Positions 1-62,424 of a stretch of DNA of 62,424 nucleotides are shown in pieces. The notes beneath the pieces were generated by a model that was not told the origin of the DNA, made no database searches, and saw nothing but the letters and a program-made list of their open reading frames with translations. A program made the position numbers and the translations under genes. The stretch spans positions 1 to 62,424 of IMG/VR virus record IMGVR_UViG_3300042397_000683; one strand, 5' to 3'. How positions within the stretch are numbered: the first letter of the stretch is position 1; the number at the start of each line of letters is the position of its first letter. The DNA comes from a virus.

Positions 1-97
1 AGCAAGAAAGAATCCAAATCAGAAAAGAAAAGCGAGTCCAAGAAATCGAACGCTGTGGCGAATCCGATTATATATAGCTCGGACTTTACGGTCGCTC
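1..97. repeat. Terminal direct repeat, left copy (circle closure)
   Basis: These 97 bases are identical to 62328-62424. The reading frame continues through the join: codons for a Ser/Lys/Glu-rich linker at the right end run on into the same codons here. This is what an assembler leaves when it closes a circle, so the unique genome is about 62,327 bp. The repeat could instead be a short physical terminal repeat, but it falls inside a coding sequence and its length is typical of an assembly k-mer. Confidence 0.93.
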
Positions 98-693
98 CAG
101 CAAGTGATGTCATTTCTATTATCGCAAGCGTAGGACTTAGTCAAAGTTCTCTAATGGGAAACTCTTCGTGGGGTATATCTTCTATGATATGGTCTACGTT
201 CGACCAGTTTGCTTTATCAGGTAGATACACCTTAATGAACTTCTCAGAAGGCAAGATGCAGTCCATCTCTAACTTCGGCGTCACAGGCGTCTATTTAGGG
301 GGCACAACGCTCGGATTTGTTACCGCTGCACATATCCAACCTTTAGGCAAATATGGTGTCTCAGGAGCCAACTATACGCTTAGTGTTGCAGGCGCAGATG
401 CTGGTCTCAACATCAGTAATAACGTAATGCTATTCTATACTATACCAGTTAAGATTAGCAAGAGACTGACAATATCGCCTGACATCTACCTATCAGGTAG
501 CTCAACAGGTTATTTAACGGCACAACAAAAGTTTATTACATCAGATGACATTGGGGTGCTTACAGGCGCATCCTTTGATATAGCGCTTACTAAACGCTTT
601 AAGTTTAATTTTGCGCTAAAGACTGGATTCAATACCAATCCAATTATTCCACAAAGTTATTTGGGTATGATTGGGACAAAGATAAATTTATAG
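1..693 (+). CDS. C-terminal part of a predicted outer-membrane beta-barrel protein (gene crosses the circle join)
   Basis: This is the 3' part of the gene that starts at 61749; joined, it codes for about 423 residues. The first 18 codons end the Ser/Lys/Glu linker. From about codon 19 the protein becomes a domain of some 210 residues rich in alternating polar/hydrophobic and aromatic stretches with many Gly, Ser and Thr, ending in a strand that finishes in Leu. That pattern is what one expects of a small outer-membrane beta-barrel, but I recognise no named family. An internal GTG at 55 could pass for a start, but the open frame continues upstream through it and across the join, where a GTG followed by a signal peptide is found. 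It is the last gene of the exported-protein cassette that includes a CsgG-like protein. Confidence 0.8.
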   Translation, partial: SKKESKSEKKSESKKSNAVANPIIYSSDFTVAPASDVISIIASVGLSQSSLMGNSSWGISSMIWSTFDQFALSGRYTLMNFSEGKMQSISNFGVTGVYLGGTTLGFVTAAHIQPLGKYGVSGANYTLSVAGADAGLNISNNVMLFYTIPVKISKRLTISPDIYLSGSSTGYLTAQQKFITSDDIGVLTGASFDIALTKRFKFNFALKTGFNTNPIIPQSYLGMIGTKINL

Positions 694-694
694 G

Positions 695-717
695 TATATT
701 TACCCAGCCAAACAATA
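695..717 (+). promoter_or_regulatory. Promoter-like element and leader upstream of the 722 gene
   Basis: TATATTTA (695-702) is one base off the TAnnTTTG -7 element of Bacteroidetes. It is followed by CCAAACAATA (708-717), part of the leader motif that precedes several other genes in this genome, five bases before the ATG at 722. A terminator-like hairpin lies just after the gene, so the 722 gene may be its own transcription unit. Confidence 0.45.
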
Positions 718-721
718 GGAT

Positions 722-925
722 ATGATTCAATTTATGATTCCATCAGATGCCATCAGCGGAGACGAGATGGAGCATATTAAGTTTCTAGGAATCCAAGACT
801 CTAAAATTAAGTCTCTTTTAGATATATTAGACGGCATTTCTGAGATTCCTGTTGAGTCTAAGTTGGAGCTAGAAACTAATGTATTAGACGCCCTAGGCGA
901 AATTGTTAAAAGATTAAGAAAGTAG
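722..925 (+). CDS. Small hypothetical protein, 67 aa
   Basis: A 67-residue acidic protein without cysteine or membrane segments, predicted to be helical in its second half and ending in a basic KRLRK tail. I do not recognise a family. A promoter-like element with the phage's CCAAACAATA leader lies upstream and a hairpin (946-998) lies downstream, so it appears to be transcribed alone, between the envelope-type cassette and the virion adaptor genes. The ATG at 722 is chosen because the leader motif ends five bases before it; a second in-frame ATG at 734 is possible. Confidence 0.65.
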   Translation: MIQFMIPSDAISGDEMEHIKFLGIQDSKIKSLLDILDGISEIPVESKLELETNVLDALGEIVKRLRK

Positions 926-945
926 AATAATTTTTCATATAGGTT

Positions 946-998
946 GTTTATCTAATGCCTTGGTTCTGTGAGCCAGGGCATTGTCTTTTATAGATAAA
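946..998 (+). terminator. Stem-loop after the 722 gene, likely terminator
   Basis: ATGCCTTGG (955-963) pairs with CCAGGGCAT (973-981) in a 9-bp stem with one G-U pair and a 9-base loop, followed by TGTCTTTTA. An outer arm, TTTATCTA against TAGATAAA, can extend the structure. The U-run is imperfect, so termination efficiency is uncertain. It separates the 722 gene from the promoter at 1005. Confidence 0.5.
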
Positions 999-1012
999 AT
1001 TTCATAACTTTG
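981..1012 (+). promoter_or_regulatory. Bacteroidetes-type promoter for the adaptor/tail operon
   Basis: TAACTTTG (1005-1012) matches TAnnTTTG exactly, and a TTG lies at 981-983, about 21 bases upstream, where the -33 element is expected. It precedes the ATG at 1036 by 23 bases and lies just after a terminator-like hairpin. It would drive the run of virion genes from 1036 onward, which are spaced by only a few bases. Confidence 0.6.
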
Positions 1013-1035
1013 GATAAATATAACATTGTAGCATA

Positions 1036-1725
1036 ATGCCAATACTTATTAAAGATGCGCACGATTTCGTCCGCTCCATCATAAAAAAGAATAAAGGCGG
1101 ATTTGTCAGCCCAGGAGATATAGATATTGCGATTAATCGTAGCGTGTCTGACTGGATAAGCGGTATTGTATATAAGTATAAGAAATCTAATAAATTCCCT
1201 TTTGACCATTTATTAATTAAGAGAAAATCCTTCTCTGTAACAGCCTCTACGGCCGTTCAGAGCTTATCTACTGCTGATTATGTAGAAGCTTTGACTATTT
1301 ATTTGACTACAGGAGGAAGCACAAAAGAGGGTAGCGTATACAACTGGGATGATTTCCTAGAAATCCAAAACAGTAAAATCTTATTTCCTACAACAGATGA
1401 ACCTGCAGCCACCATTTATGTAGCTGAGGAATCCTCTGTTAATGTGCCAAAGATTCAGTTTGCACCTGTGCCTGCAAGTGGTGTTACTTATGATTATACA
1501 TTAGTGTATATGAGAAAGCCAGCTAAGGCAGTTTTTGCATTTACAACTAGCTCAGGAAACATTACTTATAATCCAACTGGAAGCGTAGATATTGATGTAG
1601 ACGATAGATACTTTACAGATATTTTAACTAGAGCTTTAATGTATTTAGGGATTTCGCTTAAGGATGGAGATGTTGCATCTACAGAGGCAATGAGAGATAG
1701 TAACCAACGCTCTGACCAACAATAA
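1036..1725 (+). CDS. Putative head-tail adaptor / ring protein
   Basis: A 229-residue protein that starts a tight run of virion genes. It has an N-terminal helical part, a central beta-rich part with Thr/Ser/Val strands, and a C-terminal helical segment (around residues 190-212) before a polar tail. This helix-beta-helix plan, and the position two genes before the T7 gp11-like tubular protein, suggest an adaptor or ring protein sitting under the portal, as in podoviruses and crAss-like phages. No diagnostic motif is visible, so the role rests on gene order and overall build. The next gene starts two bases after its stop. Confidence 0.55.
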   Translation: MPILIKDAHDFVRSIIKKNKGGFVSPGDIDIAINRSVSDWISGIVYKYKKSNKFPFDHLLIKRKSFSVTASTAVQSLSTADYVEALTIYLTTGGSTKEGSVYNWDDFLEIQNSKILFPTTDEPAATIYVAEESSVNVPKIQFAPVPASGVTYDYTLVYMRKPAKAVFAFTTSSGNITYNPTGSVDIDVDDRYFTDILTRALMYLGISLKDGDVASTEAMRDSNQRSDQQ

Positions 1726-1727
1726 TT

Positions 1728-2363
1728 ATGACGACTAAAAACATATTATCTGAGCAGATACAGAGGTTATATGCTCGTTTTATCGATAAAGAGAACTTAT
1801 CAGATGTAATTGATACAAGAGAGATTAATCTTCTTATGAATCAAAGCATCAATAAGGTTCTTAAACTACAGGTAGCTGATTCATTTAAGGCGGGAATGGT
1901 AGATGTCCCTAAGTGCAACTTACTTGAGTATACTTGTGCTGTAACAGCAGATGCAGGAAACAATCGTTCTTACATTACATTGCCTGCAATTCCATTAACA
2001 TTGCCTATGGATATGGGCATTTGGTCTATTGCAGCAGCTACAGGAGCAATGACTCCTTATATCCCTATTCCTTCTCAAGATGTACTTGTATTTCAAGGAG
2101 CTAATCTAAGTTATTTAGAGGGCAAGACGGGATACTATGTTCAAGGTAAAAAAGTTTACTTCACTAAGAATATTACATTAGCAGCTAATGGAACAGTTAC
2201 ATCTGTTGTAGTTAACTTGCTAGTTTCAGACTTTAGCCAAATTGGGGACAATGACGTATTGCCAATTTCTCCAGAAGTAGAGTCTACTATTATAGAGGAT
2301 GTGTTGCAGACAATTAGTAACGGGCGAGTATCTCAAGCGGAGCTTGCTAGTAAACAACAATAA
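1728..2363 (+). CDS. Putative ring / tail adaptor protein
   Basis: A 211-residue protein with the same general plan as its upstream neighbour: an N-terminal helical stretch, a beta-rich middle with a Gly/Tyr-containing hairpin near residues 132-145, and a C-terminal helix ending in glutamines. The two may be distant paralogues stacked as consecutive rings between portal and tail. I see no enzyme motif. It is separated by two bases from the genes on either side, so the three adaptor genes are very likely translated from one message. Confidence 0.5.
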   Translation: MTTKNILSEQIQRLYARFIDKENLSDVIDTREINLLMNQSINKVLKLQVADSFKAGMVDVPKCNLLEYTCAVTADAGNNRSYITLPAIPLTLPMDMGIWSIAAATGAMTPYIPIPSQDVLVFQGANLSYLEGKTGYYVQGKKVYFTKNITLAANGTVTSVVVNLLVSDFSQIGDNDVLPISPEVESTIIEDVLQTISNGRVSQAELASKQQ

Positions 2364-2365
2364 TA

Positions 2366-3124
2366 ATGAAGACTAAGAGCTTAGATGTTATCGTAAGAGA
2401 TGTCCTGTTAGATAACGGACTTCCCTTGCATTACTATACTAGATATTTACACCACGGATTGCGATGCCTAGATGAACTCTCTATGGACTTTGATATGGGC
2501 AACGTTAAGACTGTTGTTCTTAGTGTTACTGATTATCGTCGCGCCATTCTTCCTGCTGACTTTGTTGATGTTGTGGCTGTATCTGGAAAGCACGCTGAGA
2601 AACTCCTTCCTTTAGAGCGAGTTCATAACTTAAATAAACTATATAATCGTGATTCGGAAGGTAATAAGATTCCTTATCCTGCAGAGCAATCAGTTAATTA
2701 CGATGCTGAATTTAATTATAACTTAATTAGTGGTGGTGCGACAATGAACTCCAGAGGCGAGTTAATTGGACGCTTCTATGGTCGTCAAAGAAATCCTTTA
2801 ATGACCTACGATATTGACACTATTAATTCGGAACTAGTGTTCAGCAACACAATGGACTTGATTGAGGTTACATTAACTTACATTACTACAGGAGTGTCTC
2901 GCTCTACAGCTAACGTTGTAACGCCATATGCTAATGACGTAATAAGTAAGTACATTGTAATGATGGCAGCAAAAGCCGAGAAGGCAAGATTAGGAGAGTA
3001 TCAATTAGCGCAACAAGATTACCTTAATGCTCGTAGAATTTTCAGAGCTAGAATGAATGCAATGGATTACGCAGAAGTAATTGCACTTATTAGAAACGGT
3101 ATCAACGGCGCACTTAAAAACTAA
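2366..3124 (+). CDS. Tail tubular protein (T7 gp11 / P22 gp4-like; crAss-like 'gp82' type)
   Basis: A 252-residue protein with the hallmarks of podoviral tail tubular protein A: an N-terminal helical half containing ELSMDF, then LPADFVDVVAV and a Leu-Pro-Leu stretch, and a C-terminal pair of helices rich in Ala and Arg (AAKAEKARLGEY near residue 205). In this family the protein forms the ring that connects the portal/adaptor to the nozzle. The next gene codes for the large nozzle-type partner, matching the gp11-gp12 order. The call is by pattern, not by search. Confidence 0.7.
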   Translation: MKTKSLDVIVRDVLLDNGLPLHYYTRYLHHGLRCLDELSMDFDMGNVKTVVLSVTDYRRAILPADFVDVVAVSGKHAEKLLPLERVHNLNKLYNRDSEGNKIPYPAEQSVNYDAEFNYNLISGGATMNSRGELIGRFYGRQRNPLMTYDIDTINSELVFSNTMDLIEVTLTYITTGVSRSTANVVTPYANDVISKYIVMMAAKAEKARLGEYQLAQQDYLNARRIFRARMNAMDYAEVIALIRNGINGALKN

Positions 3125-3132
3125 TTAACATA

Positions 3133-6100
3133 ATGGCTAAAGTATCTTTAAAAGCTACAGGCGGATTAAATAAAGATGTAGACTTGAATTTATTGCCTGA
3201 AGGCGATTATTCAGATGCAACTAATATAATCTTTGATGCAGGTAAAACAGGTGGAGCTGGAGCAATTAAGATGCTTGAGTCTATTACAGCTGCAGGAATC
3301 AACTTTGGTTCTGATACAATTAAAGCTACGCACCAAGCTGCTGACGGACAGGTATACGTATTAACTGTTAACTCTAGTACGGCATACATTTATAGAATAC
3401 CTACAACACTCGATTCTAAGGCTACTATCCTTAGCTATCCACATAGCGTAAGCACAGACTTTGCTCCAGATATTAAGGTATTAGATAATTGCATTATTTG
3501 GAATTATCACGCTACAGGAACTCCGTTATTGTTTTCATTAGACGGATGGACGACTGCTGTCACACCTGCTATTGAGGATTTAAGATTAGCTAAGCGCACC
3601 CCTAATAACGTATTTACGGTTGAGAAAAACCAAAGCACACCTGATGCAGGATTAGAGTTCTTAGAAACTAAAGACTTCCAGTTTGCAGGTAGATATCAAT
3701 ATCGCTCAGGAGAATATTCTGCTTTAGGAGCATACTCTCAGATGTATAAAGGCGCTGAGGGTATTACTAGCTATACATTTACATACTCATTTACAGGAGC
3801 ACCTGTTTACGCAGAGTTCTTTGAACTATACACTAGAATAGGTAACGCAGGCGTTTGGAGAAGAATTGACACCGCTACAATCGGAACTGATACAACATTA
3901 AGTTGGACAGGTCAGATATATGAAAGCTTAGATATAGTTACGACTGGTAAGCCATTTGATTCTGTGCCTGTAAGTGCTAAGCACATTGAAGTTGCAAGAA
4001 ACAGAGTCTTCTTAGCTAACATTGTAGACGACTATGCTGTGTCTAGCGCTAACTTAGACTTTACAATTTCTGAGGTAACAGGAAGTGACTATCAGCCATC
4101 TACAACATCAGGTACTTACGGCACATACCTGACATCTAGCAACTTAGCAGAGGCAGGTATTAGCAGCCGAGAATCTACTTCTACAGCTTACTATAAACCG
4201 TTTGCTAATGATTCGACATACGGCGTTGGATTAGCTTACTACGACGAAGCTATGAAGACTCGTGGTGTGGAGAAATACGTTAAGTTTAAGACAGGAAAGT
4301 TTGCTTATCCTATATTGCCAACAATTAGAGTTGGGTTAAACGCTGGTTGGGCAAAGCCTAGCTGGGCAAAGTTTGCACAACTAGTATATACTAAGAATAT
4401 ATCTAAGTCGTATATCTACGAAGGATTTGCAAGCAATATCTTCTTTGAGCTAACATCTTTTACAACAGATGCTACAACAAAGGCTATTACTGAGATTACA
4501 ACTATCTCTCAATCAGCCACCTCAGACCAACTAAAGAACGTTAAGTTTATGGTCGTAGATTTGATGGGTATGTTTAGAGCAGGTTACATCTACAACTTCT
4601 CAGCTGACGATAGAATTGCTATTAATACCCCTAACGGCTTATTTGACTTTAAGATAGATAGCCAAAGCGATAACTTCTTATACTGTAAGTACGATAAAGG
4701 CACAATGGTTAACTCTATTGTACCTAACACTAAGAACTTATACTTCGAGATTTATACGCCTAAGCAGGTTCCAGAAGATGAATCATTATTGTTCTATGAA
4801 TATGGGAGCTTAATGGACATCTCTTCTTGGGCAGCGTCTACTAATAAAGATATGTCAGGAGGCGGAACGTTAAACACAAGCAAACTTTTAGGGGATATGG
4901 TGTTCTCTAAGATTGAATTACCTGTTTACTCTTCAGCTCCATTTATCTATAACACATCTAAATCTAGTCCAAAGGTATACGCAGAAGATGCTGTTACAGT
5001 TGCAAATACTGCGCTAACAGAAACAATGCAATCGTCTGTGACTGGCGCAGGAACACCTTCGGATGTATTGTTAATACCTATTTACACTTCATTTGGAACA
5101 AACACAGATGAAGCCGTATTTATTGATGCGCTAGGCGGCTCAAGCTCAAGCGGACCTGAGCTAAGAGTATCAGGCTATTATGATGCTGCAGACCAAGAGT
5201 CAACTAATAAATTAACTATTAATTACTTAGTTAAGGCAACGCAGACTTTTCAGTTAAACAATATGCTTCCAACACCTATAGGAAGTATGACTTGGGCTTT
5301 AAAATCACAAGTTTACAGAGTTCCTTACGATAACGCAACTAATGTTTATGGTTCTGCTGTAGCATATGGAACGGAGAATGTAATTGACACAAGAACATTA
5401 ACTTCTAATGCTTCAAGCGAAGTATTAAACATTACGCAAACACAAGAAATACTATTAAGCTCTTATGCTGACATTGCAGCTAATGATAAGTTCTATATTC
5501 AATTAAAGCTTACGTTAACTACATCAGGCGACGTACAAGCTGGCTTAATTAATATAGCAAAGCAAACCTCTGCATCTAACGGAATAGTTTCAACTCTTAA
5601 TGCAGATAGAATTAAACCTGTAGTATCTACCACTTACAATGCTAATTCTATTGTATCAGGTACGACTAGCAAACTTGTTATTCGCGCATCTTCTACAGCA
5701 ACTGCAAGACAGTTTTGGAATACATCGGCAGGTAAGCCTACGGTACTCGTATCTAAGAACCTTAATCCGACAGGGCGTAAGAACACAGTACGCTACGGAG
5801 GTAATTATGTGTCAGGCACTAAGATTAATAACATTAGCTCATTCTTTGCTTTAGATAGCGCAGATGTATCTGTAGACAATGGCGAGATTATGTCATTACA
5901 AAGAGTTTCTCGTTTACAGGGCAGTGGTAATATGCTACTAGCATTATGCAAGAATGAGGCAGCATATCTGCTGTTAGGGGAGCAAGAATTGACTCAAAGT
6001 AATAATCAGAGCATATTATCTATTTCATCTAATGTAATAGGAACCGTTCGCAACCTAGGATTTAACTACGGTCTACAAGAAAAGCAGTCCGTACTTAACT

Positions 6101-6813
6101 ACAAAGGAAACGTTTGGTGGTGGGATAACTACAACAAGAAGATTATTAAATACAATGACCAAGGGATTGATATTGTAAGCGATGTTTATATGCGCTCCCA
6201 TTTCTTAACTAAGTCAGGTAACGCTAAATTTGCGTTTGACCCATTCTATAATATGTGTTTTGTTTCTATTGGAAGCGAGACTACATCTATGGGGTATTCG
6301 GATTCGCTAAAGCGTTGGATATCTCCTTATACATTTAAGCCTGATTATGCTGAAAGCTATGGCGATAAGATGATATTATTCAAGAGTGGGGTTACTTACC
6401 TTTCTTTACAGTCAGGATATAACGCATTCTTAGGCGCTGCTGCTGTCGATTCTACGATTACATTTACACTTAACAGTAGATTACCTATTATGCCACTGAA
6501 CGTGTCTGTATCGCACAATATGAACGTTATGGACTACTCTCAATCTAACGGAGTAAAGGCGTCTTTATTGTCTATTGCTATAACAAATGAGAATGGACAA
6601 ACAAGCGCAATAAACGAAACGAACTTTATAGCAGAGGACAATAGATTGTATGCACATATATTAAGAGATAGCTCGTCTACTGGTGGCCTAATATCAGGTA
6701 ACTACATAATTGGCTATCTAAATAATTTTGTCGTATCTTTAAAGGATAAAACTCAGAATATGAGATTAAACTCCTTAGATATAGAAGTACAAGCAATATC
6801 AGGACACTCATAA
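3133..6813 (+). CDS. Large tail nozzle / stabilisation protein (T7 gp12-like; crAss-like 'gp81' type)
   Basis: A 1,226-residue protein, beta-rich and high in Thr, Ser, Asn and Tyr. Its N-terminus reads GGLNKDVDLNLLPEGDYSDA, closely matching the 'GGLN...LP.GDYxDAxN' opening of the tail stabilisation proteins of crAss-like phages and related podoviruses. These proteins form the tail nozzle and touch the cell surface. About 600 residues of repeated beta segments follow, with fewer charged residues than average. It lies directly after the tubular protein, as expected. There is no signal for fibre trimerisation or autocleavage at the C-terminus. Confidence 0.72.
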   Translation: MAKVSLKATGGLNKDVDLNLLPEGDYSDATNIIFDAGKTGGAGAIKMLESITAAGINFGSDTIKATHQAADGQVYVLTVNSSTAYIYRIPTTLDSKATILSYPHSVSTDFAPDIKVLDNCIIWNYHATGTPLLFSLDGWTTAVTPAIEDLRLAKRTPNNVFTVEKNQSTPDAGLEFLETKDFQFAGRYQYRSGEYSALGAYSQMYKGAEGITSYTFTYSFTGAPVYAEFFELYTRIGNAGVWRRIDTATIGTDTTLSWTGQIYESLDIVTTGKPFDSVPVSAKHIEVARNRVFLANIVDDYAVSSANLDFTISEVTGSDYQPSTTSGTYGTYLTSSNLAEAGISSRESTSTAYYKPFANDSTYGVGLAYYDEAMKTRGVEKYVKFKTGKFAYPILPTIRVGLNAGWAKPSWAKFAQLVYTKNISKSYIYEGFASNIFFELTSFTTDATTKAITEITTISQSATSDQLKNVKFMVVDLMGMFRAGYIYNFSADDRIAINTPNGLFDFKIDSQSDNFLYCKYDKGTMVNSIVPNTKNLYFEIYTPKQVPEDESLLFYEYGSLMDISSWAASTNKDMSGGGTLNTSKLLGDMVFSKIELPVYSSAPFIYNTSKSSPKVYAEDAVTVANTALTETMQSSVTGAGTPSDVLLIPIYTSFGTNTDEAVFIDALGGSSSSGPELRVSGYYDAADQESTNKLTINYLVKATQTFQLNNMLPTPIGSMTWALKSQVYRVPYDNATNVYGSAVAYGTENVIDTRTLTSNASSEVLNITQTQEILLSSYADIAANDKFYIQLKLTLTTSGDVQAGLINIAKQTSASNGIVSTLNADRIKPVVSTTYNANSIVSGTTSKLVIRASSTATARQFWNTSAGKPTVLVSKNLNPTGRKNTVRYGGNYVSGTKINNISSFFALDSADVSVDNGEIMSLQRVSRLQGSGNMLLALCKNEAAYLLLGEQELTQSNNQSILSISSNVIGTVRNLGFNYGLQEKQSVLNYKGNVWWWDNYNKKIIKYNDQGIDIVSDVYMRSHFLTKSGNAKFAFDPFYNMCFVSIGSETTSMGYSDSLKRWISPYTFKPDYAESYGDKMILFKSGVTYLSLQSGYNAFLGAAAVDSTITFTLNSRLPIMPLNVSVSHNMNVMDYSQSNGVKASLLSIAITNENGQTSAINETNFIAEDNRLYAHILRDSSSTGGLISGNYIIGYLNNFVVSLKDKTQNMRLNSLDIEVQAISGHS

Positions 6814-6825
6814 CAATACAATAAA

Positions 6826-7845
6826 ATGGCAGGATTAGATTCAGTAGTATCAGGACTTAACCCAATAGGCATGGAGCTTAATGTTGCTGGCGGAATTATG
6901 AACGTAATTGGTGCTTTTGGCGCCAAAAAAGAAGCTAAAAAACAGTTAGATGCTCAACGCGTTTACTCGCAACAACAAAGAAGCGCTTTTGATACTGGAT
7001 ACGGAGACTTAATGTCTCAAGCCAAAGGGGCTGCTACATACCAAGGAGATATATCACGTTTTACTAAAGCGGAGCAACAGGCTGAATTAGCTAAGCGTAT
7101 GGCATCAGGAATGTCACGCGGAGCTGGAGAGCAAATCGCTAGAGACCAAGCTGCACAAACATCTGCTAACGCATTAGCTGCAGCAACAAGAGGTGCGGGT
7201 AGCGGAACAGATATTATGACTGCCGCGCTATTATCTCAGCAAGGAGAAAATCAAGCTCAAAATGCTATTAGCCAACGTTCTGCACAAGAGCAAATGTTGG
7301 CACAGAATCAAGCTCAACAAAATCAATTAGCAGCACTTGGTCAAACAGCAGCTGCGGCAATGAGAGAAAGGGGTTTAGAGTTTTCTTCGTTAGCAAATAA
7401 ACAAGCCAATATTATGGGTGTTACCCAGGGAAGACTTGAAGGAGAAATGAACCTTAATCAAAACTTATTCGAAGGAGAGCAAGCTAAAGCAGCTGCATTA
7501 GCAGAAGCAAATAGAGCTCTTTATACTGGTTTTGGAAACATTGCTAGCGGTGTTGGTACTTCTTTAATGAATATGCAAGCACAAGACACTCAGATGTCTA
7601 ACTTGCAAAAACTTTATGGCGGAGGCGGAGTAGGCAATGCATTAAAAACTTGGGGTGGTGGTGGCGGAGGAGCTACGGCTGGCTCTTCGCTACTTGGCTT
7701 AAATTCATTCTTGGCAGGGCCAGGACGTCAAATTGGAGCAGTAATTCCTATGGCTTCGGCATCTTCATATTCAGCACCAAGTCCATTAGCCCCAACGCCG
7801 CAACCATCGTTTAATTTATTCGGTAACTTACCGCAACCTCGTTAA
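6826..7845 (+). CDS. Putative internal virion (ejection) protein, Ala/Gln-rich
   Basis: A 339-residue protein. The N-terminus has a hydrophobic Gly/Ala/Ile stretch (about residues 10-35), followed by about 220 residues of Ala-, Gln- and Glu-rich helix with many QQ and NQAQ pairs, and a Gly-rich C-terminus (GGGG runs near residues 265-285) ending in Pro-rich sequence. This composition is typical of capsid-internal proteins that are ejected with DNA in podoviruses. It stands between the nozzle gene and two further likely cargo proteins. No catalytic motif is visible. Confidence 0.55.
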   Translation: MAGLDSVVSGLNPIGMELNVAGGIMNVIGAFGAKKEAKKQLDAQRVYSQQQRSAFDTGYGDLMSQAKGAATYQGDISRFTKAEQQAELAKRMASGMSRGAGEQIARDQAAQTSANALAAATRGAGSGTDIMTAALLSQQGENQAQNAISQRSAQEQMLAQNQAQQNQLAALGQTAAAAMRERGLEFSSLANKQANIMGVTQGRLEGEMNLNQNLFEGEQAKAAALAEANRALYTGFGNIASGVGTSLMNMQAQDTQMSNLQKLYGGGGVGNALKTWGGGGGGATAGSSLLGLNSFLAGPGRQIGAVIPMASASSYSAPSPLAPTPQPSFNLFGNLPQPR

Positions 7846-7847
7846 TT

Positions 7848-9476
7848 ATGGCAGGATTCGTTTATAACCCAGCAGAGAGCATTAGACAAGATTTCCAGCA
7901 AGCTGGGTCTTCTATTAGCAATATATTTGCGCAGGTAATTCAGCAAAAGCAAAGAGATTACTCTCTTGCCGAAAACACCTTTGCAAATATTGAAGCACTA
8001 AAGAAGGACTTAAATATTTATGGCCAAAAGAGCATAACTTCAAAAACAAACGCATTGCTAGGTAACGCTAGTGCGGCAATACTACAAGGAGGCAAGCTCG
8101 ATTATGATAAGCTAGGAGAGATTCGTCAAGCCGTTTCTGATATCAAAGACCTTAAGGCAGGATATGAATTAGGCTCAAAAGAGTACGAAAGAATGCTTCA
8201 AATCGGTTTAGCTAATAAAGATAATCTTGTTAGCTTTGAAAGCTTCTATAAAGATTTATCAGCTAAGATGTCTGACGAAAATCTAATTAAGAATCCTCGT
8301 GACTTGCAGGCCGCTTTAGCTGATACGTATACTAAAAGCTTAGACGCTACCAAAATGTTTAGTAAAGCATTTTTAACAGCAAATCCATATAAGCCTTTTT
8401 CTAAAGACGTTAGAGATAAAAATAATAATCTAGTTCGAGTTCAAGGAGAGTTGCCAGTTGGATGGGATGCGGATGCTGAAGGAAAACTTATTCCTCCTGC
8501 GCCAGTTGTTGTCACTAACCCTGATGGCACAACGTCTACTATTGATTATGCTGACAGAACGGTTTCTCAGCTTAAGGCAACTAATCCAGATGTTCTTTTA
8601 GCAATGCGTCGTCAAGCAGGCTCATTCGGAGCGGATTTAACTGACAAACAATTAGTGCAGTATTATACTACTCAAATACCAATGGTTGCTAAGCCCCAGC
8701 AAGTTAAATCTGCCAATCAAATTACGGCAGAAGAGCAAGCTGTTAAAAAAGGAGAAATAGAATTGCAGTATCTTCCTGAAGATATGAAGCAAAAGCAGAA
8801 ATTGGTAAAATCCCAAATTGCTCAAAATCAAGCGCAAACTTATAGAATCTACAATCCTATAGAGAAATCAGGGGGAGCATCAGGAAACTATGGAGGAGGA
8901 AGAACAGAGAAGAATATAAACAGCTTCTTAAAGATTACAGATAATAGCGGAAAATCAGGAAAGGCTGGCCCAGAATTATCTACAACAATTTCTAAGCCAT
9001 TCGCTATGAACTTAGAGAATTATCTTGTTTATTCGACTGACCCATTAAAGCCTGGTACAAAGAAAAAGGCGCCACTTGGAGACTTTGAAGTAAATGCAGT
9101 AAAGAAGATGCCTGATGGTAGATTTATGGTAAGCGGATTACAAGCTCCAACAAAAGCTCAAACTGACATCTATGCCCCTCTTGGTGCGGAAGTTCCATTA
9201 GCAAATAGAAAGCGAGTAAACATCTACTTAGACCAAAAAGGTTTTGACTCTATGTTAAATAGATTGCACGGACTAGGAAACGAAGACCAAGCTGAAAATC
9301 TTAACACAATTGAGATGATGCAATACTTATCTACTAGAGCAGAGGCTGGTAAAGCGCCAACCAATAAGCAGGTTCCTTTGAGTGCTGTATACGAAGAGTC
9401 TAGTAGAACTGGCAGACCTGTCTTAAGTGTCCTAGGCGAAGTTAGTAATGCAGGGTATAAAATTTTCCAAGATTAA
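7848..9476 (+). CDS. Putative internal virion protein
   Basis: A 542-residue, mostly helical and highly polar protein. The first 170 residues are coiled-coil-like; a linker rich in Pro/Val/Thr follows around residue 220; a Gly-rich patch (GGASGNYGGG) sits near residue 345; and the C-terminal 180 residues look globular. I do not recognise a family. Position, size and composition suggest a capsid cargo protein alongside 6826 and the giant 9489 product. It shares the opening MAG with its upstream neighbour and is separated from it by two bases. Confidence 0.5.
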   Translation: MAGFVYNPAESIRQDFQQAGSSISNIFAQVIQQKQRDYSLAENTFANIEALKKDLNIYGQKSITSKTNALLGNASAAILQGGKLDYDKLGEIRQAVSDIKDLKAGYELGSKEYERMLQIGLANKDNLVSFESFYKDLSAKMSDENLIKNPRDLQAALADTYTKSLDATKMFSKAFLTANPYKPFSKDVRDKNNNLVRVQGELPVGWDADAEGKLIPPAPVVVTNPDGTTSTIDYADRTVSQLKATNPDVLLAMRRQAGSFGADLTDKQLVQYYTTQIPMVAKPQQVKSANQITAEEQAVKKGEIELQYLPEDMKQKQKLVKSQIAQNQAQTYRIYNPIEKSGGASGNYGGGRTEKNINSFLKITDNSGKSGKAGPELSTTISKPFAMNLENYLVYSTDPLKPGTKKKAPLGDFEVNAVKKMPDGRFMVSGLQAPTKAQTDIYAPLGAEVPLANRKRVNIYLDQKGFDSMLNRLHGLGNEDQAENLNTIEMMQYLSTRAEAGKAPTNKQVPLSAVYEESSRTGRPVLSVLGEVSNAGYKIFQD

Positions 9477-9488
9477 TAAAAATTCATA

Positions 9489-12400
9489 ATGGCTAAAAGA
9501 CCAATAGATTTCAGCTCATTGACTGTAGCTGCAAGACAAGCTAGTGCTAATCAGAGTTCAGCACCGATAGACTTTAGTTCATTAACCGTTGCTGCAAGAG
9601 GTGGAGAAACTGAATCAGCTATAAAGCCTCTTGTAGAGGAAGACCCTTTTAAAAAAAAAGTCGATACGGGATTATCTGGAACGACAGGTTCTTTGGCTGG
9701 AGTTTCTAAGCCTATCAAGATTGCTACCCCTGTTGCAGAAGAAGGAGATGAGTCTTTTTTCGATAAGCTAAGCGGCATTGCTGGTTCAGTAAAAAATAGT
9801 TTATCTCCCGCAATGAGAGCGCTACCTGTTAATACTCTTGCAGGGGCTGTATCATTTGCTACAAATCTTGTTACTGGCGTTATTAAAGGCTCTATCAGCG
9901 AGCAAGACTTTAAAAGAGACCCATACTTACGCGACATCATTGATACGATAGAGCGCCCGTCTAAAAATTTATCAGAAGCAGCGGCTAGCGTTAATCGCGC
10001 TATAGTACCGCAAATCGAACTTGCTAAAAAACAAGCTGGAATCAAGCAAGAATACCTTAATGCCCCTATCTCTGAGGTAATGACCCAAGACGTTGGACAA
10101 GGGTTTAAAAAGCTTGCACTTGGAGCTATTGAGCAAATTCCTCAGCTTGGATTACTTATGGCTAGCGGAGGCGGAAGCAAAGCAAGAACATTTATTGCAG
10201 GAACAACTCTTGGCACTACTCAAGCTATGCAGCAAGAGTTCGAAAAAGACGGAGACATCTCAGGTATTGATTTGGCTCAATCTGCTATGAAAGGAGTTAT
10301 TGAAGGTCTAACTGAAATGATATTCAATACTGACCTTAAGACTGCTGCTAGCATAGGCAAATCTATTGTAGATGTTACTTTAGATGGTAGCAAAAAAGCC
10401 ATTAAGGATTTAATTGAGAAAGAAGGAAAGGTTGTTGCTAAGCAAATAATTACTCGTAACTACAAAGACGTTGCAAAGAATGGCTTAAAAGGTATGAGCG
10501 AGGAAAGCTTAGAAGAGGTTATTGCTACAGGCGCATCATTTGTTGTAGATACAATTGATTCAGGTAAGCTAAATACAAAGGATTACGAGAGATTAAAATA
10601 TGATTTAATTGACGCTGGTCTTCTTGGCGCAGCTATTGGCGGCCCAATATCAGTTTTCGGAGCAATAGCAACTAAAAAGAGTTTAACAGAAGAGCAGAAA
10701 TCTAGCATAGAAAGATTCCAAGAGGTTGCCAACAATACAGAATTTACGCCTAATCTTAGAAATGCCGCAAAAGAAAGAATAAAAGGTATTATTGAATCTG
10801 ATGCAGACTTAATAGATGAGCAATACAACAAATTGGCTTCACTTCCTCTTGAACAAAGAATAGAAGCTTTCAATCTGCTTGGCGCAATAAAATCGTCAGA
10901 AGCAGACTCTCGTAAGATTAAGGACATTGCGTTACAGGAAGATAATAACAAGATTATTGACGATTTCAAGTTAAGATTGGACGGCATATTTGAAGCCAAT
11001 AAGCCATCTGCTGAGGTAATCGAGAGCCCTAAAGTAGTAACTCCAGAACAAGTAGTAGATTTAGAAAAAGCTCGCCAAGAGGAGTTAGCAAAAGCAGAAG
11101 CTAGCTTTAAGGTTACTATGGGTGTACCTAGTGAGCCAATGAAGATTTCCCCAGAGTTCTCTGTTAAAGCAAAGGCTGAGGACTTAGGTATAAATACAGA
11201 ATATGAGCCATCTCCAAATATGCCACTTGATGTGGTTAAGAAAGAGCAGGCTAAGCCAGTGCAGTTTACTACTAAAGAGAGCCCTGATGCTTTATTGGAA
11301 GGAGATGTTTATGCCGTAAATCAAGGGAATAAGAAATTTGCTACTATCCTTTCTACTAATAGAAATGGCATACAAGAGTACTATGTTCCAGAGATGGATA
11401 ACCCTAAGCCATACTCAAACCTTGATGATGCTAAGTTTGCTGTAGAAGAAAAGCTTAGAGGTAGATTTATACCAGAAATTGAGCGTAGTGGCATTGATAG
11501 ATTGCGCGCTGATAAGTTTATACCTAAGACGGACATTGTCGTTAAAAATGACAATGGGGAGAATGTATTGCTTGATGCAGGTGCTAAGAAATCAATTCAG
11601 AACGCAGTTAAAGCGTTTAAGTCAGTTAGCACAGCCCCTGTATATCTTTATAAAAACACAGAAGACTTCAAGAAAGGCGTTTCCCTGGATTTAGGTCAAG
11701 ATAGCAAAGCGCTAGACGCAGCTGGACAAGTTGGTGGAGGGTTCTTTACTAATCAAAGAAACGAGGACTCTATACATATTAACCTAGCTAATCTTAATCA
11801 AACTACTATTGCTCACGAATTATTCCACGGCACAGTAGTAAACGTTGCTAGACAGAACCCATCAGCATTTGCTGAGATGAGAGATGCTATCGTTAACAAG
11901 CTTGGGGAAAATGACCTAATCAACGTTAGGGACGAGAAGGGTAATTTAGTTAATATGTCTGCTAAAGAGTATTTAGATAGTTATAGCAAGCAATATTCCC
12001 CTTCACAGCAGGCAGAAGAGTTCTTAGGAGAATTAACAGGATTATTAACTACCGATATAGCTAAGCTTAAAGACCCTACTATTTGGGAAACAATTAAGCT
12101 TGCGATTCGTAATTTAGTTAAGACTGCTGGCATCGATATTCCTTTGTTCGAAAAGACTGCCAATGTCAATGAAACAGTTAAATTCTTTAACGACTTAGCT
12201 AAATCATTGCAAACTGGAAAAGAGATTAACATAAGCAAACTTAAATTAAAAGATGAAAAACAAGCCGCTAAACAAGGAGATGCTAAAGGAAAAGCTGATG
12301 AGCAAAGCAAAAACAGAGAAAAAGATGAAAGTCTTCAAGATGATGTTAAGCGAGCTGTCAAAAAAGCAGCAGTAGCTCCTCCAAAAAGAGGTGGAAATCC

Positions 12401-15400
12401 TAATCCAACTACGGTAGCAACAGGTCTATCTAAAAAAGCCTTAGACATTGACCCTACTACTCCAGAGGATTACGCTCTACAATATTTTATTAAAGGTGGA
12501 AAGGTACTTAGAGGTAGCATTAAGCAAGGCACTCAAAAAGGCGCACTTGTATCTTTGTTTACTAAATCAAGACAAGGAGGAGATACAGAAGTTGTATCTG
12601 AGATGCGTCCTAGACTTGCGCTAACAAAAGGCGCTCCGTTTGGATTATCATTAGACGCTATCGCCGAAAGATTGTTTGGCGAATATCAAGCTAACGTATC
12701 TGGTGGAGATTTTGGCACAAACGTATCTTCTGCCTACGATTATATGAATTTCAGAGGAGCGGTTGAATCAGTCCTTATCGACAACAGAACTGCTGGAGAT
12801 ATGGCTGAATCTATCATTAAGTCTAAAGGCAAATTCACGCAAGCGGATAGCTTAGCTTTATCTGAGAACGAAGAATACGAAAAGCTTAGAATCAAAGCTG
12901 AGGCTGATGCTATGGGTATGACTGAGCAAGAGTTCTTAGACAAGGTTACTGAGCTAGAGGATACTCCAGAATTAGAAGCTGTAGAAGAAGCTTATTCTCA
13001 GGCATTAGATTTAATTGAAGACGAAGACTTTGCAAAGCTTTACGAGCTTGATGATAGTGATATTGCCAAGATTGACGAGTTAATGGCTGGAGTTGAGTCT
13101 ACTAATGGAGCGCTAGATGATAAATTAGCCGAGCAAAAGAAAGCTGTTCGCGACTTAGAGAGCGAGAGAAAGAAAGTTGTTTCAGCAATGGAGAAAGCTA
13201 GCAAAGAAACTCAGCTTGATATTACTGGCAAAGCTCCTATTCAAGAGCAGTTATTTGGCGCGGACACTAAATCTTTAACAGATAGATTACAGTCTGTTGA
13301 CGTGCAATTAGCGACTGCTAAAGCGGATGTTGCTGCTACACAATCTGCTATCGATTTCCAAGAAAGAGGAACGGTAGATATGTTTAGTGAGGATGAGAAT
13401 AACCTTATTAAGGAAAAGAGTACCGATATTTTAAAGACCCTTAAATTTGGCGGCAATGAACAATTAGAGGCTTGGACAGAAGAGCTAGAATTGCTTAATG
13501 AAAAAATTAGCAAATTAGAAAGTAGCGGCAAAGGTAGAGGGATGCAATCTTTGGATTTCTTCAAAGAGCAAGCTGACAAATACAGTAAATTGGTAAAAAA
13601 GAAAAAAGTCGAACTATCTAAAATTGAAGCTGAGTTAGCCGCTAGAGAGAAACTAGAAGAAGCTAAGCCGACTGAAGAAGTTGTGCCATCTGATGTATTA
13701 AAAGACGAGAATGGCAAGCCATTGGTTATGTATATAGATGGTAAGACTATTATAGGAACAGGACTTTCTTATGTAGAACTATCTACATTAGAGCCATCCA
13801 AGGAATCTAGTTTCGCCAAGAAAGTTGGATTCAATACAGCTACGGTATCTCTTACTAATTTCAAGAGATTAAACTACGCAGACATCATATTTAATAATAT
13901 TACTACTGAAAAGTTAGTCGGATTACTAAAACAGGCTAAAGAATCTGGAGCTGATGGTGTAATTGCTATAGATGGGGGAGGCAATATTAAAGCCGCCTAC
14001 GTATTTGACGAGGTAAACATAAAAGAGGCTAAGGTTGCCGAAAAACCACAAGCTAAAGAAAAAGCTGCGCCAATAACCTCTGAGCCAATCGCTCAGTTGG
14101 AGCAAAAGCTATATGAAGCAGAATCGGCATTAAGAACAGCTACTACAGGGAGAGCTAAGGTTACAGCGGAAAATAATGTAAACTATCTTAAGAAGGCTAT
14201 TGAGGACAAGAAAGCTGCTTCATTAATTGAAGTAGGCGAGGGTAAATATAATAATACTCAGATTAGACTTGCTGACAGCAAAAAGACTACACCTGAATTG
14301 CAGAGCAGATTAAATGATGTGAAGCAGGAGTTGGATGTCTTAACCGAGAAAATAGAAGTAAGAGAGGCATTAACTGAAGCTTTCCGTACTGGCGTAAATG
14401 CTAAGCAAGATGCAAGCTTAAACAAACTTGTTAATTCACGCATTGAGCTAAAGGCTGAAGAGGAAAATATCACTAAGGCTCTTGAGTTAAGAAAATCTCG
14501 TGAGACAAAGGCTCCTATTGAATCAAAAGCATCTAAAGAAATTGAATCTATTAATAGAGAGATTCAGCAATACGAGATTGAGATTGAAAATGCACTAGAG
14601 GAAATCGAGAACACTAAGTCTAATTACAAAGAGGACGTTAACCGTATCGCAATAGCGAAGATGGACTTAAAGGCAGCTAAGCTTAGTAGAGATGAAAAGG
14701 CTGATAGATTAGAGGAATTAAAGGCGGAAGTAGAGGATTTAGCAGACGAAAGAGATACTTATATTGAGCAATACAAAGATGATATAGCTAACGCTAAAGC
14801 GGAAATTAAGAAACTTAATAAGCGTTTAGCTAAGTTACAGGAATCAACTCCTTCTGCTAAATTCCAGAAGCAAGGCATATCTGTAGCACCTAAATCTGCT
14901 CAAGAAACTAATGCGCAATTCCTTGCAACTAGAAACGGTACTCCTATTGGCTTTAACTATGACACAGACTTAGTAGCTAGAGAGCGCTTTAATATACCTA
15001 CTCTTAAGAAAATTGGAGAAGGTAGCGATAGAGTTGTATTTGACTTAGGAGACAACAAGGTGCTTAAGGTTGCTAAAACTGCTCGTGGTTTAGCTCAAAA
15101 CATCCACGAAGGAAGCTATGATTTGGTAGAAGAAGGCATATTGCCAGAGGTATTTGAAAGCGGATTAAACTACATTGTAGCTGATAAAGTAGAGCCAGCG
15201 AAAGGCAACAAAGCTGTAAATGATTTAATTCGCGACCTAAAGAACTTTACTCAAAGCGATTTCGATACGCGTAATTCTAGGCTACAAGATGTACTAGAGG
15301 CTAACGACTTAAGCTATGTAATGAACTATGATGTTCTTTACGGAGATTTATCTGCGGCAAGAAACTGGGGCGTTAAAAACGGAAAACCAATCCACCTTGA

Positions 15401-18185
15401 TGGCGGAACTTTTGGTGGCGTACAAATGATAAACCAGTATAAAGGCATTAAGAACCTTGAAGACAGCGACTTTAGAGATGTTTATAATAAGAGTCGTCAG
15501 GCTAAAACTAAATTTGGAGACAAAGACACATTTACTAAATTCCAGAAGCAAGGCGTATCTGTTGCTCCAACGTACAAGTATCAAATGAACGAAATGTTCA
15601 AAGACCCTCAGCGCCTAACAAGAGACGTTGCGGCGAAATATGATATCCGTACAACACTTAATGAGAGAGGCAAGATTGAGGGTAGTCTTATCGAGGTTGA
15701 ACGCGCTATTACAGACCAGGTTGTCACAAGAGCCTTATCTAAGGTCGGCGTTGCCACATTTAAAACTATTGGCGCAATTGAAAATGCTCCATTATTTAAA
15801 GCAGGTACAGGAAAAACTGTTAAGCTTAAAGATGCTTTAACAGGATGGGCTGGATATACTGGCAATAATTTACGCAATGCTACATTAAAGGCTATCCAAA
15901 GCAACAACAAATATGCTGCTTCAACAGCTAGAGTTGCTGCATCACTTATTGGGAACTTAGCTAAGTCGGATGTATTACAACAACAAAGAGCATTAAGAAG
16001 TGGCTCTCAGTTAGATGCCAACAACTCTATTGCAATGCTGTCAAAAGGATTGAATGGAATGATTGGATTTGACGACAAGGCATTGATGCGTGTGCATTCA
16101 TTACTTGACCCAGAGGCATTTGAGATAATGGGAAGCGAAGATGCTGTTACGTCTCCATCTGACTTATCATTACAGGAACTTAGGTTGTATAATACCTTAC
16201 GCGATATGAATGATTTCATTCACGAATGGCATTATCAAAACGAGTTTATCGACCAGCCTACCTACGACAAGCATAAAGGCAAATACTTTGCTCGTATGTA
16301 CGAGGAGATTGAGAGAAAAGAGTTTGCTGATTTGCACGATGCTATTGACAAGATGCCGTCTGGCGCAGACTTCAGAATGTTTAAGGCGCGCAAAGACTTC
16401 TCTGAAATTGAGCTTACATTAATGAATGACCCTATTTATATTACATCTAAGCGTTTAGCTACGATGTTGCATAATAAGGCTACATTAGAGTTCTGCAACG
16501 CAATGGCTGCTGACCCATCTTATACTACATATAAGAATGCCGCAGATATTCCAGAGAACAACATAAGAGGATTTAAGTTATTAGATTCTCGCGGAGGAGG
16601 AAAGAGATACGGAGACTTAACAAACAGATATGTGCCATTAGCCTTATACGAAGAGCTAAGAGGGACTACTTTTGCTAACAAATTCGTGTCAGCATCTTAC
16701 GACGCATTGCGTATGTATGATGGATTAGCTATTCGCCAATTCTTTAAGAAGACTAAAACATTATACAACCCGACAACACGCCTAGGTAACATTACTACCA
16801 ACTTTGCGTTTGCTTGGCTTGCAGGCGTTGACCCCTTTACAATGATGAAGAATCGTGTTAAGGCAAAAGATTCATTAGATAATTATGATGATTTTGCTAA
16901 GGATTTAGCTGTAGCTGGTGTCCTTGGAACAGATGTTATTGTGGCTGATTTGTCTCAGAAAAAAGATGCAGCTGGAGTGACTGGATTCTTAGAGAAAGTT
17001 GGCCTAAATAAAGAGATTGCTGATAAAGCTAGAGCGGTAGACAAGTATATGATTGAGTCTTACGGAAGAACCGATGATGTAGCTAAGATTTCTTTATACC
17101 GCTCACTAATCGAAGACTATGGAAAATCTAAAGAAGAGGCTTTACGCACCGTAGGGGAATCAATGCAGAACTACGCGACAGTAGGAAAGGCTTATCAATA
17201 CTTCTCTAAGATGCCATTGATTGGAAATCCATTCGTTAAGTTTAGCTCTGATATGGCTAGAATCGTAGCTAACGGATTTGCTAAAAGACCTTTGTATATG
17301 GCTTCATTCTTAGGTATGATGTATGGCACAGCTAGATTACTATCTAACTTATCTGGAGAGCCAGAGGAAGAAAGAGAGGCTCGCGAATCTCGCGCGTTTA
17401 TTCCTAAGATTCCTTTAGGATTCACAGATATTCCATTGACTTGGAAAGTTGGCAAGTATGAGGTTAATGCCGCGCGCTTTATTTCTCCTTACTATGTGTA
17501 TGATGCTGGATATCGCTCTAATACACTAGCTGAGCTAACTAAGTTTGCGCCAATCCAGTTGTCTTATGAGAATAAGGTTGGAGTTGCATCTGATTATATG
17601 CCACTAATGAGTGACCCATTCATTGCTCCATTGGCGCAGGTTTTATTAGATAAAGACTTTAGAGGATTGCCTATTGCAGACCCCAATGGAAGCAAGTATA
17701 CTGCTCAAACAGTTACTGAAGGAGAAGCACTTTGGAATCGCGCAAATTATTTAGGCAATAGCTACGCGTCTCCTATTTGGGGATATGTATCAAACTTGTA
17801 TGCAGCAGCGACTGGACAAGGAGATATTTATGGAAGAAGAAGAGATATACCTAGTGCAATCCTCAATAGCGTAATTAAGGTTCAAGAAATGGAATCTAAG
17901 GACGTACAGAAGGCGGTAATCAATCAGGTTAAGTATATTGACTCAGAGTACAAGCAGATTAAGACTGACATCACTTCAAGAAGAAATGACGACATCGAAA
18001 AGATTCAAGAAGTAGTTGGCTCTGATGCTACAGAAGCTCAAAAGGAAAACCAAATCTTAAACATAAGAGCGTCTTATAGCAATTTTGTTGAAGAAAGAGT
18101 TAATAGAATGAATGAGCTTAAGATAGACAGACAGCTTCCGATAGAGAGATTGTACAAAATCCAAAACCCAAAGAAGAATGATTAA
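9489..18185 (+). CDS. Giant polyvalent virion protein: zincin, ART-like and kinase-like domains
   Basis: A 2,898-residue protein, the largest in the genome. Visible parts in order: a 12-residue peptide PIDFSSLTVAAR twice within residues 5-37; hydrophobic helices near 115-140 and 375-395; a zinc-peptidase motif HELFHG at about 776-781 with a likely third ligand in AEEF near 842; long charged coiled coils (about 1200-1390 and 1590-1790); an ART-PolyVal-like stretch starting VLKDENGKPLVMY (about 1401) and ending DGVIAIDGG (about 1487-1495); a protein-kinase-like domain (about 1808-2003); and a C-terminal helical region of the LPD38 type (about 2565-2700). A peptide KFQKQG(I/V)SVAP occurs at about 1791 and 2017, flanking the kinase. 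Polyvalent proteins are ejected multi-domain effectors that counter host defence; here the multi-domain build and late position fit that. Confidence 0.7.
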   Translation: MAKRPIDFSSLTVAARQASANQSSAPIDFSSLTVAARGGETESAIKPLVEEDPFKKKVDTGLSGTTGSLAGVSKPIKIATPVAEEGDESFFDKLSGIAGSVKNSLSPAMRALPVNTLAGAVSFATNLVTGVIKGSISEQDFKRDPYLRDIIDTIERPSKNLSEAAASVNRAIVPQIELAKKQAGIKQEYLNAPISEVMTQDVGQGFKKLALGAIEQIPQLGLLMASGGGSKARTFIAGTTLGTTQAMQQEFEKDGDISGIDLAQSAMKGVIEGLTEMIFNTDLKTAASIGKSIVDVTLDGSKKAIKDLIEKEGKVVAKQIITRNYKDVAKNGLKGMSEESLEEVIATGASFVVDTIDSGKLNTKDYERLKYDLIDAGLLGAAIGGPISVFGAIATKKSLTEEQKSSIERFQEVANNTEFTPNLRNAAKERIKGIIESDADLIDEQYNKLASLPLEQRIEAFNLLGAIKSSEADSRKIKDIALQEDNNKIIDDFKLRLDGIFEANKPSAEVIESPKVVTPEQVVDLEKARQEELAKAEASFKVTMGVPSEPMKISPEFSVKAKAEDLGINTEYEPSPNMPLDVVKKEQAKPVQFTTKESPDALLEGDVYAVNQGNKKFATILSTNRNGIQEYYVPEMDNPKPYSNLDDAKFAVEEKLRGRFIPEIERSGIDRLRADKFIPKTDIVVKNDNGENVLLDAGAKKSIQNAVKAFKSVSTAPVYLYKNTEDFKKGVSLDLGQDSKALDAAGQVGGGFFTNQRNEDSIHINLANLNQTTIAHELFHGTVVNVARQNPSAFAEMRDAIVNKLGENDLINVRDEKGNLVNMSAKEYLDSYSKQYSPSQQAEEFLGELTGLLTTDIAKLKDPTIWETIKLAIRNLVKTAGIDIPLFEKTANVNETVKFFNDLAKSLQTGKEINISKLKLKDEKQAAKQGDAKGKADEQSKNREKDESLQDDVKRAVKKAAVAPPKRGGNPNPTTVATGLSKKALDIDPTTPEDYALQYFIKGGKVLRGSIKQGTQKGALVSLFTKSRQGGDTEVVSEMRPRLALTKGAPFGLSLDAIAERLFGEYQANVSGGDFGTNVSSAYDYMNFRGAVESVLIDNRTAGDMAESIIKSKGKFTQADSLALSENEEYEKLRIKAEADAMGMTEQEFLDKVTELEDTPELEAVEEAYSQALDLIEDEDFAKLYELDDSDIAKIDELMAGVESTNGALDDKLAEQKKAVRDLESERKKVVSAMEKASKETQLDITGKAPIQEQLFGADTKSLTDRLQSVDVQLATAKADVAATQSAIDFQERGTVDMFSEDENNLIKEKSTDILKTLKFGGNEQLEAWTEELELLNEKISKLESSGKGRGMQSLDFFKEQADKYSKLVKKKKVELSKIEAELAAREKLEEAKPTEEVVPSDVLKDENGKPLVMYIDGKTIIGTGLSYVELSTLEPSKESSFAKKVGFNTATVSLTNFKRLNYADIIFNNITTEKLVGLLKQAKESGADGVIAIDGGGNIKAAYVFDEVNIKEAKVAEKPQAKEKAAPITSEPIAQLEQKLYEAESALRTATTGRAKVTAENNVNYLKKAIEDKKAASLIEVGEGKYNNTQIRLADSKKTTPELQSRLNDVKQELDVLTEKIEVREALTEAFRTGVNAKQDASLNKLVNSRIELKAEEENITKALELRKSRETKAPIESKASKEIESINREIQQYEIEIENALEEIENTKSNYKEDVNRIAIAKMDLKAAKLSRDEKADRLEELKAEVEDLADERDTYIEQYKDDIANAKAEIKKLNKRLAKLQESTPSAKFQKQGISVAPKSAQETNAQFLATRNGTPIGFNYDTDLVARERFNIPTLKKIGEGSDRVVFDLGDNKVLKVAKTARGLAQNIHEGSYDLVEEGILPEVFESGLNYIVADKVEPAKGNKAVNDLIRDLKNFTQSDFDTRNSRLQDVLEANDLSYVMNYDVLYGDLSAARNWGVKNGKPIHLDGGTFGGVQMINQYKGIKNLEDSDFRDVYNKSRQAKTKFGDKDTFTKFQKQGVSVAPTYKYQMNEMFKDPQRLTRDVAAKYDIRTTLNERGKIEGSLIEVERAITDQVVTRALSKVGVATFKTIGAIENAPLFKAGTGKTVKLKDALTGWAGYTGNNLRNATLKAIQSNNKYAASTARVAASLIGNLAKSDVLQQQRALRSGSQLDANNSIAMLSKGLNGMIGFDDKALMRVHSLLDPEAFEIMGSEDAVTSPSDLSLQELRLYNTLRDMNDFIHEWHYQNEFIDQPTYDKHKGKYFARMYEEIERKEFADLHDAIDKMPSGADFRMFKARKDFSEIELTLMNDPIYITSKRLATMLHNKATLEFCNAMAADPSYTTYKNAADIPENNIRGFKLLDSRGGGKRYGDLTNRYVPLALYEELRGTTFANKFVSASYDALRMYDGLAIRQFFKKTKTLYNPTTRLGNITTNFAFAWLAGVDPFTMMKNRVKAKDSLDNYDDFAKDLAVAGVLGTDVIVADLSQKKDAAGVTGFLEKVGLNKEIADKARAVDKYMIESYGRTDDVAKISLYRSLIEDYGKSKEEALRTVGESMQNYATVGKAYQYFSKMPLIGNPFVKFSSDMARIVANGFAKRPLYMASFLGMMYGTARLLSNLSGEPEEEREARESRAFIPKIPLGFTDIPLTWKVGKYEVNAARFISPYYVYDAGYRSNTLAELTKFAPIQLSYENKVGVASDYMPLMSDPFIAPLAQVLLDKDFRGLPIADPNGSKYTAQTVTEGEALWNRANYLGNSYASPIWGYVSNLYAAATGQGDIYGRRRDIPSAILNSVIKVQEMESKDVQKAVINQVKYIDSEYKQIKTDITSRRNDDIEKIQEVVGSDATEAQKENQILNIRASYSNFVEERVNRMNELKIDRQLPIERLYKIQNPKKND

Positions 18186-18324
18186 GAAGATAAAAGGAGG
18201 CTACAAGTTAGTCTCCAAAACAACTGGCCGCAATCTAGGTACTGCTAAAACTAAAGCAGGTATAGAAAAGCGTGAGAAACAAGTAAATTATTTTAAGTAT
18301 CTTGCATCGAAAAAGAAAAAATAA
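18178..18324 (+). CDS. Small basic protein, 48 aa
   Basis: An ATG that overlaps the end of the giant gene by eight bases opens a 48-codon frame coding for a strongly basic peptide (KKIKGGYKLVSKTTG near the start, SKKKK at the end). It begins a run of four or five short lysine- and arginine-rich proteins. Very similar small Lys-rich proteins recur in metagenomic tailed phages and in large algal viruses, but I cannot name the family. A nucleic-acid-binding or virion-cargo role is an inference from charge and position among late genes. Confidence 0.7.
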   Translation: MIKKIKGGYKLVSKTTGRNLGTAKTKAGIEKREKQVNYFKYLASKKKK

Positions 18325-18328
18325 TACT

Positions 18329-18475
18329 ATGAAAAATGGGCTATACGCTAATATTCACGCTAAGCGGAAACGAATTGAAGCTGGTTCTGGAGAAAAAATG
18401 AGAGCTCCAGGCCAAAAAGGCGCGCCAACTGCTAAACAATTTAAGCAGGCGGCTAAAACAGCTAAGAAGAAATGA
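18329..18475 (+). CDS. Small basic protein, 48 aa ('GLYANIHAK...' type)
   Basis: A 48-residue basic protein reading MKNGLYANIHAKRKRIEAGS at its start and continuing with a Gly-Glu-Lys-Met and a KGAPTA motif before a Lys-rich end. This is a recognisable conserved small protein of many tailed phages and some large DNA viruses, carrying a DUF name I cannot give with certainty. Its stop overlaps the next start (ATGA), which supports coupled translation. Function is unknown; it may bind DNA inside the capsid. Confidence 0.75.
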   Translation: MKNGLYANIHAKRKRIEAGSGEKMRAPGQKGAPTAKQFKQAAKTAKKK

Positions 18476-18783
18476 TTAGAGATTCTATAAAAAATAAGTT
18501 ACAGAAGTACGGACTAGAGGGTGTTAATAAACCTAAGAGAAGTACTCAGGGCGGGAAGTCTCATATTGTTCTTGCAAAAGACGGAGACCGAGTTAAACTT
18601 ATCCGCTTTGGACAAGCTGGCGTTAGAACAAATCAAACAGTAGGTCAACGTGAAGCATTTCAATCTCGCCACGCAAAGAACATTGCTAAGGGTAAAATGA
18701 GTGCCGCATATTGGGCAAATAAAGTAAAATGGTCTCCAAGTAAAACAGCATCTCCATCTAAAAAATGGGTTAAAGGTTCATAA
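18472..18783 (+). CDS. Small basic conserved phage protein, 103 aa
   Basis: A 103-residue basic protein. Its centre (KSHIVLAKDGDRVKLIRFGQ, then FQSRHAKNIAKGKMSAAYWA) is a conserved signature found in many phage and giant-virus proteins of unknown function; DUF6321 is the name I associate with it, with limited confidence. The C-terminus is a Ser/Lys/Pro tail. It overlaps the upstream gene by four bases. The set of linked small basic proteins from 18178 to 20011 looks like one functional group, perhaps DNA-condensing virion proteins. Confidence 0.75.
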   Translation: MIRDSIKNKLQKYGLEGVNKPKRSTQGGKSHIVLAKDGDRVKLIRFGQAGVRTNQTVGQREAFQSRHAKNIAKGKMSAAYWANKVKWSPSKTASPSKKWVKGS

Positions 18784-18785
18784 TT

Positions 18786-19298
18786 ATGTTATCTAACTTA
18801 TCAGATTTATTAATGAGTAGAGTGTCTCCTGACCCAGTTCAGCCGACAGCTACATCACAGACGTCTATGGTTGCTATGTCTCCACAGTCGCAAGCTCAAG
18901 CTTCGGCGCCAATGCCTCAAGCTAAGTATTTGCAGAAAGGACAGCCTGTTAAGCAGTTTAATGCAATGACAGCCAATATGAGCGCTGGCAACCCTACAGG
19001 AACTGCTGGCAAAGACAAATATAAAGCATTGCTTAAAGGAGACTATACTGCATTAAATCCTAAAGACTTTGGCGGCTCATCTGAAAAAGCTTTTATGGCA
19101 GAATCAGATGAAATGAAGTTTAAGCGCTCAAGAATGAGAGATAGCATATCTGAAGAGGAACTGAATGAGATGTTATATTTTAGAGAACAAGCAGACGCAA
19201 TGAGAGCAGAACTCCTTAAGTCAGGCAACTTGTCCAGAAAACAAATAGACGAAAAAGTGTTAGCGCACATCAAGTCTCTTGGATACAGAGGATACTAA
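18786..19298 (+). CDS. Hypothetical protein, 170 aa
   Basis: A 170-residue protein in two halves. Residues 1-80 are rich in Ser, Pro, Gln, Ala and Met and look disordered; residues 95-170 are charged and helical (RDSISEEELNEMLYFREQAD). I do not recognise it. The disordered half resembles the variable tails of virion-associated phage proteins. It overlaps the following HNH gene by 20 bases. Confidence 0.6.
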   Translation: MLSNLSDLLMSRVSPDPVQPTATSQTSMVAMSPQSQAQASAPMPQAKYLQKGQPVKQFNAMTANMSAGNPTGTAGKDKYKALLKGDYTALNPKDFGGSSEKAFMAESDEMKFKRSRMRDSISEEELNEMLYFREQADAMRAELLKSGNLSRKQIDEKVLAHIKSLGYRGY

Positions 19299-19761
19299 AC
19301 CACATAAACGGAACTGCCCTATATGCCAAAGAGAACTTGGGTATAAGGACATCTCTGAAAGAAACAGGTCAGTAAAGAACAAAACTCCTTGCAGACCTTG
19401 CGCTAATACTATAAAGGGGCATAAGGGCTATTACGAAGATATTCCTATCTCTTGGTTTGCTGCTAAGGCTAGACGAGGAGGTCAAAGGAATTACGAGTTC
19501 ACGATTACTATAGAAGACGTTTGGGACATCTACATTGCGCAAGGAAAGGTTTGCGCTCTGACAGGTGTCCCAATTGATTTTAATGGCACAGCATCTTTAG
19601 ACAGGATAGATAGCGCAATAGGATATGTGCGCGAGAATATACAGATTGTCCACAAGCACATTAATTATATGAAATACATCTATTCACAGGATTACTTCAT
19701 TAAAATGTGTAATTTAGTAGCTCGAAAACATAAAGTTGATAGTGATGAAGAAAACGGCTAA
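19279..19761 (+). CDS. HNH endonuclease-like protein
   Basis: A 160-residue protein with an N-terminal zinc-finger-like pair of knuckles (CPIC at 13-16 and CRPC at 38-41) and a C-terminal HNH-type core: GKVCALTGVPI, then SLDRIDS (106-112), a YVRENIQIVH stretch and HINYMK. The Asp-Arg-Asp and Asn/His residues are those expected of phage HNH nucleases of the 'LDRIDSxxGYxxxNIQxVH' group. No ATG precedes the first CPIC in frame, so translation probably begins at TTG 19279, inside the end of the upstream gene. It could be a free-standing homing-type nuclease or an accessory to DNA packaging. Confidence 0.75.
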   Translation: MDTEDTKPHKRNCPICQRELGYKDISERNRSVKNKTPCRPCANTIKGHKGYYEDIPISWFAAKARRGGQRNYEFTITIEDVWDIYIAQGKVCALTGVPIDFNGTASLDRIDSAIGYVRENIQIVHKHINYMKYIYSQDYFIKMCNLVARKHKVDSDEENG

Positions 19762-20011
19762 ATACTACGCTGCTAACCCAGAGGCTAAGGCCAAGAAAGA
19801 CGCATACAACAAAGAGTTTAATCGTAAGCCAGAACAGCGCGCTAAGAGAGCGGAGCTAGTAAAGGTTAATCGCGAGAAAGGAACTTATGGTAATGGCGAT
19901 GGCAAGGATGCTTCCCATACCAGTAAAGGGATTGTAATGAAAAAAGCCTCCACTAATAGAGGCTCTAAATCGGATTCAGCTGGCGACAGACGCGCGCGCG
20001 GAAAGAAGTAA
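19745..20011 (+). CDS. Small basic conserved phage protein, 88 aa
   Basis: An 88-residue, very basic protein: AKYYAANPEAKAKKDAYNK at the start, then repeated Lys/Arg helices, REKGTYGNGDGKDASHT in the middle, and GDRRARGKK at the end. The 'YYxxNPEAKxKK...GTYGNGDGxDxSH' pattern is a widespread signature of small phage and giant-virus proteins without known function. The ATG at 19745 is chosen over the upstream TTG 19736 and GTG 19742 because conserved relatives begin with MKK/MAKYY. It is the last rightward gene before the convergent leftward block; its stop ends one base before the neighbour's stop. Confidence 0.75.
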   Translation: MKKTAKYYAANPEAKAKKDAYNKEFNRKPEQRAKRAELVKVNREKGTYGNGDGKDASHTSKGIVMKKASTNRGSKSDSAGDRRARGKK

Positions 20012-20158
20012 TTACTTTGCATCTACATCTTCATCAAACAAATCCTCTCCTTTATAGTCAGGATGGTTCTTATGCATATAATCTATGCCGCTTACCCAGT
20101 TATGGGCAACAACAACTGCTACCCCTATTGAGATTAGAAAAATAATTAGATATGTCAT
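20012..20158 (-). CDS. Small single-pass membrane protein, 48 aa
   Basis: A 48-codon leftward frame with one clear transmembrane helix (residues 3-19, MTYLIIFLISIGVAVVVA) and an acidic C-terminal tail. It is the last gene of the leftward block and ends back-to-back with the rightward block; the shared boundary contains the palindrome AGTAATTACT (20007-20016). It follows the 20162 gene by three bases, so it is probably in the same message. Function is unknown. Confidence 0.6.
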   Translation of the reverse strand: MTYLIIFLISIGVAVVVAHNWVSGIDYMHKNHPDYKGEDLFDEDVDAK

Positions 20159-20161
20159 AAT

Positions 20162-20395
20162 CTATAAGTCTTCGTTAAATCTATCTGCTCTTGCTTCGCT
20201 ATTTACACTAGGGTCTGATGTAGCATAAATCTCAAATCGCACCTCTTGCCAATAGGCAGAATCCTGTTCTGAATCAGTCAGGTCGTCAATAATCTCATAC
20301 ACAGCCAACGCTGCTGCTTGCTTTGCTGCATCAAAATCTGGATAGATATTCTGATATTTTGCAATTAAATCTTTTGCCTTGTCGTAAGGTTTCAT
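20162..20395 (-). CDS. Hypothetical protein, 77 aa
   Basis: A 77-residue, acidic, largely helical protein with Ala-rich central helix (DAAKQAAALAVYEIIDDL) and no cysteines. I do not recognise a family. It sits near the downstream end of the leftward operon, four bases after the gene for the nuclease-like protein, and its neighbours suggest an accessory early role. Confidence 0.6.
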   Translation of the reverse strand: MKPYDKAKDLIAKYQNIYPDFDAAKQAAALAVYEIIDDLTDSEQDSAYWQEVRFEIYATSDPSVNSEARADRFNEDL

Positions 20396-20399
20396 AATT

Positions 20400-20942
20400 C
20401 TATTGTTTATCGTTTAGTAAATCTTTTTCATAAATAGCGTGCGCTACAGTTTTAGCGTACACAGGTTTCTTATACATACCCTTTAGTTCAGTTGCTTTAA
20501 CAAAATAGCATTCGAACTTCTTGCTTACTGGCCTCAATGCAACAAATGCAACAATGTCATCTTCGGCTGGGCTATCTACCAAGGGGTCTTCTGTTGAAAA
20601 CAACCACGATGTCGCAATCCATTCTGTAGCATTACAACACTTAACGTGAATCTTCTTGCCGTCTGCTACTAAATCAGCCGCGTGAGAACGGTGTTCTTTG
20701 GCGTATATGACGACATCAGGAGGGGAGATGAACTTATACTTACCAGAGGATAAAAGCGTGTTAAATACGGCATATTCTCCCATCTTACCTAGGTAAGCAT
20801 ATTGCTCTATTTTCTTTGGCTCCCCAGTCCCTTTGGCAGAATAAATCCTACCTCGCTCAATTACACTTTCTTTTGCGAACAGGTCGCACAGCTTCTCTTG
20901 GTAACTGCTCGGCTCTATCAGACTTATCTTTTTTACTTGCAT
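20400..20942 (-). CDS. Putative PD-(D/E)XK-type endonuclease
   Basis: A 180-residue protein. After a helical N-terminus comes GKMGEYAVFN, where the Glu may be the alpha-helix acid, then PPDVVIYAKEHRSHAADLVADG followed by KKIHVKCC: an Asp before a strand ending in xVK fits the core of a restriction-nuclease fold, although the middle acidic residue is replaced by His. The C-terminal part carries a hydrophobic strand (DIVAFVALRP). The first 29 codons overlap the end of the RusA-like gene by 86 bases, an unusually long overlap. It could be a nuclease acting on host or phage DNA; the call is tentative. Confidence 0.5.
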   Translation of the reverse strand: MQVKKISLIEPSSYQEKLCDLFAKESVIERGRIYSAKGTGEPKKIEQYAYLGKMGEYAVFNTLLSSGKYKFISPPDVVIYAKEHRSHAADLVADGKKIHVKCCNATEWIATSWLFSTEDPLVDSPAEDDIVAFVALRPVSKKFECYFVKATELKGMYKKPVYAKTVAHAIYEKDLLNDKQ

Positions 20943-21324
20943 AGGATAAAATTGTAAATGTCATTTTATAATGTTTCTTCCCCATTGTTTCTACGGGAAT
21001 CATAGATACCTTCTTGCAATATTTCTTAGTGTCGTCCGTTAAGATATTAATATGGCGCAAAAAATCTTCGCCAATCTTAATCATAATGACTGTGTTAGTT
21101 GGGTCTAGACGAGAGTTGTACTCTAACTTAACCTCGTATAGCTCCACCTGTTTGTATTTCTTATCTAATAGTTTGGCAAATAATACGTGGAAAAAATCCT
21201 TGTACTTGTTTCTTACAGTCCAATGTTTGCCAGCAAAGAACTTATTTAAGCTGACGTCTACGTCGTGCCATTCAAATACTATTTCGTCTCGTTCCACGTA
21301 TCTAAATTTAGCAGTTCGTCCCAA
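20857..21324 (-). CDS. Putative RusA-like Holliday-junction resolvase
   Basis: A 155-residue protein. An early strand is followed by VSLNKFFAGKHW, a long basic helix, then YNSRLDPTNTVIMIKIGEDFL and LTDDTKKY. The order Asn-containing loop, D-x-x-N, helix with conserved Lys/Asp, and a later Asp-Asp pair matches the RusA family, which resolves Holliday junctions as a dimer and is common in phages. The C-terminus is basic. The frame opens at TTG 21324; a GTG at 21297 (before ERDEIVFEW) would shorten the overlap with the upstream gene to 19 bases and may be the true start. Confidence 0.5.
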   Translation of the reverse strand: MGRTAKFRYVERDEIVFEWHDVDVSLNKFFAGKHWTVRNKYKDFFHVLFAKLLDKKYKQVELYEVKLEYNSRLDPTNTVIMIKIGEDFLRHINILTDDTKKYCKKVSMIPVETMGKKHYKMTFTILSYASKKDKSDRAEQLPREAVRPVRKRKCN

Positions 21325-21494
21325 TTTTGTTTAACTAACGCCCACCATACCCTATCGTCTTCGTGCTTAAATCTAATTTGTTCTATATCTTTTAGCAGGT
21401 AGTCGATAATCTTAGCAGGGTCTTTCCTTGTCAATAGCATAAACAGCAACTCTTCCGCTTTCTCATCGGGTTTCTTTGTTCTTATTTTGCTCAT
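21279..21494 (-). CDS. Hypothetical protein, 71 aa
   Basis: A 71-residue helical protein, basic at the N-terminus (KIRTKKPDEK) and rich in Trp, Leu and acidic residues toward the end (WWALVKQNWDELLNLDTW). I do not recognise it. It lies between the XRE-type regulator, which it overlaps by four bases, and the RusA-like gene, and is clearly in the same operon. Confidence 0.6.
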   Translation of the reverse strand: MSKIRTKKPDEKAEELLFMLLTRKDPAKIIDYLLKDIEQIRFKHEDDRVWWALVKQNWDELLNLDTWNETK

Positions 21495-21739
21495 TGATTT
21501 AGACGAATAACTCTTCCGTTAACCTTAACTTCTATCTTCATAGACACTCGGTATCCGCTATCCTTTAGTGTATCAACCATTCTCTTCAGGAGGTTGAATC
21601 CAATGCGACGTCTACCATTTTCCAACGCAGATAGTTGCGGAATTTTATTGATGCCGACTACTTCGACAAATTGAGATTGAGACAACCCAAGGAGGGTTCT
21701 AATCTGCTTTACTATGTTATCGCTGTTTGTATCTTCCAT
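21491..21739 (-). CDS. XRE-family helix-turn-helix regulator
   Basis: An 82-residue protein whose residues 8-60 form a classical HTH_3 (Cro/C1-type) domain: VKQIRTLLGLSQSQFVEVVGI is helix 1-2, and QLSALENGRR is the recognition helix. A C-terminal beta strand pair (YRVSMKIEVKVNGRVIRL) may dimerise it. It is preceded by an inverted repeat (21750-21779) of the sort such regulators bind. It could be an antitoxin- or repressor-like protein; there is no toxin partner of recognisable type next to it. Confidence 0.8.
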   Translation of the reverse strand: MEDTNSDNIVKQIRTLLGLSQSQFVEVVGINKIPQLSALENGRRRIGFNLLKRMVDTLKDSGYRVSMKIEVKVNGRVIRLNQ

Positions 21740-21749
21740 TTTAGCATAA

Positions 21750-21779
21750 ATGGTGCTACAGATTTACCCATAGCACCAT
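21750..21779. promoter_or_regulatory. 9-bp inverted repeat upstream of the XRE regulator
   Basis: ATGGTGCTA (21750-21758) and TAGCACCAT (21771-21779) are perfect complements separated by 12 bases, ten bases upstream of the XRE start codon. The absence of a T-run argues against a terminator. An operator for the adjacent XRE protein is the simplest reading; an mRNA hairpin acting on translation is another. Confidence 0.5.
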
Positions 21780-21790
21780 CGGTTTGTTTA

Positions 21791-21901
21791 CTACTTATAC
21801 TGAGCAAGCTTCACTTTAGCTTCCTCTTTTTCTTTTTTGTAATGCTTCTTCAGCTCATTATCGATGTGCTGAACCCAAGCGTTGAAACTTAATCCTTGCA
21901 T
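21791..21901 (-). CDS. Small charged protein, 36 aa
   Basis: A 36-codon frame for a helical peptide rich in Lys and Glu (WVQHIDNELKKHYKKEKEEA). It starts six bases after the stop of the 156-residue gene upstream and ends before the regulator's inverted repeat. The spacing fits an operon gene, but the short length leaves doubt. Confidence 0.45.
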   Translation of the reverse strand: MQGLSFNAWVQHIDNELKKHYKKEKEEAKVKLAQYK

Positions 21902-21907
21902 AACTTA

Positions 21908-22378
21908 TTATTTAAGTGTGACACGAATGGTTGTAGAACTTGATTTGGCGGCAGGGAAGAACTCGTGGGTTTCTCCAGTCTCTTCATCTACTATAGTAGT
22001 CTTAGATTTAAGAGTCTTAATAAATGCTTCCACTTCTTTAAGCTTCTTAGATTCAGATTCTACTATTTTCTTTTGTTCAGACCAAGACCCAGTTGCACTA
22101 AAGTCAAACTTAGGCGCCGCCTCCACTACTTTTAGTGTAGCGCCTAGAACTTCATTCTCTTCCCTGTCATAGCCCCTTAACTCGGCAATAGCATATTCTT
22201 TTAAGCCTTTTTCTAGCTCCTCTAATAAGAAAATAAATTTCCTGCATAGTGCTAAATCTTTTAAAGGCTCTCCGCCATTCATAGCTAAGTCTTCAAGATA
22301 TGTATCCACCATCACAACCATACCAGCCTTGTCGGCTGATAAGATTGGGCTATCTTTTAATTTTACTAATTCATTCAT
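21908..22378 (-). CDS. Hypothetical coiled-coil protein, 156 aa
   Basis: A 156-residue, acidic, largely helical protein with a central coiled-coil region (residues 40-125) and a C-terminal beta stretch with Ser/Thr (KSSSTTIRVTL). Similar helical proteins downstream of SSB-type genes are common in tailed phages of Bacteroidetes and low-GC hosts, without established function. It follows the SSB gene by 11 bases, so a role in replication or recombination is inferred from context only. Confidence 0.55.
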   Translation of the reverse strand: MNELVKLKDSPILSADKAGMVVMVDTYLEDLAMNGGEPLKDLALCRKFIFLLEELEKGLKEYAIAELRGYDREENEVLGATLKVVEAAPKFDFSATGSWSEQKKIVESESKKLKEVEAFIKTLKSKTTIVDEETGETHEFFPAAKSSSTTIRVTLK

Positions 22379-22389
22379 ATCTATGATTA

Positions 22390-23088
22390 TTAAAATGGTA
22401 ATCCGTCAAATTCATCTGCTTGCACAACAGGTGCTACTTCTTCAGCTACTGCATCTACAATCGCTGGAGCGGGGCTTGGTGCACCTTCTCTTGACTTGAA
22501 GTACTCCATTAATGAATCATAAGCTTTATCAGAACTCTCTGATATATTCATTGATATAGCTCCACCTACTGCAAATAATGGCACAGAGTATTTAATTGCT
22601 CCGTTCTTTCTGTCATCAGCTCCTTTGATTTCGATATAGCTACCTAAGAAGCTCTTACGATTTGAAGTAGCAAAGTCAGACCATTCTTTCAGTGCAGCAC
22701 CCTTCATAGCGATGTTGATAACACCAAGCGTATCTGAGTAAGCATAAAGACTTACGTGGTAATCTCCACCGATATCGCCTAGCTTAGCTTTGATTTCTTG
22801 GTAGAATCCTTCCGCTAATGTAATTGGGCTCTTAAATGAACGAACTATAAATTTCTCATTCTTGGTATTCGATACGTCGTTTGAATAGATAGACGACTGA
22901 GTACCAGCGTGGAATCCCTTGATAGTTGCTTTCGCATCTAAAAAGATAATACTCATAGGCAACTCTACAAAAATATTACTGCCCTTCTCTTTGTCATAAT
23001 AGTAGAACTTTTTTTCTGGCGATGACCAGCTTAAATACTTCTGTACTGGGGATGACGCCCCTGTCTTGAACGCTTCTGCTCTTGGCAT
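22390..23088 (-). CDS. ssb: Single-stranded DNA-binding protein (phage type)
   Basis: A 232-residue protein that ends in an acidic Pro/Ala-rich tail and the tip DEFDGLPF, the classical C-terminal peptide by which SSBs recruit partner proteins. The body (1-195) is beta-rich with aromatic residues (LSWSSPEKKFYYY near 20-32), as in an OB fold. It resembles the SSB-like proteins of crAss-like phages more than E. coli SSB. It starts a leftward operon with its own promoter region and the AACCAAACAA leader. It would protect single strands during replication and recombination. Confidence 0.75.
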   Translation of the reverse strand: MPRAEAFKTGASSPVQKYLSWSSPEKKFYYYDKEKGSNIFVELPMSIIFLDAKATIKGFHAGTQSSIYSNDVSNTKNEKFIVRSFKSPITLAEGFYQEIKAKLGDIGGDYHVSLYAYSDTLGVINIAMKGAALKEWSDFATSNRKSFLGSYIEIKGADDRKNGAIKYSVPLFAVGGAISMNISESSDKAYDSLMEYFKSREGAPSPAPAIVDAVAEEVAPVVQADEFDGLPF

Positions 23089-23096
23089 ATTGTTAT

Positions 23097-23120
23097 TTGT
23101 TTGGTTACGATGTAAAGGTA
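23097..23120 (-). promoter_or_regulatory. Promoter-like element and AACCAAACAA leader of the SSB operon
   Basis: Read on the minus strand, TACCTTTA (23113-23120) is one base off TAnnTTTG and is followed by CATCG and AACCAAACAA (23097-23106), nine bases before the SSB start. The combination is the same as at 43844, 46370 and 37922 on the other strand. A terminator lies directly upstream at 23164-23192. Confidence 0.55.
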
Positions 23121-23163
23121 CAACATTAAATTAATAAAACAAAATGTTTATAGTTGAGGCTAG

Positions 23164-23192
23164 AAAAAAGACGGAAAACAAAGCTCTCCGCC
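23164..23192 (-). terminator. Rho-independent terminator of the 23232-27561 message
   Basis: On the minus strand, AAGGCGGA pairs with TCCGTCTT (8 bp, one G-U) around an 11-base loop, running into a T6 tract. It separates the upstream block of small early genes from the SSB operon, so these are two transcription units with independent control. Confidence 0.7.
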
Positions 23193-23231
23193 TTTCAAAT
23201 TAACTTATTCAATCACAAAACAAAACTGTTA

Positions 23232-23591
23232 CTAATAATGCCAACCGTATTTTAGGTAATTTGGTTTCGGTTTATCTTCAGCAGGCTCCATATCCTTATC
23301 AAATCTTGTGCCAACCGTATAGTACTTAATGGATGTAGACTTAATGTCTCTTGCAATATCCATATCTGCCAATTGTTCTTCTAAAGCCTTAATGTCTTGC
23401 TTAAGACGCGTAAGATAAAGGATGTTATCCATTTGCTCTTCTATCGCGGCATCAATCCAATCGATAGTAGAGTAATCTGTTCTGTCCAGCGTTATGCCAT
23501 ACTTAGCAATTCCAATCTCTGAACGTGTTCTTATTTTATTTATTACGGCTTCTACAATTGAATCCACCGCTTGCTCTTTATTCGACTCCAT
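23232..23591 (-). CDS. MazG-like / DUF550-type nucleotide pyrophosphohydrolase
   Basis: A 119-residue protein. RSEIGIAKYGITLDR is followed by TIDWIDAAIEEQMDNILYL, where the helix E-E-x-x-D is the usual metal-binding set of all-alpha nucleotide pyrophosphatases found in phages. It likely hydrolyses dNTP-type substrates or house-cleans the nucleotide pool. The ATG at 23591 (MESNKEQ) is preferred; a longer reading from 23630 overlaps the upstream gene further. It lies last before the terminator. Confidence 0.65.
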   Translation of the reverse strand: MESNKEQAVDSIVEAVINKIRTRSEIGIAKYGITLDRTDYSTIDWIDAAIEEQMDNILYLTRLKQDIKALEEQLADMDIARDIKSTSIKYYTVGTRFDKDMEPAEDKPKPNYLKYGWHY

Positions 23592-23937
23592 ATTCTTTAA
23601 AAATTTCTGATACCTTAGTTGCACATTCAATATTTTTATCGTTATCCAATAGTTGCATCTTTAGCCCTATCTCAAAAAAGTAATCCGACTGCTGTGATGC
23701 ATTAACGAATTGCTCTACAACAGATACAGAATCTCCGCCGTCTCCCGCTTTAATCAAAGCGTCAACCTGCGCCTCCATTTCCTTTACTAAAAGGTTTGAG
23801 TACTGCTTAATTTTGTGATAATGAAAATTAGATGGCACTACTTTTTCATCTATAAAATCTCGTAAAGACTGGCATTTTGCGTAGTAGCAAATCATATTCC
23901 GAATCTCTTGGTCGTCTAAGGGTCTTCTTTTTGTCAT
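23578..23937 (-). CDS. Hypothetical protein, 119 aa
   Basis: A 119-residue protein (MTKRRPLDDQEIRNMICYYA start) that is helical throughout, with a polar loop rich in Gly/Asp near residue 65. I see no catalytic signature. The leader AACCAAACAATA (23941-23952, minus) lies three bases upstream of the ATG, so this gene may have its own promoter; the longer frame from 23991 would overlap the upstream gene. It overlaps the MazG-like gene by 14 bases. Confidence 0.6.
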   Translation of the reverse strand: MTKRRPLDDQEIRNMICYYAKCQSLRDFIDEKVVPSNFHYHKIKQYSNLLVKEMEAQVDALIKAGDGGDSVSVVEQFVNASQQSDYFFEIGLKMQLLDNDKNIECATKVSEIFKEYGVE

Positions 23938-23968
23938 TGGTATTGTTTGGTTTGCTTTAATTAATTCA

Positions 23969-24214
23969 TTAATACCAATCTGTATCAACAAACAAAGGAG
24001 AGCCTTCTCCTAGGCTACCTCTTACGTTGTATTCAAAGTGGTCGATAGCGTCATCTAAGCTCATACCTTCTTCCATTAGTATTTCTATACATAGCTGAAC
24101 AGAATATACTAACTTCATTTGCTGTTGCTCTAGTCCAATTACAGCGCTGTCGAATCCCTCTGCTTTTATAAGCTGTGCGTCTTCGTCTAAGTGCTCTAGT
24201 ATTTTATCTATCAT
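23969..24214 (-). CDS. Conserved phage protein, 81 aa
   Basis: An 81-residue acidic protein: GLEQQQMKLVYSVQLCIEIL then SLDDAIDHFEYNVRGS and an acidic end. The pattern 'GxxxQxMxLVYSxxxCIEILM...AIDxFEYNVRGS' is typical of a small conserved family in T4-like and other tailed phages with no known function. The name is by recall and is not a firm domain assignment. Confidence 0.65.
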   Translation of the reverse strand: MIDKILEHLDEDAQLIKAEGFDSAVIGLEQQQMKLVYSVQLCIEILMEEGMSLDDAIDHFEYNVRGSLGEGSPLFVDTDWY

Positions 24215-24233
24215 AACTAAAATCTAATGGCAA

Positions 24234-24704
24234 CTATTGGTATTGTTTAGCTTTTAATCTTGCTATCATTGCATTCTTCCTAGCGTTATTTAACTCAAAG
24301 AATTTTAGTATTTGATACGAAGTATATCCCATCATATAGGCTTGGAACATAAAATCGTCTCGCATTAACTGCACTTGTTTCCTATTGCTATAATGCAAAA
24401 ACTCCTGCATATCAGCGTCTCGGAACTTCTTCTTTGCTTTGTTAGCCATTATGCATTTCTTGGCTAGGCTAAACAAGAAGTCATTATCTTTCTTAATCTG
24501 TTCTGCTTCAATTTCAAATTTGGTAGGCTTTCTTGGCTTAAATGGATACTTTTTAATGTATATTCTACACTTGGTATTCATCTTCACAACGCACCGCTCC
24601 TTGCAACTTTCGCAATAAACAACCCTATTAATCTTTTCTTCTAATAAATCTGGGTCAAACTCATTGAAGCAATAAGGGCATTTGGTTACATCTCCCCTAA
24701 TCAT
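24234..24704 (-). CDS. Zinc-ribbon protein, 156 aa
   Basis: A 156-residue protein. CPYC (9-12) and CESC (31-34) form an N-terminal zinc ribbon; the rest is basic and helical, with a KFRDADMQEFLHYS stretch and a C-terminal Arg/Lys/Ala helix. A nucleic-acid-binding role is probable, perhaps in transcription or recombination, but no family is recognised. It starts two bases downstream of the 24707 gene's stop. Confidence 0.6.
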   Translation of the reverse strand: MIRGDVTKCPYCFNEFDPDLLEEKINRVVYCESCKERCVVKMNTKCRIYIKKYPFKPRKPTKFEIEAEQIKKDNDFLFSLAKKCIMANKAKKKFRDADMQEFLHYSNRKQVQLMRDDFMFQAYMMGYTSYQILKFFELNNARKNAMIARLKAKQYQ

Positions 24705-24706
24705 AT

Positions 24707-24898
24707 CTAAATGTCGCTAGAAAACTTACTTTTTTCAAGTTTACCAACCTTACCTAGTAGCCACTTCAACTCATCAATTCGCGTTACAAGCTCATCCTCT
24801 TTTTCAGGAGGAACCACTTCGGTTAACTTTAGTTTGCGCTCATCTTGAAGCTTAACTTTAAGGTCGGCAATCCTGTTAAATATTATTTTCTTTATCAT
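24707..24898 (-). CDS. Small coiled-coil protein, 63 aa
   Basis: A 63-residue helical protein with alternating charge and leucines (RIADLKVKLQDERKLKL, then RIDELKWLLGKVGKLEKSK), likely a short coiled coil. No family is recognised. It is the first gene after the tRNA-like element in the direction of transcription, 14 bases away, so the RNA could be cut out of the same transcript. Confidence 0.5.
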   Translation of the reverse strand: MIKKIIFNRIADLKVKLQDERKLKLTEVVPPEKEDELVTRIDELKWLLGKVGKLEKSKFSSDI

Positions 24899-24911
24899 AT
24901 TAATAATCTAG

Positions 24912-25036
24912 TAGCCAGGACAGGGCTCGAACCTGTAAAAATTAAATGCTTTATAGACTTATTACATTTAACGCGTCTACCATTATCAACCACATTGGCT
25001 TTTAAACCGCTATGGCAAATATTCCGCCACCTGACT
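24912..25036 (-). tRNA. tRNA-Leu-like gene with an interrupted D loop (non-canonical, possibly degenerate)
   Basis: On the minus strand, acceptor halves AGTCAGG (25030-25036) and CCTGGCT (24913-24919) pair in 7 bp with one G-U. The T arm is perfect: ACAGG, loop TTCGAGC, CCTGT. GTGGCGGAAT and TGGTAGACGCG are the two halves of a tRNA-Leu D arm (stem GCG/CGC), but about 38 bases lie between them in what should be the loop. Between D and T arms a 7-bp stem TTAAATG/CATTTAA encloses 16 bases, with no canonical 5+7+5 anticodon arm. Total length is 125 bases against about 85 for a normal tRNA-Leu. No CCA is encoded. It is either decayed, interrupted, or an RNA that imitates a tRNA. Confidence 0.5.
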
Positions 25037-25044
25037 GTAAAATG

Positions 25045-25078
25045 ACTGGAGCTCAGTTCTTATGGTATGAACTCCAGT
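25045..25078 (-). ncRNA. Stem-loop immediately upstream of the tRNA-like element
   Basis: ACTGGA (25045-25050) pairs with TCCAGT (25073-25078), and GTTC (25056-25059) with GAAC (25069-25072), giving a 10-bp stem with a 5-base bulge and a 9-base loop. It sits between the leftward promoter at 25098 and the acceptor stem, so it would be the 5' hairpin of the same RNA. It may protect the 5' end or act in processing. No T-run follows on either strand, so it does not look like a terminator. Confidence 0.5.
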
Positions 25079-25097
25079 ACTGTTTTCAACCCTGACC

Positions 25098-25128
25098 CAA
25101 AGGTATGTAAACAAATTGTTTAATGCAA
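25098..25128 (-). promoter_or_regulatory. Leftward promoter for the tRNA-like RNA
   Basis: Minus-strand TACCTTTG (25098-25105) is a full match to TAnnTTTG, and CTTG lies about 20 bases upstream (25125-25128). The next feature in the direction of transcription is the hairpin at 25045-25078 and then the tRNA-like element, so the RNA probably has its own start site about 15 bases before the hairpin. Confidence 0.55.
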
Positions 25129-25135
25129 GAGTTTG

Positions 25136-25366
25136 TTAATTTATTTTTGTAACATAATTCTTAAATTCCCTAATCCGCCTGTATGCCGCTTGTTGCTCTC
25201 TTCCGCCAGCGTGTCGCAATCTTTCTAGTGACACAGATATAAAAAATAAGTCATCGTGAATAATCTCTCCCTGCTTCATTGACATCTGCTTTGGCTCTGT
25301 ATTGTTAGCTAGGTAGGCTTCTGCCCAGTCCTCTGCCATCTTATGGTACTTATCCTTCTCAGTCAT
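25136..25366 (-). CDS. Hypothetical protein, 76 aa
   Basis: A 76-residue protein with acidic N-terminal and basic C-terminal halves, helical, without cysteine. HKMAEDWAEAYLANN and LERLRHAGGREQQAAYRRIREF are the main helices. Family unknown. It overlaps the upstream gene by eight bases. Confidence 0.55.
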   Translation of the reverse strand: MTEKDKYHKMAEDWAEAYLANNTEPKQMSMKQGEIIHDDLFFISVSLERLRHAGGREQQAAYRRIREFKNYVTKIN

Positions 25367-25625
25367 TGCCTAAGTATTTTTTAACTAGTGCCACAATTTG
25401 GTAAACCTTTCTGCTTACAATTCTATGAAATGTAAACGGTTGCTTTTTATTAAACCAGTCTTCGCCCATTTCAAAAAACTCAATTGTACAATAATGGGAA
25501 GAGTTACTATTCCTAAGCACAACAAGATTGATTGAGTCGTCCACCTTCAGGTACGGTATTCCGTTTTCTTTTAGGTATTTTTCCACTTCTTTGCTGGCTG
25601 TCTTTAGTCCCCTAGTCGTTCTCAT
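25359..25625 (-). CDS. Hypothetical protein, 88 aa
   Basis: An 88-residue basic alpha/beta protein. A helix (KTASKEVEKYLKENG) is followed by strands (YLKVDDSINLVVLRN and HYCTIEFFEMG) and a terminal helix. The build resembles small anti-restriction or nuclease-like folds but has no catalytic signature that I can see. It overlaps the upstream 94-residue gene by 14 bases. Confidence 0.55.
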   Translation of the reverse strand: MRTTRGLKTASKEVEKYLKENGIPYLKVDDSINLVVLRNSNSSHYCTIEFFEMGEDWFNKKQPFTFHRIVSRKVYQIVALVKKYLGND

Positions 25626-25896
25626 AGTCGTATATTAATAAAAATCTTGCTATTAAATTTTCGTCAAAATAAACGTAGTCGTTATCAGAGAATCTAATCT
25701 CTCCGTCAATAGATGTCATCTTGTACTTCTTGATGAACTTAATGAAATCACTAAGTATTAAATTAGGGTCAGATAGCTTAGCATTAACATTGCCTTGCAC
25801 TATCTTGCCGTGCTCATACCCTCTTTGGTATGCTGTTCGTACCGAAATCTCTGCTTCGTCTACGATGTCTTCTACTGGGTCATTTATCTTTTCCAT
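25612..25896 (-). CDS. Hypothetical protein, 94 aa
   Basis: A 94-residue acidic protein. The first 35 residues (EISVRTAYQRGYEHGK) have the 'AYxxGYxxG' spacing seen in the neighbouring 25899 product (AYNYGYLD), so these genes may be distantly related. The second half has a beta pair ending in tyrosine-rich sequence. Two bases separate it from 25899. Confidence 0.55.
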   Translation of the reverse strand: MEKINDPVEDIVDEAEISVRTAYQRGYEHGKIVQGNVNAKLSDPNLILSDFIKFIKKYKMTSIDGEIRFSDNDYVYFDENLIARFLLIYDYEND

Positions 25897-25898
25897 AT

Positions 25899-26141
25899 TT
25901 AAGCAAAGGGCTTAGGTGTTGGTTTGCCATAATTCACGTCGTAATATTGGACTGCATCATCGTGAGCTAATATCTGATAATCTAAGTAGCCGTAATTATA
26001 GGCATCTTCTATTTGCTCTCTCTCCTTAACTAACAAGGATTCAATCTTCTCTTCAATCATTCTTGGTGTGTCTAAGTCCATTGGTAATGTCCTCCTTGTC
26101 CACTCCAATAATTCTTGCATTGCTGTTTTATTCTCTCCCAT
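25899..26141 (-). CDS. Small phage protein, paralogue of the 26128 product
   Basis: An 80-residue protein starting MGENKTAMQELL. Its layout (TA-x-x-x-L-x, basic helix with KEREQIEDAY, then AVQYYDVNYGK) parallels the adjacent 26128 product (QTAVEWLM, KAREKEQMIKFA, AEQYYNETYG). Such tandem short proteins ending in 'QYYxxxYG' are common in Bacteroidetes phages. The ATG at 26141 is chosen over an upstream frame extension, because it leaves only a 14-base overlap with the neighbour. Function unknown. Confidence 0.6.
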   Translation of the reverse strand: MGENKTAMQELLEWTRRTLPMDLDTPRMIEEKIESLLVKEREQIEDAYNYGYLDYQILAHDDAVQYYDVNYGKPTPKPFA

Positions 26142-26373
26142 AAGTTTCGTTGTAGTATTGTTCTGCTTCATCTTTAAGGATATCTGTGCCTGTTTTACTC
26201 ATATCTACATTATGTAGATGCAAAGCAAATTTTATCATCTGCTCTTTCTCCCTTGCTTTGGCTCGCTCTCTAATTTCATATAATGTTAAATATCTGCCTC
26301 CAATAAAAATTGCATTTTCATTTTGTAGCATTTTATCCATTAACCATTCTACTGCTGTTTGTTTATCCTTCAT
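26128..26373 (-). CDS. Small phage protein, 'QYYxETYG' family
   Basis: An 81-residue helical protein: MKDKQTAVEWLMDKML, then RERAKAREKEQMIKFA and a C-terminal AEQYYNETYG. It is the better-preserved member of a small paralogous set with 25899. The family recurs in phages of Bacteroidetes, without a known role. It overlaps the upstream 26363 gene by 11 bases. Confidence 0.65.
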   Translation of the reverse strand: MKDKQTAVEWLMDKMLQNENAIFIGGRYLTLYEIRERAKAREKEQMIKFALHLHNVDMSKTGTDILKDEAEQYYNETYGRE

Positions 26374-27001
26374 TATCTTCTTGTTTAAACTCCGTCATGT
26401 ATTTATAGTCCGTAGTATAGTTAGTCTTATTCTCAATAGAGTACACCGTCATGTCAATCCTATAACCAGGGTTGCCTGATATACGATTGTATGTCCAAGC
26501 GTTATCCATCCAAATGATTCTGTTGTTAGGATAGATAAAGTAATTGCCGTTATCCATCTTAAATACGTGCCCACACTTATGTTCAGGTGTCTCAGAGAAG
26601 TTGGTATCTAGCATACCTTTGTTCTCAAATGCCCAATCTAAAGTGAACAAGTAAATCCCTTGCCTCTTTACGCCTGTGATAGATATAAGGTCAGCCTTTA
26701 AGCCTGACATCCTAGCCCTTACTTGTACGTCTACGTATGAGCTAAAGCAGTCCCAATAGATGTGCTCACTAAGTGGTAATATCTCGGCATCTTCTTTCCA
26801 ACAGAATGCGTGGATAGGTCTTCTTGTCCAGTTGACTCCATTCTCAAGGAACGCCTCAAACAAAGGGACTCTCTTTTCAATTGATGCCACCGAGTGCACA
26901 TCGCATAGCGTGTGTTCCCCGTGTCCTGATTCGCCGTTAAACAAAAACTCGTTGCGAATAAAACAAGTTAGTGTTGGAATGTTATGATTCAAGTATGGCA
27001 T
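26363..27001 (-). CDS. Conserved hypothetical protein, 212 aa
   Basis: A 212-residue protein starting MPYLNHNIPTLTCFIRNEFL. It is rich in aromatic residues and Cys/His (HTLCDVHS, RPIHAFCWK, HKCGHVF, NNRIIWMDN) with a beta-rich C-terminal half. I recall it as a conserved Bacteroidetes-phage protein of unknown function. The His/Cys pairs could bind metal, but no enzyme class is evident. The start at 27001 lies 20 bases inside the end of the 26982 gene; the longer frame would overlap much more. Confidence 0.6.
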   Translation of the reverse strand: MPYLNHNIPTLTCFIRNEFLFNGESGHGEHTLCDVHSVASIEKRVPLFEAFLENGVNWTRRPIHAFCWKEDAEILPLSEHIYWDCFSSYVDVQVRARMSGLKADLISITGVKRQGIYLFTLDWAFENKGMLDTNFSETPEHKCGHVFKMDNGNYFIYPNNRIIWMDNAWTYNRISGNPGYRIDMTVYSIENKTNYTTDYKYMTEFKQEDNEG

Positions 27002-27176
27002 CGTATTGTTCTTTATTGTTGTTATATCCTTCATTGTCCCAAAAATAATCGCATTGACCATCTTTAATGGGTGGATTCATAAAGAATGATTGGTAGTCAC
27101 TTGCTTTTGCTGTGTGCCTGTAGCAAAATTGCTTCTTTGGACACTCTTCGCCCCTACACATTGTTATATCAGGCAT
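26982..27176 (-). CDS. Cys-rich conserved phage protein, 64 aa
   Basis: A 64-residue protein with the conserved pattern MPDITMCRGEECPKKQFCYR, followed by QSFFMNPP and CDYFW. Four or five cysteines in fixed spacing suggest a zinc knuckle. This is a widely conserved short phage protein of unknown function. It overlaps the neighbours on both sides (20 and 8 bases), typical of a dense early operon. Confidence 0.7.
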   Translation of the reverse strand: MPDITMCRGEECPKKQFCYRHTAKASDYQSFFMNPPIKDGQCDYFWDNEGYNNNKEQYDAILES

Positions 27177-27561
27177 TATCTTGTTGTTTTAGTTTTTTAT
27201 CAGCATTAACAAACGCCAACTCTCTTAAATTTTCTTTTATTTTAGATATAAAAAATATATCTGATTTACCTCGATTAGAGTTTACTGCGTCATCAATTAT
27301 TTTAAAAACTTCTTTTCTCGATAATACTGGATTGTCCCAGCCAAAATATTCAGGATTAATGTCCTCCCTGTTCTGAGAAAAACCAGCTAATTTGTATTCC
27401 GTAAAAGATAAATCCCTTAGTAATACTCCCCAATAACGAACTCGTGTATTCGTACAGCTATCAAATTTCACGCAAACTGAAGAATCAACTTCTTCTACTG
27501 CCCCCCATCCGTATGTATAATCGAACACCCTGTCTCCTTTTTTAAAAACTGTTTCCATCAT
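27169..27561 (-). CDS. Hypothetical protein, 130 aa
   Basis: A 130-residue protein. FKKGDRVFDYTYGWGAVEEV at the start resembles a short SH3-like/KOW-type beta barrel seen in many phage proteins; residues 75-130 are helical and basic. No function is assigned. Two adjacent ATGs (27561 and 27558) are possible; the second coincides with the four-base overlap to the upstream nuclease gene. Confidence 0.6.
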   Translation of the reverse strand: MMETVFKKGDRVFDYTYGWGAVEEVDSSVCVKFDSCTNTRVRYWGVLLRDLSFTEYKLAGFSQNREDINPEYFGWDNPVLSRKEVFKIIDDAVNSNRGKSDIFFISKIKENLRELAFVNADKKLKQQDNA

Positions 27562-28337
27562 TTCCTTATTTTTAAATAGTCATCAATCATTAACATTACA
27601 TACTGCGTGTAATCAGGTATCTGAACAATCTGATACTTTTCTAGGCTCTCGTGAACGTGTATAACGTACATCCGACCTATCTTAATATTAGTCTTCTTCT
27701 CTATAATTAGCTTATACAAAGAAAGCTGAAGCCCGAACGATGTTATCTCGCAGTCGGATAAAAACGCAATAGGTGCTTTCATTCGTTTGCCGTACTTAGA
27801 TTTATCTCGAATCTCCTTAGAGGTCTTCCAATCATAAATCTGATACTCCTCCATTTTACTGTTCCAATACAATTGGTCAATCATACCTGATATTCCCCAG
27901 TCTTCATCTCCAATAACAAGCTCTGACTTAATTGGAACTAACGTAGCTGATGAATCTTGGTAGAACTGCATCCATAACTTAACGCAAGCATCGTATATGT
28001 CTTTGATTACATCTTCTTCAGCTACAATCTTAGCCGCCAAACTTGCGTCATACGGAAAGATTTTGTTGTTCAGGTAATTCTCAGCGTAAGCGTGAAAAAG
28101 CGTGCCTCTCGTGGAAGCTATCACTTTCTTCATATCCCATTCTGCTAGCAGTTCTTCGGGTTCAACGCCTTTCTTCTTAGCAGAAGATTTCGCCATCATA
28201 AGAGACTCGAACTTTGGTTTATATAAGCCGACGAATGTCGTGCCAGATATAAGCTCCTGCTCTCCGATGTAATACTTATGAGGCTCGTCAAAGTACTTGA
28301 TATGGTTGAATTTGGCTAACTCTAAGAAGATGTTCAT
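27558..28337 (-). CDS. PD-(D/E)XK exonuclease, RecB/Cas4-like
   Basis: A 259-residue protein of the PDDEXK_1 type. GTLFHAYAENYL (about residue 79) supplies the first helix and His; SELVIGDEDWGISGMIDQLY (about 138-157) holds the Asp; YQIYDWKTSKE (about 166-176) is the D-W-K-T strand; and FGLQLSLYKLII is the QxxxY helix. The family includes phage recombination exonucleases and RecB-like nucleases. It lies one gene downstream of DnaB and is probably used for recombination or end processing. Overlaps with its neighbours are four bases each. Confidence 0.85.
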   Translation of the reverse strand: MNIFLELAKFNHIKYFDEPHKYYIGEQELISGTTFVGLYKPKFESLMMAKSSAKKKGVEPEELLAEWDMKKVIASTRGTLFHAYAENYLNNKIFPYDASLAAKIVAEEDVIKDIYDACVKLWMQFYQDSSATLVPIKSELVIGDEDWGISGMIDQLYWNSKMEEYQIYDWKTSKEIRDKSKYGKRMKAPIAFLSDCEITSFGLQLSLYKLIIEKKTNIKIGRMYVIHVHESLEKYQIVQIPDYTQYVMLMIDDYLKIRK

Positions 28338-28588
28338 TTGGTTTCGTTTATTTCGATTATGTAGTTTCCTTTAATGAGTATGGATTTCCCGTAGGCATCA
28401 AACAGTAGCTGTCCGCCCATTACCCTAAAATTATCTACACGATAGGTTTCTCCTTGCGAATAGATTGTGTATTTCGTATCATTATCTTTTCCGAAAACTG
28501 CTGTCAAAACAGCTAATCCTATTAATAAAATAATTGCTGTGTATTCAAGCCTGTATGGCTTATTTAAGTAATTGTGTAATCTTCTCAT
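28334..28588 (-). CDS. Single-pass membrane protein, 84 aa
   Basis: An 84-residue protein with a transmembrane helix (YTAIILLIGLAVLTAVFG, residues 16-33) and a beta-rich domain after it (TIYSQGETYRVDNFRV, then SILIKGNYIIEI). The orientation predicts a periplasmic C-terminal domain. It sits between the helicase and exonuclease genes, within an operon of cytoplasmic replication proteins, and its role there is unknown. Confidence 0.6.
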   Translation of the reverse strand: MRRLHNYLNKPYRLEYTAIILLIGLAVLTAVFGKDNDTKYTIYSQGETYRVDNFRVMGGQLLFDAYGKSILIKGNYIIEINETK

Positions 28589-28589
28589 A

Positions 28590-30011
28590 TTAAAATGGGG
28601 CTATAATGTCATCAAATTGTGGCTTCATCCTATCTAGCTCTGTGTCCTTGTACAGGATTTCAGGCTGAGTAAAACGATAAAGCTCTTCCTCACTATCAAC
28701 AATGCGATTCGTTTTTACGTCGCAATACCTATCAATATCTCCAACTGCACCGTCCCTATTCTTTAATAGAACATAGGTTAGCTTGTTGTCCATTGGTTGC
28801 GGAGGCGTATTGTTTGCTTTCGCATCAGTATACTTGTAGTAGTCATCTCGGTATAAACCGATGACCAGAATTGCATCCTGTTCAATGTTACCTGATGAAC
28901 GCAAATCAGATAGCTGTGGCAATCTATTGGAGCGCTTCTCAATGTCACGCGACAACTGAGACAGGCAGATAATTGGTATCTTTAATTTCCTAGACAGCTT
29001 TTGTAATTTGTTGCTGACTGACGACACCTGCGCAAAGTCGCTTTGGTCTTTAATCTGTACATCCCTGATTAATTGCATATAATCGATTACTACAAAGTCT
29101 ATCTTATTCTTCTTGCACTCTGCCGACAGCATCAGGCTTAAATAGTTTATGTCTCTGTTGTCTGAATCATAAAAGAATATAGGTAATGTCTTTAAGTCTT
29201 TGGCGTTAGACGCTCGAATCTTTGCTACATCAGCCTTGCTAATCTTATTAGACTTTAAATCAGAATACGCGAACTCGGTAATTTCCGATGATATGTATCT
29301 GTAAATCAAAGACTCCTTTGGCATCTCTAAGCTAAGAAACAGGACTCTTTTGCCAGCTTTGGCTCCTGATTTAGCGTGCTCTAATCCTGCAATAGTTTTA
29401 CCCATACCTGGCCTAGCCGCAATAACAGTCATTCCTTCCTGCCAGCCTCCTGTCATATAATTCAAGGTGCGAGAGCCTGTATCAATGCCTGAAATCTTAA
29501 ACACGCCAGCCATTTCATCCATCTTGTCCACCACTTTATCGTAGATTTCAGATAGAGAGAACACCTCTGAGGAGGCGGACGACGTTGTGACTTCTTCTAA
29601 CTTATTCTCGATTAACGAGACAATAGTAGATACATCATCATTAGACTCCATTGCAAAACTAACCTTAGCAGATAGGTCGTTAATAATTCGCTTGTTCTCT
29701 AACTCTTTTAGCTCTAAGCAAGCAGTCATTAAGTCGAAAACTCTGTTGGGGTGCATCTTCAGCACCTTCTCTACTGCTAACTTCGAACGCGTCTTTTCGC
29801 TTTTAAGCGTTCTAAATACATCGTAACGAGTAAAGACACTATTGTACGAATTCAACTCAACCATAGCCAAGAAAACACGCTTCATCAAAGGGTTAGCAAA
29901 GGAGTCTTCTCCCAGTATCTTAGATACCTCTGCTGTTAAGTGTGAATTATCTAATAGATATCCAATAACATCTTCTTCTAATAGGTCATCTAGTAATTTG
30001 CTCTTTACCAT
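28590..30011 (-). CDS. dnaB: DnaB-type replicative helicase
   Basis: A 473-residue protein with an N-terminal helical domain (1-140) and a RecA-like motor: Walker A ARPGMGKT (199-206), Walker B FVVIDYMQL (306-314), a QLSRDIEKRSNRLPQLSDLR stretch (the arginine-rich/H4 region) and RSSGNIEQDA. It is the hexameric helicase that opens the fork. A dedicated primase is not visible, so it may recruit host DnaG. The gene is followed by a membrane protein and an exonuclease, and preceded (with a seven-base overlap) by a winged-helix protein that could load it. Confidence 0.93.
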   Translation of the reverse strand: MVKSKLLDDLLEEDVIGYLLDNSHLTAEVSKILGEDSFANPLMKRVFLAMVELNSYNSVFTRYDVFRTLKSEKTRSKLAVEKVLKMHPNRVFDLMTACLELKELENKRIINDLSAKVSFAMESNDDVSTIVSLIENKLEEVTTSSASSEVFSLSEIYDKVVDKMDEMAGVFKISGIDTGSRTLNYMTGGWQEGMTVIAARPGMGKTIAGLEHAKSGAKAGKRVLFLSLEMPKESLIYRYISSEITEFAYSDLKSNKISKADVAKIRASNAKDLKTLPIFFYDSDNRDINYLSLMLSAECKKNKIDFVVIDYMQLIRDVQIKDQSDFAQVSSVSNKLQKLSRKLKIPIICLSQLSRDIEKRSNRLPQLSDLRSSGNIEQDAILVIGLYRDDYYKYTDAKANNTPPQPMDNKLTYVLLKNRDGAVGDIDRYCDVKTNRIVDSEEELYRFTQPEILYKDTELDRMKPQFDDIIAPF

Positions 30012-30715
30012 CCTTCGGGTATTTTAACTTTAAATGGGTTGTCTTCACTTGCCAGTATTGTTGGCTTCCTTACTTCTAGCTCATCGTTCCAGCATTCTCC
30101 GTTAAGGTAGGTAGTTGGCATTTTACGATACATCTTATCGGGATGAGCTAATACGTATGCATCTATGGTTTCTAATATCTTCTTCTTATCATCTTCCTTT
30201 AAGGTTCTCCATTTAACGAGAGCTTTCTTATGGTCTGTCTTCTTATCGTACTTGTTCCAAAATTCTTCAAACCCTTCGTCTTTATTTATAGTATTATTAA
30301 TATCTGTTTTATTGATATCAGTATTATTAATCAAAGCGGGTTTTCTTACGGTCTGTTTTCTGACTGTCTGATTCCTGATAGTCTGATTTCCTACTTTCAG
30401 GTCTTCGCCTACCTCTATCACTCTAAGTGATATCCTATGACTCCAGCCTACAAAACCTCCGTTCTCGTATATCCTTGTTGAAACGATATAGCCCTTCTCT
30501 CTAAGGTTTGCCCAGACTCGCTTGATTGTAGAGATTGACTCTCCTGTTAAATCAGGCAAGAACTTAGTGTAAATCTTAAAGTCATCAGGCTTCGAGTATA
30601 AAAACGCTAGCAACCCTCTCTCCTCCAATGTCAACTCTTTGCATTGCACAAAGTCGTTGGGCAGGATTGTGAAATTGCCTACTACGCTCTCACGAATAAT
30701 TTCTCCAGCATTCAT
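30005..30715 (-). CDS. Winged-helix replication protein (putative initiator or helicase loader)
   Basis: A 236-residue protein with an N-terminal winged helix (SISTIKRVWANLREKGYIV, about 60-80), a low-complexity linker with repeated TIRNQTV/RKQTVRK and INKTDINNT units, and a C-terminal helical domain (EEFWNKYDKKTDHKKALVKW) of the DnaD/helicase-loader type. Phage replication modules pair such a protein with DnaB; the linker is typical for Bacteroidetes phages. It overlaps the helicase by seven bases, supporting joint function. Confidence 0.75.
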   Translation of the reverse strand: MNAGEIIRESVVGNFTILPNDFVQCKELTLEERGLLAFLYSKPDDFKIYTKFLPDLTGESISTIKRVWANLREKGYIVSTRIYENGGFVGWSHRISLRVIEVGEDLKVGNQTIRNQTVRKQTVRKPALINNTDINKTDINNTINKDEGFEEFWNKYDKKTDHKKALVKWRTLKEDDKKKILETIDAYVLAHPDKMYRKMPTTYLNGECWNDELEVRKPTILASEDNPFKVKIPEGW

Positions 30716-30909
30716 CTTAATTGCTTTAATTTGCCCAGCAGGTGGGCCTTCTCCTTGTTCAATTCTTCTACTTTGTTGATTAGAATATCGAACGCTTGCA
30801 TTTCATATGTTGCATACCCTAACGCAGTAGTGTACTGCTCTAAATCAGCCTCAATATGAGCCAATTTAACGTTACAGATAGCTGTGTCGCACATTAATTG
30901 TAAATTCAT
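30712..30909 (-). CDS. Small protein, first gene of the replication operon, 65 aa
   Basis: A 65-residue helical protein (MNLQLMCDTAICNVKLAHIE) with a C-terminal Lys/Glu/Leu coiled-coil segment. Its ATG at 30909 lies just after the terminator hairpin of the leader (see 30917-31023); a TTG inside the T-run is not a credible start. Family unknown. As the first gene it would be the one most affected by attenuation. Confidence 0.55.
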   Translation of the reverse strand: MNLQLMCDTAICNVKLAHIEADLEQYTTALGYATYEMQAFDILINKVEELNKEKAHLLGKLKQLR

Positions 30910-30916
30910 AACAGAC

Positions 30917-31010
30917 AAAAAAGCCCAAGACGATATGGGGGTATCAATCTTGGGCTCAGGCTATAAAACCTTTGTATAGAATCACATCCCCCAATGCAAT
31001 TCTTTACTAA
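30917..31010 (-). promoter_or_regulatory. Structured leader with terminator/attenuator upstream of the replication operon
   Basis: On the minus strand, AGCCCAAGA and TCTTGGGCT (30948-30956, 30922-30930) form a perfect 9-bp stem, extended inside by GATA/TATC around a CCCCCA loop, and run into a T6 tract just before the first ATG of the operon. Upstream, TGGGGG (30988-30993) can pair with that loop, and CTATA/TATAG (30961-30965, 30975-30979) makes a second hairpin. A terminator before the first gene, plus a possible loop-loop helix, is the form of an attenuator. The ligand or protein that would control it is not evident. Confidence 0.6.
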
Positions 31011-31015
31011 CAATG

Positions 31016-31023
31016 CAAATATA
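31016..31023 (-). promoter_or_regulatory. Leftward promoter of the replication operon
   Basis: Minus-strand TATATTTG is a full TAnnTTTG match, right after the stop of the upstream gene (31026). The predicted start site lies at the beginning of the structured leader, about 100 bases before the first ATG. Two copies of TTGCATTG, 20 bases apart, overlap the region from the -7 element to the G-run and could be an operator. Confidence 0.55.
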
Positions 31024-31025
31024 GA

Positions 31026-31337
31026 TTATTTTTCTGTACCTTTTACAGGAACTAGATATTTTATATTTGCAATAGGGATGCCCAGCGTTAGCGTTGGCTC
31101 ATCTTCCCTAAAAAACACTAGCGTACGTTCTGTTGCAAACCAAAACATTCCAAAGTCGCAAATCTCTTCATTTCGAAGCCTGTATTCATAATAATACTTC
31201 TGCCCCTCGATTAAATTATCTGCATCTCCTACGTTTTGGTTATAAACGGGAGCAAAAATATGCTTCTTGTCTCCCGATTTTGAAATGTAGCTACGTTCTA
31301 CCACTCTGCCAGTTTTTGGCTCTATTAAGTTACTCAT
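31026..31337 (-). CDS. Hypothetical protein, 103 aa
   Basis: A 103-residue, beta-rich protein with many charged and aromatic residues (YYYEYRLRNEEICDFGMFWF near the middle). I recognise no family. It overlaps the upstream small membrane protein by eight bases and is followed directly by the replication-operon promoter, so it ends the upstream message. Confidence 0.6.
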   Translation of the reverse strand: MSNLIEPKTGRVVERSYISKSGDKKHIFAPVYNQNVGDADNLIEGQKYYYEYRLRNEEICDFGMFWFATERTLVFFREDEPTLTLGIPIANIKYLVPVKGTEK

Positions 31338-31491
31338 ATCTCTGTCTTAGTCTTTTAATTTCTTCTTCGTGCTCACGAATTATTTGCTTTGCAATATCAT
31401 TGTCATCATTGTGCATCTTTAGGCACAATATTGATATAACAGTTAATACTGCCATAAAGAATGAGGTAATAATAATTGCTCCTACGTTCAT
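31330..31491 (-). CDS. Small single-pass membrane protein, 53 aa
   Basis: A 53-residue protein with one transmembrane helix (about residues 4-24, AIIITSFFMAVLTVISIL) and a charged C-terminal helix with HEEEIKRLRQRY. Overlaps of eight and four bases with the genes around it argue that it is real. It may be a membrane-anchored early effector, but the sequence alone gives no function. Confidence 0.6.
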   Translation of the reverse strand: MNVGAIIITSFFMAVLTVISILCLKMHNDDNDIAKQIIREHEEEIKRLRQRYE

Positions 31492-31727
31492 ACGACTTCG
31501 CATTTAGATTGTATATGGCCTATAATATCCCGAGGGGCGTCATCTCCAATAAGCAACCCCTCTAATTGCTTTTTGATATGGTAGTAGTTAATTATGGAGC
31601 GCAAGAATTTGGTACGCTCCAGTAACTCTCCTTGATGAAAGAAACTAAGTACTACCCAGTCTCTACTTACGGTTACTCCGATGTCTGTAATTAAATCAGA
31701 ATCGTCTTCTACTTCGAAAATTGTCAT
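31488..31727 (-). CDS. Hypothetical protein, 79 aa
   Basis: A 79-residue protein, acidic at the start (MTIFEVEDDSDLITDIG), then a beta pair (TVSRDWVVLSFFHQGELL) and a helix (SIINYYHIKKQLEGLL). No family is recognised. It is flanked by genes that overlap it or lie within four bases. Confidence 0.55.
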   Translation of the reverse strand: MTIFEVEDDSDLITDIGVTVSRDWVVLSFFHQGELLERTKFLRSIINYYHIKKQLEGLLIGDDAPRDIIGHIQSKCEVV

Positions 31728-31731
31728 AGCT

Positions 31732-31995
31732 TTAATCTTTAAGCTTTAATGTTATTTTAGTCGGGAACGCGCCTTGCGTTACCCCGTTGTCTTCGGCACT
31801 AAAAACCTCAGCAGTAAACTCTCCGTCATAGTCAAAGTGTATATCGAATACATCTTCTCCCATTGAGAATGTCGCCCAGAAATCTGGCAACGTGTAATCT
31901 ACCTCCGTTTCATACGTGTCTTTTCCAATCTTAGCTCTAATGCTAGCTACGTAGGTAAATGGATTTACATCTACGTAAAATTTAGTTATCGCCAT
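31732..31995 (-). CDS. Hypothetical beta-rich protein, 87 aa
   Basis: An 87-residue, predominantly beta protein with alternating pattern (KFYVDVNPFTYVASIRAKIG, then DVFDIHFDYDGEFTAEVF). It looks like a compact beta sandwich. Family unknown. It overlaps the 31982 gene by 14 bases. Confidence 0.55.
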   Translation of the reverse strand: MAITKFYVDVNPFTYVASIRAKIGKDTYETEVDYTLPDFWATFSMGEDVFDIHFDYDGEFTAEVFSAEDNGVTQGAFPTKITLKLKD

Positions 31996-32584
31996 CTTTT
32001 ACCTTAATGCTTAATTCATCAAATAAATCATACACCGTATCAAAGCTGTACTTACTAGATAAATCGTGCCAGTATTTAGTACCCTGCTTGGTTTCCCTAA
32101 ATAAGAACGCGCTACCGATAAACTGCTTAAAGGAAACGTATGAGCCTGAAAGGTATCCATTTAAGTCTTCCCTCTGAGCATCAAACTCATCGTGAAAATT
32201 ACTGCGCTCTTCTCTGTTCATTAAAGCATAAAGCTCGTCCCCAGGAATTCGCTCAGCATCTTCTTCGTTGTTAAGAGAAAGCACTTCTTCTAGCGCCTTT
32301 TGTACTGCTTTTGATACAGCATAGGCAATCGACTGAGCTTTTGCTGTATTGACGTCAATGCCGTCCCTACAAGCGTCTCCAATATTATCCCAATAATCCT
32401 CGCCCATAATTGAACGCTCTGCCTCAAAGGCATTGAAGATAAACATATAGAATGAGGGGTATTCCTTTTCTAGGTATGATTCGTAAGAACAAGTTCCTCC
32501 GTTTTCAATTTCTGCTTTGAAATTAGCCAATTCCTCTTCTGTTAAGTACTTGGACATATGATGCCCGCTATATAGAGTATTCAT
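31982..32584 (-). CDS. Protein with two 'F-I-x-x-x-F...YW' repeats, 200 aa
   Basis: A 200-residue acidic protein. Two segments, about residues 45-70 (SFYMFIFNAFEAERSIMGED, then YW) and 150-175 (SFKQFIGSAFLFRETKQGTK, then YW), share the pattern S-F-x-x-F-I-x-x-x-F-x(5-8)-G-x-x-YW. The same segment occurs at the N-terminus of the amidoligase protein (34517-36532). This suggests a small module shared by early proteins. No catalytic residues are evident. Two starts (32584 and the ATG nine codons later) are possible. Confidence 0.6.
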   Translation of the reverse strand: MNTLYSGHHMSKYLTEEELANFKAEIENGGTCSYESYLEKEYPSFYMFIFNAFEAERSIMGEDYWDNIGDACRDGIDVNTAKAQSIAYAVSKAVQKALEEVLSLNNEEDAERIPGDELYALMNREERSNFHDEFDAQREDLNGYLSGSYVSFKQFIGSAFLFRETKQGTKYWHDLSSKYSFDTVYDLFDELSIKVKDGDN

Positions 32585-32586
32585 TT

Positions 32587-32676
32587 CTATTGGATTAAAT
32601 GTTTATAGATTTGATTTGCCACCGCAACAAGCATTAGCAATGCTGCAAACGTGAGTATCAATTTCAGCGCTTTCAT
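32587..32676 (-). CDS. Tiny membrane peptide, 29 aa
   Basis: A 29-codon frame coding for one hydrophobic helix (LKLILTFAALLMLVAVA) with a short basic N-terminus and polar tail. Its ATG overlaps the upstream stop (TAATG) and it ends two bases before the next gene, which is good operon geometry for such a short frame. Likely a single-pass membrane peptide. Confidence 0.45.
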   Translation of the reverse strand: MKALKLILTFAALLMLVAVANQIYKHLIQ

Positions 32677-33161
32677 TACTCTTCTCCAATAGGATTTCTA
32701 CGAGTAAACTTCAGCACCTCATTGCCATTGTAATCTACCTTCTCAATTTCGAAAATGTAATTCTCGTTCTCAAAATTGTATCCTAACTGGCTGAATGTAT
32801 CAGGAGTCTTGATAGCAAAGTATCCGATACCTGACTTAACAAATCGCGTAGAGCCAGTTGCTCCAGCAGGAGTGATAACACCATAGAATACGTTGTTGTC
32901 AGGCTGTACCGCATCGACAGCGATGGATAAGCCCTTTGAGCTACTGATTTCAAAGTCATCGATAAATAGCTTAGAAAAACCTAATCGACCTGTTTTTCTT
33001 AATTGAGCCGTTAAGCGTGCTTGCTTCTTGAAGCTTTTCTTAGTTTGCTTCTTTTTCTTCTCGTTAAAAATAAAACGTAATAACATAGTAATTGCTTGGT
33101 TGACCTTGTACACCATAAGGTTTTTGGTTGTTGGTTGTAAAAATGAGTTTTCCCTTTTCAT
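32676..33161 (-). CDS. Hypothetical protein, 161 aa
   Basis: A 161-residue protein starting MKRENSFLQPTTKNL: the N-terminal 60 residues are strongly basic (NEKKKKQTKKSFKKQARL), the rest is beta-rich (SKLFIDDFEISSSKG, then VLKFTRRNP). It looks like a basic tail plus a beta domain. The start at 33161 is preferred because the frame upstream opens only at a TTG inside the promoter's -7 element (33189-33196); M26 and M36 are alternatives. Function unknown. Confidence 0.55.
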   Translation of the reverse strand: MKRENSFLQPTTKNLMVYKVNQAITMLLRFIFNEKKKKQTKKSFKKQARLTAQLRKTGRLGFSKLFIDDFEISSSKGLSIAVDAVQPDNNVFYGVITPAGATGSTRFVKSGIGYFAIKTPDTFSQLGYNFENENYIFEIEKVDYNGNEVLKFTRRNPIGEE

Positions 33162-33188
33162 AAAAATCGGTTTTCCCTTTTGTTGAAA

Positions 33189-33196
33189 CAAAGGTA
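33189..33196 (-). promoter_or_regulatory. Leftward promoter for the early block below 33161
   Basis: Minus-strand TACCTTTG is an exact TAnnTTTG match about 28 bases before the ATG at 33161. Together with the long gap upstream it starts a leftward transcription unit that runs through 32676, 32587, 31982 and onward. Confidence 0.55.
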
Positions 33197-33544
33197 AACC
33201 AAATGATTAATATATGTCAATAGGTAAGGTAAAAGTTCTTTATAAAATACAACGCTTTCTTAGAATCACGCATATTTATTTTTAACATATTGCTTTACAG
33301 GCACATACGGGGATGTATACAAGCTGGGATAAAACTTAATCATTAAGCCTAAACTCTACAAAAAAATCACTATCAACTTTCTATATAAAATCACTATCAA
33401 CTTAATTATAATAATAATAAGATAGCCCGCGCGCGCGACCCCCGAATTAACAGAACAGCCCGCCCCAAAAACAGAACAGCCCCCGCAAATGCTGTTAAAC
33501 ATCCGCGGAGGCTGTAAACTCCTGCAATAAACTAGGCTAAACGC
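33197..33544. repeat. Repeat-rich gap between genes, candidate origin or control region
   Basis: No credible gene. It holds two copies of AAAATCACTATCAACTT (33363-33379 and 33387-33403, start spacing 24), then a run of TAATAATAATAA, a GC-rich tract (GCGCGCGCGACC at about 33428-33440), two copies of ACAGAACAGCCC (33450-33461 and 33471-33482), and the palindrome CCGCGG (33503-33508). Direct repeats beside an AT-rich tract are what a phage origin looks like, and the replication genes lie on the same strand nearby. It could equally be an operator region. Confidence 0.45.
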
Positions 33545-34474
33545 CTATGCGCTGTATCCTAGCACGTTCTCCAAATGCCCCATTTCCTGAAATTCCGCAT
33601 CGGTTAAATCATTAAATGGGCGCGTAACAAGGTCGTTATATCGATGCTCGTTAACTAAGTCCTGCAAAGCGTAATACTCGCTTTTCTCGCTTGCGCTTAA
33701 CATTATAGCGGGCTTTTCATCTAATTCCTTGAAACGCGCTTGGGCTGTCTCAATGGGTAGGCTCGCGTAGCTTTCGTAGTAATTAGATTCTGTTTCCCAA
33801 TCCTTTCCGTAGTACGCTTCATCATCCCAATTTCCGTAGTATCCTCCCCAATCATAAGAGCTCCCAGGTTTAGACCCTTTGTCATCCTTCCAAACCTTAA
33901 CGCCTCCGCGGTCGTAATATAAACTAGGCTTATACGTGGTATTACTAAACCAACAATTTGCGTATTTTTCATCCTCCTTACCTAAATCCTCGTTTACTAT
34001 ATAGGCCTCATTCTTGGCGTTTAAAAAGACTAATTTACTGCTCCCTATATATTCCTCAATTAACGACATTATCGCGCTGTTACGCTCAAAGGAAACGGGT
34101 AGTTTCTGCAAGATACGCTCATTAAATAAATTAGTATCTGATTTCTTAGGATGTATCCCGTTTAACTCTGATATAATCCCGTTGTGGACAAATGCTAGAT
34201 TTTTATCTACGTTAAACGGGTGGCAATTATCCACGTTAATCCCTCCGCTTGTACCGATACGGAAATGAAGCACTATTTTAGACTTCGGGTATCTCCTGCG
34301 AACGTCTATATAATGATTGTAAAATTTATCCACGCTTTGCAATTCCTTGAACGTGTAAAGCGTTCCCGCGTTTGTGTAAATTAATCCCGCCCCGTCGCTG
34401 TTGTTGTCCCAACAATTAACAATTAAAGACTTTGGAAATGTTACGTTTGGTGTGTTTAAAATAGCTATGCACAT
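33545..34474 (-). CDS. Class II glutamine amidotransferase (Ntn hydrolase)
   Basis: A 309-residue protein that begins MCIAIL, with Cys2 ready to become the N-terminal nucleophile once the Met is removed, as in class II glutamine amidotransferases. HFRIGTSGGINVDNCHPFNV and LAFVHNGIISEL are the other hallmarks (Arg-Gly glutamine pocket, Asn-Gly oxyanion). These enzymes release ammonia from glutamine for a partner ligase. The partner is probably the amidoligase gene that follows upstream in the DNA (34517-36532), transcribed just before it. The Tyr/Trp/Asp-rich insertion (residues 200-240) is odd for the family. Confidence 0.8.
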   Translation of the reverse strand: MCIAILNTPNVTFPKSLIVNCWDNNSDGAGLIYTNAGTLYTFKELQSVDKFYNHYIDVRRRYPKSKIVLHFRIGTSGGINVDNCHPFNVDKNLAFVHNGIISELNGIHPKKSDTNLFNERILQKLPVSFERNSAIMSLIEEYIGSSKLVFLNAKNEAYIVNEDLGKEDEKYANCWFSNTTYKPSLYYDRGGVKVWKDDKGSKPGSSYDWGGYYGNWDDEAYYGKDWETESNYYESYASLPIETAQARFKELDEKPAIMLSASEKSEYYALQDLVNEHRYNDLVTRPFNDLTDAEFQEMGHLENVLGYSA

Positions 34475-34516
34475 AATATATTTATTTTTATTGTTTGAAT
34501 AAGTTTTTAAAAAAAA

Positions 34517-36532
34517 TTAATTAATTGATTCGGCAAACGCGCTTAACTCCTTCGCAAGCGCCTCCATTTTCTTGGCATCCGCTTTGTTTAGTCTGCTTAC
34601 CTTTTTATTAATGGCGCGGACATCGGCGCGCATATCGACATTAAAGTAATTAGAATCGAATTTCTTCGCGTACTCTAAGGCCTTTTGCGCTTTGCGATAA
34701 ATTGCACCGCGGGAAAAGATTTTAGCGAAATGCTTGTGTAATTCTGTTCGGGAATTTGTTAGGGTCTTGATAACTTCTAACGGGTTTGCGCTTGGATTCT
34801 TCGCCATTATTCGAATTAAATCTACGCGCCATTCCATTACCTGCAAATTCTTAACAGCGGGAAAAATTCTAAATTCAATACGCCCGCGCATTACCTTTAC
34901 CGCTTGGTATTTATTATCGCTACGTTTCATTTCTTCCTTTTCTTTTACCTCGCAGAATGATTTATTGATTCGGTGCTCGTAGATAGAATATAAAATAGGC
35001 AAATACCCGCAAATACTTTCAAGCAAATCGCTCCCCATTGTTTCCGCTTTGGAAAAATGAACGTGGCCACCGCAAGCGCTGGACACAGCCCCGTTAATCA
35101 ATTTCGGGTACGCCTCTTCTATCTTTGTAGCGTCTTCCATTAACTTGGAGCTAAAAAGGTCGTATTGAGGCGTAACAAGTTCGAAGCCTATTTCGTCATC
35201 TAGCGAGCCGTCGCGCTCTTTAACCCAACCGAAGCGGGAGCGGATATGGTAATGAGAATGGGCGCACCCGTCCTCGCATTCCTTTTCTATTTCAAACCCT
35301 ACTTTGTATTCACTTCCCTCGGAATAGTCGTAATGCTCACAAGAATGATACCCAAACCGCGGATTATTACTATCGTTTTCGTCCTCTTCTTCATCGTAGC
35401 TATGGTCGTGCTCACCTCCGCAGTTTTCCGCGTCGTACCATTCGGAGCAATCCGAACAATAATACCAATTACAATAATTTGCGGAATCAGTATTTAAAAA
35501 TGTTCCGTCATCTGTATAGACTAAGCCGACCCATTGACGGTTTCCTCCTAATCGTATTTCACGCGCGTTCTCTATAAATTGTTCACTAAAATAAAATGTG
35601 CCGTGTATCCCGCAATTAATAGCTACCGCGTCATCTACTATTTCATCGTTATAATCGTAAGCATATACGCCACTAAAATCACTAGGGTCAAATTCTTCGC
35701 CCTCTATTACTTTTATAATTGTAGAGTCGTTCGCGGTATAATCGTAAACGCTAGATAAAGGCGTAAACCCTTTTAAGTCTTGCGGTATCATCTCGAACTT
35801 TACCCCCTCTTCTTTGTAATGAACAAACGCGGGGCGAAGTCCTGCAATATCCGCGCATCTAGTTAATTTACCTTCGTGCATTGTATAACCCGAACTATTC
35901 GCCGCTCTGCCATTAGGCCAAAAATTATGCCCTGCCGTTGGGTCGTATTCTTGCGCATCTTCGGGAATGGCTACAAAAAAATCCCTTATTACTCCTTCCC
36001 ATATGTAGCGCGTTTCCACGTTGTAATGCCTTCCCGAATGAGCTCCGCCCGCAAAGTGTGCAATGTTTACTACATCCGATTTTAGGGCGTATTCGTAGCC
36101 GTAAAAATCTGCCGTTAGTCTTACGTTTCCTATTTTTTTAAAAAGCCCCGTTTCGATATCTTCCTGCAATAAATACAGCCTTTCGCTCTCGTCAACTGCT
36201 CCGCCTTGCTTTCTAAGCCTTCCTATAATTTTACTCAAATCATCTATTCGCAGATATTCATCTGTTGCGCTCCATCGCAATGGCCTAAAGTCCCAAGGCG
36301 TTACCCTATAATACTTATTCGGTAGTCCTTCCCAATATTGTTGCCCCTGCGGGGTTTCGCTCCACCTAAATACGGTATCAATAAAATCCGCAAAAGAATC
36401 GTAATTTCTGTCACGCTCTAAATTCTGTTCTAACGTGTATCCCGTTCGGTTGCCTTGGCTATCCATAGCGCGGATAAATTCCGTCATTTCATTAGGGGAT
36501 AAATAGCTAAAATAATGCTTAAAAGTGTTCAT
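34517..36532 (-). CDS. Amidoligase (COOH-NH2 ligase), with N-terminal 'YW' repeat and zinc-ribbon-like insert
   Basis: A 671-residue protein. Residues 45-75 carry the 'SFADFIDTVF...QYW' module also found twice in 31982. Around 352-372 a Cys/His cluster (YYCSDCSEWYDAENC) may bind zinc. The C-terminal part matches the amidoligase_2 family: GFEIEKE (about 408-415), ERDGSL (about 438), ELVTPQ (about 449), CGGHVHFS (about 486-493) and GRIEFRIFP (about 549-557). These enzymes belong to the glutamine-synthetase-like amide ligases described in phage and bacterial neighbourhoods with class II amidotransferases. The probable job is ATP-dependent amide-bond formation on a protein, peptide or cell-wall substrate. 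Confidence 0.75.
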   Translation of the reverse strand: MNTFKHYFSYLSPNEMTEFIRAMDSQGNRTGYTLEQNLERDRNYDSFADFIDTVFRWSETPQGQQYWEGLPNKYYRVTPWDFRPLRWSATDEYLRIDDLSKIIGRLRKQGGAVDESERLYLLQEDIETGLFKKIGNVRLTADFYGYEYALKSDVVNIAHFAGGAHSGRHYNVETRYIWEGVIRDFFVAIPEDAQEYDPTAGHNFWPNGRAANSSGYTMHEGKLTRCADIAGLRPAFVHYKEEGVKFEMIPQDLKGFTPLSSVYDYTANDSTIIKVIEGEEFDPSDFSGVYAYDYNDEIVDDAVAINCGIHGTFYFSEQFIENAREIRLGGNRQWVGLVYTDDGTFLNTDSANYCNWYYCSDCSEWYDAENCGGEHDHSYDEEEDENDSNNPRFGYHSCEHYDYSEGSEYKVGFEIEKECEDGCAHSHYHIRSRFGWVKERDGSLDDEIGFELVTPQYDLFSSKLMEDATKIEEAYPKLINGAVSSACGGHVHFSKAETMGSDLLESICGYLPILYSIYEHRINKSFCEVKEKEEMKRSDNKYQAVKVMRGRIEFRIFPAVKNLQVMEWRVDLIRIMAKNPSANPLEVIKTLTNSRTELHKHFAKIFSRGAIYRKAQKALEYAKKFDSNYFNVDMRADVRAINKKVSRLNKADAKKMEALAKELSAFAESIN

Positions 36533-36544
36533 TTTGTTTTGTGT

Positions 36545-36649
36545 TTAGTTTTGTGATACGTAATCAATAAAATAATCAAATTCGAAAGCTAAGCGCCATT
36601 CGTGCAAGGCTGTTTCATTCTCGAATTGCATTCCGTTGTATGTTATCAT
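36545..36649 (-). CDS. Small protein, 34 aa
   Basis: A 34-codon frame for an acidic aromatic peptide (MITYNGMQFENETALHEWRL). It lies 12 bases upstream of the amidoligase start and 27 bases downstream of the 36677 gene, in operon spacing. Short length makes it uncertain; it could also be part of an untranslated leader. Confidence 0.4.
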   Translation of the reverse strand: MITYNGMQFENETALHEWRLAFEFDYFIDYVSQN

Positions 36650-36676
36650 TTTGCTTGTGTTTATATAACCGTAAAA

Positions 36677-36865
36677 TTATTTTTCAGGGGTGCAAAGTTC
36701 GGCCGTAATGAAGAACAAAGAAGATAGGCCAAAAAAGATAGCAAGTAAAAGAAAATTAGGCTGGGCGTATTCCGTAGCCTGCGAGCCCATTGCAAACGCA
36801 ACAAGGAAACCAACAAGCGAAACAAATAAGCCTAAGAAGCGGGAATTTTTTTGAATGTTTTTCAT
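36677..36865 (-). CDS. Small membrane protein with two TM helices, 62 aa
   Basis: A 62-residue protein with two hydrophobic segments (FLGLFVSLVGFLVAFAMG and FLLLAIFFGLSSLFFITA) and a basic N-terminus, suggesting a hairpin in the inner membrane. It is one of three small membrane proteins at the upstream end of the leftward region. Possible roles are superinfection exclusion, membrane takeover or a holin-like job, none shown by sequence. Confidence 0.6.
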   Translation of the reverse strand: MKNIQKNSRFLGLFVSLVGFLVAFAMGSQATEYAQPNFLLLAIFFGLSSLFFITAELCTPEK

Positions 36866-36898
36866 AATAAAGGATTGTTTAAAAATGGATAAATGGAT

Positions 36899-37198
36899 TT
36901 ATTTAGATAATTCAATAATACGTTTTAAAATGACTCTTTTGTCAGTAAACAAGCCGAAGCCGTAAGCGTCATAAATTACTTTTAGGTTTTGATTTACCTG
37001 CCTTTCATATTCGAGAGCGCAAATAAACAGCCATAAGCTAAGCGGAAGCAGGGCAAAAGACCAGAGTGCAGAAAGCCCGACTAATGGGGCTGTAAATGGG
37101 AGCGAAAGCCCTGCAATAAGGCAAGCACCTGCAAGCACATCTAATGCCCTTGCTTTGTTGTACGCTTTACGCGTTTGGATAAAAAAGGATTTTTTCAT
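36899..37198 (-). CDS. Small membrane protein, 99 aa
   Basis: A 99-residue protein. After a basic start (MKKSFFIQTRKAYNKARAL) come two or three hydrophobic stretches (VLAGACLIAGLSLPFTAPLV, then WSFALLPLSLWLFICAL) and a basic/polar C-terminal helix that would be cytoplasmic. Family unknown. The upstream region shares TTTAAACATTTATCCA-type sequence with that of the 36677 gene. Confidence 0.6.
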   Translation of the reverse strand: MKKSFFIQTRKAYNKARALDVLAGACLIAGLSLPFTAPLVGLSALWSFALLPLSLWLFICALEYERQVNQNLKVIYDAYGFGLFTDKRVILKRIIELSK

Positions 37199-37226
37199 TT
37201 GGATAAATGTTTAAAAGGTGGATGAA

Positions 37227-37430
37227 TTAAGATTTTGCCCATTTGATAAGCACCATAAAAACGAAAACAATTAAGCAGTAAATCCCGCCTAAATTAAAAT
37301 CGCTTTGAATGCAATAAACCGCCAACAACAGCGGAAGGGAAATAAGTGAATGATAGAAAAGAACGCTAAGAAAAGCGCCTATTTCTTTCAGGTTGTTCCT
37401 GATTATCAGGGAGTTAAGTAAATTTTTCAT
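37227..37430 (-). CDS. Small membrane protein, 67 aa
   Basis: A 67-residue protein with two hydrophobic segments (EIGAFLSVLFYHSLISLPLL and YCLIVFVFMVLIKWA). It is the first gene of the leftward region, facing a long untranscribed-looking gap, so it is likely among the first expressed after infection. Function unknown. Confidence 0.6.
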   Translation of the reverse strand: MKNLLNSLIIRNNLKEIGAFLSVLFYHSLISLPLLLAVYCIQSDFNLGGIYCLIVFVFMVLIKWAKS

Positions 37431-37921
37431 ACTAATGGGGGTTTTGTGATGCGCTAAACTAACTATTTATCTGATATTAAACAAATGTTTTAGGGATTAT
37501 TTTTATCCTAGGGTTTCACGTTTGAAGGCTGGATGCGGGGGCGGATAAGTTAGCATTTATAAACCCCGGCGCGCGTTCCCTTTCCTGCCATTCTTCTGTG
37601 GTTTCTTTGCTGTCTGAGGGGCGCAATGGCCTGCGGTGGTATGATTGTGCAGGTATATGCAAGAGCGTGCCTTATTTGGAAACATATAATGCAGGAGCGT
37701 AGTAATGCTAGGCCAAATTTCAGTTTTCGAAATGCTAAATCGGATGCCACCCCGTTCAGGTTACTCGTTTGCCATTTGACTTCGCGACCCCGTCAATCAT
37801 ATATATAACCTGTTCCCAATAACTATACGCTTTCACAAAATAAACCGTGAAAAAAAACGTGAATAAAACGTGAAAGCATTTAGGCGAACTCCTAACTATT
37901 GCTACTATGCAAACAGTTACC
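37431..37921. promoter_or_regulatory. Divergent control region between the left and right arms
   Basis: About 490 bases without a convincing gene between the leftward genes and the first rightward gene at 37953. It holds AAACATTTGTTT (minus, 37480-37491) near the leftward start, a TTTCACGTTT at 37514-37523, a more GC-rich middle (37530-37640), and CGTGAA-type repeats at 37829-37877. Small frames on both strands in the middle overlap each other and have no leader, so I do not call them. Early promoters and repressor sites are expected here. Confidence 0.5.
37829..37877. repeat. CGTGAA repeats inside an inverted repeat
   Basis: GCTTTCAC (37829-37836) and GTGAAAGC (37870-37877) are perfect complements. 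Between and including the right arm, CGTGAA occurs three times (37846, 37858, 37869), spaced 12 and 11 bases, close to one helical turn. The TTTCACGTTT at 37514 is the same word reversed. The set looks like operator sites for a dimeric repressor in the divergent region. Confidence 0.5.
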
Positions 37922-37946
37922 TAACTTTGCAGATAACCAAACAATA
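37922..37946 (+). promoter_or_regulatory. Promoter and AACCAAACAATA leader of the GroES-like gene
   Basis: TAACTTTG (37922-37929) is an exact -7 element; AACCAAACAATA follows at 37935-37946, seven bases before the ATG at 37953. The distance from -7 to the leader agrees with transcription starting at or near the AACC. Confidence 0.6.
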
Positions 37947-37952
37947 AATAAT

Positions 37953-38606
37953 ATGCTTAAATACGATATTAAGCAAGCTCCTGTCAACACAGTAATTGTG
38001 GAAGTAGGTGCTACGCTAGACGATACTGTTACCTATGGTTCGTTAACTTTAAACATAGACCCAGAGTTTAATCCTACCCAGTACGCACGCATCTACGGTC
38101 GCGTCATAGCCGTCCCCGAAGGGAAAGCATATGCGACCAATGAACTTGAAATAGAGAAAGATGTTCAGGTAGGCGACATTATATACTTCCATTATCTTAC
38201 GACGACAGATGAAACGAACTGTATCCACGGCAACTATTTTAAAGTACCTTATTATTGGATTTTTTGTGCTATTAGGGACAATGCTATTATACCTATTGGT
38301 TCCTGGGCTCTATGTGAGAAAATTGTTGAAGAGGCGTTTAATGAAGTGGAGGTTAATGGTGTTAAGATTCAAGCAACGTTATCGCAGTCAGGCTTAGTAA
38401 CTGGTGTTGCTAAGAAGCCATCTGTTAAGTATGCTAAACTTGCGCACATAGGTAAGCCTTTGATGGGTGTTAATGCGCTAGATGCTAACGCTGGAGACGT
38501 AGTGATACTAGAAAAGAACTCGAACTTTGTTAACATAATTGAGGGTAAAGAGTACTATACGCTACAACAGGAGTACATATTAGGTACAAAAAGCAATGCG
38601 TACTGA
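37953..38606 (+). CDS. Putative tandem GroES-like co-chaperonin, 217 aa
   Basis: A 217-residue protein starting MLKYDIKQAPVNTVIVEVG. Two halves each look like a GroES barrel: the first has GRVIAVPEG, VQVGDIIYFHY and a PIGSWAL stretch; the second has SGLVTGVA, KYAKLAHIGKPL, AGDVVILEKN and EGKEYYTLQQEYILG, corresponding to the GroES strand order with 'vxxGDxVlfxky' and the final strand. Phage GroES-like proteins (T4 gp31 is the known case) help the host GroEL fold the capsid protein, and this gene lies upstream of the packaging and capsid genes. Sequence divergence leaves room for doubt. ATG 37953 follows the AACCAAACAATA leader. Confidence 0.5.
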   Translation: MLKYDIKQAPVNTVIVEVGATLDDTVTYGSLTLNIDPEFNPTQYARIYGRVIAVPEGKAYATNELEIEKDVQVGDIIYFHYLTTTDETNCIHGNYFKVPYYWIFCAIRDNAIIPIGSWALCEKIVEEAFNEVEVNGVKIQATLSQSGLVTGVAKKPSVKYAKLAHIGKPLMGVNALDANAGDVVILEKNSNFVNIIEGKEYYTLQQEYILGTKSNAY

Positions 38607-38726
38607 TAGTAGGATTTCCCACTTTCAGCTTATTACGTTTAAATGCACTTTTTATGGTAAAATCTGCGTTTAGAGCAAACTGACTGAAAGTAGGATTTCT
38701 GACAGTCAGAAAACCCGCTTTGATAT

Positions 38727-38768
38727 ATAATACTAGATATTAATAATACTAGAATATAATAATACTAG
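38727..38768. repeat. Three ATAATACTAG iterons at an exact 16-bp period
   Basis: ATAATACTAG occurs at 38727-38736, 38743-38752 and 38759-38768: identical 10-mers, start-to-start 16 bases, joined by AT-rich 6-mers. A regular period on one strand suggests a protein that binds cooperatively along one face of the DNA; small terminase or an initiator are the obvious candidates. Confidence 0.7.
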
Positions 38769-38805
38769 TGCGACCTATGTAAATAAGATTTTCGCATAAA
38801 GAAGT

Positions 38806-38858
38806 GAAGAGGAACTCTTCGCTAGTAGCCAAGTCCCCTTTAGGGGATTTAGGGGCTA
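38806..38858 (+). other. Two adjacent hairpins upstream of the terminase
   Basis: GAAGAG-GAA-CTCTTC (38806-38820) is a 6-bp stem with a 3-base loop. TCCCC-TTTA-GGGGA (38834-38847) is a 5-bp stem, closed further out by TAGCC (38826-38830) and GGCTA (38854-38858). Together with the following G/C tract, this forms a compact structured stretch either in the DNA or in the message leader. Confidence 0.55.
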
Positions 38859-38922
38859 TGTGAGTACGTAGATATGAAAACAAAATTCGGCGCGCCGCCC
38901 GCCGCCGCAAAACCAAACAGTT

Positions 38923-39483
38923 ATGGCAATATTTTCGCAAAAAGATTTAGATAACCTAGCTATCCCTATTGGAGAGGATAGCCTGGAAAAGCATTCAGAT
39001 GTAATAGAAATTTTTGGTAAGCAATCAAAAGCTGATGTACCGTTAATTAAATACGTTGCATTACTATATGACCAGAAGTCTCCAATGCGATTAAAGATTC
39101 CTGACATCAATGAGCGTAAAAGAGAATGCGCATCTATAGCTGGGCTACCAAAGAACTCAGAAGAAATCTTCAATCTAAACGACGATAAAGTATTGGTGTA
39201 TATCAATGCTTACTTGCGCCATCAATCGTCCAAGGTATGGGCTATTCTGTCTGCTAACGAAGAGGTGTTATGGCAGTATCAGCAAGAATTGCTAACTCCT
39301 ATCAAGGATTTTAGAAGCGATAAGGATAAATTGCAGGCTCTTGAGATTAAGACTAAATTAATGCAAGAGTGCGATGCTATCATTAAGCGCATTGAAGCCT
39401 ACGAGGATAAGTTGTTTGGCGACAATAAGGATAAGAAGTCGGAGATATTGAAGATGTCGCCTGAATCAATTGCTAACATATAA
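38923..39483 (+). CDS. Putative small terminase subunit
   Basis: A 186-residue protein immediately upstream of the large terminase gene. It has a conserved-looking middle, YVALLYDQKSPMRLKIPDIN followed by ERKRECASIAGLP, a pattern I associate with terminase-adjacent proteins of crAss-like phages, then a long helical C-terminal half (100-175) that could oligomerise. Small terminases recognise the packaging site; the iterons and hairpins lie directly upstream of this gene. The call is by position and pattern. Confidence 0.55.
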   Translation: MAIFSQKDLDNLAIPIGEDSLEKHSDVIEIFGKQSKADVPLIKYVALLYDQKSPMRLKIPDINERKRECASIAGLPKNSEEIFNLNDDKVLVYINAYLRHQSSKVWAILSANEEVLWQYQQELLTPIKDFRSDKDKLQALEIKTKLMQECDAIIKRIEAYEDKLFGDNKDKKSEILKMSPESIANI

Positions 39484-39525
39484 TTCAATACCACGTAACA
39501 TATAGTGGGTGTTAATATTTAAAGA

Positions 39526-41535
39526 ATGTATAGGAAACATAAAGGAAGTAAAGAGTTTCAGATAATGGGTGTGTCTTGTTGGCGTCCACCTGTTGGGATG
39601 GTTTGGAACGTAATGACGTCTCAATGGGAGCGCAGAGAGATGTATGAGCGTTCATCAAGAACCAATAACCAATACTGGGAAAGACCTTTGCCTCCAGTAG
39701 ATTACGACTTAAAACGAAAGAAAGAGATTGCTTCTCAACGACAAAATCCTGAGTATTATAACCCTGAGCTTCAGGAGTATCGTAATCAGGAGTGGGATAG
39801 ACGCTTAAACGGATTCTGGTTTTACAATAACGGCAAGCCCACTTACATAACAGGGCTTCATTATTTTTATTTAGTCCATTGGAAAATAGATGTAGGCTAT
39901 CCTGATTTCCGCGTTACTGACTTAGAGTTCTTTTATTTCTTAGAGTATGTTGTACAAGACCCTAATAGCTTAGGGATGATTGAGGTTACTAAGCGTCGTC
40001 AAGGTAAGACGATGCGCGCTGGGGCCTTTTTGTTTGAATTAACCTCTCGTAGCAAGAATAAGAATGCGGGGATTCAGTCTAAGACATACGAGGATGCCAA
40101 GGATAACGTATTTGCAAAGGGTGTCGTAATGCCATTTAAGTACCTACCCGATTTCTTTGTTCCGATTTACGATACCGAAAAGGGTATGACCCCCAAAGGG
40201 GATTTGCGTTTTTTCAAGACAAACAAACGGGGTGCTGTAGAAGACTCATTTGCTGAAAAGATTGAGCTTGAGTCAGCTATTACATTTAAGTCTTCAGATA
40301 AGTTTGCCTACGATGGTATGAAGATTCATCGTTACTTAGCTGATGAAGCAGGTAAAACTAAGAACGTAGACGTGTATGAGCGCCATCAAGTCGTGCAGTT
40401 TTGTCTTCAACAAGAAGAGAACATTATTGGCAAGGCACTATACACCACTACCGTAGAGGAAATGGAAGATGGAGGAGCTTCGTTTAAAGAGTTATGGAAA
40501 GCATCTAATCAGCTACATAAGAATGCCAACGGTAGAACAATGTCTGGCTTGTATCAATACTTTATGCCAGCTTATAGAACATTGTTTTATGATAAATATG
40601 GCTTTGCTGACGAAGAGAAGGCTAAAAAGTTTTATCTAGCAGAACGTGCGGCATTAGAGGTTGACCCGCGAGCTTTAGCTTCTTTTATCCGCAAGAATCC
40701 TTTTACAATTGAGGAGGCATTCTTTAGTGAAGCAGAAACTTGTTTATATGATGCAATGAAAATCAATAGACAGATAGAATCTATAACGTGGGTAAATGAA
40801 AAAGAATTATATTTGCGTGGAGAATTTGTTTGGGAAAATGGAGAACGCGACACTAGAGTCGTATTCAAGACTAGTTCCAATGGAAAATTCTTGGTACATT
40901 CGAAGGTAAATCCGTCTGATACAAGTTTTTATAATCAGGTGGAAAATTATGGAACTAAGAAGGTGCCTAAAAATAGCAACAAGTTTGCTATAGGTTGCGA
41001 CCCTTTTGACCATAGCATTACAACGAGTAAAGAACGCTCTGATGGCGCTGCTTACGTTTATCGTAAGTTTGATGCTATGGATGAGCTAAGTGAGACATTC
41101 TTAGTCGAATATCTTAATAGACCTGATAAGGCTGAGATATTCTACGAGGATATGATTAAGATGGCGCATTTCTTTGGTTGCGAATTGCTGTCAGAGGACA
41201 ACAAGGTAGGGTTAATTAAATACTTTGAATACAGAGGATACGATAGGTTCTTAACGAAGATGCCTAACTCCTCCAAATTTGGAGTATCCGCGTCTGTGAA
41301 GATGCATCAGCAGATAGCCGAGCAGACCGAAACCTACATTGAAGAAAACATCCACAAAGTTGTCTTCAAGAACCTGTTGGAGGATTGGTTGCATTTTGAT
41401 ATTAATAAGACTACAAAATTTGACGCCGCTATGGCAAGTGGGTATACGTTAATAGCCGCGAGTAAATCTAAATTTGCTCAAAAGATTGAAGAAAAACAAC
41501 ACATTTACGACGTAAGGGAGATATTCCCATTTTAA
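39526..41535 (+). CDS. terL: Terminase large subunit
   Basis: A 669-residue protein. The ATPase half has EVTKRRQGKT (about 153-162, deviant Walker A) and HRYLADEAGK (about 268-277, Walker B with catalytic Glu). The nuclease half begins IGCDPFDH (about 490), with LLSEDN around 560 and DAAMASGYTLIA at the end supplying further acidic residues. It drives DNA into the prohead and cuts at the packaging site. The adjacent portal gene starts three bases after its stop. Length and order match podovirus-type terminases. Confidence 0.9.
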   Translation: MYRKHKGSKEFQIMGVSCWRPPVGMVWNVMTSQWERREMYERSSRTNNQYWERPLPPVDYDLKRKKEIASQRQNPEYYNPELQEYRNQEWDRRLNGFWFYNNGKPTYITGLHYFYLVHWKIDVGYPDFRVTDLEFFYFLEYVVQDPNSLGMIEVTKRRQGKTMRAGAFLFELTSRSKNKNAGIQSKTYEDAKDNVFAKGVVMPFKYLPDFFVPIYDTEKGMTPKGDLRFFKTNKRGAVEDSFAEKIELESAITFKSSDKFAYDGMKIHRYLADEAGKTKNVDVYERHQVVQFCLQQEENIIGKALYTTTVEEMEDGGASFKELWKASNQLHKNANGRTMSGLYQYFMPAYRTLFYDKYGFADEEKAKKFYLAERAALEVDPRALASFIRKNPFTIEEAFFSEAETCLYDAMKINRQIESITWVNEKELYLRGEFVWENGERDTRVVFKTSSNGKFLVHSKVNPSDTSFYNQVENYGTKKVPKNSNKFAIGCDPFDHSITTSKERSDGAAYVYRKFDAMDELSETFLVEYLNRPDKAEIFYEDMIKMAHFFGCELLSEDNKVGLIKYFEYRGYDRFLTKMPNSSKFGVSASVKMHQQIAEQTETYIEENIHKVVFKNLLEDWLHFDINKTTKFDAAMASGYTLIAASKSKFAQKIEEKQHIYDVREIFPF

Positions 41536-41538
41536 GCT

Positions 41539-43839
41539 ATGATGGAACAAGATGTACCAAAGAATATGGACTTTCCAAGCCATTTAATCGACACCGATAA
41601 AAAGGATAAGAACTGGATTTCCCAGTATATTAAAGCAGCTTGGAGAGATTTTGGAACCTATTATCCTAATCAATTATACAACGGCCGAGAGAATTACCAC
41701 GAGATTAAGTTGTATATGCTTGGTAAACAGTCGATTAGCAGATACAAGAAGCTAGTTAATCCATCTTCTACTGCAAACGAAGACCAATCTACATCTAACA
41801 TAAGCTGGGACATCCTTCCTATTATCCCTAAGTTTCGTCGTATTGCACTAGCTACATTAATGAAGTCTGACTTCAATATATCTGTAGATGCAATTGACCC
41901 TATCGCGCAAGACGATAAGAATAAATTCTACGCTGATAACGCGGCTAAATTAATCCTTAAAGAAGAGTTTGAAAAGCAAGGTGTAGACCCCGATTTGATT
42001 CCAGGCCCCGATGTTGATGCAGCTAACCTTAAAGAGCTTGATATGTATATGAATTACTCATATAAGCATAGAATGGCTATTGAGATGGAGCAAGCTATTG
42101 ACCTTGTGTTAAATATGAATAGTTTTCCGCAAGAGCGCGCGTTAGTTATTGAAGACTTGCACGACTTTGGTATTGCAGGCTACAGAGAATACTTTGACGC
42201 TGCGGGCAACATTAAACTTCGTCGCGTAAATCCTTCTAATATGGTTATGTCTTATACGACTAGCCCATCATTCAAGGATGTTCAGTATATGGGCGAGGTA
42301 GTAGAGATGACAATATCTGACTTAAAAGAATTAGCTGGCGACCAGATTTCTGCTGAGCAGTATCAAATGATTGCCGAGAAATACACGAATAAGCTTGGTA
42401 ATCCAACATTAGTTAAGAATACTGGTTTTAATCAGACTCGTAACTACGATGGATTCCGCATCTCAGTATTAGATATTGAGTTTTACTCTGTTAATAGCAT
42501 TATCTTAGAGGAGCGCGTTAACTCAAAAGGTAACGTAGTTGTAGGCCGCGCGTCAAAAGTAAAAGGGAATCGCAAAGATAAGAAATACTCTAAGACAGAC
42601 TACAAAGTAGTTTACCAAGGCAAGTGGATTGTAGATAGCGATGTATTCTTTGATTGTGAGTTAGCAACAAATATGAAGCGCGCTAAGTCAGACTTGACTA
42701 ATACGTCTTTATCTTACCACGTTGTAGCACCTAACATCTATCAGATGGTTACTTACTCGTTAGGTAGCCAAATGAAAGCGATTGCTGACCAGATTCAGTT
42801 AGCTTGGTACAAACTACAGAACGTGATGCTACGCGCGCGTCCTCGTGGTATTATGATTGAAATTGGAGCACTAGAGAGTGTGCCTATAGGTAAAGGTGGT
42901 AAAGCACTTAAGCCAATGGAAATCATTGACCTATACAATCAGACAGGTAACTTAGTTTACCGTAGATTGTCTGACGAAGGTAATGCAAGCAATTATAAGC
43001 CTATTGAAGAGCTTGATAACGGTATTGGTAATGAAGCAGTGCAATACTTTAACATTATTACTAATAATATCCAGTTACTTCGCGACATTTTAGGATTTAA
43101 TGAGATTACGGACGGCTCAACACCTGACCCACGTACATTAAATGGTGTGGCGAAGTACGCATCTGAGTCTACTAACAACTCTTTGGACTTTATTAAACGT
43201 GCTGAGAGAGAGTTGCTAGAGAAATTATGCTACGCGCTAACACTTCGTATCCAAGATTCTGCAGAGAATGGGGCTATTGAAGGTTATATTCGCGCGCTAG
43301 GTAGTTCTTCAGTACAATTCTTCAAGTTAGACCCTAATACTAGTGCTCACGAGTGCGGTTTAGTGATTACTCAGAAGCCAACAGAGTTTGAAAAGGAGAA
43401 ATTCGCGCAAAGGGTTAATATTGCAATTCAATCTGGACAGATTACCTTGGCGGATGCTATTATGCTTGAGAATCTTGAGAATATGAAGTATGCTGAGGTA
43501 ATGCTTGCATACAAGATTAAGCAAAATGAGCAAGATAAGCAGAAGAAGGCTCTAGAGATGCAACAAATGAATGGACAGATTCAACAGCAATCTGCTCAAG
43601 CAGCTGAAGCCGCCAAACAGCAAACTCTTCAATTAGAAATTCAACTTAAGTCACAATATTTGCAGCTTGAAAAACAGCTTGAGAGTCAATTGCTAGCAAT
43701 GAAGCTTCAGAATGAAGCGATGATTGAGCAAGGTAAGCTTGAAGGTAAGATTAATACTGCAAAGATTGAGGCAGACAGCCGCGAGTACATAGCTCAAATT
43801 AAGAAGAGCGAAAAAGCAGTTGGAAATAAGGCTGAATAG
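41539..43839 (+). CDS. Portal protein
   Basis: A 766-residue protein between terminase and scaffold. The N-terminal part has FPSHLIDTDKKDKNWISQYI and TNSF-like strands, followed by IPKFRRIALATLMKSDFNIS (about residues 95-115), the hallmark region of crAss-like and related portals. The C-terminal 110 residues form a Gln/Glu/Lys-rich coiled coil (QQQSAQAAEAAKQQTLQLEI), typical of the barrel in large portals. It forms the ring at one vertex through which DNA passes. Confidence 0.85.
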   Translation: MMEQDVPKNMDFPSHLIDTDKKDKNWISQYIKAAWRDFGTYYPNQLYNGRENYHEIKLYMLGKQSISRYKKLVNPSSTANEDQSTSNISWDILPIIPKFRRIALATLMKSDFNISVDAIDPIAQDDKNKFYADNAAKLILKEEFEKQGVDPDLIPGPDVDAANLKELDMYMNYSYKHRMAIEMEQAIDLVLNMNSFPQERALVIEDLHDFGIAGYREYFDAAGNIKLRRVNPSNMVMSYTTSPSFKDVQYMGEVVEMTISDLKELAGDQISAEQYQMIAEKYTNKLGNPTLVKNTGFNQTRNYDGFRISVLDIEFYSVNSIILEERVNSKGNVVVGRASKVKGNRKDKKYSKTDYKVVYQGKWIVDSDVFFDCELATNMKRAKSDLTNTSLSYHVVAPNIYQMVTYSLGSQMKAIADQIQLAWYKLQNVMLRARPRGIMIEIGALESVPIGKGGKALKPMEIIDLYNQTGNLVYRRLSDEGNASNYKPIEELDNGIGNEAVQYFNIITNNIQLLRDILGFNEITDGSTPDPRTLNGVAKYASESTNNSLDFIKRAERELLEKLCYALTLRIQDSAENGAIEGYIRALGSSSVQFFKLDPNTSAHECGLVITQKPTEFEKEKFAQRVNIAIQSGQITLADAIMLENLENMKYAEVMLAYKIKQNEQDKQKKALEMQQMNGQIQQQSAQAAEAAKQQTLQLEIQLKSQYLQLEKQLESQLLAMKLQNEAMIEQGKLEGKINTAKIEADSREYIAQIKKSEKAVGNKAE

Positions 43840-43866
43840 TTTATACATTTGCGTAACCAAACAATA
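43820..43866 (+). promoter_or_regulatory. Strong late promoter with AACCAAACAATA leader
   Basis: TTGG (43820-43823), a 20-base spacer, TACATTTG (43844-43851) and AACCAAACAATA (43855-43866), eight bases before the ATG at 43874. It has both Bacteroidetes promoter elements in the right spacing. The same TACATTTGCGTAACCAAACAA word appears before 46399. Confidence 0.75.
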
Positions 43867-43873
43867 ATATAAT

Positions 43874-44947
43874 ATGGCAGAGCCGATTAACTTAGACGAA
43901 CTATTGTCTAAAGACGAACCAATTGAGAATACAGAAGAAACACCAGAAACTTCCGACGAAACTTCTAGTGCAGATGATAGCACTGAAGGCGAAGGAACTG
44001 ATGATTCTAATGAAGATAATGAGTCTCAGAACGATGAGACTCCTGTAGAAGATACCGAAACAACAGATGTTGAAGATGGGTATGCGGAAGAAACTGTAGT
44101 TCAACAGGCTGATACGACTCAGTCAGATGACACAGATAGCACACCTACTGATTCCCCTGTTGCTCAGTATCAATTTAAAGACCCGTTCATTGAGAAAGCT
44201 GTACAGTACTACGAGACGTATGGTACGCTTCAGCCTTTCTTAAGAGCAACCGAAGTCGATTATAGCGAGATGACTGACTTGGAAATCCTAAAAGTTAAGT
44301 TCGATACAGAGAACTATGACTTAAGTGATAAAGCCAGACAAAAGCTATTTGACAAGGAGCTAGAAAAATACGGGTTAGATGCGTATGACGAAGAAGACGT
44401 CGAGGTTGGACAAGCACTATTGAAGCGAGATGCTCAAAAGCTAAGAAAGACCTTTATAGAAGAGCAACAGCAATTCTTAAACAACGTTCAATCGCCACAA
44501 GCACAAACAGGCCCTTCGCAAGAAGAGCTAGCTGCTCAGCAAGAACAGAGCAGAAAAATTATTAGTGAAGGAGTCGCCAGTGTTGTCAATAACAACATCA
44601 TTAAAATTGGGGCAAACGGAGAAGGTATTAACTACCAGATTCAGGACCCAAATGTTGTAGTTGATTACGCTATGGATTCAAACAAGTTTCTTTCCATCTT
44701 TGCAAAAGACGGAAGTGTTGATTGGGATAAGTGGACAAAAACAGTTGCATTCGCACAGAATCCAACTCAATTTATAAGCGAATTAATTAAACACGGCAAG
44801 TCTTTAGGACGCAGAGCTATGGAAGCGGAGCTAAAGAATGTCGTTCCTCCTACAGTAAACAAAACGGTTATCCAGTCTAACAACATTGAAAGACCTTCAG
44901 ACGACCCGATTGCTTTCTTACAGGGAATGACTATTACAAAAAAATAG
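43874..44947 (+). CDS. Capsid scaffold-like protein, acidic N-terminus
   Basis: A 357-residue protein. The first 100 residues are extraordinarily acidic and Thr/Ser-rich (ETSDETSSADDSTEGEGTDD), then a helical stretch with EEQQQFLNNV and coiled coil, and a polar end. An acidic, helical, weakly conserved protein directly upstream of the major capsid gene is the standard position of the scaffold. It has no protease motif. A dedicated promoter lies upstream, consistent with a high demand at assembly. Confidence 0.65.
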   Translation: MAEPINLDELLSKDEPIENTEETPETSDETSSADDSTEGEGTDDSNEDNESQNDETPVEDTETTDVEDGYAEETVVQQADTTQSDDTDSTPTDSPVAQYQFKDPFIEKAVQYYETYGTLQPFLRATEVDYSEMTDLEILKVKFDTENYDLSDKARQKLFDKELEKYGLDAYDEEDVEVGQALLKRDAQKLRKTFIEEQQQFLNNVQSPQAQTGPSQEELAAQQEQSRKIISEGVASVVNNNIIKIGANGEGINYQIQDPNVVVDYAMDSNKFLSIFAKDGSVDWDKWTKTVAFAQNPTQFISELIKHGKSLGRRAMEAELKNVVPPTVNKTVIQSNNIERPSDDPIAFLQGMTITKK

Positions 44948-44973
44948 TGTTTAACAATTAAATTATTTAAAAA

Positions 44974-46305
44974 ATGGCTATTGGAGCAGGTAACATCGAC
45001 AGAACATTCTTGTCGACTGTATCATTTACAAACACGTTAGAGCAACGTGAAATTTTAAAGGACGTTCTTGACATCTATGATGAAGAGGCGTCTATGTTGG
45101 ACGTATTAGATTGGACAGGTAAGGCTAAGGCTTCTGCTCAAACTGAGTTCTTCACAGTTCAAAACAACTTCTTATATGCAACTGCTACAGTTAAAACTCC
45201 AGGTACTTCTGCGGGTTCAGCTGGCGCTTCAGTTGACATCACTATTGTTGGCGCAACTTCTGTTAAGCCATTGGTAGGGGAATTGATTTTGTTCTCTAAC
45301 GGTGTAGTAGGTTATGTATCAGCTATTTCTTCTGCTACTGACGCTGTTATCACTGTTAAGCCAGTTAACTCTGCGGATGCAATTCCTGCTGCTACAACTG
45401 GTTCTAAGTTATCATTTATGTCTAACGCATATGCTGAAGGAACTGCTTCTAACCAAATGCGTAAGTCTGATTTGATTAAGCGTTCTAACAAGTTGCAAAT
45501 CTTCAAAACTAAAACTTCTATCACAGATATCGCTTACGGTTCTAAGATTGAGGTTGAGTTTAAAGGAAAGCCTTACTACTTCTTGAAGCAGCAGCACGAT
45601 GCATACTTGAAGCACCGTATGGATATTCTTTATTCTATCTTGTTCGGTCGTGAGTCTGCAGGTTTAACTGATGCTGCTGGTAACGCAATTAACACAACTC
45701 GTGGTTTACGTGACACTATCTTAAACGCTGGTGGTATTTCTTCTTCTACTGGAACTGGAAACACAGTTTCTTTAGCTGACTTATCTGCTTTATCTCGTTT
45801 GATGGATGCTAACCGTTGCCCTTCTGAGTACTTATTATGGGCTGGTGCTGATTTCGATAATGCATTTGATACTAGCATCACTGCTGCTACTCAATTCATT
45901 AACGGAGCTGTAAACTACGCTTCATTCGGTGGTAAGAAAGACGTTGCTCTTGCTTTAGGAGTTAACTCAATTGCTGCTTTCGGACGTACTTTCCACAAGA
46001 AGCGTCTTAACGCTTTATCTCACCCACAAATCACTTCAGTAGGTGGTGCTACAGTATTCTCTAAAGAGGCTTACTTAGTTCCTGCTGGAAAGATTAAGGT
46101 TGAGCAAGGTGGAGGTCAAGTAGACCGTATGATGATGCGTTATTTAGAGATGCCAGATGGCGTTAACTCTCGTTTCCGTGAGAAGATGTTGGGTGGTCTT
46201 GCACCAACTCCAACTTCAGACACTGATACTTTAGATATCGTGTACACTTCAATCGAAGGTTTAGAAACTGTAGGTAATGAGCACTTCATTAAGTACAACG
46301 TTTAA
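44974..46305 (+). CDS. Major capsid protein (HK97-like by position)
   Basis: A 443-residue protein, with a moderate beta-content and typical HK97-type spacing (long helix EYLLWAGADFDNAFDTSITA near residue 290). The position after scaffold, with a terminator just after the stop, fits the most abundant virion protein. Codon use is distinct: about 15 of 16 Arg codons are CGT, while neighbouring genes use mostly AGA. That is usual for a gene tuned for very high expression. I could not identify a signature motif by eye, so the call is positional plus codon use. Confidence 0.8.
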   Translation: MAIGAGNIDRTFLSTVSFTNTLEQREILKDVLDIYDEEASMLDVLDWTGKAKASAQTEFFTVQNNFLYATATVKTPGTSAGSAGASVDITIVGATSVKPLVGELILFSNGVVGYVSAISSATDAVITVKPVNSADAIPAATTGSKLSFMSNAYAEGTASNQMRKSDLIKRSNKLQIFKTKTSITDIAYGSKIEVEFKGKPYYFLKQQHDAYLKHRMDILYSILFGRESAGLTDAAGNAINTTRGLRDTILNAGGISSSTGTGNTVSLADLSALSRLMDANRCPSEYLLWAGADFDNAFDTSITAATQFINGAVNYASFGGKKDVALALGVNSIAAFGRTFHKKRLNALSHPQITSVGGATVFSKEAYLVPAGKIKVEQGGGQVDRMMMRYLEMPDGVNSRFREKMLGGLAPTPTSDTDTLDIVYTSIEGLETVGNEHFIKYNV

Positions 46306-46322
46306 TCTTAGATTAACTGACA

Positions 46323-46353
46323 AAGAGAGGGGGAGCAATCCTCCTCTTTTTTG
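46323..46353 (+). terminator. Terminator after the major capsid gene
   Basis: AGAGGGGGA (46326-46334) pairs with TCCTCCTCT (46339-46347), 9 bp with one G-U, tetraloop GCAA, then TTTTT. A near copy follows the next gene at 47251. It would let capsid message levels be set independently of the genes behind it. Confidence 0.85.
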
Positions 46354-46369
46354 TTTTAATAATAATTGA

Positions 46370-46392
46370 TACATTTGCGTAACCAAACAAAA
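46370..46392 (+). promoter_or_regulatory. Promoter and AACCAAACAA leader of the 46399 gene
   Basis: TACATTTG (46370-46377) with AACCAAACAA at 46381-46390 and an A-rich tail to the ATG at 46399; a TTG in the upstream T-tract (46351-46353) is about 17 bases away. Identical over 19 bases (TACATTTGCGTAACCAAAC) to the 43844 promoter. Confidence 0.7.
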
Positions 46393-46398
46393 TAAAAA

Positions 46399-47214
46399 AT
46401 GAAAGCATCAGATTTTAATCTTCTATCAGAGAAGATGATTAGAAAGCTCAAGCCAAACGAAAGAGCTATTTACCGAGTAAATAATGTTCGTCCTGACCCT
46501 GATAACGCAGGTAAGTTTTTAATGCCTTCTGCATTACAAATTCGTTCGACAGATATTGTTCTCGATAAAGGAACAAATGAGTTTGTGCCAATCGCAGCAA
46601 TTGAGCGTACGGATTTAGAAGGTAATCCTACATTTATTAATATTGTATTTAATGCAACCAACTTAGGGTACTTATTCCTGAACGGGAACAATCCGCTTCA
46701 TCAGAAAATTTATCAGTATGTTGAGTTATGCAACTGGAATGAATCAAATCCAGACAGGAATCAAGAAGAAGAGTCACTATTCTCTCGAATTGATGCTGTT
46801 AAAGAAGCTAAAGTAGAACGTAGTCTCCGCAAAACAATTGTTAAGGCTGTAAATATGGCGATTGAAATGGAAGACGCTAAGGCGAGAGAAGTTGCAATGG
46901 CATTGGGTATTGACGGAGAGACAATCGATGAAATCCGTAACGCATTAGAAGATTATGCAGAAGATAGCCCAGAAGAGTTTGTTGAAGTCGCAGAAAGAGC
47001 TAGCTTAGAGTTTGAATCTTTAATTAAAGAAGCGATTAAGCGCGGAATTATTAATAACAACATTAATAGCCAGGTATTTGAATGGGCAGAGACCAAAAAG
47101 GAAATCCTTAAATATAAAAAAGGCCCAGGAAGGAACTATATCAAAGAATTAGCCGATTACTTACAAGAAAACAACCCAGATGAGTTAAATGCCATCAAGA
47201 CCCGACTAGGGTAA
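46399..47214 (+). CDS. Hypothetical virion-region protein, 271 aa
   Basis: A 271-residue protein that stands alone between two terminators with its own promoter. The first 90 residues are beta-rich (ALQIRSTDIVLDKGTNEFVP), the rest is acidic/basic helical with an EDSPEEFVEVAERASLEFES helix and a basic C-terminus. The position behind the capsid gene is that of head-completion proteins in crAss-like phages. I do not recognise the family. Confidence 0.6.
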   Translation: MKASDFNLLSEKMIRKLKPNERAIYRVNNVRPDPDNAGKFLMPSALQIRSTDIVLDKGTNEFVPIAAIERTDLEGNPTFINIVFNATNLGYLFLNGNNPLHQKIYQYVELCNWNESNPDRNQEEESLFSRIDAVKEAKVERSLRKTIVKAVNMAIEMEDAKAREVAMALGIDGETIDEIRNALEDYAEDSPEEFVEVAERASLEFESLIKEAIKRGIINNNINSQVFEWAETKKEILKYKKGPGRNYIKELADYLQENNPDELNAIKTRLG

Positions 47215-47250
47215 ATCCGATACAGGATAGGTTGTTTGGTTTCGGTTATT

Positions 47251-47285
47251 AAGAGAGGGGGACAATGTCCTCCTTTTCTTTTTTT
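47251..47285 (+). terminator. Terminator after the 46399 gene
   Basis: GGGGGAC, loop AAT, GTCCTCC, with flanking AAGA(G/A) on the left and TTTTCTTTTTTT on the right. The stem and the AAGAGAGGGGGA word closely match the terminator after the capsid gene, so the two appear to be duplicates. Confidence 0.85.
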
Positions 47286-47304
47286 AAAGCAATATAAAAT
47301 ATCG

Positions 47305-47312
47305 TATATTTG
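47305..47312 (+). promoter_or_regulatory. Promoter of the fibre gene cluster
   Basis: TATATTTG is an exact -7 match, 21 bases before the ATG at 47334, immediately after the terminator. The AACCAAACAA word is not present here (GAACAAATT follows instead), so this promoter may be in a different class from the 43844 and 46370 promoters. Confidence 0.6.
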
Positions 47313-47333
47313 AACAAATTATCCTAAGCTGGT

Positions 47334-48569
47334 ATGCCCGTAAATTTTAATGCTCAATTTATTGTAAACGAGAAGACTTCGACAAGGGTATTACGCCTAA
47401 CGGATACCTCTACAGATTTCGTTTTAGCAAAGGGTAACTTTTCAGTTACATTTCCTGATGGGTCACAAGTACTGCACACAGACTTTACGTCTCCCGATAT
47501 TACTGCTCCAGGCGGATTTACTAACATTTCCTTAATTACAGATATTGACAATACGATTCTTACAGGAACTTATGTTATCGATTTTGTCGCATTAAATGCT
47601 GCAGAAACGCAGTTTATTAAAGAAGAGACATTTGACTTCAACTGGGAGAAGCCTACTAAGATTATTACAAATGAGTCTGACGTAGTTTTACCCGACATTA
47701 GATTTGTAGATTCAACACCTTATGAAACATCGGGTAATTTTTCAGGCGTACTAACTAGAAACTTTTTTACTACAACCCCATCAACAAGTGAGGTAGGAGT
47801 AATTACAAAGACTGGCACAGGAGACGTTTTAATGCCCTCTCACAGCTCTAAATACTACGAGGGTATATATCTGGTCAAATCAGATATTTCCGTGGCTTAT
47901 ACGCACTCTTCTAAGTCTTGGTTAACCGTAAGTTACGTTGACTTATTACAAGAAACATATGATATCAGAGAAGCTCCTACTCAAGATGAGTTGGTTGCTT
48001 TAATGAATACGTACAAAGACCAGATTGAAGAGTTCAAAACTACTAATCCAAGTGAATATGCTAGGCTTAATGAGGAGTATGATTTAGTAGTTGGGCTGTA
48101 CTCTCACTTATTAGCTCGTTATGAAACAGGGACTTTAGATGGAGCTAAGCCAATCTTAGACCAATTAATAGGTTTGCTGCCTCCTTCAAGTTCTTATACT
48201 TACAAGGCTACTCAAATGTTGCCATTCTCGCTTAATATAGCAAGCAATACAGCATTTGTAATATCTAATGGAACTACTACAGATAGCATTGTTACTGGAG
48301 AGACATTAACTTTTGAATCCGCGAACTCTGGATTAGCTATTGCCGTAAGCAATAATAAACTTACTTTTACAGCAAAATTAGGATATGTGTTTACGCAATC
48401 CACTCCAGAAACCGTCTGGACAATTAATCACGATTTAGGCAAATACCCTGCCGTCAGCATAGTGGATTCTGCAAATGATGAAGTTATGGGCGAGGTTAAA
48501 TATAACAGCACAAGTCAAGTAGTTTTGACTTTTTCAGCAGCATTTAGCGGCAAGGCATTTTTAAATTAA
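47334..48569 (+). CDS. Fibre-type protein with a C-terminal 'W-T-I-N-H-D-L-G' domain, 411 aa
   Basis: A 411-residue protein with a long beta-rich N-terminal half and a central helical region (EAPTQDELVALMNTYKDQIE near residue 220). The last 60 residues (TPETVWTINHDLGKYPAVSI, then SGKAFLN) match the small C-terminal fibre domain seen in many phage tail- and head-fibre proteins. It starts the fibre cluster behind a terminator and promoter. Whether it decorates the head or the tail cannot be read from the sequence. Confidence 0.6.
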   Translation: MPVNFNAQFIVNEKTSTRVLRLTDTSTDFVLAKGNFSVTFPDGSQVLHTDFTSPDITAPGGFTNISLITDIDNTILTGTYVIDFVALNAAETQFIKEETFDFNWEKPTKIITNESDVVLPDIRFVDSTPYETSGNFSGVLTRNFFTTTPSTSEVGVITKTGTGDVLMPSHSSKYYEGIYLVKSDISVAYTHSSKSWLTVSYVDLLQETYDIREAPTQDELVALMNTYKDQIEEFKTTNPSEYARLNEEYDLVVGLYSHLLARYETGTLDGAKPILDQLIGLLPPSSSYTYKATQMLPFSLNIASNTAFVISNGTTTDSIVTGETLTFESANSGLAIAVSNNKLTFTAKLGYVFTQSTPETVWTINHDLGKYPAVSIVDSANDEVMGEVKYNSTSQVVLTFSAAFSGKAFLN

Positions 48570-48577
48570 CATAAGCA

Positions 48578-49789
48578 ATGGCAAAGAAGTTTTTAACCAG
48601 TTTAGATTTAACTAAGAATCAGATATTAAACGTCGCGATTCAGAATCTATCATCAGCTCCATCTTCTCCTGTAGTAGGACAAGTATACTTTGATACTACA
48701 GATTTACGTATGTATTTCTATAACGGAACTGCGTGGGTAGATATGTCAGGAGATATCCAAGATGTCCTTGGCGGTGCTGGATTAACAGCTTCTACAGCTA
48801 GCGATGTTGTAACCTTAGATATTAACGTAGACAACGCTACCATTGAAATTGACACAGATGCTATTCGTGTTAAAGACCTTGGTATCACTACCGCTAAGTT
48901 AAATAACGGAGCTGTTACAACAGTGAAAATTGGCGATAATCAAGTAACATTTGCTAAGATTCAAACTATTTCAAGCGGAAAAGTTTTAGGTAATGTATCT
49001 GGCTCAACTGGAGCTGTTGCTGAGATTTCTATTATTACAGCTACTGATTTAACAGGTTCAGCTAACACAAATATCCCATCTACTGCTGCTATCAAAGCTT
49101 ATGTTGATTCAGTAACAGGTGGACTAGGAAACTTAGAAGGTGCTTGGGATGCATCAGGTGGTTCATTCCCCGTAGGTTCTTCTCCTACAGCTGGAACTAA
49201 AAAAGGAGACTATTGGTATGTTAGTGTTGCTGGAACAGTAGACAGTGTAGCGTTCAATATTGGCGATGTATTAATCGCTTTAGTGGATGCTGCTTCGACG
49301 TCAACTTATGCAGGAAACTGGATTTCTTTAGAGGTTAATCGTGACCAAGCTACTGAATCAATATTAGGCTTAGTAACTCTTGCTACACAAACTGAAGTTA
49401 ACACAGGCACTAACTCAACAGACGCTGTTACACCTGCTACTTTAGCTGGTCGCACTGCAACAGAAACTCGTGCTGGTATTGCTGAGATTGCAACGCAAAC
49501 TGAGGTTAATACAGGTACTGATGATGCAACAATCGTTACTCCATTAAAATTAAAGACCTTATTAGATAACCGCACAGGTGGCTACGCTGCTAACGTAGGA
49601 GATGCTTCAGCGACTTCATTTGCGTTGACTCACGGTTTAGGCACAAGAGACGTTATCGTGTCAATTTACGACAATACAACATTCGAAGAAGTAATCACTG
49701 ATGTGGTTCTTACTTCAACTTCGGTAGTTACTGTATCATTTGCAGTAGCACCAGCTTCAAACGCATACAGAGTAGTTATTAAAAAATAA
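48578..49789 (+). CDS. Tail fibre protein with tandem repeats, 403 aa
   Basis: A 403-residue protein: an N-terminal fold, then a 'GAVTTVKIGDNQVTFAKI' fibre module, then two copies of ATQTEVNTGT(N/D) separated by about 40 residues in the second half. The C-terminal 60 residues (YAANVGDASATSFALTHGLG, then SNAYRVVIKK) resemble the end domain of 47334. Repeats of this sort occur in trimeric tail fibres. Nine bases separate it from the preceding gene. Confidence 0.7.
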   Translation: MAKKFLTSLDLTKNQILNVAIQNLSSAPSSPVVGQVYFDTTDLRMYFYNGTAWVDMSGDIQDVLGGAGLTASTASDVVTLDINVDNATIEIDTDAIRVKDLGITTAKLNNGAVTTVKIGDNQVTFAKIQTISSGKVLGNVSGSTGAVAEISIITATDLTGSANTNIPSTAAIKAYVDSVTGGLGNLEGAWDASGGSFPVGSSPTAGTKKGDYWYVSVAGTVDSVAFNIGDVLIALVDAASTSTYAGNWISLEVNRDQATESILGLVTLATQTEVNTGTNSTDAVTPATLAGRTATETRAGIAEIATQTEVNTGTDDATIVTPLKLKTLLDNRTGGYAANVGDASATSFALTHGLGTRDVIVSIYDNTTFEEVITDVVLTSTSVVTVSFAVAPASNAYRVVIKK

Positions 49790-49792
49790 TAG

Positions 49793-52700
49793 ATGACTAG
49801 GTTTTTAAAAAACGCAGATGTAACAGGTTATATCTCCCAAACGAGTGTAACCTCTTCTTTACTTAAAACTGATTCAGCAGGTAAATTAGTTGCTGCGGTA
49901 GCTGGCACAGACTATGCTACTCCAGGAACAATTGCTAGTGCAGATAAATTAATCCGCGAAGTTTATAATAAGACAGGGGCTACTCTTACAAAGGGCACTG
50001 TTGTTTACATTAATGACGGACAAGGAAACTTGCCTGCTGTTACCAAGGCAATAGCTTCTGGAGATTCCACTTCAGCGCAGACTTTTGGTGTTGTGCAAGC
50101 AGATATTACAAATAACAATAATGGATATGTTGTTGTTGCTGGCGGACTAGATAATATGAATACCAACGGATTAGGCGTTGGAACGGCACTATACCTTAGT
50201 TCAACAACTGCTGGAGAATATACTACTGTAAAGCAATCTGCGCCAAATCACTTAGTTTATATTGGTGTTATTGTAAGAGACCATCCTACACAAGGCGTTA
50301 TTGAGGTTCGTATTCAGAATGGATATGAATTAGAGGAGCTGCATAATGTAGCCATTGCTTCATTAGCCAATAATCATACTCTTGTTTGGGAATCAGCTAC
50401 TAGCCTTTGGAAAAATAAGACTATTGCGGCTGCGTTAGGGTATACCCCACAGCCTCAATTAAGCGGTACTGGATTTGTTAAAATTGATGGTACAACAATA
50501 AGCTATGATAATAGTACTTATTTAACTACAACTGCCGCATCTTCTACTTACCTACCTTTAGCAGGAGGAACACTTACGGGTGCTTTAATTGGCACAAGTT
50601 CTAGCTTTAGCGGAAATATAACTATAAGCGCAGCTGCTACAAACGGGTTAATTTTACAAAATTCATCTGGCGGAGAAAGTCCAAATGTTACATTTATAAC
50701 ACCTGTAAATAAGTATAACATTGACGCGAATGCACTTGGAGTTTTAAGGTTTTTTACAGAAAATACAGATGGTACTGGTGGAGTAGTAAGGGCGACTATT
50801 GATTCTAATGGCGCAGGAATGTTTATATCTAGCGTAACTGCAGCAAGTGGAATTTTTAATAATGGAGCAAATAGCACAGATGGAATTAAGGTAATATCCA
50901 CAACATCAAGTAGTCTATTTACTGGAGGCATTGAATTTATTAGAACAACGGTTGCTGGCGGCTCTAAAGTACAGCCATTAAGAGACGCTGCAATAGGCGG
51001 TGTAGGCTTCAATTTTTTAGTTACGGCAAATAATACTGCAGAAATAAATGCAACATATACTTCTGCTTTATCTATTTTAAATACAGGCGCTGCTACGTTT
51101 TCAAATAGTGTTACAGCAACATCTTTTATTAGGTCAGGAGGCACTTCGGCGCAATTCTTGAAAGCAGATGGAAGCGTAGACAGTTCTACTTATTTAACTT
51201 CTTATACTGAGACTGATACATTAGCAACAGTTACAGGAAGAGGAAACACAACCACAACTCGTATTGGCGTATTAACCTCTACTGCCATAAATCTTGCAGG
51301 AGCAGGTAATAGCGGAACCTGGGTTGGAGGAGTACAAGATGCTACTACTGGATGGTCTATATCCAATAATGGTATTGGCTTAAAGGCAGATGACACTACT
51401 TATGCTACAGTCGGAATTGATTCTTCTAATGGTATACTATATTTTGGTAGAACTACAGCTGGAGGTGTAGGTACATTGACATCGTGGTTGGAGGTTAATA
51501 GTGGTGGTGTAGCAAATTTTATAAGAGCTAGACCGCAACATAATGGAAGTAATTTAGCATTAGTAAGCGAAACACTACCAGTAGCTGGCGGAACAATGAC
51601 TGGGGCAATATTAATGGGTTCTACAGTAGCAGCTGCTGGAAATGCTCAACCAACTGCTTTGTCATATGGATTACTTCAAGGATTTGGAACTTTTAGATTA
51701 GCAGCTGATACAGACGAATCTCAATCTGAATTTGCTATTATTACAGCAGGGTATTCTCTAGCTAATGCAACAGCTGCCAATGGATTAGCAGTTGGTTATA
51801 ATACATTAACTTGGAAGAATAATACAGTTTGGCATTCAGGCAACTTTACGCCTGGCAATTATTTGCCACTTTCTGGTGGTACTATGACTGGAAACATAAC
51901 AATTACCAGTGCAGACATAAGAAGTAATGCTACATCTAACTGGACTGGAGACCCAGGTACACAAGGGAAGATTCAATACCATGCTTCTAGATGGTATATA
52001 GTTGCAGACCAAGATTCAAATAGAATAGTTCAGTTTAGAAGAAATGGAACTGACGTTTCACATATTGCTAATGATGGAACATATAATGGCAATATTACAG
52101 GAAGTTCAAGTACAGTTACACATTTTTCAGGCAGAGCAGATTTAGCTTGGTATAATATTATTTGGGGCGCAGGTAGTCCGTCCCATTTGTATTCAGCAGA
52201 TACCGTACAAATACAATCAAGTGCAGGGGCAATAAGAGCAAATATTTATTATGATAATCAAGATACAGGATATTACTTAGACCCCAATAATATATCTCGT
52301 ATCAGGGGATTAAGTATTGCTGGTAACGCTAGCTCTACAAGCACTTTAGACCAATTAGGATTTTGGGCTGTTGTTGACGGTGTTCCTAATACTACTTCTG
52401 CTATTGGTTTTAAGCAAGTATCTGGCATTTGGGCTGAACATGGAGTTACTAATGGCGCATATAATACGTACTTTACTATGGATACTCCTGGTAGAGGTTG
52501 GGTTTTTAGAAGAGCTACAAATGGGGGGAGTGATTATACAGCGGTCAATGTAGCTTCTATATCAAACACAGGTCATGCTCAATTTGATGGGTCATTACGT
52601 GCTCCTATATTCTATGATTCAAGTAATACGGCATTTTATTTAGACCCTAATGATACATCAAATTTAAGTAGACTTGTAGTAAATAATGCAATTTCAGGAG

Positions 52701-54145
52701 CAGCTCTTTTAGTTGGCTCAAATAGTACAGCACGAGTTCACGATGACAATGCAAGAAAAGCATTAGTTATAAATGCTGAATTTTATCCTGCTTTACAGAT
52801 TAATGCTTTCGCAGGTGGAAATACTACTCACGGAGGGTATATTACGATAAGCGGCAATTTAAGTAGTGGTGGTTATAGGCTTTGGACAATGGGTATAGCC
52901 AACCAAAACCCAGGTATTTTTAGCATAGGGTACAGTGATATGCAAGATGGGAATGGTCACTATGGGATTGGCGACGCTTGGTCAGGTAGTGATGCTCATC
53001 ACGGACGTTTAATAGTAGACACTTCTGGTAATACAAAAATTAGAGGAATGCTTTATGTTAATGGAACTAGTGGAGGAATAACTACAGGTAGCGCTGTAAT
53101 TCACGCTGGTAACATTGGTTCTCAATACGTAAGCCATGCTAATAATTTAAATTTACAGGGACTGGGAGATGGTTCTGTAAATGTAAGTAATGGTTCATCG
53201 GCTGTATACAGAAATGAAAATGGTAATGGTGGAAACTTAAGTTACGCCCCTGTATTACACTTAGGAGGTAGCGACACTATGTGGCAGATACAAGGCGACT
53301 ATTACAACAGCACTGACTTAAGATGGAGAGCAGGCTATGCAGGCACTTGGTATGCTTGGAGGCAAATTATACATACAGGTAATTTAGGTTCTTATGTATT
53401 GCCAATAACTGGTGGAACTTTAAGTGGTACACTTAATTTTACACAGCCTGTTGGTCTTGGATTTGCAAACGGACAATATATTAAAGACAATGGCACAGGT
53501 GGTTTAATTATTTCTAGTGGAGCTGCCATTAACTTGAATGCTACCTTATTAACATCAAACACTATTTTAAATTTTGCTCCTGGTGGTGCTACACCTTATG
53601 CAAATCCAACAGGATTAAATTGTGGTATTTCATTTGGTGGATATGAATCTTCTTCGTTAAGACAGTATGGTGTTTTTACAGAATTGGAAAATGTTGGCGG
53701 AAACTATACTAAACTAACATTTAACTGGCATACAGGTGTTAGAATAGGAGCTTCTTCATCTTATGGAGGTACTAGATTTTATAATGACGCGGCAGGGAAT
53801 GGTAGTAGTTCTATGATATTCTCAGTAGGTAACGGAGATTCTAATGTACGCGTACTAAATAACTTATATGCCGCAGCATTTTTTGAATCTTCTGATAGCA
53901 AATTAAAAACTCTTATTGAGGACAACTATCAAACAAAAGGAATAGAGGCAATAACTCCTAAACTTTATACCAAAAACGGAAAGATTGAATTAGGTTATTA
54001 TGCACAAGATTTTGTAGGAATACTAGATTCAGCTATTTCAAAAGATAATGATGATATCTTAAGCTTATCTTATCGTGAGGTTTTAGTGGCAAAAGTATAT
54101 GCTTTAGAGCAAGAGGTTGAACAATTAAAAGCAAAATTGAACTAA
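49793..54145 (+). CDS. Long tail fibre / adhesin with C-terminal S74 self-cleaving chaperone domain
   Basis: A 1,450-residue protein, rich in Asn, Ser, Thr and Gly. It repeats P-L/V-A/S/T-GGT(M/L)TG at about residues 254, 600, 700 and 1200, and Y-D-N/S-x-x-T-x-Y/F-Y-LDP(N) twice near 823 and 942. The last 90 residues (ESSDSKLKTLIEDN near 1361) form a peptidase S74 intramolecular chaperone: the Ser before SDxxLK is the cleavage site, and a coiled coil closes the C-terminus. The mature fibre is expected to trimerise and lose that tail. It probably carries host receptor recognition. No reverse transcriptase or template repeat is visible for diversity generation. Confidence 0.85.
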   Translation: MTRFLKNADVTGYISQTSVTSSLLKTDSAGKLVAAVAGTDYATPGTIASADKLIREVYNKTGATLTKGTVVYINDGQGNLPAVTKAIASGDSTSAQTFGVVQADITNNNNGYVVVAGGLDNMNTNGLGVGTALYLSSTTAGEYTTVKQSAPNHLVYIGVIVRDHPTQGVIEVRIQNGYELEELHNVAIASLANNHTLVWESATSLWKNKTIAAALGYTPQPQLSGTGFVKIDGTTISYDNSTYLTTTAASSTYLPLAGGTLTGALIGTSSSFSGNITISAAATNGLILQNSSGGESPNVTFITPVNKYNIDANALGVLRFFTENTDGTGGVVRATIDSNGAGMFISSVTAASGIFNNGANSTDGIKVISTTSSSLFTGGIEFIRTTVAGGSKVQPLRDAAIGGVGFNFLVTANNTAEINATYTSALSILNTGAATFSNSVTATSFIRSGGTSAQFLKADGSVDSSTYLTSYTETDTLATVTGRGNTTTTRIGVLTSTAINLAGAGNSGTWVGGVQDATTGWSISNNGIGLKADDTTYATVGIDSSNGILYFGRTTAGGVGTLTSWLEVNSGGVANFIRARPQHNGSNLALVSETLPVAGGTMTGAILMGSTVAAAGNAQPTALSYGLLQGFGTFRLAADTDESQSEFAIITAGYSLANATAANGLAVGYNTLTWKNNTVWHSGNFTPGNYLPLSGGTMTGNITITSADIRSNATSNWTGDPGTQGKIQYHASRWYIVADQDSNRIVQFRRNGTDVSHIANDGTYNGNITGSSSTVTHFSGRADLAWYNIIWGAGSPSHLYSADTVQIQSSAGAIRANIYYDNQDTGYYLDPNNISRIRGLSIAGNASSTSTLDQLGFWAVVDGVPNTTSAIGFKQVSGIWAEHGVTNGAYNTYFTMDTPGRGWVFRRATNGGSDYTAVNVASISNTGHAQFDGSLRAPIFYDSSNTAFYLDPNDTSNLSRLVVNNAISGAALLVGSNSTARVHDDNARKALVINAEFYPALQINAFAGGNTTHGGYITISGNLSSGGYRLWTMGIANQNPGIFSIGYSDMQDGNGHYGIGDAWSGSDAHHGRLIVDTSGNTKIRGMLYVNGTSGGITTGSAVIHAGNIGSQYVSHANNLNLQGLGDGSVNVSNGSSAVYRNENGNGGNLSYAPVLHLGGSDTMWQIQGDYYNSTDLRWRAGYAGTWYAWRQIIHTGNLGSYVLPITGGTLSGTLNFTQPVGLGFANGQYIKDNGTGGLIISSGAAINLNATLLTSNTILNFAPGGATPYANPTGLNCGISFGGYESSSLRQYGVFTELENVGGNYTKLTFNWHTGVRIGASSSYGGTRFYNDAAGNGSSSMIFSVGNGDSNVRVLNNLYAAAFFESSDSKLKTLIEDNYQTKGIEAITPKLYTKNGKIELGYYAQDFVGILDSAISKDNDDILSLSYREVLVAKVYALEQEVEQLKAKLN

Positions 54146-54146
54146 T

Positions 54147-54581
54147 ATGTCTTGGGCAGGCTTAGCAAATAATCAAACTGTGAGTTGGGCAGACCTGCAA
54201 AGTGCTGTGGATAATAATGTGTTCATACAGATTGGTTTAATACCGCCATCTGGCATACCTAGCAATAGGGAGATAACAAAAACTGGCGCATTAGCAGCGG
54301 TTGATATTGAGTCATCTCCATTATCAGGGAAGAGCAATAATCAGTTGGTTGTAAAGAGTAATTTAGTAGCAGTAGCAGCCACATATTATCAGCTTAATAA
54401 TTGTTCAGGAGGCGCTGCTGCTTGGACAAAAATTGCACCTACTTTAGGATATGGTCAGCGGTATATTTTACCAAGCTCATCTCCAACCTATTATTGGTAT
54501 AATGGCATATCGCAAACGACATTGCCTGCTGGATACAATGGTAGCATTCAAATAGTATCAGGACAGACTTATTGTCCATAA
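54147..54581 (+). CDS. Hypothetical virion protein, 144 aa
   Basis: A 144-residue, beta-rich, Ser/Asn/Gly-rich protein starting MSWAGLANNQTVSWADLQSA and ending with cysteine-containing YCP. Its composition resembles a small receptor-binding or fibre-associated protein. It starts right after the long fibre's stop. No family recognised. Confidence 0.6.
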   Translation: MSWAGLANNQTVSWADLQSAVDNNVFIQIGLIPPSGIPSNREITKTGALAAVDIESSPLSGKSNNQLVVKSNLVAVAATYYQLNNCSGGAAAWTKIAPTLGYGQRYILPSSSPTYYWYNGISQTTLPAGYNGSIQIVSGQTYCP

Positions 54582-54617
54582 TAATTATTAATTTTAAAAT
54601 TTAAACAATAAATAAAA

Positions 54618-55049
54618 ATGGCATTAAAAATCACTACCCAAATTGGGACTGACAAAGGCATCACATCAGAAGCCTATGTGCGTATCTCTAATTATCAATT
54701 GAGCAAATATGGCTCAGCAAATTTTCAAATTGAATTATATCAATCAGAAGAAGATGTACCAAGCCAATCTGGGCTATACACTCCTATGACAACAGAAATC
54801 GCTCGCAATCAGCAAGTCGGAGAGTATATAAGCGTACAGTTAACTGCGCAAACAGAAAGACAAGTATCTTATCCTGTCATTGGTGTTGACGCTGATGGAA
54901 ATGCATTACCTGACCGCGTAGAAACTATTACAGTATCTGTTCCAGATTTATCATCTGCTGAAGATGTAGATATTTTCACATTTGGATACTCTCACTTAAA
55001 GACTAAGCTAGTAGATTTGTTTGGAGAAGACAATATCGTAGACTGCTAA
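54618..55049 (+). CDS. Hypothetical structural protein, 143 aa
   Basis: A 143-residue acidic, mainly beta protein (AYVRISNYQLSKYGSANFQI). It lacks cysteine except the final residue. The position between fibre and lysis genes suggests a minor virion component. No family recognised. The upstream 36-base gap is AT-only and may hold a weak start. Confidence 0.6.
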   Translation: MALKITTQIGTDKGITSEAYVRISNYQLSKYGSANFQIELYQSEEDVPSQSGLYTPMTTEIARNQQVGEYISVQLTAQTERQVSYPVIGVDADGNALPDRVETITVSVPDLSSAEDVDIFTFGYSHLKTKLVDLFGEDNIVDC

Positions 55050-55057
55050 TTATTGAT

Positions 55058-55084
55058 TATATTTGTTAAAAATAACCAAACATA
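55058..55084 (+). promoter_or_regulatory. Promoter and AACCAAACATA leader of the 55088 gene
   Basis: TATATTTG (55058-55065), then AACCAAACATA (55074-55084), three bases before the ATG. The spacing between -7 and leader is four bases longer than at 43844, so the start site may be a few bases upstream of the AACC here. Confidence 0.6.
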
Positions 55085-55087
55085 GAA

Positions 55088-55522
55088 ATGGAAAAAATTA
55101 AATTATCTATTACCGAAATTATTGGCTTAGAAGCCGAATTAAATGGCTTAGTAAATCAAAGCAATGGAGATGTAATTGCTAAGGGTTTATTTGGCGAAAA
55201 ATTAGACCTTGTCGTTAAATACAGATTAAAAAAACTATCTGATGCATTAGCAGCTGAGAAGAAAATTATCGAAGACTTAAGACAAGAGCTAATTAAGAAA
55301 TTCGGAAAAGAAGAAGAGGAAGGCAGAATTGTTGTTCCTATGTGGGAAGATGAAGCGCAAACAATTGAGCATCCAGATTTTGCTGAGTTCAAGAAGCAAT
55401 ACGAAGCTTTATCGCTAGAAGAAAAAGAGTTTGAGTACAATCCTTTATCTATTGAAGATTTAAAGGATATTAAGACTGACCAACGTTATGACTTAGTATT
55501 CCGTTTAATTAAAGAAGACTAA
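55088..55522 (+). CDS. Helical protein of the DUF1617-like type, 144 aa
   Basis: A 144-residue acidic protein with a long amphipathic helix (KYRLKKLSDALAAEKKIIED) and EEEEGRIVVPMW, then EFKKQYEALSLEEKEFEYNP. Length, helix pattern and position near the lysis genes match DUF1617-like phage proteins of unknown role. Its stop shares one base with the next ATG. Confidence 0.6.
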   Translation: MEKIKLSITEIIGLEAELNGLVNQSNGDVIAKGLFGEKLDLVVKYRLKKLSDALAAEKKIIEDLRQELIKKFGKEEEEGRIVVPMWEDEAQTIEHPDFAEFKKQYEALSLEEKEFEYNPLSIEDLKDIKTDQRYDLVFRLIKED

Positions 55523-55647
55523 TGGATATAGTAACATTTGGAATCATATACGGGGCGATTTGCATAGTAGCAGTCGCCCTTTTATCTTATCGGATTATTA
55601 AGAATCCTGATGGAGAGCACTTTACCTATAAAAAGGTTTTGCCTTAG
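55522..55647 (+). CDS. Small membrane protein, 41 aa
   Basis: A 41-codon frame coding for one hydrophobic helix (IIYGAICIVAVALLS) followed by a basic/polar tail. Its ATG overlaps the stop of the 55088 gene by one base. It leads the run of membrane proteins before the endolysin and may be a holin-type accessory. Confidence 0.55.
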   Translation: MDIVTFGIIYGAICIVAVALLSYRIIKNPDGEHFTYKKVLP

Positions 55648-55668
55648 CGTAAAAGACTACTATCTTTG
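55639..55668 (+). promoter_or_regulatory. Promoter of the holin/lysis operon
   Basis: TATCTTTG (55661-55668) is an exact -7 match; a TTG (55639-55641) lies 19 bases upstream, within the coding end of the preceding small gene. The ATG at 55688 follows after 19 bases. It gives the lysis genes their own timing. Confidence 0.6.
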
Positions 55669-55687
55669 TTACAGATATCTTAGAAGA

Positions 55688-55978
55688 ATGGACAATCCTA
55701 TTGAGCAACTAAAGGCTTACCTATTCCCGACAGCAATAACAATCTTGTCGGTAATCATTTGGCACGACGTCAGCGAAATGAAAGCGGACATTAAGCAGTT
55801 AATTGTACAATCAAATGTAGACAAGACTAGGATAGATAATCTAGAACGCGAAGTCTACAAGACAGGGGTTAGAACCCCTACTCCTCCTTCTAAGCTACCA
55901 CTTCAGGTAGATATGCGTCAAGTTGTGGCAATCAGACCAGAAGAAGACGACGAAAAATACCGCCTTTATTACTTGTAA
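55688..55978 (+). CDS. Single-pass membrane protein, lysis-operon gene, 96 aa
   Basis: A 96-residue protein (MDNPIEQLKAYLFPTAITIL) with one hydrophobic helix (about residues 8-26) and a soluble C-terminal coiled-coil/Pro-rich part (RIDNLEREVYKTG, PTPPSKLPLQ). The upstream frame to 55610 is not used because the promoter and a neighbouring gene's stop lie in it. It is a candidate membrane partner of the holin; class unknown. Confidence 0.6.
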   Translation: MDNPIEQLKAYLFPTAITILSVIIWHDVSEMKADIKQLIVQSNVDKTRIDNLEREVYKTGVRTPTPPSKLPLQVDMRQVVAIRPEEDDEKYRLYYL

Positions 55979-56012
55979 AAATTAAGCATTTATATACTAA
56001 CCACTAAAAATT

Positions 56013-56303
56013 ATGTCATTTATCAAGCAGTTGTTCTCTGACGACAACGACATCAACGAAAAATCCGTACTAGGATTCTTATCTTTTGCAGTATTGTTCT
56101 TTTATGGAATAGTAGACATTGTAACTGGATATGTAGGTCAACAATTCGTTATTGAGCCTATTATCCTTGAAGTGTTTGCAGCACTAACAGCAGGTTGTTT
56201 TGGTATCTCTTCTTATGAGAAGGTTCAAAACCGTAAGACCGATGCTGAGCGCGAAAAGAACTTACCTGGAGGCTTAGACCCTCTACCAGAAGATGAAGGT
56301 TAA
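56013..56303 (+). CDS. Holin-like membrane protein, 96 aa
   Basis: A 96-residue protein with two hydrophobic segments (FLSFAVLFFYGIVDIVTG and VFAALTAGCFGISSY) and a charged C-terminus (KVQNRKTDAEREK). Two transmembrane helices, short length, and a position three genes before the endolysin fit a class II holin. Inner-membrane holes made by such proteins release the endolysin. Confidence 0.65.
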   Translation: MSFIKQLFSDDNDINEKSVLGFLSFAVLFFYGIVDIVTGYVGQQFVIEPIILEVFAALTAGCFGISSYEKVQNRKTDAEREKNLPGGLDPLPEDEG

Positions 56304-56898
56304 TATAGCCCTCTTTGTGTGTTGTATGATTGCTCTCTTCTATGCTTATACAAAGCATATGGAAGCAGGAGAGCCACGTCCTAACGACACGCTAGTTGTG
56401 CACGACACATCTTGGATTAAGCACGACTCTATTATAGTGAAGACAAAGATTGCTTACAAGGAAGTAATTGTTAATGTGATGTCTAAACCAGAGATGTTAC
56501 CTGACACTAACTACGATAACTTGAAGCGTCAGTATATGGCATTGCTTCAGCTGTATATGAATAAAGTAATTTATTCGGATACGATTCGCGTAGGAAATTA
56601 CGGATACATTGCAGTTTTAGATACAATTAACGAGAACAAAATAAAATATAGGAGGACGCGCGAAAATTATGAGATTCCTGTCGTTAAGGAGACTAAAACT
56701 ATTACTAAGTATGCACCACCCACTCGTAATCTATATATTGGAGGTGGCGTCTTGGCTAACAATACCGTTGGGCTAAGAGGTGCTGAATTAGGGATTATGT
56801 ATAAAACCAAAAAAGACCAGCTGTATAATGTGAAAGCATCAGTTAATGTCGATGGGACATTGCTTTACGGTGTTGGTTATTACTATAAAATAAAATAA
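56293..56898 (+). CDS. Spanin-like envelope protein, 201 aa
   Basis: A 201-residue protein with a hydrophobic N-terminus (residues 3-20, KVNIALFVCCMIALFYAY), a helical middle (MLPDTNYDNLKRQYMALL) and a beta-rich end (GAELGIMYKTKKDQLYNVKA, then YGVGYYYKIK). One membrane helix plus an envelope-spanning coiled region plus a C-terminal beta segment is the plan expected of a spanin or similar protein in Bacteroidetes phages. Its ATG overlaps the holin-like gene by 11 bases. Confidence 0.55.
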   Translation: MKVNIALFVCCMIALFYAYTKHMEAGEPRPNDTLVVHDTSWIKHDSIIVKTKIAYKEVIVNVMSKPEMLPDTNYDNLKRQYMALLQLYMNKVIYSDTIRVGNYGYIAVLDTINENKIKYRRTRENYEIPVVKETKTITKYAPPTRNLYIGGGVLANNTVGLRGAELGIMYKTKKDQLYNVKASVNVDGTLLYGVGYYYKIK

Positions 56899-56899
56899 G

Positions 56900-57088
56900 A
56901 TGAACTTATTACAAAGAATTACATTGTTCTTTTTTCCTGTAAAAAAGAAAACTATCGAGAAAATCGTAGAAGAAATTAAGGAAGCGGCTGTTGATAACGA
57001 AGAGTTTGAGAAAGCAGCTATTGATATTGCCGAGAGAATTGTAGCGACTAAGCCAAAGAAGAAATACTACGCTAAGAAAAAGAAATAA
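56900..57088 (+). CDS. Small lysis-operon protein, 62 aa
   Basis: A 62-residue protein with a short hydrophobic N-terminus (LLQRITLFFFPVKKK) and an acidic helix (EKIVEEIKEAAVDNEEFEKA) before a Lys-rich tail. Two bases separate it from the spanin-like gene and two from the endolysin. Role unknown; it may be a lysis regulator. Confidence 0.55.
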   Translation: MNLLQRITLFFFPVKKKTIEKIVEEIKEAAVDNEEFEKAAIDIAERIVATKPKKKYYAKKKK

Positions 57089-57089
57089 T

Positions 57090-57941
57090 ATGTTACTAAG
57101 AGTAGGTTCATTCGGAGAAGATGTTACTAAGCTTCAAGTTAAGCTTGGCGTAGACCCTATTGGCAAGTTTGGTCCTAAGACAGAGGCAGCAGTTAAAGGT
57201 TGGCAGTCAGCACACGGCTTAACACCTGATGGTATTGTAGGAGATGCAACGTGGTCAAAGATGTTTGCTCCAGTAGCAGAAACACCTGCACCAGCTCCAA
57301 TCGTCGCTCCTGCGCCAACTGTGGCGCCTGCAGCACAAGGATTCAAGCTAGATGCACTTAAAGGACACGTTCCTCAAACTGTTATCGACCAAATTCCTGA
57401 TACAGCAGCACGTTTTGGTATTACAACTCCATTACGCTTAGCTCACTTCTTAGCGCAATGCGGACACGAGTCAGGTGGCTTTAGAGCTGTACAAGAAAAC
57501 CTTAATTACTCAGCTAAGGGATTATGCGGAATCTTCCGTAAATACTTCCCTAGCGTAACGATTGCTATGCAATACGAACGTAAGCCTGAGAAGATTGCTA
57601 ACAAGGTTTATGCTAACCGTATGGGCAACGGCAACGAGGCAAGTGGAACAGGTTGGAAGTTTCGTGGACGCGGATATATCCAGCTCACGGGGACTGAAAA
57701 TTATAAATCATTTGACGCTACAGTCCCTGAAGACATTATAGCGAATCCTGATTTAGTAGCAACTAAGTATCCTTTAGCCTCCGCAGCGTTCTTCTTTAAG
57801 AAAAATAACTTATGGTCTATCTGCGACAGAGGTGCAAGCGCTGACGTTGTAACTGCTGTAACTAAACGCGTAAACGGTGGAACTATTGGTTTAGCAGACC
57901 GTCAGAAACATTTCAAGGAGTTTTATCATTTATTAGCATAA
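57090..57941 (+). CDS. Endolysin: peptidoglycan-binding domain plus GH19 lysozyme/chitinase-like domain
   Basis: A 283-residue protein. Residues 1-60 (GSFGEDVTKLQVKLGVDPIG, then TEAAVKGWQSAHGLTPDGIV) form a PG_binding_1 domain. A Pro/Ala-rich linker (63-85) leads to a GH19 domain (about 95-283): HFLAQCGHESGGF with the catalytic Glu near 127, then GWKFRGRGYIQLTG. There is no signal peptide, so the holin must release it. GH19 endolysins cleave the glycan backbone of peptidoglycan. Confidence 0.9.
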   Translation: MLLRVGSFGEDVTKLQVKLGVDPIGKFGPKTEAAVKGWQSAHGLTPDGIVGDATWSKMFAPVAETPAPAPIVAPAPTVAPAAQGFKLDALKGHVPQTVIDQIPDTAARFGITTPLRLAHFLAQCGHESGGFRAVQENLNYSAKGLCGIFRKYFPSVTIAMQYERKPEKIANKVYANRMGNGNEASGTGWKFRGRGYIQLTGTENYKSFDATVPEDIIANPDLVATKYPLASAAFFFKKNNLWSICDRGASADVVTAVTKRVNGGTIGLADRQKHFKEFYHLLA

Positions 57942-58066
57942 TGGCAAAGCAAAAACCATCATCGGAGAACAAAAAGGTTGTATTTGGTGTACGCCGTAAC
58001 GGCAAGCACAAAAAGACCAATGGTCCAAAAGAAAGTCCTTCTAAGAAATCTAGAGGGCAAGGGTAA
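57941..58066 (+). CDS. Small basic protein, 41 aa
   Basis: A 41-codon frame for a basic peptide (VVFGVRRNGKHKKTNGPKES) with a Ser/Lys/Arg tail. Its ATG overlaps the endolysin stop by one base. The pattern 'VFGVRRxGKHKKxNGPK' recurs in Bacteroidetes phages as a short late protein; function unknown. Confidence 0.6.
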   Translation: MAKQKPSSENKKVVFGVRRNGKHKKTNGPKESPSKKSRGQG

Positions 58067-58068
58067 TT

Positions 58069-58527
58069 ATGAGACTACTGCTCAGCATATTGTTATTTTG
58101 GACAATGCGTCCCACAGAAATAACTGTAGCATCTGTACAGAATAATGTACAGATTGGCGCTCTTGCTGGCAATAGGAACTTAGAGTTTGGTGTTAAAAAT
58201 ATGCTAGAGGAGTTCTTGCAAGAAGCAGGACACGATGTCTCCGATGATGCACCAACTCAGATTAAGGTAGAGATTCTTTATTTAGACGTATTAAAAACTC
58301 AGTCTAATCTATCAGTATTCCACAACAATAAGGAAGCTGTAGTAATTAGAATGAGGGGCAAATTAATACAGGATGGAAAGGTTAAAAAGACCGTTATCGT
58401 TGAAGAGCAAGCAGCTGAAGTTTCAATGTCTGCATTACTAATTGACGAGGGCGGTAAATTTAACCAAACCAACTTAAGCTCTGCATTAAAGAAATCTTGT
58501 AACACCTTAATCACTAAGCTCTTATAA
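58069..58527 (+). CDS. Exported or envelope-anchored protein, 152 aa (first gene of the export cassette)
   Basis: A 152-residue protein. A short hydrophobic start (RLLLSILLFW) could act as a signal or anchor; no lipobox follows. The rest has an alternating helix/strand layout (KNMLEEFLQEAGHDVSDD, then TQIKVEILYLDVLKTQSNL, then a helix-rich end). It is reminiscent of the small alpha/beta envelope lipoprotein fold used by CsgG/LptE-type proteins, though I cannot verify that. It begins the cassette ending at the circle join; the next gene starts one base before its stop. Confidence 0.55.
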   Translation: MRLLLSILLFWTMRPTEITVASVQNNVQIGALAGNRNLEFGVKNMLEEFLQEAGHDVSDDAPTQIKVEILYLDVLKTQSNLSVFHNNKEAVVIRMRGKLIQDGKVKKTVIVEEQAAEVSMSALLIDEGGKFNQTNLSSALKKSCNTLITKLL

Positions 58528-60302
58528 TGAAAAAACTATTGTTTGCCCTTGCAGCAATTCTGCTGCTTACCTACAGCACATCTGCTCAAACAGTTAAATT
58601 AAGTTTGCAAAATGCAAACACCAATACCAATGTTGACGGAAACGTTATCAACAAAGGGGATGAGTTCTTAGTAACGGTAATGGCAGATGGCAATAGCAAC
58701 ACAACTACCCGCGCTCTTTACTTTGATTTTGAATATCAGAATACTGCATTCCAGTTAATGACTGTTAATCATACAGGAACTATGGGCAACGGAGGCATTA
58801 TGCCAGCTGGCTCACAAATTTCAATAAGCCATTACGATTACCCAGGATATAGTTTTGCTAAGACTAGCTTAAATTCTACAGCTAACGGCAACACAAACTA
58901 TATTAACTCCCAATACAATTATACACAGGGAGGCTCTAAGTCAATTCTTCGTGTCTATCTTAACTGGGCTGTTAATAGCGGAGGTCTAGGTAACGATAGG
59001 TTATTAGTTCTTAAGTTCAAACTAAAGACAGATGCTCCAGGATTTGCTTGGAATCCTATTGTAATGAACTTTGCGGCAGCGTTTAATCAGAATGGCACTA
59101 GTGGCTCAACCTTGATGACAACGCCTCTTACAAGCGTTATTATGCTAGACCCAACTGCTACTAGATATATCAATCCAACGATTGATTACAACGCAAATGT
59201 GGACGTGCAATCTCTACATAGAATTGCATTTACAGACTCAGTTGCTAATACAACTTACTTAGTGGACGCCTTATCTGATGGTACAATACCTGTAGACCAG
59301 ACGCGCTTCAAGCCTAATACAGTCTACCACATTAGGACGCTATTTAATATGGATAGTATTAAAGACTTATCCGCGGCAGCAGTTACTGTTTCTGACTACA
59401 CTACTGCGCAGGCTGAGTTTGTTACACAAAACTTAGACGGAACATTCAAGAATCAAAGCATAATTACAGGTGCAGGATATTATGCCTCAGACGTTAACTT
59501 TAACAAGACGTTAGATGGAGGAGACTTAGTTAGATTGTTTGCGCAGGTATCAGGTGTAGAATCATTAGTTACGCTGCCTACTAGTTATGCATCAGGTACA
59601 GATATGTATATGAGTGTACCTACGTTTACGGATTCTACATTTAACGCTATGACGGCGTCTAGCTGGAAGACTGTTGCTAATAATTACGTTCGCTTTAAGA
59701 CAGCCGAAATCGGCAAGAACCTACCATTAAAGATTAAGTTCTTAATCCCAGGAGATATAAACAGAAGCCATAGCTCACAGGTTATTATTAATAATTCTAT
59801 TGCAACTAACGCTGTGCCTAGTTTAAAGAAAAACTTAGCTACAAAGCAGACAGCGCATCTTTTAATTAACACGCCTCAGCTTATTCCATCTATTAATGTT
59901 ACAATTTCAGGTAAAACTGTAACAACTAATAGTTTTGATATACCTGTTAAAGTTTCTTCTGGAGCAACAAGTGTATCAGCTCTGCAATTTGAGTTCGTTT
60001 ATGACCCAACAAAAGTTAAATTTGTAGCGCTTTTAAATGAACTGCCTAACACTTGGTATACCTTTGTGGATAATAAGGCAGGACGCGTAAGATTTGGGGC
60101 ACTAGATAAGGACTTAAAAAATCCAGTAGCAGGAGACCTTACTCCATTTACCTTAAAGTTTGAGACAATAGGTAACGGAGCAGACATTAATAGCTTTATT
60201 AAGGTGTCTCCTAATATGGATGCGGCATCAAAGACAGGATACCAACTAGGGATTAATTTAAACCTAGAGGTTATAAAATTAACGGGAATAAATAACTTTT
60301 AG
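58527..60302 (+). CDS. Secreted protein with cohesin-like domains and a dockerin-like middle, 591 aa
   Basis: A 591-residue protein with a signal peptide (MKKLLFALAAILLLTYSTSAQ; cut after Ala-20). The region 22-210 has the beta layout of a cohesin (ALYFDFEYQNTAF...), and 457-585 is a clearer cohesin (SFDIPVKVSSGATSVSALQF, then VKFVALLNELPN and FGALDKDLKN). Between them a dockerin-type calcium loop is seen: SDVNFNKTLDGGDLVRLF (about 321-338) and a second half GDINRSHSS (about 408-416). Cohesins and dockerins bind each other, so one protein carrying both could chain or fold back on itself. It sits in the export cassette with a lipoprotein and a CsgG-like protein. Confidence 0.7.
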   Translation: MKKLLFALAAILLLTYSTSAQTVKLSLQNANTNTNVDGNVINKGDEFLVTVMADGNSNTTTRALYFDFEYQNTAFQLMTVNHTGTMGNGGIMPAGSQISISHYDYPGYSFAKTSLNSTANGNTNYINSQYNYTQGGSKSILRVYLNWAVNSGGLGNDRLLVLKFKLKTDAPGFAWNPIVMNFAAAFNQNGTSGSTLMTTPLTSVIMLDPTATRYINPTIDYNANVDVQSLHRIAFTDSVANTTYLVDALSDGTIPVDQTRFKPNTVYHIRTLFNMDSIKDLSAAAVTVSDYTTAQAEFVTQNLDGTFKNQSIITGAGYYASDVNFNKTLDGGDLVRLFAQVSGVESLVTLPTSYASGTDMYMSVPTFTDSTFNAMTASSWKTVANNYVRFKTAEIGKNLPLKIKFLIPGDINRSHSSQVIINNSIATNAVPSLKKNLATKQTAHLLINTPQLIPSINVTISGKTVTTNSFDIPVKVSSGATSVSALQFEFVYDPTKVKFVALLNELPNTWYTFVDNKAGRVRFGALDKDLKNPVAGDLTPFTLKFETIGNGADINSFIKVSPNMDAASKTGYQLGINLNLEVIKLTGINNF

Positions 60303-60307
60303 TTAAG

Positions 60308-60661
60308 ATGAAAAATACGATAGCGGTTTTGTTGATAGTGATGCTTGCAGCTTGCCAAGACATTGAAGTGTTAGAAAAGGAAACAAGCCTCGGTTCGATT
60401 CCGCAACTAACAGATATTACTAGTCTTGTAGTGGATAGCAAGCAGGCTACTATTGTAGCAAATACAACTGTAGGGGCTAAATACTCTGTGCAGGTGTACA
60501 AATTCGGAAGTTCCGAACCACTAAGAACTGTTGGATTTACAGCTACATCAGTAGCTACTATTAAGACTATTAAATTAGATACATTGTCTCGCGGGTTATA
60601 TGACTTAACTTTGACGGACGTATCAGGCGTAACAATTAAAAAACCTTTAATCATTAATTAA
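60308..60661 (+). CDS. Lipoprotein with a small beta domain, 117 aa
   Basis: A 117-residue protein with a lipoprotein signal: MKNTIAVLLIVMLAAC, with the lipobox Leu-Ala-Ala-Cys ending at residue 16. The Gln-Asp-Ile-Glu that follows the Cys is like the acidic export tag of surface-exposed Bacteroidetes lipoproteins. Residues 40-117 form an Ig-like or beta-sandwich stretch (KQATIVANTTVGAKYSVQVY). It may display or tether the cassette's cohesin-like protein on the cell surface, which is inferred from neighbourhood only. Confidence 0.65.
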   Translation: MKNTIAVLLIVMLAACQDIEVLEKETSLGSIPQLTDITSLVVDSKQATIVANTTVGAKYSVQVYKFGSSEPLRTVGFTATSVATIKTIKLDTLSRGLYDLTLTDVSGVTIKKPLIIN

Positions 60662-60662
60662 A

Positions 60663-60971
60663 ATGGCAGAAGAACAAGAAGGCGGAGGCTCATTAAAGAG
60701 CATCCTTATCGGACTAGCAAGTACTATCGCACTAGGTGTAGGTGGGTTTGTGACTAAACAATTAACAGGCGAAGAGGAAGCAGCGGCTGCACCAGCGGCA
60801 GTAACAGCTCCAGCACCCGTAATTAACATTACAACTAACAACACGCAACAGCAAAAGCAAGCTGCAAGCGCAGGTGGGGGAACTAAGGTTATTGAGCGCG
60901 TTGTAGAGAAGCCAGCAGCACCTAAGAAGAAGACTGAAAAGGAGGCGCTACAGGAAGAGCCTAAGTGGTAA
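60663..60971 (+). CDS. Small membrane-anchored protein, 102 aa
   Basis: A 102-residue protein with one hydrophobic helix (ILIGLASTIALGVGGFV, residues 14-30), then Ala/Pro/Thr-rich linker and a Lys/Glu/Pro tail (VIERVVEKPAAPKKKTEK). The linker and charged end suggest that it spans the periplasm or reaches out from the membrane. It lies directly before the CsgG-like gene. Family not recognised. Confidence 0.5.
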   Translation: MAEEQEGGGSLKSILIGLASTIALGVGGFVTKQLTGEEEAAAAPAAVTAPAPVINITTNNTQQQKQAASAGGGTKVIERVVEKPAAPKKKTEKEALQEEPKW

Positions 60972-60976
60972 AAATA

Positions 60977-61024
60977 CAAACCAATATTGGCTTGTAAATG
61001 ATAATTATCCAAACCAATGGTTTG
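60977..61024. promoter_or_regulatory. Two palindromes upstream of the CsgG-like gene
   Basis: CAAACCAATATTGGCTTG (60977-60994) is palindromic except at one pair, and CAAACCAATGGTTTG (61010-61024) is a perfect 7+1+7 palindrome. Both share the CAAACCAA half-site and lie 18-66 bases before the ATG at 61042. They look like operators of a dimeric regulator controlling the downstream part of the cassette. No clear -7 element is present. Confidence 0.5.
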
Positions 61025-61041
61025 CATTACTAATATAAACT

Positions 61042-61752
61042 ATGAAGAAGATATTATTCTTGTCACTAATATTGACAACATTTGTTACAAAAGCACAAGT
61101 AGCTTCTGTTAAAACAGAAGCCTACACAGCATCGTTTGAGAAGAAGATTAATATCGATTCATTAATAAACTATGATGGTCCAAAGATTCCTATTCAGCTA
61201 TTGTCTTTAGGTATCAATGAAGAGGTATACGCGGCGTATCCTGAGCTAAAAGACAAGCGTGTGGGTCTTGGTGTCACTAACATTGTTATCGAGTTCCTAG
61301 AGGAAACTAATCGCTTCACGTTTACCGAAGACAAAGCTGAGATTAAGAACAGAATGGTCAAGCAGTTCCAAGCTTCACAGGCTGGAATCTCTGAGAATAA
61401 GCTAGATGGCAGAGGTAAAATCAAGTTAGCTCAATACTTTGTTTACATCGAATGCTACGACTTCTCTATTAGTGAAGATGAATCCATTTCAATTAAAGGC
61501 GACACAAAGCAAACTGTGGTCACGCGATTAGGTTTGCAGGTAAAATTCGTTAATGCAGAGACTGGAGAGTTTTTTACAGGCTCAGGATTAGGAGAAGCTA
61601 AAACTACGCGCGAGGCTACATTAATGAATGACGGCAACTTCGCGGAGGTTAAGTTTAATCAATCTACTATTGGTACAACAACCAAGAAGGCGCTAGAGAA
61701 TGCTTCAGCTAAGATTATCGTTCGAATGATTAAGAAGAAGATATTCAAGTGA
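61042..61752 (+). CDS. CsgG-family outer-membrane secretion-pore-like protein, 236 aa
   Basis: A 236-residue protein with a signal peptide (MKKILFLSLILTTFVTKAQ). The mature part resembles CsgG: VGLGVTNIVIEFLEETNRFT (about 75-95) followed by AEIKNRMVKQFQASQAG, the helix pair that in CsgG follows the 'degradation' loop, then GKIKLAQYFVYIECYDFS and a C-terminal beta/helix with TTTKKALENASAKIIVRM. CsgG forms a nonameric pore that exports curli subunits through the outer membrane. Two differences: the mature N-terminus lacks the lipid-carrying cysteine, and no CsgE/CsgF-like partners are next to it. The match is by pattern and spacing. Confidence 0.6.
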   Translation: MKKILFLSLILTTFVTKAQVASVKTEAYTASFEKKINIDSLINYDGPKIPIQLLSLGINEEVYAAYPELKDKRVGLGVTNIVIEFLEETNRFTFTEDKAEIKNRMVKQFQASQAGISENKLDGRGKIKLAQYFVYIECYDFSISEDESISIKGDTKQTVVTRLGLQVKFVNAETGEFFTGSGLGEAKTTREATLMNDGNFAEVKFNQSTIGTTTKKALENASAKIIVRMIKKKIFK

Positions 61753-62424
61753 AATGGTTATGGCTTCTGATACTTATTCTGACATTCTTTGGTGCTAAAG
61801 GGCAGGTACTAACACAAGTATTCGTTGACCCTTGTAGCGGAAGAGTAACTACTGTAGTCGTACCAATTGCTAATGGAAAAACAACTGTCGTCTATCGAGG
61901 ACAATACAGAGTAGTAACGGCAAACGATATTACTTCAGGAGCATTACAAGCGTGGATTAACGATTTAACTATTAACTTCCCTTGTCCGCAAGCTACTGTT
62001 GCTGTACAACAAACCGTTACAAACGCAGTTCAACAAGCGGTAGCACAAGCCACAGCAGCAGCAACAGCAACTGCGACAGCGGCGGCTACTTCAGCAGCAA
62101 CATCTGCGGCAACATCAGCTGCCTCCTCAGCGGCATCAGGAGCAGCATCTTCAGCAGCAAGTAGTGCGGCATCGTCAACGCCAGCACCAGCAACGTCATC
62201 ATCAAGCAGTTCAAGTAGTTCATCTCAAGGCGAGAGTAGTTCTCCTAAAACGGAGTCTAAGTCAGAAACAAAGTCAGAGTCTAAAAGCGAAGAGAAATCT
62301 GAATCTAAATCCGAATCAAAAAGTGAAAGCAAGAAAGAATCCAAATCAGAAAAGAAAAGCGAGTCCAAGAAATCGAACGCTGTGGCGAATCCGATTATAT
62401 ATAGCTCGGACTTTACGGTCGCTC
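61749..62424 (+). CDS. Envelope/surface protein with signal peptide and low-complexity linker (5' part; gene crosses the circle join)
   Basis: The 5' part of a gene of about 424 codons whose 3' part is at 1-693. It starts at GTG 61749, overlapping the upstream stop by three bases, and opens with a signal peptide (MKWLWLLILILTFFGAKGQ). A small beta-rich domain with DPCSGRVTTVVVPIANGKTT follows, then QQTVTNAVQQAVAQATAAAT and about 90 residues of Ala/Ser/Thr repeats, then Ser/Lys/Glu repeats (KSESKSEEKSESK), then the beta-barrel-like part across the join. The linker may span peptidoglycan or hold the barrel away from a surface domain. No ATG is available in frame before the signal peptide, so GTG is the start. 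Confidence 0.75.
   Translation, partial: MKWLWLLILILTFFGAKGQVLTQVFVDPCSGRVTTVVVPIANGKTTVVYRGQYRVVTANDITSGALQAWINDLTINFPCPQATVAVQQTVTNAVQQAVAQATAAATATATAAATSAATSAATSAASSAASGAASSAASSAASSTPAPATSSSSSSSSSSQGESSSPKTESKSETKSESKSEEKSESKSESKSESKKESKSEKKSESKKSNAVANPIIYSSDFTVA
62328..62424. repeat. Terminal direct repeat, right copy
   Basis: Identical base for base to 1-97. It lies inside the Ser/Lys/Glu-rich coding repeat, which joins in frame with the left end. Trimming one copy gives the circular genome of about 62,327 bp. Confidence 0.93.

Follow-up and report, generated by a model that had tools for sequence, protein, structure and literature searches.

A phage genome recovered as a 62,424-nt record (hereafter, the window) carries at its end six genes whose products appear to be directed largely to the cell envelope of the host, which raises the question of what a virus would build there. 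Two main scenarios may explain this cassette. First, it could encode a trans-envelope complex that displays adhesin-like modular proteins on infected Bacteroidota cells, a reading to which we give an even chance. Alternatively, the cassette may belong to a lysis module, which is the main rival because endolysin and holin genes usually adjoin it.

Layout and distribution of the cassette

The phage genome is circular, with 62,327 bp; bases 1-97 of the record repeat bases 62328-62424, giving a 97-bp direct terminal repeat. As an earlier note based on the letters alone had described, positions 58069-62424 hold six ORFs on the plus strand, with overlaps or short gaps between them. The last gene, BAR, reads across the joined ends as a single 423-aa ORF (61749-62327 plus 1-693) and thus closes the circle, as that note had also proposed. 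It had further counted four products with signal peptides or lipid or membrane anchors, and COH, LIP, TM, and CSGG each clearly have a hydrophobic N terminus or an anchor; the A protein of the window has a short hydrophobic start only, and many of its relatives have a full anchor. Scans for promoters and terminators gave no excess over shuffled sequence. The features of the region are as follows.

A: 58069..58527, + strand; 152 aa, CsgG-superfamily protein (YajG/Lipoprotein_16-like), paralogue of CSGG (PF03923, hhalign)
COH: 58527..60302, + strand; 591 aa, secreted and modular, probable cohesin at aa 458-546 (59898-60164) (PF00963, relatives)
LIP: 60308..60661, + strand; lipoprotein with a beta fold like that of a T9SS sorting domain (alignment, Por_Secre_tail, hhalign)
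TM: 60663..60971, + strand; predicted to cross the inner membrane once, with a tail that is disordered and ends in Trp (hydrophobic segment, relatives)
CSGG: 61042..61752, + strand; exported protein with a CsgG-like fold (AlphaFold model and Foldseek)
BAR, 5' part: 61749..62424, + strand; signal peptide, two-Cys N-domain, Ala-rich helix, Ser/Lys-rich linker (ORF, L008 model)
BAR, 3' part: 1..693, + strand; end of the linker and 12-stranded outer-membrane barrel (circle closure, model, Foldseek)
LYS: 57090..57941, + strand; endolysin, PG-binding plus GH19 (PHROG 181, 3e-68; PF01471, PF00182)
Holin-like two-TM protein: 56013..56303, + strand; directly before CSGG in some relatives
Spanin-like protein: 56293..56898, + strand; N-terminal TM and C-terminal strands, putative function from layout only

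Lineages were defined as 95% clusters, and neighbors were counted within about 8 kb of CSGG. The earlier note had proposed gene order in related phages as a check, and the order COH-TM-CSGG-BAR, plus A, is conserved across about 50 phage lineages, on contigs of up to 308 kb. CSGG is accompanied by BAR in all 51 of its lineages, by TM in 50, by COH in 49, and by A in 47, an arrangement far beyond chance. Conservation within the cassette is highest in CSGG and lowest in COH, a contrast that would fit a machine that stays the same while the cargo it exposes changes. The carriers, numerous and unrelated to one another, are viruses that infect water bacteria of the Flavobacterium type, and they include an isolate, Flavobacterium phage immuto (NC_055915), whose gp13-gp19, annotated as lectin, cohesin, and hypothetical proteins, have the gene set and order of the cassette. 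Yet the immuto genome is of 160 kb, and its COH is split into several genes, the last of which has a sorting domain. A bacterial origin was sought in 84,980 species genomes, where only two contigs were found, both phage-like by content, and in 399 host-family genomes, where the single positive was a Flavobacterium MAG, the one in which one of these two contigs lies. Literature searches that paired Bacteroidota phages with T9SS, cohesin, or CsgG returned only Cryophage and proteobacterial phages; as far as we found, this gene set has no earlier description.

The CsgG-like fold and the barrel

CsgG is the curli channel, with a lipidated N-terminal cysteine and two membrane hairpins that form a large barrel pore. 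The earlier note had placed a CsgG-like pore at 61042. In a Foldseek search with the AlphaFold model of CSGG, the top match was CsgG (4uv2; E 7e-7, probability 1.00), and the 16 best places were all CsgG entries; the assignment rests on these two programs, and both AlphaFold models used in this work (pLDDT 69 and 64) are of moderate confidence. The likeness extends through almost the full length of the fold and takes in a strand-turn motif (NVSTGE / NAETGE), and the top match in a viral library was a phage protein annotated as CsgG. The protein A, with a PF03923 match below the cut-off (3e-4), is a paralogue of CSGG by family-to-family alignment (hhalign probability 97%, E 9e-12).

The fold proposed earlier holds; a curli-type pore does not follow from it. 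The idea that CSGG is an outer-membrane pore of the curli kind, exporting COH or other cassette proteins, draws on the full-length structural match and on the CsgG/CsgF genes of other phages (PMC7029224, PMC9004378). Yet the CsgG family profile PF03783 matches none of 18 CSGG relatives, sequence-profile searches against Pfam and PDB found nothing, and hhalign to CsgG proteins gave a probability of 2%. The window CSGG lacks the lipidation cysteine, and a lipobox is absent from 159 of 218 relatives and present in 59. The hairpins are shortened: one face of the first is partly hydrophobic and bears conserved acidic residues, and at the place of the second only one strand is predicted. The hydrophobic-face analysis does not decide for or against a pore, since the strands of CsgG itself show only mild hydrophobicity. 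No CsgE or CsgF was matched by Pfam among the ten proteins scanned, and CsgA and CsgB were not found either. Finally, the cargo of most relatives carries its own T9SS signal, and export therefore need not pass through the CsgG-like protein. Taking both sides together, we consider a curli-type pore improbable.

Pelagimyophages and the Methylophilales phage Melnitz offer a close parallel; for their CsgG/CsgF genes, both lysis control and sibling capture have been proposed (PMC7029224, PMC9004378). Like them, the cassette is phage-borne and of CsgG type without curlin subunits. In contrast, their CsgG comes with CsgF and is matched to curli proteins, while CSGG and A are a paralogous pair recognized by fold match only, and in these phages of Bacteroidota they are joined by an inner-membrane protein, a barrel, and cargo of cohesin/T9SS type.

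The barrel predicted in the earlier note is borne out by the AlphaFold model of BAR from a close relative (L008), in which a 12-stranded outer-membrane barrel follows a disordered linker. This layout is kept in 16 of 16 full-length family members. A Pfam search gave no informative match; matches to DDHD and CDC27 were discarded because they lie in the low-complexity linker. The Foldseek top match of the barrel is the amyloid exporter FapF (7e-7, about 7% identity), although it ranks barely above OmpG, NalP, and NanC, and many barrels score close. FapF of Pseudomonas consists of an N-terminal periplasmic region, a disordered linker, and a 12-stranded barrel (PMC5557850), and BAR resembles it in all three parts; the two differ in that they share no sequence similarity, other small barrels are nearly equal matches, and no Fap amyloid or FapD partner was recognized. 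Since each of the two outer-envelope parts has its best structural match in an amyloid exporter (CsgG and FapF), BAR and CSGG might secrete an unfolded fiber subunit that glues cells together, as in Fap or curli systems. Neither an amyloid repeat protein nor a C39 peptidase was recognized among the cassette products, and with FapF leading the other barrels so narrowly, we regard such an exporter as very improbable.

Probable modular cargo and the host type IX secretion system

The earlier note had described the 58527 product, COH, as a cohesin/dockerin protein. The cohesin is supported: the window COH matches PF00963 at 6e-5 (23.7 bits, 0.4 bits under the cut-off of 24.1), and 12 of 23 relatives have the domain, at best with 1.2e-10. 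The dockerin (PF00404) is found in 4 of the 23 (best, 7.8e-5), while the window COH has dockerin-like DxN motifs only. Other domains in this set are T9SS sorting (7), Lectin_C (4), GEVED (3), and PA14 (1). The type A sorting domain reaches 1.9e-11 in Pfam and 4.7e-10 with TIGR04183. It is absent from the C terminus of the window COH but present on COH in 152 other loci.

These 152 loci lack LIP, and the 58 loci with LIP lack the C-terminal domain on COH; by lineage, the counts are 31 and 17 (the window among the 17), again with none having both. The two are thus mutually exclusive. LIP, the lipoprotein announced by the earlier note, has an invariant Cys16 in its family alignment. Por_Secre_tail is matched in 8 of 16 LIP family members (best, 6e-5), the window LIP scoring only 0.099, and LIP is similar to the C-terminal domain of COH (hhalign E 1.7e-5). 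On the host side, the T9SS channel family SprA occurs in 40 of 41 host-family genomes. Cryophage, too, encodes proteins with type A sorting domains, one of them a PA14 protein; its T9SS cargo genes, reported as a unique occurrence, are variable single genes (endoglucanase, GH39, PA14) (PMC7468147), whereas the cassette cargo sits in a fixed multigene module in about 50 lineages.

Lysis or surface display

Classical two-component spanins pair an inner-membrane protein with an outer-membrane lipoprotein, joined by coiled coils. LIP and TM fit this outline, and the CsgG of phage Melnitz has been proposed as a lysis timer (PMC9004378). Within about 8 kb of the cassette, LYS is found in 36 of 51 lineages, hol in 37, and a spanin-like protein in 13. 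On contigs of >100 kb, LYS lies ≤5.5 kb away, upstream, inside, or downstream of the cassette, in 26 of 37, which suggests a lysis-time role, although many of these contigs are near-identical and the linkage counts are not independent. TM, the CsgG-like protein, and the barrel could then act with holin, spanin-like protein, and endolysin to breach or gate the outer membrane, replacing classical spanins. Against this, cohesin, dockerin, lectin, PA14, and T9SS sorting domains are extracellular and have no place in a lysis device. LIP is missing from 31 lineages, and TM, with one hydrophobic segment (aa 11-31) and a final Trp that all 127 distinct relatives share, has a disordered, low-complexity tail with no coiled coil. 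Also, no endolysin of the family is linked to the cassette in the immuto group. We judge a lysis or egress module possible but unlikely.

For the display of adhesin-like proteins, we draw on gene content and order, folds, sorting domains, the fusion/split pattern, and the T9SS of the host family, all read from sequence or models, and from these we infer where the proteins reside, that they assemble into a single complex, that the T9SS is used, and what the display is for. TM would sit in the inner membrane, and CSGG and A, once exported, would probably build scaffolds of ring-like shape, either periplasmic or at the outer membrane. For BAR, we expect a barrel in the outer membrane, tied to a small N-domain by a long disordered linker, in a FapF-like layout. 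COH, of cohesin, dockerin, or lectin type, would be the displayed cargo, sent in most phages through the host T9SS by its sorting domain; in the window lineage, LIP, a separate lipoprotein of similar fold, may replace that domain. The likely purpose would be an altered surface of the infected cell, for binding cells or surfaces or for blocking superinfection.

Display is supported by the conserved order, the CsgG fold, the homology of CSGG and A, the FapF-like barrel layout, the sorting domains and their exclusivity with LIP, host-family SprA, the adhesin-type domains of COH relatives, and the contrast between a variable COH and a conserved CSGG. What counts against it are the endolysin/holin surroundings, the missing sorting domain of the window COH, the low score of its LIP, the moderate confidence of the models, and the many barrels near FapF. 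The earlier note had read the cassette as an export or surface-assembly machine; its interpretation is supported in part, through the CsgG fold, cohesin, dockerin in relatives, lipoprotein, barrel, and gene order, and a pore of the curli type is improbable. The paralogy of A and CSGG, the likeness of BAR to FapF, the T9SS-marked cargo, and the lysis-gene neighborhood were absent from that note. More tentatively, unrelated Bacteroidota phages may share a widespread, virus-specific envelope machine in which two CsgG-fold proteins and a FapF-like barrel are coupled to the host T9SS; it would coat infected cells with exchangeable adhesins and so steer which cells or viruses stick to the virus producer or can superinfect it.

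Phage CsgG genes and phage T9SS cargo were earlier separate oddities, and here they are united in about 50 lineages. The module would be a conserved case of T9SS use by phages. Since it is present in a cultivated pair, immuto on Flavobacterium sp. LMO8, the role of phage outer-membrane secretion genes becomes directly testable.

Gene layout and phage placement

The virus record under study is circular, with the same 97 bases at both ends. Once the ends are joined, a single 423-aa ORF (BAR) starts at 61749, crosses the origin and stops at 693. The six genes claimed in the earlier note are real ORFs, all in one direction and separated by overlaps or short gaps.

Genes of the cassette and those just upstream of it (plus strand for the cassette)
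56013: holin-like gene (hol), just upstream
56293: spanin-like gene, just upstream
57090: endolysin gene (LYS), just upstream (PHROG 181, 3e-68)
Start 58069, +: A
Start 58527, +: COH
Start 60308, +: LIP
60663-60971, +: TM
Start 61042, +: CSGG
61749 to 693, across the origin, +: BAR

A small ORF at 57941-58066 (+), encoding 41 aa of basic character (MAKQKPSSENKK...), occupies the space in front of A and overlaps the stop codon of the endolysin gene; close relatives show the same spacing. Farther upstream, 49793-54145 encodes a tail-fibre-like protein of 1450 aa; inspection by eye suggests that its C-terminus (SDSKLKTLI...ELGYYAQDF) is similar to an S74-type self-cleaving chaperone domain. The isolates nearest to the window terminase are a Manatee Spring phage (33%) and the Flavobacterium elemo podophages (32%); together with terminase and portal matches, this puts the phage close to Flavobacteriia podophages.

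Distribution of the cassette

Three scans of IMG/VR found CSGG in more than 200 loci, on contigs of up to 308 kb. Iterated profiles over 225 loci showed that the core COH-TM-CSGG-BAR plus A is present nearly everywhere. When CSGG was clustered at 95% identity into 51 lineages, BAR was present in 51, TM in 50, COH in 49, A in 47, hol in 37, and LYS in 36. The only cultivated species with CSGG is Flavobacterium phage immuto (55% identical); no other phage record has a match, and the elemo phages therefore lack it. The immuto terminase is not among the relatives of the window terminase at 1e-5, yet its CSGG is 55% identical, which makes transfer of the module between unrelated phages probable.

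The cassette is nearly absent from cellular genomes, with two phage-like contigs among 84,980 species genomes scanned; the single positive of 399 host-family genomes is a metagenome-assembled genome (MAG) holding one of them. In one Bacteroidetes MAG, a 254-kb contig (L084) combines the cassette with an endolysin-family gene and further phage-like genes; it probably belongs to a large phage that was misbinned. In the larger phages (L081/L085 and several other loci), genes for thioredoxin-like proteins and metallophosphoesterases are recurrent neighbours of the cassette. Several loci have, between TM and CSGG, a second conserved membrane protein (MDNSQATGFKDLLNQMMTRRW...; L016:7426-8004 and 19 other loci); 20 of the 41 representative loci contain a member of this family, and the window's cassette showed none.

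Components of the putative machine

Sequence profiles show no connection between CSGG and CsgG. The best PDB matches of its AlphaFold model (pLDDT 69, pTM 0.61) are CsgG structures (E 7e-7, probability 1.00, some 230 columns aligned); PelC, FlgT, GNA1162 and, weakly, TraT come next. The top match in a viral structure library is a phage protein annotated CsgG. The earlier call of a CsgG-like pore at 61042 was therefore right as to fold. That it forms a pore is less certain: the second membrane hairpin of CsgG is absent from the model, the first hairpin carries conserved acids, and a lipidation cysteine is missing from the window copy. A and CSGG are homologous (hhalign 97%, 9e-12), and A also has a weak match to the YajG lipoprotein family; thus, the cassette encodes two paralogous proteins of the CsgG superfamily.

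In a model made for a close relative, BAR consists of a small N-domain and a helix, then about 90 disordered residues, then a 12-stranded barrel; the two cysteines of the N-domain and a linker rich in Ser, Asn, Gly and Ala are kept in all full-length members. Its first structural match is FapF (7e-7), with OmpG, NalP and NanC close behind. FapF, a Pseudomonas amyloid transporter, combines a periplasmic coiled coil, a disordered linker and a 12-stranded barrel (PMC5557850). The modeled BAR shares this plan of N-terminal periplasmic part, linker and barrel, an architectural likeness that we do not take as homology.

TM has one hydrophobic segment followed by a low-complexity tail, and its last residue is tryptophan in all 127 distinct homologues. 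A plausible reading is that TM is anchored in the inner membrane and docks through its end, the tail possibly lying on either side of the membrane; the terminal tryptophan looks like a docking signal.

As for the proposed cohesin/dockerin protein, the cohesin is present in the window's COH, but just under the Pfam cut-off. Among 23 diverse COH homologues, 12 match cohesin, 7 carry a sorting domain of the type IX secretion system (T9SS; Pfam 1.9e-11, TIGR04183 4.7e-10), 4 Lectin_C, 4 dockerin, 3 GEVED, and 1 PA14. LIP is a lipoprotein with an invariant cysteine; 8 of 16 family members match the sorting-domain family (best 6e-5), and LIP aligns with the COH sorting domain at 1.7e-5. The domain is fused to COH without LIP in 152 loci, LIP occurs without a COH domain in 58, both occur in none, and neither in 4 (31, 17, 0, and 1 lineages, with 2 not scorable). 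This pattern of fusion and split argues that LIP performs the sorting domain's role for COH. SprA, the T9SS channel, is present in 40 of 41 genomes of the presumed host family; for the window phage itself, the connection to the T9SS is indirect.

Proposed role

Pelagimyophages and Melnitz carry CsgG/CsgF, for a debated purpose (PMC7029224, PMC9004378); in Cryophage, T9SS cargo genes were described as a unique occurrence (PMC7468147). We found no prior description of the module in openly licensed literature and class it as a previously undescribed variant of phage-borne outer-membrane secretion genes; it is possibly a categorically new machine.

Most likely, the phage proteins assemble across the envelope into one complex that presents adhesin-like modules on the outside of the infected cell, with TM in the inner membrane, CSGG, A and BAR in the periplasm or outer membrane, and COH on the surface through its own sorting domain or LIP. 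A rival role in lysis draws most on linkage to lysis genes, an endolysin lying within 5.5 kb in 26 of 37 contigs over 100 kb; these counts are non-independent because many such contigs are near-identical, and late expression alone may account for the linkage. A constant machine with variable cargo (mean column identity, 70% versus 17%) fits a function at the surface, for example adhesion or superinfection exclusion.

What the first reader, a model, noticed from the sequence alone, without database searches (positions are those of the whole stretch)
58527..60302. One phage protein carries two cohesin-like domains and a dockerin-like calcium loop
Seen: SDVNFNKTLDGGDLVRLF matches the D-x-N-x-N/D-x-x-x-D-x-x-D-L dockerin loop, with a second half GDINRSHSS, between N- and C-terminal cohesin-like beta domains, after a signal peptide. 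Known: cohesin-dockerin pairs give very tight binding. Inferred: the protein may chain into a filament or self-lock. I know of no phage example.
Basis: partly seen in the sequence, partly recalled or inferred. Interest (0 to 1): 0.75.

Follow-up and report, generated by a model that had tools for sequence, protein, structure and literature searches.

The report
Phage-encoded cohesin–dockerin surface protein module
A large family of viruses that infect Bacteroidota bacteria carries a conserved set of exported proteins built from the same calcium-dependent 'plug and socket' domains (dockerin and cohesin) that bacteria use to assemble cellulosomes, apparently to build something on the surface of the infected cell.

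Summary
ORF 58527-60302 (591 aa) has a signal peptide, two cohesin domains (aa 22-212; 453-591, Z 15.7 to type I cohesins) and between them an Ig-like X domain with one complete dockerin-type calcium loop (D322-N324-N326-D330-D333, kept almost throughout 46 homologues). GDINRSHSS is real and invariant, but 87 aa downstream, so this is not a canonical dockerin. I read it as a circularly permuted dockerin whose first loop is split between GDIN (C-terminal) and D290 (N-terminal). Bacteroidota T9SS proteins show the same X-Doc-Coh order. 'No phage example' is wrong: Flavobacterium phage immuto has an annotated one, and IMG/VR holds hundreds of contigs with the module. The protein is the core of an operon (YajG-like, COH, lipoprotein, TM protein, conserved exported protein, outer-membrane barrel). 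The C-terminal T9SS sorting domain is either fused to COH or replaced by the adjacent lipoprotein, never both (35 versus 73 non-redundant loci). In immuto COH is split into CohN-X-Doc and CohC-sorting domain. Relatives add C-type lectin, GEVED or PA14 domains on another dockerin. Likely role: a calcium-dependent surface complex on infected cells. Binding, display and purpose are inferred; a filament is possible but unsupported.

The parts
58069..58527 (+). YajG-like (Lipoprotein_16-like) exported protein, first gene of the module; its stop overlaps the COH start
   Evidence: Pfam PF03923 E 2.9e-4, below cut-off; homologue next to the COH gene in 75 of 79 loci; immuto gp019 homologue E 6.7e-12
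58527..60302 (+). COH protein, 591 aa: signal peptide, CohN, X domain, dockerin-like domain, CohC
58527..58589 (+). signal peptide MKKLLFALAAILLLTYSTSAQ (aa 1-21)
   Evidence: sequence; hydrophobic leader ending in AQ/SQ/GQ in the full-length homologues
58590..59162 (+). CohN, N-terminal cohesin-like beta domain (aa 22-212)
   Evidence: hhalign against cellular cohesins prob 94.1, E 1.3e-7; cohesin dyad 3l8q aligns 19..590
59163..59351 (+). X domain, Ig/transthyretin-like strands (aa 213-275), completed by strands after the helices (aa 361-405)
   Evidence: AF2 strands on both sides of the helices; best VIA Z 5.7, transthyretin-like and FN3-like rows, weak
59388..59423 (+). dockerin helix 1 (aa 288-299) with invariant S289-D290, proposed position-12 ligand of calcium site 1
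   Evidence: invariant in A2; helix in AF2
59490..59552 (+). complete dockerin-type calcium loop D322-x-N-x-N-x-x-L-D-x-x-D333 and its helix (aa 322-342)
   Evidence: profile hit to ScaH dockerin 8ajy_B at this segment, E 0.15
59751..59777 (+). GDINRSHSS (aa 409-417), proposed displaced first half of calcium loop 1; C-terminal end of the X-Doc domain
   Evidence: GD and N invariant in 46/46; lectin-Doc proteins and immuto gp014 end just after it
59883..60299 (+). CohC, C-terminal type I-like cohesin domain (aa 453-591)
   Evidence: Pfam PF00963; VIA Z 15.7, rmsd 2.1, 134 aa to 6kgf_A
60308..60661 (+). lipoprotein with a domain like the T9SS type A sorting domain (LpT9)
   Evidence: invariant Cys16 after the signal; hhalign to T9SS CTD seeds prob 94.3, E 1e-7; replaces the fused CTD with no exceptions
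60663..60971 (+). small single-TM protein of the module
   Evidence: syntenic in 65 of 79 loci; immuto gp016 E 6e-21
61042..61752 (+). most conserved module protein, exported, phage-specific; CsgG-like pattern only suggestive
   Evidence: 74% mean column identity; no cellular homologues; Pfam none; hhalign to CsgG prob 7
61749..62423 (+). exported protein cut off by the window end; full-length relatives (about 360-465 aa) end in a probable outer-membrane beta-barrel
   Evidence: sequence of full-length relatives; immuto gp018 E 3e-24

Best explanation
The ORF encodes a late, Sec-exported phage protein with two cohesin domains and one calcium-binding, circularly permuted dockerin carried on an X (Ig-like) domain. 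It is the scaffold of a phage-encoded complex on the surface of the infected Bacteroidota cell. The dockerin pairs with the CohC domain: within one chain in this phage, between two proteins in immuto-type phages. The complex is held at the outer membrane either by a T9SS sorting domain fused to CohC or, as here, by the neighbouring lipoprotein that carries a sorting-domain-like fold. In relatives the free CohN would receive a second dockerin protein bearing a glycan-binding-type domain (C-type lectin, GEVED or PA14). Shown by computation: domains, conservation, operon, gene fission, sorting-domain swapping. Inferred: calcium binding, the permuted site, which dockerin binds which cohesin, late expression, surface display, and the purpose (altering adhesion or recognition of the infected cell, for example superinfection exclusion).
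For: CohC fold Z 15.7; CohN profile match; calcium ligands conserved across homologues of 35-85% identity. Same X-Doc-Coh order in Bacteroidota proteins: L095, L136, L138, L139, L140; hhalign colinear 250-539, prob 95.7. Gene fission: immuto gp014 ends at GDVNGTGLN and gp015 = CohC + TIGR04183. T9SS CTD or LpT9, never both: 35 versus 73 non-redundant loci. Second dockerin proteins with Lectin_C, GEVED or PA14. COH next to the CsgG-like gene in all 178 scored loci. Precedent for phage-encoded T9SS cargo: Cryophage (PMC7468147).
Against: No binding, calcium or localisation data. Foldseek/VIA on the X-Doc model found no dockerin (best Z 5.7). Dockerin_1 is below threshold throughout. CohN and CohC are only distantly alike (prob 11). 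No second dockerin protein was found in window-type phages. The fission and swapping could reflect covalent domain order without a binding interface.
Confidence: 0.5

Rival explanations
1. Monomeric calcium-stabilised surface protein: the cohesin and dockerin-like domains are structural beta and EF-hand-like modules that pack in cis and bind no partner protein.
For: The domains are covalently linked in most relatives; the dockerin is atypical and not recognised by Pfam; the X-Doc model has no dockerin match in the PDB.
Against: Immuto and its relatives encode CohN-X-Doc and CohC as separate proteins in adjacent genes; free lectin-Doc proteins end with the dockerin.
Confidence: 0.25
2. Self-polymerising filament: the dockerin of one COH molecule binds the cohesin of the next.
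For: One dockerin and two cohesins in one chain make head-to-tail chaining possible in principle.
Against: No direct evidence; a dockerin beside its own CohC favours cis pairing; the split immuto version with one CTD on gp015 would give a short chain, not a polymer.
Confidence: 0.1
3. Virion-associated adhesin (tail or decoration protein) used for receptor binding.
For: Lies downstream of a tail-fibre-like gene and the lysis genes; lectin-type domains in relatives resemble receptor-binding domains.
Against: Signal peptides on most module proteins, a lipoprotein, T9SS sorting domains and an outer-membrane barrel; tailed-phage virions assemble in the cytoplasm (general knowledge).
Confidence: 0.1
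4. Part of the lysis/envelope-disruption machinery, acting on the outer membrane at the end of infection.
For: The endolysin gene is a close neighbour in 66 of 79 loci.
Against: The module keeps together when the endolysin block moves to its other side (for example L050-L054, L075-L081); no known lysis domain in it.
Confidence: 0.05

Closest known systems
Cellulosomal cohesin and dockerin modules (type I cohesins such as CaCohA2 in 6kgf, X-dockerin dyad of CipA in 3kcp/4fl4)
   Same: C-terminal domain has the cohesin fold (Z 15.7); Coh, X and Doc modules in one chain; calcium-loop motif followed by a helix; Foldseek ranks CipA Coh-X-Doc entries high
   Different: Only one complete calcium loop; half-loops in permuted order 87 aa apart; no enzyme; phage gene; 11-18% identity
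Non-cellulosomal X-Doc-Coh proteins of Bacteroidota with T9SS-type tails (L095, L138-L140)
   Same: Same order, AADVN...D loop, W, GDVNxS motif, then cohesin
   Different: Cellular; the window protein lacks a fused tail and has a long insert between the helices and GDIN
Flavobacterium phage immuto gp013-gp019
   Same: Every module gene has a homologue or, for the lipoprotein, its domain
   Different: COH split into gp014 (CohN-X-Doc) and gp015 (CohC + T9SS CTD); extra C-type lectin-Doc protein; YajG-like gene at the other end of the module
Cryophage T9SS cargo proteins (PMC7468147)
   Same: Phage-encoded T9SS cargo, including a PA14-domain protein
   Different: The paper's text has no mention of cohesin

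Membership tests
Cohesin domain (PF00963) | Jelly-roll cohesin fold in CohC | tested here: met
   AF2 model aa 454-589 to 6kgf_A Z 15.7, rmsd 2.1, 134 aa; Pfam in 39/46 homologues
Cohesin domain (PF00963) | Cohesin identity of the N-terminal domain | tested here: met
   hhalign prob 94.1 to cellular cohesins; dyad 3l8q aligned 19..590; no Pfam hit there, so distant
Cohesin domain (PF00963) | Binds a dockerin | not testable with these tools
   needs a binding assay
Dockerin type I (PF00404) | Profile score over the curated cut-off | tested here: not met
   no hit in this genome; best among relatives 19.3 bits against 22.9 in L193, starting at model position 9
Dockerin type I (PF00404) | Two complete tandem calcium-loop-helix repeats in canonical order | tested here: not met
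   one complete loop (aa 322-333); second DxN motif at aa 410, 87 aa later, with no helix directly after it
Dockerin type I (PF00404) | Dockerin fold | tested here: inconclusive
   no dockerin among the listed Foldseek/VIA matches of the X-Doc model; sequential aligners can miss a permuted, inserted domain
T9SS type A cargo | C-terminal sorting domain on the COH protein | tested here: not met
   absent from the window protein; present in relatives with fused CTD and as a separate lipoprotein-borne domain here
CsgG family (protein 61042-61752) | Profile match to CsgG | tested here: inconclusive
   Pfam none, PDB none, hhalign prob 7.3 colinear

The most novel reading that the evidence does not exclude
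Phages of Bacteroidota encode a modular, calcium-dependent cohesin-dockerin complex with exchangeable lectin-type domains, exported through host Sec and T9SS or held by a lipoprotein, that re-coats the surface of the infected cell: a viral counterpart of cellulosome assembly, with a circularly permuted dockerin.
Probability: 0.35. Interest if true: 0.85.

Novelty: new variant of a known kind. Interest (0 to 1): 0.7.

Why it matters
Cohesin-dockerin pairs are among the tightest protein interactions in microbiology and are known from bacteria and archaea. A conserved viral set, with gene fission and fusion, sorting-domain swapping and exchangeable lectins, would show that phages build their own structures on the infected cell. 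Because immuto is an isolated phage with a named host strain, the idea is directly testable, and the module marks a very large group of uncultured phages.

Tried and rejected
Canonical dockerin: rejected, because Dockerin_1 does not score and the repeat order is wrong. CsgG secretion channel for 61042-61752: resemblance in part of the sequence only, hhalign prob 7, Pfam and PDB none; left open. Profile A2 against 198 Bacteroidota genomes found only the phage-like contig of G001, so cellular relatives were found through PF00963 and the L095 region instead. phmmer of the protein against PDB sequences: none. Dockerin fold from the X-Doc model: no match listed. Joint loss of D290 and GDIN as a test of the permuted site: inconclusive; of four adhesin-Doc proteins lacking GDxN, some keep an Asp near that place. 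Phage cohesin literature: no pertinent paper found with the terms used; permuted dockerin literature: nothing pertinent in the held library, which lacks most subscription journals.

Full report
Observation. ORF 58527-60302 encodes 591 aa beginning with a clear signal peptide. The quoted segments are at aa 321 and aa 409. Pfam Cohesin matches aa 458-546 just below its cut-off in the window protein and in 39 of 46 homologues at E up to 1, best 1.5e-11. The loop pattern alone would appear in 0.7% of shuffles of the protein; what makes it more than chance is conservation. Across 46 aligned sequences (35-85% identity to this one), D322 and D330 are kept in 45, D333 in 46, and GD-x-N-x-SHSS in all (A2). 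The window is a whole 62,424-base virus record, classed as linear, so it is probably a fragment.

Structure. AlphaFold2 on the A2 alignment gave mean pLDDT 85 and pTM 0.62. The C-terminal 453-591 is a type I-like cohesin (6kgf_A, Z 15.7, rmsd 2.1 over 134 aa). The N-terminal domain is a beta domain that a cohesin dyad (3l8q) aligns together with the C-terminal one (rmsd over both domains is 30, presumably because their orientation differs), and profile comparison with 25 cellular cohesins gives 94.1% probability against 0.4% for the X-Doc control. Between them lies a beta sandwich whose strands flank helices. That region alone has no confident PDB match (best Z 5.7).

The dockerin. There is one complete calcium-loop-helix (aa 322-342). 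The second DxN motif lies 87-88 residues later and is followed by no helix, whereas an earlier helix (288-299) starts with invariant S289-D290 but has no conserved DxN before it. The simplest reading is a circularly permuted dockerin inserted in the X domain: DxN of site 1 from GDIN at the C-terminus, position-12 Asp (D290) at the N-terminus. Support: Dockerin_1 partial matches in relatives L193 and L191 begin at model positions 9 and 10, and immuto gp014 and the lectin-Doc proteins end just after the GDxN motif. This is an inference; distances in the model could not be measured with the tools given.

Cellular relatives. Cohesin domains occur in 85 of 247 Bacteroidota genomes sampled. Several proteins have X, helix with TD, AADVNxSGSVNGTDAF-type loop, W, GDVNxS, then cohesin (L095, L136, L138, L139, L140); in L095 a further cohesin precedes X, the same order as in the phage protein. 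The phage profile aligns to them colinearly over aa 250-539 (prob 95.7, pairwise E 9e-9), while unrelated controls scored 0.2-2.6, and 39.7 for one over the signal peptide only.

The module. In the 79 loci compared the order YajG-like, COH, lipoprotein, TM protein, CsgG-like gene is largely kept (75, 79, 76, 65 and 76 loci), also where the endolysin block sits on the other side. In all 178 scored loci with that gene and either enough flank or a COH hit, a COH gene is present (some contigs counted twice). Isolated Flavobacterium phage immuto_2-6A carries the set as gp013-gp019. There gp014 holds CohN-X-Doc and gp015 holds CohC plus a T9SS type A sorting domain (TIGR04183 E 9.3e-12, Cohesin E 5.9e-9). 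In other relatives the sorting domain is fused to COH; in the window type it is absent and an adjacent lipoprotein has a sorting-domain-like fold (hhalign prob 94.3). The two states exclude each other: 73 loci with the lipoprotein, 35 with the fused domain, none with both or neither, after removing loci with identical CsgG-like proteins. Relatives with the fused domain often add a second protein of C-type lectin or GEVED (or PA14 in L259) joined to X-Doc; immuto-type phages do the same with lectin, PA14 or GEVED.

Mechanism. Gene fission between Doc and CohC, and free dockerin proteins beside cohesin scaffolds, favour a cohesin-dockerin complex. Signal peptides, the lipoprotein Cys, T9SS domains and an apparent outer-membrane barrel point to the cell envelope. 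[quoted passage not shown]), and crAss-like phages with T9SS sorting domains (PMC6949934). Which dockerin binds which cohesin, calcium dependence, timing, display and purpose are untested.

Comparison and novelty. It uses cohesin domains (membership met) and works like a cohesin-dockerin system, but it is not a canonical dockerin (membership not met). Neither phage T9SS cargo nor a phage cohesin annotation is new; I found no report of a phage cohesin-dockerin set in the searched library, which is incomplete. I rate it a new variant of a known kind.

Noticed in passing
61042-61752: The most conserved protein of the module (74% mean column identity), exported, phage-specific; parts resemble CsgG by eye but the profile test is inconclusive. 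It is a good marker for a very widespread Bacteroidota phage group.
   Followed up: partly
61749-62423 and relatives such as L010:8441-9673: Exported protein with an Ala/Ser/Lys-rich linker and, in full-length relatives, a C-terminal stretch that looks like an outer-membrane beta-barrel; no convincing Pfam family.
   Followed up: partly
L040:5774-6772 (immuto gp013); L261:11081-12532; L264:11345-12448; L185:5558-6835: Phage proteins joining C-type lectin, GEVED or PA14 domains to a dockerin-like domain, apparently exchanged between related phages.
   Followed up: partly
L235:1801-6511: Two COH-type proteins in tandem, one with a C-type lectin in place of CohN, followed by two LpT9 lipoproteins.
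   Followed up: no
39526-43839: Terminase related to those of Flavobacterium elemo and Cellulophaga phages at about 32% identity (portal), whereas the module matches the 160-kb phage immuto: the module appears to move between phage lineages.
   Followed up: no
L081 (Flavobacterium MAG Ww15, 12.6-kb contig): The only genome-contig hit of the COH profile is a short contig holding the same phage module, probably phage DNA binned with the MAG.
   Followed up: no
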